A stretch of DNA of 35,275 nt from Gammaproteobacteria bacterium (GCA_024510845.1 JANEMA010000016.1:1-35275); one strand, 5' to 3'. Counted from the first letter of the stretch, positions 1 to 35,275 are shown. Translations and numbers: made by a program. Notes: generated by a model not told the origin, from the sequence alone.

Positions 1-213
1 ACTACAAAGAACTCGAAGGCAGCCAGACCCAACAACCGCAGCACCATCCTATAGCGACCTACCACTGTGATCCATTCCAGAAATCTGCGTGCTCTTTGTA
101 GTTTACCCCTGCCACGGCGCCTCTTGATCCCCCAGGCAATACCATATTCCGCCTTGCCGTTGCGTGCCACTACCCGGCCGCTCTCGCCGTACAGTGCCCC
201 GGGCCCCGCAGCC
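1..213 (-). CDS. Unidentified ORF running off the left edge (partial)
   Basis: An open frame starts at an ATG at 213 and stays open to position 1, so it is cut by the window edge (about 71 codons visible). A GGGGAG stretch lies just upstream of the ATG, rather close for a ribosome binding site. The visible product is strongly basic in the middle (residues about 29-45 are rich in Arg and Lys) and becomes hydrophobic at the end. I do not recognise a family. The reading frame is also open upstream of the ATG, so the start is uncertain. A perfect 10-base inverted repeat (ACTACAAAGA, 1-10 and 93-102) lies inside it. It could be a real gene 3' of the ilvE unit or part of a decayed gene; confidence is low. 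Confidence 0.3.
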
Positions 214-363
214 ATTGCTCCCCTGCCGACGGTTCGCCGATGATCACGTTCTTCCCCGTCTACAGACGCAGGTGCGCCCCGAGAAAGACATCGATCACAT
301 ACAGATCCGGGGCCTCGAGCACCGACCGCGGAACCTGTCGCAGAGCAGCAGCCACCAGCCAAG

Positions 364-600
364 TCACCCGGGTGGGATTGTGGCCAGCACTTGCCACAAT
401 CGTGCCACGATCACCAGCAACACGAGGATGACGGTGGTCCACTGCAAGATCGGCCAGGCGCGACGTCGCGGCTCGGTACGGTGCGCATGCAACAGCCACC
501 AGAAGAGCACCAGCAGCAGGAAGGACAACCAGTGGCACGGCGCGGCCAGCCGGCACCACGGGCGATCGAGTGCTCGTATCGGATCGGTGGAAACAGCCAA
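364..600 (-). CDS. Hypothetical small membrane protein
   Basis: A 78-residue frame with a TTG start lies just after the zinc-finger gene on the same strand. Two hydrophobic stretches, at about residues 22-41 and 52-75, are separated by a short Arg-rich loop, which predicts a two-span inner-membrane hairpin. No family is recognised. A GGGG stretch precedes the TTG, but no ATG is available in this frame, so the start is weak. A second frame at 260-559 continues with a protein-like stretch, so this could instead be a frameshifted remnant of a longer membrane protein. The membrane-like composition is the only positive evidence. Confidence 0.35.
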   Translation of the reverse strand: MAVSTDPIRALDRPWCRLAAPCHWLSFLLLVLFWWLLHAHRTEPRRRAWPILQWTTVILVLLVIVARLWQVLATIPPG

Positions 601-631
601 GGCCCCGTGCCGGCGACGACCGAGCCGGGAT

Positions 632-820
632 TCAATCGACCAGCTGGTAACGCGCCCCGCAATAAGGACAAACGACCTCGCCGGTCTTCTCGATGGACAG
701 GAACACCCGTGGGTGCATGCTCCACAGCTCCTCGCCGGGGCGCGGGCAACTCAGCGGCAACTCGCCGCGTTTCACCGGTATGATGCCCTGCACTTTTTCC
801 TTCTTCGCCGTCTGGGTCAT
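632..820 (-). CDS. Zinc-finger domain-containing protein (CHCC type)
   Basis: This is a 62-residue protein. The first ~20 residues are polar and Lys-rich. The rest carries a CP...H...CPYCG pattern that matches the short CHCC zinc-finger proteins related to mitochondrial NDUFS6. The three Cys and one His (roughly residues 25, 36, 52 and 55) should bind one zinc ion. GAGG sits six bases before the ATG. The gene starts 10 bases after the ilvE stop on the same strand, so the two are almost certainly co-transcribed. This pairing of ilvE with a small zinc-finger gene is common in gammaproteobacteria. The cellular role of the family is not established. Confidence 0.85.
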   Translation of the reverse strand: MTQTAKKEKVQGIIPVKRGELPLSCPRPGEELWSMHPRVFLSIEKTGEVVCPYCGARYQLVD

Positions 821-830
821 GGGTCGCCTC

Positions 831-1754
831 TCAGGCCAGGGTAAGCCAGTGCATGTGTTCAGTACTGCGGCCATGCACCACGTCGAAATACTTGCTCTGT
901 AACTGCTCGGTGATCGGCCCGCGACCACCATTGCCGATGGGCCGGCCATCGACCTCGCGGATCGGCGTGACCTCGGCCGCGGTGCCGGTGAAGAAGGCCT
1001 CGTCGGCAATGTACACCTCGTCGCGGGTGACACGTTTTTCGACCACCTGATAGCCGACCTCCTGCGCCAGCTGGATCACGGTACGGCGAGTGATGCCGTC
1101 GAGCGAAGAGGTGAGATCGGGCGTGTAGATGACGCCGTCGCGCACGATGAAGACGTTCTCGCCCGAGCCCTCCATGACGAAGCCCTCGGTGTCCAGCAGC
1201 AGGGCCTCATCGTAGCCGCAGTTCAGTGCCTCCTGCAGGGCCAGCATGGAGTTCATGTAGTTGCCGTTGGCCTTGGCCCGGCACATGGTGACATTCACAT
1301 GATGCCGGCTGAATGAGGAAACACGCACACGAATGCCATTCTTCATGTTGTCCTCACCCAGATAGGCGCCCCACTCCCAGGCCGCGATCATGCAGTGGAC
1401 CCGCAGGTTGTCCGCGCGCAACCCCATGCCCTCGGCACCATAGAAGCACATGGGACGGAAATAGGCAGAGTCCAGTCCGTTCTCGCGCACCACCAGCTTG
1501 TGCGCCTCGTTGATGGTCTCCGCGTCGAAGGGCATGGGCATGCTCAGGATGCGTGCCGAGTCGAACAGGCGGCGAGTGTGTGCCTGCAGGCGGAAGATGG
1601 CCGGCCCCTGCTCGGTGTGATAGGCGCGCACGCCCTCGAACACACCCATCCCGTAATGCAGAGTATGGGTGAGCACATGGGTCCTGGCCTCGCACCACTC
1701 GACAAGTTCGCCGTCGAGCCAGATGACCCCGTCACGGTCTGCCATCGATTGCAT
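831..1754 (-). CDS. ilvE: Branched-chain amino acid aminotransferase
   Basis: This 307-residue class-IV PLP aminotransferase performs the last step of Leu, Ile and Val synthesis (2-oxo acid plus glutamate to branched-chain amino acid plus 2-oxoglutarate) in the cytoplasm. Near the N-terminus, WLDGELVEW followed by LHYGMGVFEGVRAY is the family's characteristic opening. KANGNYMNS, which contains the PLP-binding Lys, lies in the middle, and EGSGENVFIV and TSSLDGITRRTV follow at the usual places. Length agrees with E. coli IlvE (309). I chose the ATG at 1754 because GGAG lies six bases upstream; an ATG three codons later is possible. It is followed at once by the zinc-finger gene and lies 160 bases after glnE on the same strand. 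In that gap I see only a TACAAT -10-like hexamer (1822-1827) without a convincing -35. Confidence 0.95.
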   Translation of the reverse strand: MQSMADRDGVIWLDGELVEWCEARTHVLTHTLHYGMGVFEGVRAYHTEQGPAIFRLQAHTRRLFDSARILSMPMPFDAETINEAHKLVVRENGLDSAYFRPMCFYGAEGMGLRADNLRVHCMIAAWEWGAYLGEDNMKNGIRVRVSSFSRHHVNVTMCRAKANGNYMNSMLALQEALNCGYDEALLLDTEGFVMEGSGENVFIVRDGVIYTPDLTSSLDGITRRTVIQLAQEVGYQVVEKRVTRDEVYIADEAFFTGTAAEVTPIREVDGRPIGNGGRGPITEQLQSKYFDVVHGRSTEHMHWLTLA

Positions 1755-1914
1755 GGTCAACTCCGAAATAATGAACAGCTCGGGAGCGGCCACCACCCCG
1801 GACCGCAAGAAAAACGCAGGCATTGTAACCGGAAACCGGCGGGGATGGGCCCAACCGGGCGATACCGCCAGGGTACCATCGGCCAATTCCCGGGTAGCCG
1901 GCTCACGATGCTGC

Positions 1915-4746
1915 CTATTCCCCGCCGAGTACGGTCTCCCAGGCCTCGCGCACCAAGGCACGCTCTTCCTCCAACTCGGATACCAGCACCCGGGCAGGCA
2001 CTTCCTGCAAGGCGCGACGATGCACGATGGCGCGATACACCCGATAGATGCCGAACAGACGCTCGGCCTGAGTGGCCTCGAGCAGACCGAGCTCGCCCAG
2101 GCGTTCGAGCAGCCGCGCATTGTCGGTCCATTCCGTCAGACAGGGATGGGCATGCGCCCAGCGCAATACCGCATACTGCACCAGAAATTCGATATCTACC
2201 AAGCCACCACGCCCCTGCTTGATGTCGAAGTATTCGGCATCACCGCAATCGAGGCGCGCGGACATCTTCCGGCGCATCTCGCGGACATCGCGCCCCAGTA
2301 CCGCGGGGTCACGCTCTCGACACAGCACCTCGCGACGCACCTGTGCGAAGGCCTCGGCCATCACCGGATCGCCAGCCACCGGGCGGGCGCGCACCAGGGC
2401 CTGATGCTCCCAGGTCCAGGCGTCCTTGCGCTGATAGCGCTCGAAGGCATGCAAGGGGGGGACCAGCAAACCCGAGTCGCCGTTCGGCCTCAGGCGCATG
2501 TCCACCTCGTAGAGGATGCCCGAGGGAGTGCGGGTGGTGAGGATGTGGATGATGCGCTGCCCCAGGCGGGCATAGAACAGGTCGTTGGCGATCTCCCGCG
2601 CACCATCGGTGGTGGCCGAAGGCGAGGCATTGCCATGCACGAACACCAAGTCCAGATCCGAGCCGTAACCCAGCTCGATGCCGCCGAGCTTGCCGTAGCC
2701 CACCACCAGGAAGCCCCGGTCGAGCGGGTCGGGCAGACGGGGCCGCCCATGACGCGCATCCAGGTCGCGCCAGGCAAGTTCGAGGGTCTGCCGCAGTACC
2801 GGCTCGGCAATCTCGGTGAGGTAGTCGCTGACCACCATCAGGGGGATGATGCCGGCAATGTCGGTTACAGCCACACGCAGGCGATTACCCAACGCGAACT
2901 GGCGCAGGCGCTCCATCTCCTGTTCCAGGTCGCCCACCACTGGACGCAGCAGGGCCGCCAGCTCCACGGCCAGCTCATCGGCACGCAGGGGCACGTACAG
3001 GCTGCGCGGATCGAGCAGTTCGTCAAGCAGCAGGGGCAGGCACGCGAGCTGCGAGCCGATCCAGCGGCTCTCGGCGAGCAGGCGCACCAGTTGCGAGAGC
3101 GCCATGGGGTTCTCGATCAGCAGGTCGAGGTAGGCGGTACGTCGCACGATGGCCTCGAGCAGGCGGATCAACCGACGCAGCGCCGCATCGGGCCGGATAC
3201 TGCGCCCAGCAGCAGCGATCGCCAGCGGCATCAGGCGGTCGAGCCTGATCCTGGCCCCAGCCGAAAGCACACGCACCGCACTGCCCTCGCGAAAGGCATC
3301 GAGCGCCACGAGCAGGGTATCGACATCCTCGAAGCCGGCCTCACGCAGCGCTGCAGCGCGTTGCTCAGCCTCCCCTTCACCCAGCCAGGCCCGTGCCAGC
3401 GGGGCCTCCTCGTCGGCCGTCTCGACCTGCGGTGCCTCGAACACCTGCTCGAAATGCGAATGCACCTGCCGGCGATGGGCCTCGAGCACGGCTGCGAAGT
3501 CTTCCCAGCGACGAAAGCCCATGCAGATCGCCAAGCGCTCACGTCCGTCGGGATCATCCGGCAGCACATGGGTCTGCTCATCGCGCCAGGCCTGCAGGCG
3601 GTTCTCGGTGCGCCGGAGGAAGGCATAGGGCGCCAGCAGCCGGCGCACACTCCAGGCCGGCAGCAGGCCGAGGTCACCCAAACGTTCGAGCGCCTGCTGG
3701 ACGGGACGGACCTGCAGGGCCGGCTCACGTCCGCCGCGCACCAGCTGAAAGGCCTGGCCGATGAACTCGATCTCGCGGATGCCACCGAAACCCAGCTTGA
3801 TGTTGTCCTCCAGCCCCTTGTGTGCCAGCTCGCGTTCGATCAGGCGTTTCATGTCGCGGATCGACTCGATCACTCCGAAGTCGATGTAACGGCGATAGAG
3901 AAAGGCATGAATCAGCACCATCAACTCCTCGCAGTCGGCAGGCTCGCCGGTCAGCGGGCGTGCCTTGACCATGGCATAACGCTCCCAGGGGCGTGCCTGG
4001 TCTTGCAGGTACTGCTCGAAGGCATCGAAGTCGATCACCAAGGGCCCGGCCTCGCCGAATGGCCGTAGACGCATGTCCACCCGGAACACGAAGCCTTCCT
4101 CGGTCGGCTCGTTGAGCACACGGATCAGACGCCGCGCCAGGCGGGTGAAAAAGATCTGGTTGTCGAGCGGGCGCCGGCTGTCGGTCTGACCCTGGCGCGG
4201 AAAACAGAAGATCAGGTCGATGTCGGATGACAGGTTCAGCTCGCGCGCACCCAGCTTGCCCATGCCCAGCACCACCAGCTGCTGTGCCCGCCCTTCGGCA
4301 TCACGCGGGGTGCCATCGCGCGCCACCGCCCAGCGGTAGAGGTGATCCAGGCCGAAGCAAACACTCAGTTCAGCCAGTTCGGACAGTTCGGACAAGGTCT
4401 CGTGCAGGGGCGCCAGGTCGGCCAGGTCGCGCCAGACGATGCGCAGCAGCTCGCGCTGGCGAAAGCGGCGCAGCACACGTGCCAGCGCCTCCTCGTCGTT
4501 CACGCCCGCGAGCGCCTGTGTCAGTTCGGAGGCCATCTCGTCGAGCTCGCGCGCCCGCCCCAGCAAGCCCAGTGCCAGCAGTTCCGAGAACTCCTCGGGA
4601 TGGCGCAGCATGCGCCGTGCCGCGAATTCGCTTCCCAGCCAGACGCAGGCACGCTGGCGCTCCAGCGTCTGGTCCAGCGGCCGCATGGGCAAGGCCTGCC
4701 ATTCGCGTTCCCATTGCGTCAGCCGCTGCCGGTTTGCCTCGTGCAT
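1915..4746 (-). CDS. glnE: Bifunctional glutamine synthetase adenylyltransferase/adenylyl-removing enzyme
   Basis: This 943-residue protein adds AMP to, and removes it from, glutamine synthetase in response to PII protein, setting nitrogen assimilation activity. Two nucleotidyltransferase domains are visible. The N-terminal de-adenylylating one has GMGKLGARELNLSSDIDLIF at about residue 160. The C-terminal adenylylating one has GYGKLGGIELGYGSDLDLVF at about residue 682. Each ends in the D-x-D metal pair. Length matches E. coli GlnE (946). The frame extends 30 codons further upstream, but AGGA seven bases before the ATG at 4746 and the family length favour this start. A fossil transposase end lies about 150 bases upstream in the opposite orientation. 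Confidence 0.96.
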   Translation of the reverse strand: MHEANRQRLTQWEREWQALPMRPLDQTLERQRACVWLGSEFAARRMLRHPEEFSELLALGLLGRARELDEMASELTQALAGVNDEEALARVLRRFRQRELLRIVWRDLADLAPLHETLSELSELAELSVCFGLDHLYRWAVARDGTPRDAEGRAQQLVVLGMGKLGARELNLSSDIDLIFCFPRQGQTDSRRPLDNQIFFTRLARRLIRVLNEPTEEGFVFRVDMRLRPFGEAGPLVIDFDAFEQYLQDQARPWERYAMVKARPLTGEPADCEELMVLIHAFLYRRYIDFGVIESIRDMKRLIERELAHKGLEDNIKLGFGGIREIEFIGQAFQLVRGGREPALQVRPVQQALERLGDLGLLPAWSVRRLLAPYAFLRRTENRLQAWRDEQTHVLPDDPDGRERLAICMGFRRWEDFAAVLEAHRRQVHSHFEQVFEAPQVETADEEAPLARAWLGEGEAEQRAAALREAGFEDVDTLLVALDAFREGSAVRVLSAGARIRLDRLMPLAIAAAGRSIRPDAALRRLIRLLEAIVRRTAYLDLLIENPMALSQLVRLLAESRWIGSQLACLPLLLDELLDPRSLYVPLRADELAVELAALLRPVVGDLEQEMERLRQFALGNRLRVAVTDIAGIIPLMVVSDYLTEIAEPVLRQTLELAWRDLDARHGRPRLPDPLDRGFLVVGYGKLGGIELGYGSDLDLVFVHGNASPSATTDGAREIANDLFYARLGQRIIHILTTRTPSGILYEVDMRLRPNGDSGLLVPPLHAFERYQRKDAWTWEHQALVRARPVAGDPVMAEAFAQVRREVLCRERDPAVLGRDVREMRRKMSARLDCGDAEYFDIKQGRGGLVDIEFLVQYAVLRWAHAHPCLTEWTDNARLLERLGELGLLEATQAERLFGIYRVYRAIVHRRALQEVPARVLVSELEEERALVREAWETVLGGE

Positions 4747-4889
4747 ACCCTGGTCCTGAAAGAAATGGCTCAGATCCAGCCGATTCCGGCCATTGAACCC
4801 CAGATGAATATGACAACATCCGCACAAAAGACGCAAGCCAGATTGCGCCTGTCAGAAGCCAATAAACTGTCCGGACTCATACTCATAGC

Positions 4890-5193
4890 ACATGAGTCGG
4901 GCTTCAAGGCCGACGGCATCGTCTTCGGCGGATTCAGGCTTCAGATTCCTGCCGGCCACTGTCAACGCCATCACGTCAACGCCAGGGTATGGCGTGCATC
5001 GTTATCCCGATCGCTCCCTGACATTTTTTCACAGCCCCGGAAGACGGGCCAGTCACCCCTGGAGGCCTGCCAACCTCTCGATATTCCCCGATCAGGCGTC
5101 GGCCAATGTCTCTACTGTCATGCCGGATCGACCTGAACTCGAAGCGGATACTTTCACATGTGCTGAAAAACCAAAAAGTTCTAACTTGTTGCC
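4890..5193 (+). mobile_element. Fossil 3' end of an integrase-type transposase (copy 1)
   Basis: This ~300-base stretch is clearly homologous to 26939-27146 plus 27652-27750 read on the minus strand. The encoded fragments GIVFGGFRLQIPAGHCQRHH and, one frame later, HRYPDRSLTFFHSPGR resemble the C-terminus of DDE/integrase-core transposases (ISNCY or IS481-like; there the usual text is close to LQIPPS...VHEYPDGTLAVFHGP). Frameshifts separate the pieces, so it is dead. The end (about 5140-5193) holds two imperfect tandem ~26-base units typical of an IS terminus, which are also present in copy 2. The family name is inference; the repeat itself is seen directly. Confidence 0.65.
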
Positions 5194-5237
5194 AGCATTG
5201 TGGTGGTGGTTGGGGTACGGCAACGGAGGAAGGTTGA

Positions 5238-5322
5238 ATGTGCGGTATCTGTGGTGAGTGGCGGTTCGACGGCCCGGTACGTGATGCGGCGCTGGAGGCG
5301 ATGTTGCCGACGCTGGCACAGG
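5238..5322 (+). pseudogene. Truncated start of a class-II glutamine amidotransferase (asparagine synthase-like)
   Basis: A perfect-looking GGAGGAAGG ribosome binding site precedes an ATG that encodes MCGICGEWRFDG. This is the N-terminus of Ntn-type glutamine amidotransferases with the nucleophile Cys2. The GE-x-RFDG form is most like N-acetylglutaminylglutamine amidotransferase (AsnO/NAGGN type), a pathway for an osmolyte dipeptide. After about 28 residues (ending near MLPTLAQ) similarity stops: the expected RRGPD segment is absent, and the frame wanders to a stop at 5456. The remainder of the ~590-residue enzyme is missing, so this is a 5' relic. The sub-family assignment is inference. Confidence 0.6.
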
Positions 5323-5407
5323 CCTGGAGCACGAACCCGGCCACCGGGCTCCAGGTTCAAAAGACGCGAACCGGCAGATCCCATATCTCGATGGGCGGTG
5401 TGTACAT
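5320..5407 (-). pseudogene. Truncated start of a cytochrome b561-family protein
   Basis: On the minus strand an ATG at 5407, preceded by AAGG at good spacing, encodes MYTPPIEIWDLPVRVF and then a stop at 5357-5359. The phrase WDLPVRVF, normally followed by HW, is the hallmark N-terminus of bacterial di-haem cytochrome b561/Ni-Fe hydrogenase b-type cytochromes. After the stop the same frame continues TWSPVAGFVLQA, which looks like the first membrane helix. The sequence therefore appears to be a mutated 5' relic whose downstream part was lost where it meets the amidotransferase relic near 5320. Only about 28 codons survive. Confidence 0.5.
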
Positions 5408-5452
5408 GACTTGCCTTCTGCGACTGACGGAGGCGAACATAACCGGGAAAAG

Positions 5453-5477
5453 CTGAAAAGATCACTGGCCTTCTCAG
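5453..5477 (-). terminator. Possible weak terminator after the glycosyltransferase-like gene
   Basis: An 8-pair stem (one G-U) with a 9-base loop overlaps the stop codon of the minus-strand gene ending at 5474, and is followed on that strand by a short, interrupted T-rich stretch. It is not a textbook intrinsic terminator. Confidence 0.3.
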
Positions 5478-7147
5478 CCGATGACCTCCGCCCACAGCGC
5501 CTGCTGAGCCGGGAACTCGCGGACGGCCTTCGTCAGGCGACGTATCCAGTCCTCACGGAAGGCGGGATTTTCCAGTGCGCAAACAGCAGCGGCCTGTGGC
5601 GCGTAATTGCGGCGTACCAAGCGTGCAAAATGACGATAGGGTGCCAACAGGCTGCTCTCCACCCGGTGGTGATCGCCGAGCTGTCGATCGAAGACAGCGA
5701 GCCGTTCCATCACCTGCTCACGTACCCGTCGGTACTCACCCAGCAGGCGTTCACTGACGCCGTCGAACAGGGATGCGACCCGACTCTCCCCTGGCAACTC
5801 TGCGGGATAGCCTACCCCTACCAGCTCAATGATACCAAACAGCATCAGATCACCCACGAACTGTCGCTGATATTCGCCCGACAGCTCGACCAGCATACCC
5901 TCATGACGCACGCCGGGACGGTATTCTGCGCTGCCAGTCCACGGCTCGGCGCGACGATGCAACAGCGGCAGGGCCGCTTGCACGAAACGTTCGCCCAGCT
6001 CCTGCTGCAACAGCCGGCCGAGCGTAGGGCCGGCCATGCGCAGCTTGAGTGCAGCAAACGGGATGCCGTGGCGCAAACCCTTGCGGTTGAACACGTAATT
6101 GCCGGTATAGACGGTACGCGCCGGGGCCAGGCTGGTCTCGACATCGACCGGCGAGAACGGCGTCACACGGGTCGGGTGCTCGCCATCGAAGAAGCGCGAC
6201 AGGCGCTCCCCCAGTGCCTGCAAGGTATCGACATGGGTATGCGTTCCGTCCAGCGGACAGGCGTATTCGAAAGTCTGTGCCGCGGCATCCAGTCCGAACA
6301 GGGCTGCCATATCGTGATAGGCCCCGTGTCCGACTCCGGCCGTCTCACCGTGAAAGCCACAGGCCGCACCGGGGGTCGGCAGGGCGCTCTCGAGAATGCC
6401 GTTGAGATCCCGCAACAAGGTGCCGGCCATCACTGCCGGAGAAACCGGCGGGTCACCAACGACCTTGCCGGTCAGCACCTCGATATCACGGGTACGAAAC
6501 AGGCGGTCGATATGGCGGGCATGATCCAGCAGGTAACGCGGCCTCGCAGCAAACGGATCGACATGGAACACCTGGTCGCTGTCGATGAAATGAAACAACG
6601 GTCGTTCCCAGCCCTGGCGGGCCAGCCACAGCATGGCAATGTTGCGTGTCACCGAGGCACCCTTGTGTCCCATGGCATCGGCGCACTGCCGGCCCAGGAA
6701 CAGCGGCAACGCCGCTTGCAGCGGTTCGACCAATGCCCACTGCGCAACCGTATCCAGGTAATGGGCATCCACCCCTGCAACGGCCATCTCGCGCACCAGC
6801 TCGGCGTGCGCGCACCGGTTGGCCGGATCACGCGAGTCCTCGACCACCACCAACGACAAGCCGCCGGCATGAGTGAACCTCCGCTGATGCTCAGCGAGGC
6901 TCTCGAGACAGTGCCGCAACTGGCGCGGCCGATCGGCGACCGGCACCACCACAACCAAGTGATGAGCGACCGCGTGCTCGCACGCCGCCACCTGGCGACA
7001 ACAGTCCTGGTAGAGCATTTCGAGTTCCGGGGCAGAATCAGCCCGGAGTGTCTGCTCGAAACGTGACAGCAGGGCATTGTGATCCACAGCTTCCGCCGTG
7101 CTCATACCCAGCCGCTGGCGGGCCGTTTCGAGCGCTGTGTCCACCAT
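5474..7147 (-). CDS. Glycosyltransferase-like protein, second gene of a two-gene unit
   Basis: This is a 557-residue soluble protein with no signal peptide or membrane span. The first ~60 residues look helical. LVVVVPVADRPRQLRHCLES (from about residue 64) resembles the first strand and helix of a GT-A (GT2-like) fold, and FHFIDSDQVF near residue 188 supplies a D-x-D metal/nucleotide-sugar motif. YTGNYVFNRKGLRHGIPF and KLRMAGPTLGRLLQ in the C-terminal half fit an acceptor-binding region. The donor and acceptor are unknown. Its ATG lies six bases after the stop of the ThDP-enzyme gene, so the two are translationally coupled. An internal ATG at 7105 with GGGT before it is an alternative start. 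The call is made from motifs, not from a close match. Confidence 0.6.
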   Translation of the reverse strand: MVDTALETARQRLGMSTAEAVDHNALLSRFEQTLRADSAPELEMLYQDCCRQVAACEHAVAHHLVVVVPVADRPRQLRHCLESLAEHQRRFTHAGGLSLVVVEDSRDPANRCAHAELVREMAVAGVDAHYLDTVAQWALVEPLQAALPLFLGRQCADAMGHKGASVTRNIAMLWLARQGWERPLFHFIDSDQVFHVDPFAARPRYLLDHARHIDRLFRTRDIEVLTGKVVGDPPVSPAVMAGTLLRDLNGILESALPTPGAACGFHGETAGVGHGAYHDMAALFGLDAAAQTFEYACPLDGTHTHVDTLQALGERLSRFFDGEHPTRVTPFSPVDVETSLAPARTVYTGNYVFNRKGLRHGIPFAALKLRMAGPTLGRLLQQELGERFVQAALPLLHRRAEPWTGSAEYRPGVRHEGMLVELSGEYQRQFVGDLMLFGIIELVGVGYPAELPGESRVASLFDGVSERLLGEYRRVREQVMERLAVFDRQLGDHHRVESSLLAPYRHFARLVRRNYAPQAAAVCALENPAFREDWIRRLTKAVREFPAQQALWAEVIG

Positions 7148-7153
7148 GCCGTC

Positions 7154-8824
7154 TCAGTGCCGGCGTGAATCGTAGTCGGGAAAAGCGTCACGCTCGAGCA
7201 CGATCTCGATCAGGGTGCGACCAGCAACGAAATCGACCAGATCGAACACCAGCCCCACCTCGTCAGGGTGCGCAATGTAGTGATATGCCATACCAAAGCT
7301 GGCCGCCAGCTGCCGGTAATCCGGATTGACAAAATCGCAGTCGATGTAACGACCTGCATAGTTCTGTGCCTGGTTCTTTCGAATCAGACCCATGGTGGCA
7401 TTGCTGAACATCACCACCGTAATCGGGATGTCGTAGTTCACTGCGGTCATCAGTTCCATGCAACACATCTGGAACCCTCCGTCGCCGAGGATGGCCATGA
7501 CCGGCACCTCGCACGCGAAACGTGCACCGATGGCTGCCGGGATGGCATGGCCCAACGAGGAGATACCGCTGTTGGGAAAGAAACGCACACCCTCGGTCAC
7601 GTCCAGGAAGTTCTGCGCGAAGATGATGTTGTCGTCGAATACCATCAGCCCCGGCAGACGTTCGGCCTGAAGATGCCGAAAGAAGCACTCGACGACCGAG
7701 AAATCGGAACGGAAGATCTCGCTGGTACCGGCCTCGCGACGCCGGACCGAGACATGCGGTGTACGGGTACCGGTAGCACGGCGAGGCCCCGCGCCCTGCC
7801 GGTCGATGCGCGAGAGCACCCCGCCGAGTACCATGCGGATATCCCCGTTCACCGTCACCTCGGCCTTGAACACCTTGTTGAGCTGCCGCAGATCATTGTC
7901 CACCTGCGCAATGTGCTTGTCTTCGAGCAAAGCGTGATCCCAGAGATAGCTGGTGCGCTCGTTGAAGCTGGCACCGAGAAAGATCACCGAATCGGCATGG
8001 TCCACGATGTAGCGATAAGCAAAGCCGGTCGAGGTCACCCCCAGACTGCCCAGCGAACGTGGTGAGTTCTCGGCAATCACTCCCTTACCCTTGAGACTGG
8101 TGGCTACCGGAATGTCCAGCGTCTCGCTGAGGCGGTCTACCAGATCTTCGCTGCCCGAACAAATACAGCCGTAACCGGCTACGATCACCGGGTTGCGTGC
8201 ATTGAGCAACAGCCCGGTCAGTGCGTCGATCTGCTCGTGCCGCACGTGAATGCTATCAAACAGCCGCGATGTAACAACCTGGTCGAGTATTGTTTCATCC
8301 ACCAATTCCTTCTGCACATTGAACGGCAGGCTGAGCAACACCGGCCCCGGGGTGTCGGACAGCAGCTCACGCGCCGCTTGGTTGAGTACATTGGCCAGAT
8401 AATCGGTACGTTCGATCAGGCGCCGGTAGCGGGTGATACCTTCGAACAAGGTGCACTGATCGATCGCCCCGCCCTCGCCCGCACTCTCCTGCAGACCGCC
8501 CCTGCCGAAGATGTGGGTGGAAGTCTCCCCGGTAATCAGCAGCAGCGGCTGACGATCGGCATAGGCGCTGGCAACCGCGGTGACAGTATTGGTGGCCCCC
8601 GGCCCCGCCGTGGTGATACAACAACCAATGCCGCCACTGACTCGCGCATGGGCACAGGCCATGAAGGCCGCACCCTGCTCGTGCTTGGCGAGCACAGTAC
8701 GAATGGGTGAGTCATACAAGGCATCGTAGACCCGCAGGATGTGCGCGCCCGGCATGCCGAAGACGCAATCAATGCCCAGACGTTCCAGAAATCGGACAAT
8801 CAGCTCGCTGACTTGAATCTTCAT
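7154..8824 (-). CDS. Thiamine diphosphate-dependent enzyme, acetolactate synthase-like
   Basis: The ~556-residue protein has the three-domain layout of the AHAS/pyruvate decarboxylase family: an N-terminal pyrimidine-binding domain with the catalytic Glu in KHEQGAAFMA, a central domain (about residues 190-330), and a C-terminal pyrophosphate-binding domain. The last holds GDGGFQMCCMELMTA, with the metal-binding Asn about 26 residues after GDG (SNATMGL). A ~25-residue Arg-rich linker before the last domain is unusual. It is not a standard IlvB: there is no ilvN next to it, and its partner gene is a glycosyltransferase-like protein, which suggests a dedicated pathway. The substrate is unknown. 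Start: MKIQVSELIVRFLERLG fits the family; a GTG seven codons upstream (8845) is an alternative, and neither has a strong ribosome site. Confidence 0.75.
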   Translation of the reverse strand: MKIQVSELIVRFLERLGIDCVFGMPGAHILRVYDALYDSPIRTVLAKHEQGAAFMACAHARVSGGIGCCITTAGPGATNTVTAVASAYADRQPLLLITGETSTHIFGRGGLQESAGEGGAIDQCTLFEGITRYRRLIERTDYLANVLNQAARELLSDTPGPVLLSLPFNVQKELVDETILDQVVTSRLFDSIHVRHEQIDALTGLLLNARNPVIVAGYGCICSGSEDLVDRLSETLDIPVATSLKGKGVIAENSPRSLGSLGVTSTGFAYRYIVDHADSVIFLGASFNERTSYLWDHALLEDKHIAQVDNDLRQLNKVFKAEVTVNGDIRMVLGGVLSRIDRQGAGPRRATGTRTPHVSVRRREAGTSEIFRSDFSVVECFFRHLQAERLPGLMVFDDNIIFAQNFLDVTEGVRFFPNSGISSLGHAIPAAIGARFACEVPVMAILGDGGFQMCCMELMTAVNYDIPITVVMFSNATMGLIRKNQAQNYAGRYIDCDFVNPDYRQLAASFGMAYHYIAHPDEVGLVFDLVDFVAGRTLIEIVLERDAFPDYDSRRH

Positions 8825-8914
8825 GGCCTGCCGGGACTTCGACACCTGAGAGCGATTCTATCGCCTTCTGAGCAGGCCGCCCATGCCTGTATTCGAGCCG
8901 GGGACAGGCATCTC

Positions 8915-10813
8915 CTACTTGAGCACCACATCAATGTCGGCACGGGTACGCAACACCCGCAAGACACCCCGGAATTCGGCGCTGCCAAGAACCTGCCTTG
9001 GCCGCACCAGACGCTGTTCGTACTGTGCCTTTCCGAGTGCTTCGAGATCGCCATCGATCACTTGGTCTACTGCAATCAGGAAGTAATCTCCATCGGCTGA
9101 GACTACCCCGTCGTAGGTAGACCGGCCATCGACTGGACATGCTGCCTCGAAGACAGCGCGCACCACCTCGACAGGGGTGTCCTTGTCACCTCGCCGACCG
9201 ACCCTGGCCTGCTTCAGATCCCAGCCACGCGCCTTGACCAATTCTTCAAGGTCCCCCCCTGCACGCAGTTCCGCCAGTCGTTTCTCTCCTTCGGCATGGG
9301 CCTCGTCCGCTGCCTGGGCACGGGCAGCGGCCTGCCGAACCTGCTCCTTGACCTCATCGAAGGGCCTGACCGTCGCCTCCTCGTGCTCCTCGACGCGTAC
9401 CACTACTGCACGGGTTGGCGCCAACTCGATCACATCGCTGTTGTTGCCTTCGCCAAGCACCTCGTCCGAGAAGGCCACGCTGACCACCTTGGGCGAATCG
9501 ATCGCCAGCGGCAGGCTGTCGCCTCCATTACGCGTGATCCAGTCGCTGTTCTTAACCTCGAGCCCCAGTGCCTCGGCCACGGGGACAAGGCTGTCAGGTG
9601 TTTCATAGGCCAGGTTCGCCAAGCGTTCAAGGCGTTCGTAATAGATTTCCTCGGCCTGGGCGTGGCGATAAGCCGCCTCGACCTTGTCTCGCACCTGTTC
9701 GAAACCAGCCTCGGCGCCACCACGAACATCGGTGACCTCGATGATGTGATAGCCGAACTCGGTCTTGACCGGCCCGGTGATCTCACCCGGTTTTGCCGCA
9801 AATACGACTTCCTCGAAGGGCTTGACCATCACCCCGCGGTTGACCCAGCCCAGATCGCCGCCATCGGCAGCAGACCCCGGGTCCCTGGAATATTCCTTGG
9901 CCAGCGCCGGGAAATCCGCACCCTGGCGTAACTGTTCGACCAGTTTCTCGACCTTCTGACGCACCTTGTTCTCATCACCCTCGACGGGAATCAGGATATG
10001 TCGCACCCGGCGTTCCTGCTCGGCAACAAATTCACTGCGGTGGTCTTCGAAATACTGGCGCAACGTTTCTTCGTCCACCGACACATCATCAGCCAGCGCC
10101 TTCACTTCCAGCTGTATCCAGGCCAGCTTGACCCGTTCGGGGACCTGATAGTCACGTTGCGAGCGTTCGTAATACTGCCGAGCCTCTTCGTCGCTGACCG
10201 CGGCGGCATCGAGAAAGCCATCGGCAGGAATTCGTGCATAGCGAACCTCCCGCCGCTGTTCGCCTAGGCGCACCTGCTCGGACAGATCACTGTGGGTAAC
10301 AATCGTGGTATCACGAATGCCCGATTGTTGCTGCGCACGAACCATTTCCTCACGCACCAAGGCCTCGAAACCGACCTTGGTCAGCCCCTGGTTACGTACC
10401 GTAGCCTCATACAGACGCATATCGAACTTTCCACCACTCTGCAGACCGGACAGGGAACGGATATAGGCTGCCACCTGCTCGTCACTCACCCGCATCCCCC
10501 AATCCTTGGCAGCCTGCCGAAGCAGGGTCTCGTCGAGCATCGCCTGCAGTACCCGCGGCTTGAGCAACTTGTCGGAGAAGATATCGGCACGGAAGGCCGA
10601 CCCCATACGTTGACGCATGGTCTCACGGAACTCACGCACCCGGCGCTCGAGCTGCCGGACTGTGATGTCGGTACCATCGACCGAGGCCACCACCGGGTCG
10701 GCGCTGACTCCGAGATACTGCTGTATCCCGAACAACGCAAAGGGGATACTGATGAGGATCACGATCGCCCAAGCGATCCACCCTTGAGCCTTTTCTCTGA
10801 TTGCCTGCAGCAT
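8915..10813 (-). CDS. ppiD: Periplasmic-facing peptidyl-prolyl isomerase/chaperone
   Basis: This 632-residue inner-membrane-anchored foldase helps newly exported outer-membrane and periplasmic proteins leave the Sec translocon. A short cytoplasmic N-terminus is followed by one membrane span (WAIVILISIPFALFGI, about residues 12-30) and a SurA-like N-terminal chaperone domain. A parvulin domain lies in the middle (about residues 265-360; SRDPGSAADGGDLGWVNRG and FGYHIIEVTD), followed by a long C-terminal region. E. coli PpiD is 623 residues. The ATG at 10813 gives the canonical MLQ-x-IR-x-KAQGWIAW start. It is the last gene of the tig-clpPX-lon-hupB block, separated from it by two tRNAs and a terminator. 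Confidence 0.94.
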   Translation of the reverse strand: MLQAIREKAQGWIAWAIVILISIPFALFGIQQYLGVSADPVVASVDGTDITVRQLERRVREFRETMRQRMGSAFRADIFSDKLLKPRVLQAMLDETLLRQAAKDWGMRVSDEQVAAYIRSLSGLQSGGKFDMRLYEATVRNQGLTKVGFEALVREEMVRAQQQSGIRDTTIVTHSDLSEQVRLGEQRREVRYARIPADGFLDAAAVSDEEARQYYERSQRDYQVPERVKLAWIQLEVKALADDVSVDEETLRQYFEDHRSEFVAEQERRVRHILIPVEGDENKVRQKVEKLVEQLRQGADFPALAKEYSRDPGSAADGGDLGWVNRGVMVKPFEEVVFAAKPGEITGPVKTEFGYHIIEVTDVRGGAEAGFEQVRDKVEAAYRHAQAEEIYYERLERLANLAYETPDSLVPVAEALGLEVKNSDWITRNGGDSLPLAIDSPKVVSVAFSDEVLGEGNNSDVIELAPTRAVVVRVEEHEEATVRPFDEVKEQVRQAAARAQAADEAHAEGEKRLAELRAGGDLEELVKARGWDLKQARVGRRGDKDTPVEVVRAVFEAACPVDGRSTYDGVVSADGDYFLIAVDQVIDGDLEALGKAQYEQRLVRPRQVLGSAEFRGVLRVLRTRADIDVVLK

Positions 10814-10850
10814 GGTTTGTCTTTTTGTTTCGTCCGGATTGAATTTCGAT

Positions 10851-10884
10851 ACAAAAAAAACGGGGTATCGCAACGATACCCCGT
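10851..10884 (-). terminator. Intrinsic terminator after tRNA-Val/tRNA-Asp
   Basis: A perfect 10-pair stem (10861-10870 with 10874-10883, extended by one A-T pair) with a 3-base loop is followed on the minus strand by eight T residues. It ends the hupB-tRNA transcript just upstream of ppiD. Confidence 0.9.
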
Positions 10885-10894
10885 CTTTCAGAGC

Positions 10895-10971
10895 TGGCGG
10901 AGTGGACGGGACTCGAACCCGCGACCCCCGGCGTGACAGGCCGGTATTCTAACCAACTGAACTACCACTCC
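10895..10971 (-). tRNA. tRNA-Asp (GUC)
   Basis: This 77-base cloverleaf encodes its CCA end. The acceptor stem is GGAGTGG paired with CCACTCC, the anticodon loop reads CTGTCAC (anticodon GTC), and the T-loop GGTTCGAGTCC is canonical. It lies 10 bases downstream of tRNA-Val on the same strand. Confidence 0.97.
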
Positions 10972-10981
10972 TCAATACCCG

Positions 10982-11057
10982 TGGTGGGTGCTGCAGGGAT
11001 CGAACCTGCGACCCTCGCCTTGTAAGGGCGATGCTCTCCCGGCTGAGCTAAGCACCC
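10982..11057 (-). tRNA. tRNA-Val (UAC)
   Basis: This is a 76-base cloverleaf with encoded CCA, acceptor stem GGGTGCT, anticodon loop CTTACAA (anticodon TAC) and T-loop GGTTCGATCCC. It begins only 13 bases after the hupB stop on the same strand, so it is probably released from a hupB-tRNA-Val-tRNA-Asp transcript. Confidence 0.97.
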
Positions 11058-11070
11058 CGTTCGAGGGGCG

Positions 11071-11343
11071 CTAATTTACAGCATCCTTGAACGCTTTTCC
11101 AGCCTTAAATGCAGGCGATTTGGACGCCGCGATCTCGATGATTTCACCGGTCTTTGGATTACGCCCCTTGCGTGCGGCACGCTCGCGCAGGGTAAAGGTG
11201 CCAAAACCGATGATGGACACGCTGTCGCCCGATTTGATCACTTGGGTGATGGCATCGATCATACCGTCCAGTACGCGGCCGGCGGCGGTCTTGGAAATAT
11301 CGGCAGCGTCTGCCATGGCTTCGATGAGCTCGGTCTTGTTCAT
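11071..11343 (-). CDS. hupB: DNA-binding protein HU, beta-type
   Basis: This 90-residue histone-like protein bends and compacts DNA as a dimer. [19 protein letters not shown] is the standard HU opening. [20 protein letters not shown] holds the beta-arm base, and the arm-tip Pro-containing segment is followed by [12 protein letters not shown] at the end. A run of G (GGGGGA) lies at ribosome-site distance before the ATG. Its place after lon and before ppiD is as in E. coli, which supports the hupB rather than the hupA name. The 213 bases upstream separate it from lon, so it probably has its own promoter, but no clear -35/-10 pair is visible there. Confidence 0.96.
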
Positions 11344-11556
11344 GTCGTTGAATTCCCCCTGTTGGATACTCCGGCCTGTTCAGACCTGGACGTCACCAAA
11401 TTTTCAGTTTTATTAGGATGAGCGGTCATGTAGCGACCACTTTCGAATACAGTCACGCGCCGTCAGCGTCCTGGGTGCCTCTCACTCCCCTGCAAACAGA
11501 GCGAACCCAAGGGGTTCCCCGCGCAAGCCCCTTTCTACCAGCGTTCACATCGTCAA

Positions 11557-13980
11557 TCAATGATGACGCAACCCATCCTTGTCGCTTTCCTCGGTTTTTG
11601 CGGTACTTGCTACCTTCTTGTCGTCAGTGTCGATTCGCGGCGTCGGCATCGTGAGCAGCGCGATCTCCAGCACCTCGTCAATCCACTGGACGGGACGAAT
11701 ATAGAGGTTTTTCTTGATGTTCTTTGGGATATCGACCAGATCACGCTCGTTCTCGGAGGGAATAATGACCGTCTGGACGCCACCACGATGCGCAGCCAGC
11801 AACTTCTCCTTGAGACCACCGATGGGCAACACTTCGCCACGCAGGGTAATCTCACCAGTCATGGCTACGTCGGCCCGCACCGGGATGCCTGTCAGCGCCG
11901 ACACTAGCGCAATGCACATGCCGATACCGGCGCTCGGGCCATCCTTGGGTGTAGCACCCTCCGGAACGTGGATGTGGACATCTACCTTCTCATAGAAATC
12001 GTCGTTCAGCCCCAACGCCTTGGCACGTGAGCGCACCACCGTCATCGCGGCCTGTATCGATTCCTTCATCACGTCGCCGAGCTGTCCGGTATGGGTCAGA
12101 CGTCCCTTGCCCGGGGTAAGCGCGGCCTCGATGCGCAGCAACTCGCCACCCACCTCGGTCCAGGCCAAACCCACCACTTCGCCCACCTGGTCATATTCCT
12201 CGGCACAACCATAACGGAAGCGCCGTACCCCGAGATACTTTTCCAGGGACTTCGGCGTGACCGTGACCTTCTTGCCCTCCTTGCCTTTGAGCAGCAGATC
12301 CTTGACTACCTTGCGACAGATCTTGGCAATCTCGCGATCCAGGCTACGCACCCCGGCCTCGCGGGTGTAGTAGCGAACGATGTCGCGCACCACGGACCTG
12401 CGAATCACCAGTTCGCTCTCCACCAAACCGTTGTTTTTCATCTGCTTTGGAATCAGGTAGTTCTCGGCGATCACCACCTTTTCATCCTCGGTGTAACCCG
12501 AGAGACGAATAACCTCCATGCGGTCGAGCAACGGTGCCGGAATGTTCATGCTGTTGGCGGTGGCCACGAACATGACTTTGGAGAGATCGAAATCGACCTC
12601 CAAGTAGTGATCTTGAAAGGTATGGTTCTGCTCGGGATCGAGCACCTCGAGCATCGCCGAGGCCGGATCGCCGCGGAAGTCCATCGCCATCTTGTCGATC
12701 TCGTCGAGCAGGAACAGCGGGGTGCGTGTGCCAACCTTGATCAGGTTCTGGACGATCTTGCCAGGCATAGCACCGATATAGGTGCGGCGGTGACCGCGGA
12801 TCTCAGCCTCGTCACGCACCCCGCCAAGCGCCATGCGCACGAACTTGCGATTGGTCGCCCGCGCAATGGACTTTCCGAGCGAGGTCTTGCCAACGCCAGG
12901 CGGCCCCACCAGGCAGAGAATTGGGCCCTTGAGCTTGCGCACCCGCTGCTGCGCGGCCAAGTACTCCAAAATGCGCTCCTTGACCTTCTCCAGACCGTAG
13001 TGGTCAGCATCCAGCACCGCTTGCGCGCGCGAAATATCGATGCGCACCTTGGTACGCTTCTTCCACGGCACACTCACCAGTGTGTCGATGTAGTTGCGCA
13101 CTACCGTGGCCTCGGCCGACATAGGCGACATCAGCTTGAGCTTGTTCAGCTCGGACTGCGCCTTGGCCTTGACCTTTTTCGACATGCCAGCCTTCTCGAT
13201 CTTCCTGTCCAACTCCTCAAGCTCGTTGGGCACGTCGTCCAGCTCACCCAATTCCTTCTGAATGGCCTTCATCTGCTCGTTGAGATAATACTCACGCTGA
13301 TTCTTTTCCATCTGGCGCTTGACCCGCCCACGGATACGCTTCTCCATCTGCAAGATATCGTTCTCACCTTCCATGAGTGCCATCAGGTGCTCCAGGCGCT
13401 CGCGCACGCTGGCAATCTCAAGGACGTGCTGCTTTTCCTCGATCTTCAGCGCCATGTGTGCGGCCATGGTGTCGGCAAGGCGCGAGGGCTCATCGATACT
13501 GGCCAACGAGGTCAGCACCTCGGGCGGCACCTTCTTGTTGAGCTTGACGTACTGATCAAACAGGTCGGTGGACGAGCGCATCAGCACATCCATCTCTTGC
13601 TCGGAAGTATCGACATCATCTTCCACAGGTTCGATCGATGCAGCCAGGCAGCCGGCGCCCGCAACATGGTTCTTGATGTGTACCCGCTGATTGCCCTCGA
13701 CCAGCACCTTGACAGTGCCGTCCGGCAACTTCAGCAACTGCAGGATATTGGCCAACGTGCCCACATCGTACAAGTCACTAGCCTCCGGATCATCGATATC
13801 GGCCGCCCGCTGGGCGACCAGCAGGATCTGCTTGTTGTCGGACATGGCCACATCCAGCGCATGAATGGACTTTTCGCGCCCGACGAACAAAGGTATGACC
13901 ATGTAGGGATAGACCACCACGTCGCGCAACGGCAATACCGGCACGCTCAACGGGCCACCACCCTGAATTTCCTGTCCCAT
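11557..13980 (-). CDS. lon: ATP-dependent protease La
   Basis: This 807-residue cytoplasmic AAA+ serine protease degrades misfolded and short-lived regulatory proteins. In order it has an N-terminal substrate-binding domain ([15 protein letters not shown] at the start), a coiled-coil region around residues 190-260, an AAA+ module with Walker [10 protein letters not shown] near residue 356 and Walker [10 protein letters not shown], and a C-terminal protease domain. The catalytic dyad is Ser in [11 protein letters not shown] (about 680) and Lys in [13 protein letters not shown] (about 722). The last ~30 residues are a charged tail. GGAGGA precedes the ATG. It sits after clpX but behind a terminator and its own RpoH-like promoter. 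Confidence 0.97.
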
Positions 13981-14080
13981 GGGTTCCTCCGAAAGGCGCT
14001 CCCAGAGCGGGAAGCACCTGAAATCTGTCTGCCACCCCGAATTCGGACCAGCAATCTGGGTGTGAACTCGATCGAGGCCA

Positions 14081-14108
14081 ATCTGGGGACTTCCCCGGCA
14101 GAATCAAG
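14081..14108 (-). promoter_or_regulatory. RpoH (sigma32)-type heat-shock promoter of lon
   Basis: On the minus strand CTTGATT (14102-14108) and CCCCAGAT (14081-14088) are separated by 13 bases. The sigma32 consensus is CTTGAAA-N13/14-CCCCATNT. It lies directly after the clpX terminator and about 100 bases before the lon start, as expected for heat-shock control of lon. Confidence 0.65.
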
Positions 14109-14112
14109 CTAT

Positions 14113-14137
14113 AAAAAATGCCCGGAAAGCCGGGCAT
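14113..14137 (-). terminator. Intrinsic terminator after clpX
   Basis: An 8-pair GC-rich stem (14118-14125 with 14130-14137) with a 4-base loop is followed by six T residues on the minus strand, seven bases after the clpX stop. Confidence 0.92.
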
Positions 14138-14143
14138 CCGGAA

Positions 14144-15424
14144 TCAGTCGGAAGCAGCCATCTGCTGATCCGTTCCCTCGAAGATGATCAGTGGTTCCGA
14201 TTCACTCTCCACCACGGATTCGTCGATCACCACCTTGCTGACATTCTTCAACGAGGGTAAATCATACATGGTGTCGAGCAGGATCTGCTCAAGGATAGTA
14301 CGCAAGCCACGCGCACCGGTCTTGCGCTCCATGGCCTTGCGGGCAATAGAGCGCAAGGCGTCCTCACGAAACTCCAGCTCGGCGCCCTCCATCTCGAACA
14401 GCCGCTGATACTGCTTGATCAGCGCGTTCTTCGGCTCGGTGAGAATCTGCACCAAGGCGCCCTCGTCCAACTCCTCGAGCGTGGCGACCACCGGCAAACG
14501 ACCGACGAACTCGGGGATCAGGCCGTAGGAGATCAGGTCTTCTGGCTCCACCTCATGCAGGATCTCACCCAGATTTCGCTTCTCCTCCTTACTGTTCACC
14601 TCGGCGGAGAAGCCGATGCCACCCTTTTCGGATCGGTTGCGTATCAACTTGTCGAGCCCGGCAAAAGCGCCACCGACGATGAACAGGATATTCGAGGTTT
14701 CCACCTGCAGAAACTCCTGTTGCGGGTGCTTGCGCCCCCCCTGCGGCGGCACCGAGGCTACCGTACCCTCAATGAGTTTGAGCAATGCCTGCTGTACACC
14801 CTCTCCAGAGACATCCCGGGTGATTGACGGGTTATCGGACTTACGCGAGATCTTGTCGATCTCGTCGATATAGACAATGCCAGTCTGCGCCTTCTCGACG
14901 TCGTAATCACACTTCTGCAACAGCTTCTGAATAATGTTCTCGACATCCTCGCCGACATAACCCGCTTCGGTCAGCGTGGTGGCATCGGCAATGGTGAAGG
15001 GCACGTTGAGCAGACGCGCCAGAGTCTCGGCCAGCAAGGTCTTCCCCGAACCAGTGGGACCGATAAGCAGGATGTTGCTCTTGGAGATCTCGATCTCATC
15101 CTTCTTGCCGGACATCTCGAGACGCTTGTAATGATTGTAGACGGCCACAGAGAGCACCTTCTTGGCCCGATCCTGACCGATAACGTACTGATTCAGGGTC
15201 TCGTCGATCTCGCGTGGCACGGGAAGCCCGCACGAAGACTCAGGTGCGTTCTCCTGCATCTCCTCGCGGATGATGTCGTTGCACAACTCAACACACTCGT
15301 CGCAGATGAACACGGATGGACCGGCGATCAGCTTGCGCACCTCGTGCTGACTCTTTCCGCAGAAAGAGCAGTAAAGTAACTTGCCGTCATCGTTCTTGCC
15401 GTGTCTGTCATCACTCATACTCAA
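14144..15424 (-). CDS. clpX: ATP-dependent Clp protease ATP-binding subunit
   Basis: This 426-residue AAA+ unfoldase recognises tagged substrates and threads them into ClpP. The N-terminal zinc-binding domain has two CxxC pairs (CSFCGK and CDECVELC). Walker A GPTGSGKT lies near residue 121 and Walker [11 protein letters not shown] follows. The ClpP-docking IGF loop is present ([11 protein letters not shown]). Length matches E. coli ClpX (424). AGGG precedes the ATG. It lies 172 bases after clpP on the same strand, with a good sigma70-type promoter in that gap, so it can be expressed apart from clpP. Confidence 0.97.
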
Positions 15425-15495
15425 ATACCCTGTTGCGTTGCGACCGGGGAAAGGCGGCAGATTCCTTGTACCCCTTGTCCACGGCCTACGACTCC

Positions 15496-15523
15496 ATCAT
15501 ATCGGAAACCCTTCCATTGACAA
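15496..15523 (-). promoter_or_regulatory. Sigma70-type promoter of clpX
   Basis: On the minus strand TTGTCA (15518-15523) and TATGAT (15496-15501) are separated by 16 bases, inside the clpP-clpX gap and about 70 bases before the clpX start. Confidence 0.6.
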
Positions 15524-15596
15524 GCCAGCAATTACCGCCATTTTCACCTGCGAATTACGGTCTCGGTGGGAAGGACGACACGGCCTGTGCACTCGA

Positions 15597-16235
15597 TCAA
15601 TCCATACCACCACGTCGTCGTGCGACCACCTCGTCGATCAATCCGTAGTCACGGGATTCCTCCGCGCTCATGAAGTTGTCCCGGTCGGTGTCCCGACCAA
15701 TTTCCTCAAGCGAACGCCCGGTATGCTCTGCCAGAATCGTATTCAGACGCTCTCGGATCTGCAGGATCTCACGGGCGTGGATCTCGATATCGGTCGCCTG
15801 CCCCTGAAAACCACCCAGCGGCTGGTGTATCATCACCCGCGAGTTGGGTAGTGCATAGCGCTTTCCCTTCTCGCCGGCGGCCAACAACACCGCGCCCATG
15901 CTCGCCGCCTGGCCGATGCACATTGTGCTCACATGTGGCCGGATGAACTTCACCGTATCGTAGATCGCCAGACCGGCGGTCACCGAACCGCCCGGCGAGT
16001 TGATGTACAGATGGACGTCCTTGTCTGGATTCTCCGACTCGAGGAACAGCAACTGCGCCACGATCAGATTGGCCATGTGGTCTTCCACCGGCCCCACACA
16101 GAACACCACCCGCTCCTTGAGCAGTCGCGAATAGATGTCGTAGGCGCGCTCACCACGCGCCGTCTGCTCCACCACCATCGGCACCAAACCGAGATTCTGC
16201 GGTTCGAAAGTGTTCATTCCCTTGGCATTGATCAT
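15597..16235 (-). CDS. clpP: ATP-dependent Clp protease proteolytic subunit
   Basis: This 212-residue serine peptidase forms the double-ring chamber used by ClpX. The catalytic Ser lies in GQAASMGA (about residue 110), the His in MIHQPLGG (about 135) and the Asp in the [10 protein letters not shown] region. [16 protein letters not shown] is the conserved oxyanion/handle region. The frame extends 16 codons upstream into the tig end, but AAGGA nine bases before the ATG at 16235 favours this start; an ATG seven codons later is also possible. The short N-terminal stretch before [11 protein letters not shown] would be processed. It begins 19 bases after tig, so the two are co-transcribed. Confidence 0.96.
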
Positions 16236-16254
16236 GCAGAAAAATCCTTGAGTG

Positions 16255-17586
16255 TTATTTTTGAGACCGGTTCGGTTCTTCACCTGCTTGCTCAGGATTC
16301 ATCACCTCGGAGAACGTGCGCTTGTCTTTCTTGACCGCGACCTGGTCGAGCACCCAGTCCACCACCTTGTTCTCGAGCACCAGTTTCTCGAGTGATGCTC
16401 TCTGCTGCGGGTTGCCCAGATAATAGTCCACGACTTCCTGCGGGTTTTCATAGGACTGAGCCAACTGCTCGATCATTTGACGCACGTCATCCTCGGAGGC
16501 ATCGAAACCCTGCTGGTCGATGATCTCACCAACCAGCAGTCCCAGATGCACCCGCACCCGAGCCTGCTCCTCGAACAGGCTCACCGGCAGATCCAGCGAC
16601 GACTGCTGCCCACGCGCCTGCATGTCGTCCAAGGCCTGCTGCTTCATGCGCTCGGCCTCCTGCCTGATCATCGCATCGGGAACCTCGAACGGGTTGACCT
16701 CGCGCAACAGGGCCATGACGTTGTCCTTGATCAGACCGGACAGCTTCTGCTCCAGCTCGGTCTCCATGTTCTTGCGCACCTCGGCACGCAGGGCCTCCTC
16801 GGTGCCCTCCTCGACACCGAAGTCCTTGATGAACTGTTCGTCGACATCGGGGAGACGGGCCTCGAGCACCTTGCGTACCGTGATCTCAAAGCTGGCGGGC
16901 TTGCCGGCCAAGTGCTCGACCCGATAATCCTCGGGAAAGGCAACCTCCACGATGCGGGTTTCGCCGCCCTTGGCGCCCAGCAGACCAGACTCGAAACCAT
17001 CAATCATGGTCCCCGATCCCAGCACCAGCGGCGCATCTTCGGCACTGCCACCCTCGAAGGCATCACCATCAATGAAACCCTTGAAATCGATGTGCACGGT
17101 ATCGCCGTCTTGTGCCTCGCGATCGACCTCTTCCCAGCTCTGGTGCTGGCGGCGCAACTTGTCGATCATCTCGTCCATATCCGCCTCGGTCACCTCGGCC
17201 ACCGGTTTGACAATCTCCTTGCCTGACAGATCGGCCAGCACAATCTCGAGCATCACCTGGAAGGTCGCGGTGTAACTCAGACCACCTTCCTCGGCAGCAT
17301 CGCGCAACTCAATGCTGGGGTCACCCACCGGGACCACGCCGGACTGCTTTGCCGCCTCGTAGAAAGTGGCCTGGATCAGGTCACCATAAACTTCCTGGCG
17401 CACCCGGTCACCGAACCGCTGGCGCACCACACGTACCGATACCTTGCCGGGGCGAAAGCCATCAAGGCGAATCGTCTTCGCCAACTCGGTGAGCTTCTTC
17501 TCCATCTCGGTCTCGACCTGCTCTTTCGGCAGATCCACCAACAGGCGCCTTTCCAGACCATCGCCAGACTCAACAAAAACTTGCAT
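16255..17586 (-). CDS. tig: Trigger factor, ribosome-bound chaperone
   Basis: This 443-residue protein binds nascent chains at the ribosome exit tunnel. It has an N-terminal ribosome-binding domain (about residues 1-115), an FKBP-type PPIase domain (about 150-245; [20 protein letters not shown]), and a helical C-terminal chaperone region to the end. E. coli trigger factor is 432 residues. The ribosome-docking signature normally reads GFRxGKxP, but here it is GFRPGKVS, with Ser where Pro is expected; ribosome binding should survive because the FRK-type basic residues remain. GGAG is eight bases before the ATG. It heads the clpP-clpX block and lies downstream of tRNA-Leu(UAG). Confidence 0.96.
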
Positions 17587-17717
17587 GAAACATTCTCCGG
17601 CAGCCCTGACTGCCCACTAATCGGTTCAAATTTACGGGATGATTCAATATCGGAGGCACACCCCCCGGAGTGACGCACCGAACAGCCCACGGGCCACAAG
17701 ATCGCGACCCGAAATCC

Positions 17718-17803
17718 TGGTGCGAAAGGAGAGACTCGAACTCTCACGGGTTGCCCCACTGGAACCTAAATCCAGCGCGTCTACCAAATTCCGCCACTTT
17801 CGC
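17718..17803 (-). tRNA. tRNA-Leu (UAG)
   Basis: This 86-base class-II tRNA has a long variable arm, encoded CCA and acceptor stem GCGAAAG paired with CTTTCGC. The anticodon loop region GGATTTAGGTT gives anticodon TAG, matching E. coli tRNA-Leu(UAG). No terminator separates it from tig, so read-through into tig is possible. Confidence 0.96.
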
Positions 17804-17830
17804 ATCCACCGCTCACCGCGGGAGGCACCT

Positions 17831-17836
17831 AGTATA
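17831..17836 (-). promoter_or_regulatory. Possible -10 element of tRNA-Leu(UAG)
   Basis: TATACT on the minus strand lies 27 bases before the mature tRNA end, at a suitable distance. A matching -35 is not convincing. The same bases could serve the plus-strand protease gene. Confidence 0.35.
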
Positions 17837-17868
17837 CAATACCTGCCATCCCGACATAGCCCGATCCC

Positions 17869-18747
17869 ATGCACGTCTTCCTTGCCTTCGTCCTGTATCT
17901 GATCGCCTGCATGACCGTCTCGGCATTGCTCCTGCCCTGGCTGCAGCCCCTGTTCCACGCCGTCTTCGACGCCACACCCGACCGTGCCCTATACCGTTTC
18001 GGGATGTTGCTGATGCTGCTGGGGCTGCCGCTGCTGGCACACACACTGGATCTGCGCGATCGCCAAACCTTGGGCCTGACCACAGGCCCGGACGGATGGC
18101 GCCGCCCGCTGGGCCGGGGAATGCTCTGGGGACTGGGCATGCTCGGGATGGTACTCGGGCTGCTGATGGCCCTCGACATCCGCCACCTGGCACCCGATGC
18201 ACTGTCCGCGGGCAACCTGTTCTCGGCAGCGCTCGCCGGCCTGGCCACCGGCCTGGCCGTCGGCCTGATCGAGGAGTTCTTCTTTCGCGGTGCCCTGCAG
18301 GGGGGCATGCGCCGATCACGGGGGCTGTGGCTTACCGCCCTAGCCATCGGCTTGTTCTATGCGGTAGTGCACTTCATACGCCCCACTTCCCTGCCCCCGG
18401 ACACCCCGCTGACCATCACCAGCGCCTTGGGTATGCTCGGCGGCGGCCTTGCCAACCTCGGCCGGTTTACCGAGTATGCCGACAGCTTCATCACCCTGGT
18501 CATCGCCGGGCTCTTCCTCAGCCTGACCCGCGAACGCACCGGCACCATCTGGTTCGCCATCGGTACGCACGCCGGCTGGATAACGGTAATCCGCATCGCC
18601 AAGCGGCTGACCGACACCAACCACCAGTCGCCCTGTATCGGCCTGATCGGCGACTACGACAACATTACCGGCTGGCTGGCCAGCGGGGTGTTGTTGGCAG
18701 GCACTCTGCTTTTTGCACGAGGCGCTTCCAGTGCCAATTCGACATAA
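17869..18747 (+). CDS. CPBP-family intramembrane metalloprotease (CAAX-protease-like)
   Basis: This is a 292-residue polytopic membrane protein with about eight hydrophobic segments. EEFFFRGALQGG at residues 135-146 is motif 1 of the CPBP/Abi family (the EExxxR glutamates). YAVVHF (about 164-169) supplies the motif-2 His, and GTHAGW (about 232-237) resembles motif 3. The family includes eukaryotic CAAX prenyl proteases, but most bacterial members have no known substrate. It stands alone on the plus strand between two minus-strand blocks, with no obvious operon partner. The ATG at 17869 has a weak ribosome site. The final ~50 residues carry one more span. Confidence 0.85.
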   Translation: MHVFLAFVLYLIACMTVSALLLPWLQPLFHAVFDATPDRALYRFGMLLMLLGLPLLAHTLDLRDRQTLGLTTGPDGWRRPLGRGMLWGLGMLGMVLGLLMALDIRHLAPDALSAGNLFSAALAGLATGLAVGLIEEFFFRGALQGGMRRSRGLWLTALAIGLFYAVVHFIRPTSLPPDTPLTITSALGMLGGGLANLGRFTEYADSFITLVIAGLFLSLTRERTGTIWFAIGTHAGWITVIRIAKRLTDTNHQSPCIGLIGDYDNITGWLASGVLLAGTLLFARGASSANST

Positions 18748-18857
18748 ACCCTGCTCAGAAAACCAACAATCCCGCCTGACCTTTCGTTCTTTGTCTGTTC
18801 TCTTATGATGTGCTAGCATCGGTAGAGAACAGATGAAGAACACGCGTGGAGGGCGCC

Positions 18858-19028
18858 ATGAAATTCGACAGCCGTTATATCATGCACGATCAGGTCCGAG
18901 GCCTGGTTCCCGATCTGATGAGGTTCGACGCCCATGGCGGGCGGCGACTGAGAAACACCTTCGGCAAATTGCTGCTGTTCGCGCTGGCGACCCTCACCTA
19001 CCTGCTCGCCCTGGGGCTCAGCAACTGA
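18858..19028 (+). CDS. Hypothetical small single-span membrane protein
   Basis: A strong GGAGGG precedes the ATG at 18858 by five bases, giving a 56-residue product. The first ~36 residues are amphipathic and charged, and the last ~20 (LLLFALATLTYLLALGLS) form one clear hydrophobic span, so it looks like a C-tail-anchored inner-membrane peptide. No family is recognised. The frame can be extended four codons upstream, but the ribosome site fixes the start. It follows the protease gene on the same strand after a 110-base gap. The 160 bases after its stop hold no feature I can identify until the shared terminator at 19191. Confidence 0.55.
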   Translation: MKFDSRYIMHDQVRGLVPDLMRFDAHGGRRLRNTFGKLLLFALATLTYLLALGLSN

Positions 19029-19190
19029 ATCCGGCTTCCCTTTCATTTTTTGGCTAGCAAAATGCAGAATCGACTTCGAGGCCTGCTCCTGGGAAACGGA
19101 ATGAAAAATCACACATCCTCCCCTATACGACAATAGGGTACCTGGTCTCCCCTTCCCGTACGCACAGGGCTTTTCAATGGTTTTCCAGAG

Positions 19191-19234
19191 AGAGAAACGA
19201 AAAAACCGGCTAATGCCGGTTTTTTCGTTTCTCT
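19191..19234. terminator. Bidirectional intrinsic terminator (perfect 20-pair stem)
   Basis: A perfect 20-base inverted repeat (19191-19210 with 19215-19234) surrounds a TAAT loop. The upper GC-rich CCGGC/GCCGG is flanked by A6 and T6, so it terminates both the minus-strand ihfB transcript and anything coming from the plus-strand small gene. Confidence 0.92.
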
Positions 19235-19246
19235 GCTACAGATATT

Positions 19247-19555
19247 TCAGGACGTCTCTTCCTGTGATGGCTGGTAGTTCTTGTTGACACGCTCACGCAA
19301 CTCCTTGCCTGGCTTGAAGTGCGGCACATACTTGCCCGACAGTTGCACTCCCTCGCCGGTCTTGGGATTACGTCCGATACGCGGCGGCCGGTAATGCAGG
19401 GAAAAGCTGCCAAACCCCCGGATCTCGATCCGATCACCAGTGGCCAGCGCCCGACTCATCTGTTCGATCATGCACTTGACCGCCAACTCGACGTCCTTGT
19501 ACGCCAGATGGCTCTGCTCCCTGGCAATGACTTCGATCAGTTCCGATTTGGTCAT
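19247..19555 (-). CDS. ihfB: Integration host factor, beta subunit
   Basis: This 102-residue HU-family protein forms IHF with IhfA, which bends DNA sharply at specific sites in recombination, replication and sigma54 promoters. It begins [20 protein letters not shown], has the arm segment [20 protein letters not shown] with the conserved intercalating Pro nearby, and ends in a short acidic tail. E. coli IhfB is 94 residues, so this one has about eight extra C-terminal residues. The longer frame upstream is not used; MTKSEL is the family start. It lies 43 bases after rpsA, as in E. coli, and before a strong terminator. Confidence 0.95.
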
Positions 19556-19598
19556 TACGTGTTTCTCGATAATGTGGCGGGGCAACCCATACTGTCCC

Positions 19599-21275
19599 TT
19601 ACTTATTGGCGTCAAACTGTTCCCTGAGCAGATCGGCCATGGAGGTCTTGCCAGCCGAACTCGCATCACTGTTGTACTGCGATATGACCGCCTTTTCCTC
19701 TTCGTAATCCTTGGCCTTGATCGACAGGCTGATGCTACGGTTGCGACGATCGACGCCCATGAACTTGGCCTCGATCTCCTCGTTTTCCTTCAGCACGCTG
19801 CGCGCATCCTCGACACGGTCACGCGACAGATCAGATGCCCGGATATAACCCTCCACGCCCTCGTCCAGTTCGACGATAGCGCCCTTGGCATCGACCTCGT
19901 GCACGATACCCCTGACGATGGCGCCCTTGTCGTGGGTGGCAAGCCAAGTGGAGAAGGGGTCCTTGTCGAGCTGCTTGACACCCAGGGAGATACGCTCACG
20001 CTCAGAATCCACCGCCAACACCAGGGTTTCGATCTCCTGGCCCTTCCTGTAATTGCGGATCTCATCCTCGCCGGTGTCGTCCCAGGAGATGTCCGACAAG
20101 TGGACCAAGCCATCAATGCCACCGTCCAGGCCGATAAAGATACCGAAATCGGTAATCGACTTGATGACACCGGCAACATGATCGCCCTTCTTGTAGCGCT
20201 CACCGAACTCTTCCCAGGGGTTGGGCTGACACTGCTTCATGCCCAGTGAGATACGACGACGCTCCTCGTCGATGTCGAGCACCACAACCTCGGCTTCCTG
20301 ACCCAGGGTGACCACCTTGCTGGGATGGACGTTCTTGTTGGTCCAGTCCATCTCGGAGACATGCACCAAGCCCTCGACACCGTCTTCGATCTCAACGAAA
20401 GCGCCATAATCGGCAATATTGGTGACCTTGCCGAACAGGCGTATGCCCTCGGGATAACGACGGGTGATGTTGACCCAGGGATCCTCGCCCAGCTGCTTCA
20501 GGCCAAGGGAGACTCGCATCTTCTCGCGGTCGAACTTGAGCACATTGACCTCGATCTCGTCACCGATCTGGACCACCTCGGACGGGTGCTTGACCCGCTT
20601 CCAGGCCATATCGGTAATATGCAGCAGACCGTCGATACCGCCCATGTCCACGAAAGCGCCGTAATCGGTGAGATTCTTGACCACACCCTTGATCACCTGG
20701 CCCTTGGCCAGATTTTCAAGCAGCTTCTCGCGTTCTTCGCTGTATTCCTTCTCGACCACGGCACGACGCGATACCACCACATTGTTGCGCTTCTGGTCCA
20801 GCTTGATGACCTTGAACTCGAGATCCTTTCCCTCGAGATAGGAGGTATCACGCACCGGGCGCACATCGACCAGCGAACCCGGCAGGAAGGCGCGGATCTC
20901 GTCCAACTCGACGGTGAAGCCGCCCTTGACCTTGCCGTTGATGCGACCAACCACGATCTCGTCGTTCTCGAAAGCCTTCTCGAGCTTCCGCCACGCATAG
21001 TGGCGCTTGGCCTTCTCGCGCGACAGCCGGGTCGCGCCGAAACCATCCTCCACAGCCTCGAGAGCCACTTCGACCTGATCACCCGGCTCGACTTCGACGT
21101 TGCCATCCTTGTTGGTGAACTGGCTGATCGGGATACAACCCTCGGACTTGAGGCCGGCGTTGACGATCACCTCGTCGCCATCGATGGCGACCACTGTGCC
21201 GATGATGATGCCACCGGGTTGGAGATTGGTGTTGTTGAGGCTCTCTTCGAAGAGCTCGGCAAAACTTTCTGACAT
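19599..21275 (-). CDS. rpsA: 30S ribosomal protein S1
   Basis: This 558-residue protein has six S1 OB-fold repeats that capture mRNA on the 30S subunit; the first two bind the ribosome. Repeats begin at about residues 20, 105, 190, 275, 362 and 449, with typical text such as [20 protein letters not shown] and [14 protein letters not shown]. The start [13 protein letters not shown] is the family start (E. coli S1 is 557 residues), so the 50-codon upstream extension is rejected. It sits between cmk and ihfB as in E. coli. The 146-base gap to cmk may hold a promoter, but none is clear. Confidence 0.97.
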
Positions 21276-21421
21276 GTTGAATACCCAAGGCCCATTCGGA
21301 CCGAATTCGCCGCAGCCAAGGCTCCGGTACTGGTTGAAATTGAACGAACGCAGACCGTGCGGCCTGCCCCTATACCCCTTGCGGGACTCCATAACGAAAC
21401 AGCCCGGCGAACCGGACCTGC

Positions 21422-22096
21422 TCAATCCACTGACGGCAACAACTCGCGTGCCGCCTGCAGAATACGTTCTACCACCGCTTCGATGGTCATGCCGGTCGAA
21501 TCGATGATCAGCGCCCCCGACGCCGGGAACAATGGCGAAACGGTGCGACTGCGGTCACGCCCGTCACGTTCCCGGATCTCGACTGCGAGACGGTCGATGT
21601 TAGACGATATACCCTTTTCCTTCAACTGCTTATAACGCCTTCTCGCACGTTCTTCGACGCTGGCATCGAGAAACACCTTGAGCAGCGCATCGGGGAACAC
21701 CGTGGTGCCCATATCTCGCCCGTCGGCCACCAGGCCCGGCAAGCGCGCCGCGCGCCGCTGCCAGTCGAGCAGGGCCGCCCGCACCTCGGGAACGGCGGCC
21801 ACCTTGGAGGCGTTGTTGCCAGCGGTCTCCGAGCGAATTGCGAGCGTCACGTCCTCTCCATCGAGAAAGACCATCCACTGCTCGAAGCGCACATCGAGAT
21901 TTTCCGCGATTCTCGCCGCCTCTTTCAGATCTTCGAATCCGATCCCCGCCTTTTCGACCGCTAATCCCGTCAGGCGATAAAGCGAACCCGAATCCAGTAC
22001 GTTCCATCCCAGTGCCTCGGCCACACGCGCAGAGACGGCACCCTTGCCCGAGCCACTGGGGCCATCGATAGTGATCACTGGCACCAGATCAGTCAC
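21422..22096 (-). CDS. cmk: Cytidylate kinase
   Basis: This 224-residue enzyme phosphorylates CMP and dCMP with ATP. The P-loop GPSGSGKG lies at residues about 12-19, followed by the substrate-binding [11 protein letters not shown] and [16 protein letters not shown]. The LID region has [11 protein letters not shown], and [16 protein letters not shown] lies near the C-terminus. I chose a GTG start at 22096, which overlaps the aroA stop by eight bases and has GAGG about six bases upstream. It gives a length close to E. coli Cmk (227). A second in-frame GTG four codons later is possible. It is translationally coupled to aroA. Confidence 0.94.
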
Positions 22097-23402
22097 CCTG
22101 CACCTCAATGGCCAGACCGCTCGCCCCAGCCAATTCGACAAAACCGGGAAAGGATGTGTTCACGTTAGCGCAATCATCGATCAGGATCTCACCGTCGGCA
22201 CGCAGTGCAGCCATGGCAAAGGCCATGGTGATGCGGTGGTCACCGTGGCTGTTCACCCGGCCACCGCCGATGCGCCCACCGCGGATCACGATGCCGCTGG
22301 GCGTCGGCCGGGAATCCACCCCCAACACCTGCAGACCATCGGCCATCACCTGGATACGGTCAGACTCCTTGACCCGCAGCTCCTCGGCACCGGTCAGCAC
22401 CGTCTCACCCTCGGCGCAGGCCGCAGCCACAAACAAGGCCGGGAACTCATCAATCGCCAACGGCACCTGGTCTTCCGGAATGCGGATACCACGCAACGGA
22501 GCCGAGTGCACCTGCAGATCCGCCACTGGCTCACCGCCGACCACACGTTCGTTGCTCACCGTGATGTCCGCGCCCATCTGACGCAGGATGTTGATCACCC
22601 CGTCGCGTGTCGGGTTCATACCGACATGACGCAACATCAGATCCGAGCCATCTGCAATGCTCGCTCCCACCAGAAAGAAGGCCGCCGAGGAGATATCCGA
22701 CGGCACATCTATATCACAAGCAAGCAGACGGCCATCACCCCGCACTCCGCGCCGCAGGCCGTCGATCATCACCTCGTAGCCGAAGCCCTGGAGCATGCGC
22801 TCGGTATGATCACGCGTGGGAGCAGGTTCGGTCACCCAAGTCTCGCCCTCAGCATACAATCCGGCCAGCAACAGGCAGGACTTCACCTGGGCGCTGGCTA
22901 CCGGCATGGAATAGTCGATCCCGCGCAGGTCATCCACCTGCCGGATCACCAGTGGTGCAGTGCCCTTCGGCGCGGTGTCGATCTCGCCCCCCATACGCAC
23001 CAACGGATCGGTGACCCGCTTCATGGGGCGGCGCGACAGGGAATCGTCGCCGATCAGTGTGACCTCGAAACCCTGCCCCGCCAGCAATCCAGCCAGCAGA
23101 CGCATCGAGGTACCGGAATTGCCCAGATCCAACGGCGCATCGGGTGCACTCAGCCCGTGCATGCCTACGCCACAAATCGTCACCTGGCCATCCGAGGGGC
23201 CCTCGATCCCGACCCCCATGGCGCGAAAGGCGTTCAACGTGGCCAAGACATCCTCTCCCTCGAGGAAACCTTGCACCCTTGTCGTACCCTCGGCCAGCGA
23301 GCCGAGCATGATGGAACGATGAGAGATGGACTTGTCGCCCGGCACCCGGATATCGCCACGCAGACGACCACCCGGCTGCACCCTGAACTGAATGAAAGAC
23401 AC
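22089..23402 (-). CDS. aroA: 3-phosphoshikimate 1-carboxyvinyltransferase (EPSP synthase)
   Basis: This 437-residue enzyme joins phosphoenolpyruvate to shikimate-3-phosphate in the aromatic amino acid pathway. PGDKSISHRS at about residues 21-30 contains the conserved Lys and Arg of the active site, and DLGNSGTSMRLLAG near residue 92 is the second signature. RVKESDRI and the NSHGDHRITMAFA segment near the C-terminus complete the family pattern. The start is a GTG with AGGA eight bases upstream. It is the first gene of the aroA-cmk-rpsA-ihfB run. The 207 bases between it and rlmB hold no gene; a TTGACA (23565-23570, minus) is there without a good -10. Confidence 0.95.
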   Translation of the reverse strand: MSFIQFRVQPGGRLRGDIRVPGDKSISHRSIMLGSLAEGTTRVQGFLEGEDVLATLNAFRAMGVGIEGPSDGQVTICGVGMHGLSAPDAPLDLGNSGTSMRLLAGLLAGQGFEVTLIGDDSLSRRPMKRVTDPLVRMGGEIDTAPKGTAPLVIRQVDDLRGIDYSMPVASAQVKSCLLLAGLYAEGETWVTEPAPTRDHTERMLQGFGYEVMIDGLRRGVRGDGRLLACDIDVPSDISSAAFFLVGASIADGSDLMLRHVGMNPTRDGVINILRQMGADITVSNERVVGGEPVADLQVHSAPLRGIRIPEDQVPLAIDEFPALFVAAACAEGETVLTGAEELRVKESDRIQVMADGLQVLGVDSRPTPSGIVIRGGRIGGGRVNSHGDHRITMAFAMAALRADGEILIDDCANVNTSFPGFVELAGASGLAIEVQGD

Positions 23403-23609
23403 GCTGTCAGTCCTGCTGGATCACGGAGAACCGCAGAGGCTAGCGCCTGCCCGCGGTAATTACAAGCCGGAGTCAGCGGTCTCGAGCTATGCGATGAAGC
23501 ATTCCTTCGACAGCAGATCCGCCGCCCTGGCCTGCTCCAATTCAGGCTGCAAATTTCAACAATCTGTCAAGGATCCGACGGTATACAACAAAAGTTTGAT
23601 GCCGATCAC

Positions 23610-24359
23610 TCAGCCACGCCGCTGGCGCAGCGCATCGTACAGGCAGATACCGGTAGCAACCGAGACATTGAGACTCTCGACCTGACCAAGCATGGGCAGG
23701 CACACCAGTTGGTCACAGGCCTCGCGGGTGAGTCGGCGCAGGCCGCCACCCTCGGCGCCCATGACGATGCCGAGCGGGCCGGTGAGATCGGCCTCGAACA
23801 AGCCGGCATCGGCCTCACCGGCCGTGCCAACCAGGAAGATACGGTGCTCGTCCTGCAGGCGGCGCAGGGTGCGCGCCAGGTTAGTCACCTGGAAGAAGGG
23901 CACTGTCTCGGCCGCACCACTGGCGACCTTGCAGGCAACCGGGGTGAGTCCGGCCGATCGATCGGCCGGCGCGATCACCGCTTGTACGCCGGCCGCATCG
24001 GCGGTGCGCAGACAGGCACCCAGGTTGTGCGGGTCGGTGACGCCATCGAGAATCAGCAACAGGGGCGGCGCATCCAGCCCGGCGAGCAGCACATCCAGCT
24101 CGTGCTCGGGACGCGCCGATGGGGACTCGACCCGCGCCACCGCACCCTGGTGATTGGCGCCCCCGGCCAGGGCATCGAGCTCGCGCCGCTCGACCCGCCG
24201 CACGAGCACGCCCTGCCCGCGAGCTCGCTCTACCAACGTCTGCAGGCGACGATCGCGCCGACGCACATCCACGCGCAACTCGTGCATCCGACCACTATGG
24301 CCCAATGCGGCGCGCACCGCATGCAGTCCGGCCACCCAGTGTCCCGCCTCCCGATTCAC
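23610..24359 (-). CDS. rlmB: 23S rRNA (guanosine-2'-O-)-methyltransferase
   Basis: This 249-residue SPOUT/SpoU methyltransferase uses SAM to modify G2251 in the peptidyl-transferase loop of 23S rRNA. The N-terminal L30e-like substrate-binding domain (about residues 1-75) begins AGHWVAGLHAVRAAL. The catalytic domain has motif 1 LDGVTDPHNLGACLRTADA, motif 2 GIVMGAEGGGLRRL and motif 3 LPMLGQVESLNVSVATGI, which form the trefoil knot. The GTG start overlaps the rnr stop as GTGA, so the two genes are translationally coupled as in E. coli. The longer upstream frame runs inside rnr and is rejected. Confidence 0.94.
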   Translation of the reverse strand: MNREAGHWVAGLHAVRAALGHSGRMHELRVDVRRRDRRLQTLVERARGQGVLVRRVERRELDALAGGANHQGAVARVESPSARPEHELDVLLAGLDAPPLLLILDGVTDPHNLGACLRTADAAGVQAVIAPADRSAGLTPVACKVASGAAETVPFFQVTNLARTLRRLQDEHRIFLVGTAGEADAGLFEADLTGPLGIVMGAEGGGLRRLTREACDQLVCLPMLGQVESLNVSVATGICLYDALRQRRG

Positions 24360-26896
24360 GAGCGCGACCTGCTCCCTCGGTGTACCGGATGACGCTGGGA
24401 GGTCACCTTCTTCGCGACTTTCCTGCCATTCTTCCTGGAAACATTCTTCCCGCCTGCCTTCTTCTCCTTCGTGCTCCGAGCACTGGCCTCCTCCACCGGC
24501 TGCCCCCAACCCGGCACCGCCGGACGCCAGACATCCCTGTCGGTGGCAGATGCCTTCTCCTCGGACCACTCCCCCCTTCTGGCACGCGAGGCTGCCTCCC
24601 CGCGTGGGGGCGCAGCATCCCGTGCCGGGCCTGCCCTGCGCTTTTCCCGGTCGCGATTCCGGCCACGACGGCGACTGCCTCGCCGTACTCCCTCATCCTC
24701 TTGCCCACGACCATCGGCGAGCACGAAATCAATCTTGCGCTCGTCCATGTTCACCGCGGCCACCTGGACACAAATCCGATCGCCCAGGCGATAGGCCTTG
24801 CCGCTGCGCTCACCGGTCAGACGGTGGCCGATGGGATCGAAGTGGAAGTAGTCGCGGTCCAGCGCGGTGATGTGCACCAGGCCGGTGACATAGATGTCGG
24901 CCAGCTCGACGAACAGACCGAAGCTGTTGACGCTGACGATCAGCCCCTCGAACACCTGCCCGACCTTGTCGAGCATGAACTCGCATTTGAGCGCATCGGC
25001 CGAGTCGCGCGAGGCCTCGTCGGCACGGCGCTCGTTGGCGGAACAGTGCTCGGCCATGATCTGCAACTGCGTGTGACTGTAGCTGAACTCGGCCGGCTTG
25101 CTGCCCGTGAGCAAGTGTCGGATGGCCCGGTGCACCATGAGGTCGGGATAGCGCCGGATCGGCGAGGTGAAGTGCGTGTAGGCATCGAGCGCCAAGCCGA
25201 AGTGGCCCTTGTTCTCGGCGGCGTAGACCGCCTGCATCATCGAGCGCAGCAGCACAGTCTGGATCAGGTGGTAGTCGGGCCGGTCCTTCGCCTGCTCGAG
25301 CAGCTCGGCATAATCCTTGACAGAGGGATGAGGCATGCCGCCAAGACGCAGGCCAAGCTCCGCCAGGAACTGTTGCAGGTCCTCGAGCTTCTCCTCGCTG
25401 GGCGGCTCGTGGTTGCGGAATATCGCCGGCATCCGTTTGCGCAACAGGTGCCGTGACGCCGCCACGTTGGCCGCCAGCATGCACTCCTCGATCATGCGAT
25501 GGGCATCGTGACGCTCCAGCGGGATCACCTCGGCCACCTTGCCGTTGTCGTCGAAACGGAACTTGGTCTCGACCGAATCGAAATCGATGGCGCCACGCCG
25601 CTCGCGCGCCGCATGCAGCACCTTGTAGAGGGCATGCAGATCACGAAGATGCGGCAACACATGCGCGAAGCGTTCACACAATTCGGGATCGCCGTGTTCA
25701 AGCATGTCGCGCACCTGATCATAGGTGAGCCGCGCATGCGAATTCATCACGCCCTCGAAAAAACGCGAACGGTACGTCTTGCCCTTGGCGTCGAAATACA
25801 TCTCGGCCACCATGCACAGGCGGTCGACATGCGGGTTGATCGAGCACAGACCGTTGGACAGCACCTCGGGCAACATGGGCACCACCCGGTCGGGGAAATA
25901 CACCGAAGTGGCTCGGTTGTAGGCCTCGCGGTCGAGCGGGCTGTCGGGCTGCACATAGGCCGAAACATCGGCAATGGCCACCAGCAGGCGCCAGCCCTTG
26001 GGCGTGGGCTGACAGTACACCGCGTCGTCGAAGTCGCGCGCGTCCTCGCCGTCGATGGTCACCAGCGGCGTCTTGCGCAGGTCCACCCGGCCCTGCTTGA
26101 CCGCTTCGGGCACCTCCTCGCCGAGATCGGCGATCTGCTCGAACACATCGGCCGGCCACTCGACCGGGATGTCGTGGGAACGGATGGCGACATCGGTCTC
26201 CATGCCCGGCGCCATGTGGTCGCCCAGCACCTCGACGATGTGGGCGATGGGTTGGCGCCACTCGGTGGGATGCTCGTCGATGGCCACGACGACCACCTGC
26301 CCGTCCGCTGCATCGCCAAGCTGATCGGGCGGCACCAGGATCTGCTGCGGGATGCGCTTGTTGTCCGGCAGCACGAAGGCCACGCCCTTCTCGATATGCA
26401 GACGGCCGACCAAGCTGGAGAAGGCGCGCTCGAGAACTTCGATGACAACCCCTTCCTTGCGCCCACGCCGGTCGGTACCCGAGACCTGGGCGACCACACG
26501 GTCGCCGTGCCAGACCTTGCGCATCTCCCGCGGCACGAGGAACAGATCGTCGCCACCATCGTCTGGCTTGAGAAAACCAAAGCCGTCGGGATGGCCGATC
26601 ACCCGTCCCGGAATCATGTCGGCATGGTTCACCCGACAATAGCCACCACGGCGGTTCCGGATCAGCTGTCCGTCGCGAATCATGGCGCGCAAGCGCCGGG
26701 AGAGGGCCTCACGCTGAGTGTCCTCCAGCAAACCGAGCGCCTCGGCCAGTTCGTCGAATGACAGGGGGCAGCCCAGTTCGTCGATGGTCGCCATGATGAA
26801 CTCACGGCTGGGGATGGGATTCTCGTATTTCTGCGCCTCGCGTGCGAAATTCGGGTCCTTGGCACGCTGCCGGTGTGATTTGTCTCTTCTACTCAC
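24356..26896 (-). CDS. rnr: Ribonuclease R
   Basis: This 846-residue 3'-5' exoribonuclease degrades structured RNA, including rRNA and stalled mRNA. In order it has an N-terminal winged-helix domain (about residues 25-85), two cold-shock OB domains (about 95-245), the RNB catalytic domain with EDARDFDDAVYC (metal-binding Asp cluster, about residue 285), and an S1 domain (about 650-735). The tail is long, basic and low-complexity and runs to the end. The tail is richer in Arg, Lys and Gly than the rest, as is usual. The start is a GTG at 26896 with AAGG ten bases before it. A fossil transposon end lies about 40 bases upstream of it, so the promoter may have been altered. Confidence 0.95.
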   Translation of the reverse strand: MSRRDKSHRQRAKDPNFAREAQKYENPIPSREFIMATIDELGCPLSFDELAEALGLLEDTQREALSRRLRAMIRDGQLIRNRRGGYCRVNHADMIPGRVIGHPDGFGFLKPDDGGDDLFLVPREMRKVWHGDRVVAQVSGTDRRGRKEGVVIEVLERAFSSLVGRLHIEKGVAFVLPDNKRIPQQILVPPDQLGDAADGQVVVVAIDEHPTEWRQPIAHIVEVLGDHMAPGMETDVAIRSHDIPVEWPADVFEQIADLGEEVPEAVKQGRVDLRKTPLVTIDGEDARDFDDAVYCQPTPKGWRLLVAIADVSAYVQPDSPLDREAYNRATSVYFPDRVVPMLPEVLSNGLCSINPHVDRLCMVAEMYFDAKGKTYRSRFFEGVMNSHARLTYDQVRDMLEHGDPELCERFAHVLPHLRDLHALYKVLHAARERRGAIDFDSVETKFRFDDNGKVAEVIPLERHDAHRMIEECMLAANVAASRHLLRKRMPAIFRNHEPPSEEKLEDLQQFLAELGLRLGGMPHPSVKDYAELLEQAKDRPDYHLIQTVLLRSMMQAVYAAENKGHFGLALDAYTHFTSPIRRYPDLMVHRAIRHLLTGSKPAEFSYSHTQLQIMAEHCSANERRADEASRDSADALKCEFMLDKVGQVFEGLIVSVNSFGLFVELADIYVTGLVHITALDRDYFHFDPIGHRLTGERSGKAYRLGDRICVQVAAVNMDERKIDFVLADGRGQEDEGVRRGSRRRGRNRDREKRRAGPARDAAPPRGEAASRARRGEWSEEKASATDRDVWRPAVPGWGQPVEEASARSTKEKKAGGKNVSRKNGRKVAKKVTSQRHPVHRGSRSRS

Positions 26897-26938
26897 TCAA
26901 TCGTTGCCTTGATCTGGAATCATGCCGCCATTGTACGT

Positions 26939-27940
26939 GTTAACAACAGATAGAACCGTCCGGTTTTGCGGCATATGCAAGGTGCCCGCATTGATTTCAG
27001 TGTCGATCCGGCATGACAGTGGACATTGGCCGATGCCTGATCGGGAAATATCGAGAGGCTCGAAGAGTGGGCCTTCGGGGTGACTGACCCATCTTTCGGG
27101 TCTGTGAAAAAGCACCAAGGAACGATCGAGATAACGATGCACCCACCCTTGGTGAACCTCTGATGAATGGTGTTTTTTCCAACCGACAAGCCAACCGGAT
27201 GATTTTTTGCAAACCCCGACGAATGGCTCGATGAAAACCGCCCCTGAAATCGCCCAAAAGGGGCTTTCCGGCAGTTTTTCACTTCTACCAAGGCCATCGA
27301 CCAATGGGCACACTGAATCCTGTGAGCGCAAGCAGTCGTCGTCGGACCCTGTAGACTCGCCAGGGCAAACCGGGGCGTCAGCGTCTGGCTGTTCTTGAAT
27401 AAACCCCGGTAACGAACCTTCCGGAAGTTGAACTGCCGCTTGACGCCCCGGAAGGGAAACTCACCAATGGCCCGCAGGCTGGACAAGCAACGGTTGATTG
27501 CCCGCTTCCATTCCGGCAGTTCTCCTCTTGCTGCGCTTCATCAGACGCGCATCGGTCAGGCCAAGTTGCTTCATGGGATCATGCTTGCGGTTCCGGCCAG
27601 GTGGATGGGGAGGTTTTCGCATGAGCAGGGAAGTTTTCAGAGACTCCTTGGAGTTGACATGATGGCGTCGACAGCGACCGGCAGGAATCTGAGGCCTGAA
27701 TCCACCGAAGACGATGCCGTTGGCCTTGTTGACGATGCGCTCATAGCTGTGCGCAGAAAATGTCGTCCAACCTGATCCCGAAAAGGGGACGAAGGCCGAG
27801 CCTTCGACGACGGGCACAACGAAAATTCCCGATTGAAGGCCGGCAGACAGCATTCCCGAAGGTAACAGTTGGCCTCTTCGAATCGCATTTTTCGGTTCTC
27901 CTGTAGCCGTTCTGTCCGGTTCCTGGGCACCTCCCAGGTG
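26939..27940 (-). mobile_element. Fossil integrase-type transposon end (copy 2), split by an IS5-type insertion
   Basis: Read on the minus strand, 27940-27652 encodes pieces such as NRTERLQENRKMRFEEANCY, LPAFNREFSL and GIVFGGFRPQIPAGRCRRHH. After a 500-base interruption, 27146-26939 continues with VHRYLDRSLVLFHRPER and the element's terminal repeats. Joining the two parts at the direct repeat CCTTGG (27147-27152 and 27646-27651) restores alignment with copy 1 at 4890-5193. The text resembles the C-terminal third of integrase-core transposases (ISNCY or IS481-like). Several frameshifts show it is dead. Family assignment is inference. Confidence 0.65.
27153..27645 (-). mobile_element. Internally deleted IS5-type element nested in the fossil transposon
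   Basis: The 493-base insert is flanked by CCTTGG direct repeats, and both ends share CTCTGA near the tip. On the minus strand, KQLGLTDARLMKRSKRRT resembles the start of IS5-family transposases. After a stop, FPFRGVKRQFNFRKVRYRGL followed by FKNSQTLTPRFALASL is a clear match to the conserved C-terminus (normally VIKRQFG..KVRYRGLAKN...LFALSNL). About 250 residues between them, including the DDE core, are missing. The element cannot encode an active transposase. Confidence 0.7.
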
Positions 27941-28010
27941 ACCAGGAATCCGGATAAATCACCTGCTACCTGTCCGGGTGGTCTAGTTGCACCAATGGAG
28001 CCTTGTGTCG

Positions 28011-28039
28011 TTGACAAGGTTGGTCTTCCGCTGTAGATT
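28011..28039 (+). promoter_or_regulatory. Sigma70 promoter of tRNA-Leu(CAG)
   Basis: TTGACA (28011-28016) and TAGATT (28034-28039) are separated by exactly 17 bases, 20 bases before the mature tRNA start. A GCGCC discriminator follows the -10. Confidence 0.85.
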
Positions 28040-28059
28040 ACGCGCCCTCAGCTACTCAT

Positions 28060-28146
28060 GCCTGGGTGGTGAAATTGGTAGACACGCTAGCTTCAGGTGC
28101 TAGTGGGGGTAACCCCGTGGAGGTTCAAGTCCTCTCCCAGGCACCA
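28060..28146 (+). tRNA. tRNA-Leu (CAG)
   Basis: This 87-base class-II tRNA has acceptor stem GCCTGGG paired with CCCAGGC, encoded CCA, anticodon stem-loop CTAGCTTCAGGTGCTAG (anticodon CAG) and a long variable arm. It has its own promoter and lies between the transposon fossil and the TRAP transporter. Confidence 0.96.
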
Positions 28147-28195
28147 CAATTTCACGGTTGAGCAGCCGTCCTTACTTCGCAACCGGCATTGATTG

Positions 28196-28221
28196 GCAAG
28201 GCCTCCCTCGGGAGGCCTTGC
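28196..28221. terminator. Long GC-rich hairpin between tRNA-Leu(CAG) and the TRAP operon
   Basis: A perfect 12-base inverted repeat (28196-28207 with 28210-28221) lies between convergent transcripts. It has no T-run on either side, so it may end transcription poorly or mark a 3' end in another way. Confidence 0.45.
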
Positions 28222-28307
28222 GCCTGTGGCGTCCATGGAAATCGGCAGATACGCAGCAGCCAGCGGAGCCACACGTACCCTCTGACTCCGGATCGGCACA
28301 ACGAGCC

Positions 28308-28577
28308 TCAGGTTGTACAGACAGGCCTTCCTCCCGACCGCAACAACAGTACCGGACAGGGCGCACGTTCGGCCACCTTACTGTGCGCAGGAACCGGCCA
28401 GCACACTCTCGGCCCAGTCCTTGTCGCAAGGTGGCACGATCACCTGAGCCACTGCTTCCTCCGTGGCCACGCGAAGAATACGCTTCCAATGTGTCCCTGC
28501 TCGACCTCACGCTACGCCTTCTGCTCGGTATCCGGTGGAAAGTAGCTGGCCACGATCGCCATGCCAAATCCGGGCAT
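28308..28577 (-). pseudogene. Decayed universal stress protein (uspA-type) downstream of the TRAP permease
   Basis: Immediately overlapping the permease stop, the minus strand encodes MPGFGMAIVASYFPPDTEQK, then a stop, then in another frame THWKRILRVATEEAVAQVIV, and in a third frame KVAERAPCPVLLLR. These match, in order, the middle, the ILRVAxEE helix and the terminal APCPVLVVR strand of UspA proteins. The first ~45 residues and the nucleotide-binding GxxG/S segment are lost, and there are at least two frameshifts. TRAP transporter operons often end in a uspA gene that regulates uptake, which explains its position. The identification comes from order and motif match. Confidence 0.65.
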
Positions 28578-31168
28578 CATGATATGGCCGTCGCCGGCAC
28601 TTTCCGGCGGGCACGTGCCTTCTGCAGGAAGGTGATCAACCCCAATGACAGCAGGGCGGGCACGAACATCCACTGCTTTGCCGGCCGGCCCGTCGGCACC
28701 TGTACGTTGACAATCTCCTGATCGAAATCCAGACCGGTCTTCTCGGCGGGGCTGCCGAAGACCACATTGTCGATCAGCATCTTGCCATCTTTCTCATGCA
28801 GATCCATACCGGACGCCAGCAGACGTTCCTTACCGTCCTGCCCCTCGCCGAGTGGCAGGATCACCGTCTTGCGGAAGGCCTTGCCGCTGTCCTTCTCACC
28901 CGCTACCGTCAGGCGCAGGCGGCTGCCGGGCGGTTGCGCGGCGGCCAGCTGCACGACTTCACTGCCCGGATGCTCGTCGAATGGCGGATAGATCTGGTCC
29001 CACCAGAAACCCGGGCGGAACAGGGTGAAGGTGATCAGCAACAGCACCGATGTCTCCCACAGGCGGTTGCGGGTAAGGAACCATCCCTGGGTGGCTGCTG
29101 CAAACGTCAACATGCCAATCACCGCTCCCAGGATCACCACCACCATGTGTATCGGGTCTTCCACACCGATCATCAGCAACTCGGTATTGAAGATGAACAT
29201 GAACGGCAGGATGGCGGTGCGGATGTCATAAGTGAATCCCTGGATGCCGGTGCGGATGGGATCACCCTGCGAAATGGCTGCCGCAGCAAAGGCCGCCAGT
29301 CCCACTGGCGGCGTGTCGTCGGCGAGGATGCCGAAATAGAACACGAAAAGGTGCACCGCCACCAGCGGCACGATCAATCCCTGCTCCGCACCCAGGGTGA
29401 CGATCACCGGGGCCATCAGGGTAGAGACCACGATGTAGTTGGCGGTGGTCGGCAGACCCATGCCCAGGATCAGACTGATCATTGCGGTGAACAGCAGGAT
29501 CAGCGGCAGATTGCCACCGGAGATGAACTCCACGAACTCGGTCATCACCAAGCCGATGCCAGTGAGTGTCACCGTGCCCACCACGATGCCGGCCGCCGCA
29601 GTCGCCACGCCGATACCGATCATGTTGCGCGCGCCTTCCGACAGGCCGTGCAGCAGATCATCGAAGCCGTCACGCAGGGTATGGCCCTGCCCGGTCCGGC
29701 CACGGAAGAAGGCCTTGATCGGGCGCTGGGTGAGCAGCACAAACATCATGAACACCGTAGCCCAGAAGGCCGACAGACCGGGCGACAGCCGCTCCACGGT
29801 AAGCGACCAGATCAATACCACCACCGGCAGCAGGAAGTAGTAGCCGGCGGTGGCCGTCTCCTTCAGATCGGGCAGTTCGGTGATCTCGTGGCTGGTGTCC
29901 AGTTCGGGCACGGTACAGGCCAGCTTGACCAGGCCGATGTAGGCGGCCACCAGCAGCGCCGAAGCCACCCAGGGCGTGGCCCCGCCAGCCACGGTCTTGA
30001 TCCAGCCCAGACCATGGTAGACCACGGCGGTGAGCACCATGAGCACCAGGACCGTGAACAGGAAGTTGATCAATGTGCACAGCAAATTGCTGGGCTTGCG
30101 ACGCGGCAAACCCTTGAGGCCCAGCTTGCAGGCCTCGAGGTGCACGATGTAGACCAGCGCGATGTAGGAGATCAGCGCCGGCAGGAAGGCATGCTTGATG
30201 ACCTCAATGTAGGAAATCCCGACATACTCCACCATCAGGAAGGCCGCTGCGCCCATGATGGGTGGAGTAAGCTGGCCATTGGTGGACGAAGCCACCTCGA
30301 CCGCGCCCGCCTTCTCGGCACTGAACCCCACGCGGCGCATCAAGGGAATGGTGAACGTACCAGTAGTGACCACGTTGGCAATCGACGAACCCGATACCAT
30401 GCCGGTCAGCGCCGAAGACACCACTGCCGCCTTGGCAGGTCCGCCTCGCATGTGCCCCATGACCGCAAAAGCGACACGAATGAAATAGTTTCCCGCACCG
30501 GCACGCTCGAGAAGCGAACCGAACAACACGAACATGAACACCATGCTGGTCGAGACCCCCAGCGCGATGCCGAACACACCCTCGGTGGACAACCAGTAAT
30601 GCTCCATGCCCTTGGTGAGACTAGCCCCCTTGTGCGCGATCACGTCAGGCATCCAGGGACCACCAAAGGCATAGAGCATGAACACGCCGGCGACCACCAT
30701 CAGTGTAGGCCCCAGGGCACGGCGCGTGGCCTCGAGCAATACCACCATACCGGTCACCGCCACCACCACGTCCAGGGTGGTCGGGTTGCCCGGACGGTCG
30801 GCCAGCCCGGTATAGAAGATGTACAGGTAGGCAGCACAGAAGGCACCGACCAGACCTGCGATCCAGTCCGGCACGGGAATACGGTCACGCGGCGAGGAAC
30901 GGAAGGTGGGACAGGCAATGAACGCCAGGAGGATAGAAAATGCCAAGTGGATGGCACGGGCTTCGGTGTCGTTCAAAATGAAGAAATTCAGGGTAAACGG
31001 CAGTGGCGACGAATACCATAGCTGGAACAGTGACCAGACCAGCGGTATGCCGAACAGTAGCGCCTTGGACAGCTTTCCCTTGGGTACCCGTGCCCCGGTG
31101 TCAGCCTCGGCGATGATCGTCTCGGCAGATTGAAGATCGGACACCGCCTGCTTGTCCTCCTGAACCAT
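28577..31168 (-). CDS. TRAP transporter fused permease (DctQM-type, TAXI system)
   Basis: This 863-residue inner-membrane protein fuses the small (Q) and large (M) TRAP subunits and drives Na+-coupled solute uptake with a TAXI-type binding protein. After ~30 polar residues, four or more spans form the Q-like part (to about residue 160). The M domain has the conserved GMVSGSSIANVVTTGTFTIP and TNGQLTPPIMGAAAFLM segments. NYIVVSTLMAPVIVTLG and DDTPPVGLAAFAAAAIS follow toward the C-terminus. A ~150-residue soluble tail with a PDZ-like KTGLDFDQEIVNVQVPTGRP stretch and a last membrane helix follow. GAGGGA precedes the ATG. The substrate is not deducible. Confidence 0.9.
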   Translation of the reverse strand: MVQEDKQAVSDLQSAETIIAEADTGARVPKGKLSKALLFGIPLVWSLFQLWYSSPLPFTLNFFILNDTEARAIHLAFSILLAFIACPTFRSSPRDRIPVPDWIAGLVGAFCAAYLYIFYTGLADRPGNPTTLDVVVAVTGMVVLLEATRRALGPTLMVVAGVFMLYAFGGPWMPDVIAHKGASLTKGMEHYWLSTEGVFGIALGVSTSMVFMFVLFGSLLERAGAGNYFIRVAFAVMGHMRGGPAKAAVVSSALTGMVSGSSIANVVTTGTFTIPLMRRVGFSAEKAGAVEVASSTNGQLTPPIMGAAAFLMVEYVGISYIEVIKHAFLPALISYIALVYIVHLEACKLGLKGLPRRKPSNLLCTLINFLFTVLVLMVLTAVVYHGLGWIKTVAGGATPWVASALLVAAYIGLVKLACTVPELDTSHEITELPDLKETATAGYYFLLPVVVLIWSLTVERLSPGLSAFWATVFMMFVLLTQRPIKAFFRGRTGQGHTLRDGFDDLLHGLSEGARNMIGIGVATAAAGIVVGTVTLTGIGLVMTEFVEFISGGNLPLILLFTAMISLILGMGLPTTANYIVVSTLMAPVIVTLGAEQGLIVPLVAVHLFVFYFGILADDTPPVGLAAFAAAAISQGDPIRTGIQGFTYDIRTAILPFMFIFNTELLMIGVEDPIHMVVVILGAVIGMLTFAAATQGWFLTRNRLWETSVLLLITFTLFRPGFWWDQIYPPFDEHPGSEVVQLAAAQPPGSRLRLTVAGEKDSGKAFRKTVILPLGEGQDGKERLLASGMDLHEKDGKMLIDNVVFGSPAEKTGLDFDQEIVNVQVPTGRPAKQWMFVPALLSLGLITFLQKARARRKVPATAIS

Positions 31169-31226
31169 GGACGGTTCCCTCTTCGTTGAGAACAGTCTCG
31201 TGTGTGAGGGTCTTTGCTTGTCGCCG

Positions 31227-31258
31227 AAAAAATGAACCAGGGCTCGACGCCCCGGTTC
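31227..31258 (-). terminator. Attenuator-like hairpin between the binding protein and permease genes
   Basis: A 10-base stem with one mismatch (31234-31243 with 31249-31258) and a 5-base loop is followed by six T residues on the minus strand. It begins about ten bases after the binding-protein stop. It probably cuts most transcripts so that the binding protein is made in excess over the permease. Confidence 0.8.
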
Positions 31259-31267
31259 GTCAGGCGA

Positions 31268-32251
31268 TCACATCAGACCAGCTTCCTTGTAGTACTTGAC
31301 CGCACCCGGATGCAGCGGGGCGGACAGGCCATCCTTGATCATCTCTTCCTTCTTCAGGTTGTTGAAGGCAGGATGCAGCTTGCGGAAGGTGTCGAAGTTC
31401 TCGAACACCGCCTTCACCAGGTTGTAAATGACTTCGTCAGGCACCCTGGCCGAGGTCACCAGGGTGGCGCCCACGCCGAAGGTCTTTACATCATTGGGGT
31501 TGCCACGATACATGCCGCCCGGAATGGTGGCCTTGCGGTAGTAGTCGTGCTCCGCGACCAGCTTGTCGATCGCCAGGCCGGTGACATTCACCAGCACCGC
31601 ATCACAGGAAGTGGTTGCCTCCTTGATAGACCCGGAAGGATGACCAACGGTGAACACCATGGCATCGATCTTGTTGTCGCACAGCGCCTTGGACTGCTCG
31701 GAAGATTTCAGCTCGGAAACCAGCCTGAAGTCCTTCATGGTCCAGCCCTTGGCCTCCATCACCACCTCCATGGTGCCACGCTGACCAGAACCGGGATTAC
31801 CCACATTGACGCGCTTGCCCTTCATATCGTCGAAGTCCTTGATGCCGGCATCGGCGCGCGCCACCACGGTGAATGGCTCGGGATGAATGGAGAACACCGC
31901 ACGCAGGTCCTTGTTGGGGCCGGCACCCTCGAACTTGCTGGTACCGTGACAGGCGTGATACTGCCAGTCGGACTGGGCCACGCCAAGATCCAGCTCGCCG
32001 TTGCGAATGGCATTCAGATTGTAGATCGAGCCACCGGTACTCTCCACCGAGCAGCGGATGCCATGTTGCTTGCGCGTCTTGTTGAGCAAGCGGCAGATGG
32101 CACCGCCAGTCGGATAATACACACCGGTCACGCCCCCGGTTCCAATGGTGACGAAGCGCTGCCCGGCAGCCTGTGCGGTACCCAGCAGACCCACGCCCAA
32201 GGCAAGCCCGGCCTTCAGCAGCAGACTGCCCATACGTTTCTTGTCGAACAT
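31268..32251 (-). CDS. TAXI-family TRAP transporter solute-binding protein
   Basis: This 327-residue secreted periplasmic protein has an N-terminal signal peptide (basic MFDKKR, then a hydrophobic core and a likely cleavage after AQA near residue 28). The mature part begins with [20 protein letters not shown], the hallmark of the TAXI (TAM-x-like immunogenic) family. [16 protein letters not shown] and [20 protein letters not shown] are further family segments that line the ligand cleft. Ligands of this family are often glutamate or other dicarboxylates, but the residues seen do not tell which. AAGGGG lies seven bases before the ATG. The fused permease follows after 99 bases and a hairpin. Confidence 0.93.
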
Positions 32252-32337
32252 TATCGAACCCCTTGGCAGGTTGTTTTGTTGGAGAATGCCCTCCGAGGTT
32301 GCGCCCGGGAGGGCAACTGCGGACAGCAGGTTATCGA

Positions 32338-32367
32338 AAGATAGCGCCTAACCAGAGTTCATGCCAA
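32338..32367 (-). promoter_or_regulatory. Probable sigma70 promoter of the TRAP operon
   Basis: TTGGCA (32362-32367) and TATCTT (32338-32343) on the minus strand are 18 bases apart, about 90 bases before the binding-protein start. No GG-N10-GC sigma54 signature was found. The rest of 32368-32566 holds nothing I can identify. Confidence 0.5.
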
Positions 32368-32566
32368 CACGAAGGGACTGGCCAGCGCCACATGAACCTA
32401 TCACAACCGCAAGACAGGCCTCACTCGGCCAACACCACGACCTTGACCCGGCAAAGGCCGATCTGCCTTGGTCCTGTCAGGTCTCATATCATTCCATTCC
32501 CAGAAGCTGAGAACGGTTATTCCTGGCCCGTGAACAGATTGACCTGTTCCTGGAAGACAGGTAGGG

Positions 32567-33990
<1,424 letters not shown>

Positions 33991-34010
33991 CGAGCGGGTG
34001 TGAGGAGAAT

Positions 34011-34038
34011 AAAAAAGCCCGGCACATCCGGCCGGGCT
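34011..34038 (-). terminator. Intrinsic terminator of tRNA-Asn
   Basis: An 8-pair GC-rich stem (34016-34023 with 34031-34038) with a 7-base loop is followed by six T residues on the minus strand, eight bases after the tRNA end. Confidence 0.9.
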
Positions 34039-34045
34039 CCATGTA

Positions 34046-34120
34046 TGGCTCCCCCGGTTGGATTCGAACCAACGACCAACGGATTAACAGTCCGCTGCGC
34101 TACCGCTGCGCCACAGGGGA
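34046..34120 (-). tRNA. tRNA-Asn (GUU)
   Basis: This is a 75-base cloverleaf with encoded CCA (the GCCA end includes the discriminator G). The acceptor begins TCCCCTG, the anticodon loop reads CTGTTAA (anticodon GTT), and the T-loop is GGTTCGAATCC. It has its own promoter and terminator. Confidence 0.96.
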
Positions 34121-34137
34121 GTGACTTGAGGCGGCAG

Positions 34138-34166
34138 ATGTTACTTAGCGATAGGTGGGCGGTCAA
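34138..34166 (-). promoter_or_regulatory. Sigma70 promoter of tRNA-Asn
   Basis: On the minus strand TTGACC (34161-34166) and TAACAT (34138-34143) are 17 bases apart. The -10 lies 17 bases before the mature tRNA. Confidence 0.75.
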
Positions 34167-34345
34167 GACCCTGTCTTGGTTCAATACATCTGAGACACCG
34201 AGACGACAGGGACCTCATACCCGGCATCCCGAAGATACTCGGCAGGCGCCCTCCATATTCAACGCACTCTCCACACACTTTCTCGTTTTTTTCAATGCCT
34301 TATATTTCGAATCAGAAAAATTCTGAAGGCATCAGGGAAGCATGG

Positions 34346-34373
34346 TTGACAAGTGTGCCAATGCCGCTAGAAT
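34346..34373 (+). promoter_or_regulatory. Sigma70 promoter of tRNA-Arg(ACG)
   Basis: TTGACA (34346-34351) and TAGAAT (34368-34373) are 16 bases apart, 17 bases before the mature tRNA start. Confidence 0.85.
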
Positions 34374-34390
34374 TCACGCCTCTGAATCAA

Positions 34391-34467
34391 GCGCCCGTAG
34401 CTCAGCTGGATAGAGTACCTGGCTACGAACCAGGTGGTCGGAGGTTCGAATCCTTCCGGGCGCGCCA
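34391..34467 (+). tRNA. tRNA-Arg (ACG)
   Basis: This 77-base cloverleaf has encoded CCA, acceptor GCGCCCG and anticodon loop CTACGAA (anticodon ACG). The A34 is the substrate of TadA, whose gene lies about 800 bases upstream on the same strand. The T-loop GGTTCGAATCC is canonical. Confidence 0.97.
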
Positions 34468-34487
34468 TCTCGAGCTCAATGAAGATC

Positions 34488-34520
34488 AAGCGGTTACGAC
34501 TACGTCGGGATCGCTTTTTT
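34488..34520 (+). terminator. Intrinsic terminator of tRNA-Arg(ACG)
   Basis: An imperfect stem (AAGCG/CGCTT outside, CGAC/GTCG inside, with a partly paired middle) is followed by six T residues ending at 34520. It lies 20 bases after the tRNA end. Confidence 0.75.
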
Positions 34521-34636
34521 CTTGCCAGATTTTCCGGATGTGCTGGACTTGTACTGACCATCCGGATTTCCGGGAGACCGTCCGCCTACTCCGCCAGATA
34601 CTCGACCAGCACAATGAGCATATCAGCGGACTATTT

Positions 34637-35275
34637 CTAGCAGGCCGTTGAAAATAACCCGACTGAAGGGGCCTTTCTGGCAGCCAGCAGCAAATGAAGC
34701 ACAATGGCTCCTACCCTCTGGCCGGAAATTGGCCAATCTGGTCCGATTCGCCTGTTTCCAGGCACACCAAACCCTTGGAGCTCGGCCATCGACATACCGC
34801 CATCCCCAGATTGCGCATCCCATCGATGGCCGATGAACGGTGGCTCGTGTTCTGTGCGACATGCGGTGTCACGTTGGCGCAACGCAGTGCATCCACACAG
34901 CCCTTGATGTCGTAATTGGAAATCGACATCGGGGTTACGGCCTCCACCTCCAGGGGGATCCCCTTCATCCTTTGGTCGGTAGCTCTTGAACGAGGTCAGC
35001 GCCCCGATCAAGGTGCCATCCACGCTGAAGTGCTCCCTGGACAACAGACCAGCCCGCTCGGCCTGACCGAGCACCCGGGCAAAGAAGCGCCGCGCAATAT
35101 CTCCTTCCAGCAAGCGATCACGATTCCTGGTGAAGGTCGAGTGATCCCATACCCTGTCATCGATCGAGAAACCAACGAACCCGCGGAACAGCAGGTTGTA
35201 GTCGATCTGTTCCATCCACTGGCGTTCACTGCGAAGGGAGTGGAACGCCATCAGCAGCTGGGCACGCAGGAGCTT
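34637..35275 (-). mobile_element. Internally deleted IS5-type transposase at the right edge (partial)
   Basis: From the window edge, the minus strand reads KLLRAQLLMAFHSLRSERQ, EQIDYNLLFRGFVGFSIDD and VWDHSTFTRNRDRLLEGDIA, then REHFSVDGTLIGALTSFKSY and NPDVDF, the N-terminal half of an IS5-family transposase. It then jumps to another frame with GCVDALRCANVTPHVAQNT and HRSSAIDG, which normally lie ~130 residues later. The remaining C-terminus is lost. AGGCCGTTGAAAA at 34641-34653 looks like the outer end of the element. The element therefore lacks central DDE residues and is inactive. Its upstream part is outside the window. Confidence 0.8.

Follow-up and report, generated by a model that had tools for sequence, protein, structure and literature searches.

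A conserved ThDP-enzyme and GT-A-like gene pair with sulfotransferase-like partners in dsrA-bearing gammaproteobacteria

Two neighbouring genes, encoding a ThDP-dependent carboligase-like enzyme and a GT-A-fold glycosyltransferase-like (GT) protein, belong together with a sulfotransferase-like protein of either of two families (A4 or A5) to a real, conserved and uncharacterised module. The linkage of these three components is well supported by their co-inheritance in dsrA-bearing gammaproteobacteria. Our preferred reading, to which we assign a probability of roughly 0.45, is that the ThDP and GT genes form the linked core of a three-component module that makes a sulfated glycoconjugate in Dsr-type sulfur oxidisers. 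Of a preliminary description of this DNA, the core idea of a conserved, uncharacterised pair stood, whereas the amidotransferase that it added as a third gene did not.

The locus and the conservation of the pair

The window (the whole stretch of DNA analysed, 35,275 nucleotides) is the complete contig C8 of a 1.87-Mb genome in 72 contigs. By ORF calling, both genes lie on its minus strand, and the ORF coordinates confirmed that the stop of the ThDP gene and the next ATG are six bases apart. The features are as follows.

7154-8824, minus strand: ThDP-dependent AHAS-superfamily carboligase-like enzyme, 556 aa (Pfam TPP_enzyme N/M/C; AHAS-superfamily NCBIfam matches)
5474-7147, minus strand: predicted GT-A-fold glycosyltransferase-like protein of unnamed family, 557 aa (AlphaFold model; GT-A structural matches; invariant DSD at 189-191)
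7148-7153, minus strand: six-base gap from the ThDP stop to the GT start
8825-8914, minus strand: 90-bp gap from the ppiD stop to the ThDP start
4998-5321, plus strand: outside the unit, a 324-bp, 94%-identical copy of an amidotransferase 5' region (the "relic")

The ThDP reading frame is open over 7154-8845 (minus strand), and the ATG at 8824 gives MKIQVSEL, a start common to most relatives of the protein. No sigma-70-like promoter was found in a search of positions 4600-9200. Immediately upstream of the module is ppiD, and past it come tRNA-Asp, tRNA-Val, an HU-like gene of 90 aa and lon (8915-13980); this ppiD/lon neighbourhood is kept in several congeners. Compared with congeners, the ThDP gene has a dN/dS of about 0.12 and the GT gene one of 0.19, and both are therefore under purifying selection.

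On the plus strand, between glnE and the GT gene, stands an amidotransferase fragment (5238-5456) that had been taken as the trace of a third gene of the same pathway. A 94%-identical counterpart of positions 4998-5321 stands on contig C20, where the matching DNA spans the upstream part and the opening 28 codons of an amidotransferase gene. This gene encodes an intact N-acetylglutaminylglutamine (NAGGN) amidotransferase (TIGR03104) and is intact in all eight congeners. The relic is a partial duplicate of the C20 gene and is uninformative about the pair, and the amidotransferase was rejected as a lost third partner. An intact asparagine-synthase-like gene, which the preliminary description had thought might accompany the pair in other genomes, was not seen among the recurrent neighbours there.

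Conservation was assessed in two samples, one of 369 Gammaproteobacteria and one of 93 near relatives of the window's genome. With two weak matches and one relic set aside, the GT gene was present in 22 of the 369; relatives occurred in 23 of the 93 (one as stop-broken fragments only), and also in Sulfuricella and further contigs. Where the surroundings were read gene by gene, the ThDP gene stood beside the GT gene on the same strand in 38 of 43 genomes, and genomes with the pair span many gammaproteobacterial families as well as Sulfuricella. The five exceptions comprised a contig end, a short broken fragment, a ThDP ortholog sitting away from GT (G274), and two genomes with GT and no ThDP ortholog (G044 and G155). 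Beyond the genus of the window, different lineages have different genes flanking the pair; since the two stay adjacent all the same, they move together or are selected together, and the expectation that they would recur together elsewhere held. ThDP and GT distances are correlated (Mantel rho 0.80, p 1e-4), a value that shared ancestry alone can give. A tblastn search of GT against 72,556 plasmids gave no match. In a phylum-wide sample of 142 genomes GT was found in the window's own genome only; the genomes listed for that sample are of the same class, and the result has little bearing on other classes.

Instances of decay were seen at loci L071, L061 and L044: in G015 GT is present as fragments that contain stops, in G155 it has an in-frame TGA, and in G044 it has no ThDP ortholog. 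An MmeI-like restriction-modification gene (1146 aa, DUF559) lies between ThDP and GT on a Sulfuricellaceae contig (L025:5606-9046), a case that is counted within the 38 adjacent genomes.

The ThDP enzyme and its GT-A-like partner

All three TPP domains (TPP_enzyme N/M/C) were matched by Pfam in the ThDP protein which, with its catalytic Glu and GDG...N motif, belongs to the ThDP-dependent AHAS/POX superfamily. The full catalytic apparatus first read from the sequence was upheld: E49 (in KHEQGAAF), D448 (in GDGG) and N475 are present and, like Q112 and R290, invariant across 20 relatives. Many AHAS-superfamily NCBIfam models matched, none over its curated cut-off among the 25 shown; scores were 332.4 bits for the biosynthetic AHAS large subunit (TIGR00118, cut-off 538.35), 228.9 bits for glyoxylate carboligase (PRK11269, cut-off 791) and 242.6 bits for sulfoacetaldehyde acetyltransferase (PRK07525, cut-off 620). 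Glyoxylate carboligase has Val at the position of the catalytic Glu, which is present here as Glu49. The true ilvB of the same genome (864 bits to TIGR00118) adjoins ilvH and ilvC on contig C14. Because of this separate ilvB-ilvH-ilvC set and the score below the TIGR00118 cut-off, identity with the housekeeping AHAS was rejected, which corrects the local annotation of a gene that is easily misnamed acetolactate synthase. No AHAS small subunit was found beside the pair, as the preliminary description had also observed of a regulatory subunit; ilvH sits on contig C14.

Residues were mapped by HMMER alignment on yeast AHAS, in which W586 is the acceptor-specificity Trp. Yeast Gln202 and Arg380 correspond to Q112 and R290. 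The position of Trp586 is occupied by Asn484, invariant in 20 relatives and preceded by an invariant Arg482-Lys483, such that Arg-Lys-Asn replaces the Thr-Gln-Trp of the yeast enzyme. The ThDP enzyme would activate a 2-oxo acid as AHAS does, and from the invariant Arg482-Lys483-Asn484 we infer an acceptor pocket that is more polar and positively charged. Its predicted structure was poor (pLDDT 68.5).

For the GT protein, no Pfam family was matched; the best value for Glycos_transf_2 (GT2) was E 0.012, short of the gathering level and seen in 4 of 24 members, the window protein not among them. PDB profile searches gave no usable relative. An AlphaFold model from an input of 11 sequences (pLDDT 84.6, pTM 0.87) fell among GT-A enzymes in Foldseek and VIA-align comparisons, and a structural search of BFVD returned generic GT-A matches only. 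D189-S190-D191, within FHFIDSDQVF, is invariant across 24 relatives, as are K162, H266, H278-D279, H324, R327, R344, R370, R428 and D433. The glycosyltransferase-like fold proposed at the outset, which structure prediction could have refuted, is supported by this model, and the D-x-D motif read then is present. Given the predicted GT-A fold with its DxD, we are confident that the partner has this fold and belongs to an unnamed family, and it could be either a transferase or a mutase; GT-A folds are also found in mutases and nucleotidyltransferases. With a conserved pair, a predicted GT-A fold and a partner without described family, the locus is therefore a promising place to look for an undescribed function, as had been suggested.

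The closest structural matches by VIA-align were two GT75 proteins, MtdL (Z 18.2, 293 aligned residues, rmsd 3.0) and rice UAM2 (Z 17.7), the alignment running through the C-terminal helices. Together with the invariant R327, R344, R370 and R428, these matches would fit a GT75-related (MtdL, UAM) nucleotide-sugar mutase or sugar-activating enzyme feeding the ThDP or sulfation step. However, GT2/GT27-type transferases follow nearly tied at Z 15-17, no Pfam RGP/GT75 match was obtained in any of the 24 members, and no residue of the GT protein could be assigned as the counterpart of MtdL's autoglycosylated Arg159. We consider a role of this kind very unlikely.

The sulfotransferase-like component and the link to dsrA

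In 16 loci a P-loop protein of about 177 aa (A4) is encoded directly behind GT, often overlapping it. Its alignment contains GRCGSTTF near the N-terminus and a later YVHLxRD...SF, which resemble both PAPS-binding motifs of sulfotransferases; for A4 the label "sulfotransferase-like" refers to these two motifs only. Pfam searches with A4 gave a best E of 0.24, in a single member and without a match to a curated model, and PDB profile searches gave no usable relative. In the window's genus A4 lies apart from the pair, outside the window, the genome's own copy being at G000:C9:10580-11101. A second sulfotransferase-like family (A5) is convergent with GT in seven loci; four of its seven members match Pfam Sulfotransfer_3, with 32.8 and 32.0 bits in two members against a gathering threshold of 27. 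Comparison of A4 with A5 by hhalign gave no significant match, both alignments being shallow.

Within the 369-genome sample, A4 was present in 13 of the 22 genomes with GT versus 4 of the 347 without it (p 3.5e-15). Strong A5 members were found in eight of the other nine GT-bearing genomes and in no genome lacking GT. None of the 22 contained both families, and a single one (G319) contained neither; in the G319/Sulfuricella lineage a CapK/PaaK-like adenylate-forming protein stands beside GT instead. In the near-relative set, A4 or A5 occurred in 18 of 22 genomes with GT and neither in four. The replacement of one family by the other supports a step common to both, and the actual third partner of the pair, as judged from motifs and family matches, is a putative sulfotransferase-like P-loop protein and not an amidotransferase. 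Literature searches for such a ThDP/GT/sulfotransferase-like trio returned no report, an absence that is weak evidence.

Other genes recur around the module. A Methyltransf_24 protein adjoins A4 in at least eight loci (e.g. L032:6497-7249 and L115:4827-5453), including congeners whose A4 has left the pair, and may be a fourth component. One gene family is divergent from ThDP in three A5 lineages (L045:12396-13121, L087:5265-5957 and L088:5748-6365), its L045 member being HAD-hydrolase-like. Genes beside A5 in G274 that by size might have been CysD/CysN proved to be MiaA, MutL and AmiC, and that assignment was rejected.

All 22 GT-bearing genomes of the 369-genome sample carry dsrA, 20 over the TIGR02064 cut-off and two as strong contig-end fragments, compared with 112 of 369 genomes over the cut-off (about 112-119 in all, approximately one third of the sample). 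TIGR02064 does not tell oxidative from reductive Dsr; in Gammaproteobacteria Dsr is usually oxidative. The 22 genomes cover about 14 families, and the hypergeometric probability of the association is about 1e-12 by genome and 4e-8 by family, the families having been counted by hand. APS kinase, the enzyme that makes PAPS, was over cut-off in 32 of 36 genomes with GT versus 24 of 40 with dsrA and no GT (p 0.008), the window's genome being among the former. An APS kinase gene adjoins the trio in G014, and in G356 a CysQ-like phosphatase (below cut-off) follows it.

The correlation with dsrA may stem from a common lifestyle. Genomes with dsrA have habitats and ancestry in common, and about four-fifths of those sampled are without the module, which could then be an old envelope or osmolyte pathway of marine and sediment chemolithotrophs, functionally separate from Dsr chemistry. 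Against such hitch-hiking stand the occurrence of dsrA in every one of the 22 genomes over some 14 families (hand-counted p about 4e-8) and the sulfotransferase-like gene, which adjoins GT in many genomes and is replaced by the second family in nearly all others; we regard this explanation as unlikely.

Proposed function and comparison with known systems

Since the trio is confined to dsrA carriers in the sampled genomes, it probably makes a sulfated, sugar-containing compound important to those carriers, and we infer a chemistry of carboligation, sugar handling and sulfation. Three steps are envisaged, listed here without regard to order and with all substrates hypothetical. The ThDP enzyme would decarboxylate a 2-oxo acid and join the resulting unit to a charged acceptor, probably one bearing a carboxylate or phosphate. 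The GT-A protein would link a sugar donated by a nucleotide sugar to the ThDP product, or handle a sugar carrying that product, and the P-loop protein would transfer sulfate from PAPS. What results would be a sulfated glycoconjugate of small size, of use to sulfur oxidisers as a solute, a signal, a carrier or a group on the envelope.

In sediments and vents, a large share of sulfide oxidation is due to Dsr-type sulfur oxidisers, and no part of sulfur oxidation is known to combine a ThDP carboligase with both a glycosyltransferase and a sulfotransferase. A conserved, dsrA-confined trio whose second member has no described family thus offers three enzymes to assay and one metabolite to seek. It is doubtful that some of these organisms specifically require a new metabolite formed by ThDP carboligation, glycosyl transfer and sulfation; if they did, the product could be, for example, a sulfated carrier, a protectant or a sulfur-globule-associated glycoconjugate, and the presence of the trio would mark it in genomes.

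There are documented cases of AHAS-superfamily ThDP enzymes introducing branches into nucleotide-linked keto sugars for LPS (PMC12247030; PMC4802897), and a ThDP enzyme beside a GT fits this precedent, as does the CapK/PaaK-like protein in the third-gene place in Sulfuricella. By such a route the ThDP enzyme, as a functional analogue of YerE/ErwE, would attach a short acyl group to a keto sugar; the resulting branched sugar would be passed by the GT-A protein to LPS or some other glycan, and sulfation would be an extra decoration. YerE-like carboligases resemble the window enzyme as AHAS-superfamily ThDP enzymes working with glycosyl transfer (PMC12247030), but the described pathways require NDP-deoxysugar genes, and no NDP-hexose dehydratase, epimerase or other deoxysugar gene was found among the recurrent neighbours, singletons being partly annotated. 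A branched-sugar product accordingly appears improbable, and the sulfated glycoconjugate remains our preferred reading.

Among other known systems, the NAGGN trio is unrelated to the pair, the relic deriving from its TIGR03104 amidotransferase gene. The mycofactocin glycosyltransferase MftF (TIGR03965) shows a weak N-terminal NCBIfam match in 11 of 24 GT members; the likeness is that of the first GT-A strand and helix, and differs from membership in reaching 21.7 bits against a 280-bit cut-off over residues 50-116 only. The GT75 NDP-pyranose mutases (MtdL, UAM) are the best structural match, through the GT-A domain and C-terminal helices, but have DDD where the GT protein has DSD, lack a sequence-family match to it and are almost tied in Z with GT2/GT27. 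AHAS (IlvB) shares with the window enzyme the ThDP superfamily, the domain order, the catalytic Glu, GDG...N and the residues Gln202 and Arg380 (yeast numbering), whereas Trp586 is changed to an invariant Asn, Lys251 to Phe/Tyr and Met354 to Val, and the small subunit is absent. Among solved structures, the ThDP enzyme is closest to BbmA (PDB 8x3x), its best PDB match (profile E 6e-105, nearly full length). A literature search on the function of BbmA found no paper; the BbmA sequence has GDAAFAM...GGHGLVHLGEQ where the window enzyme has GDGGFQM...TMGLIRKNQ.
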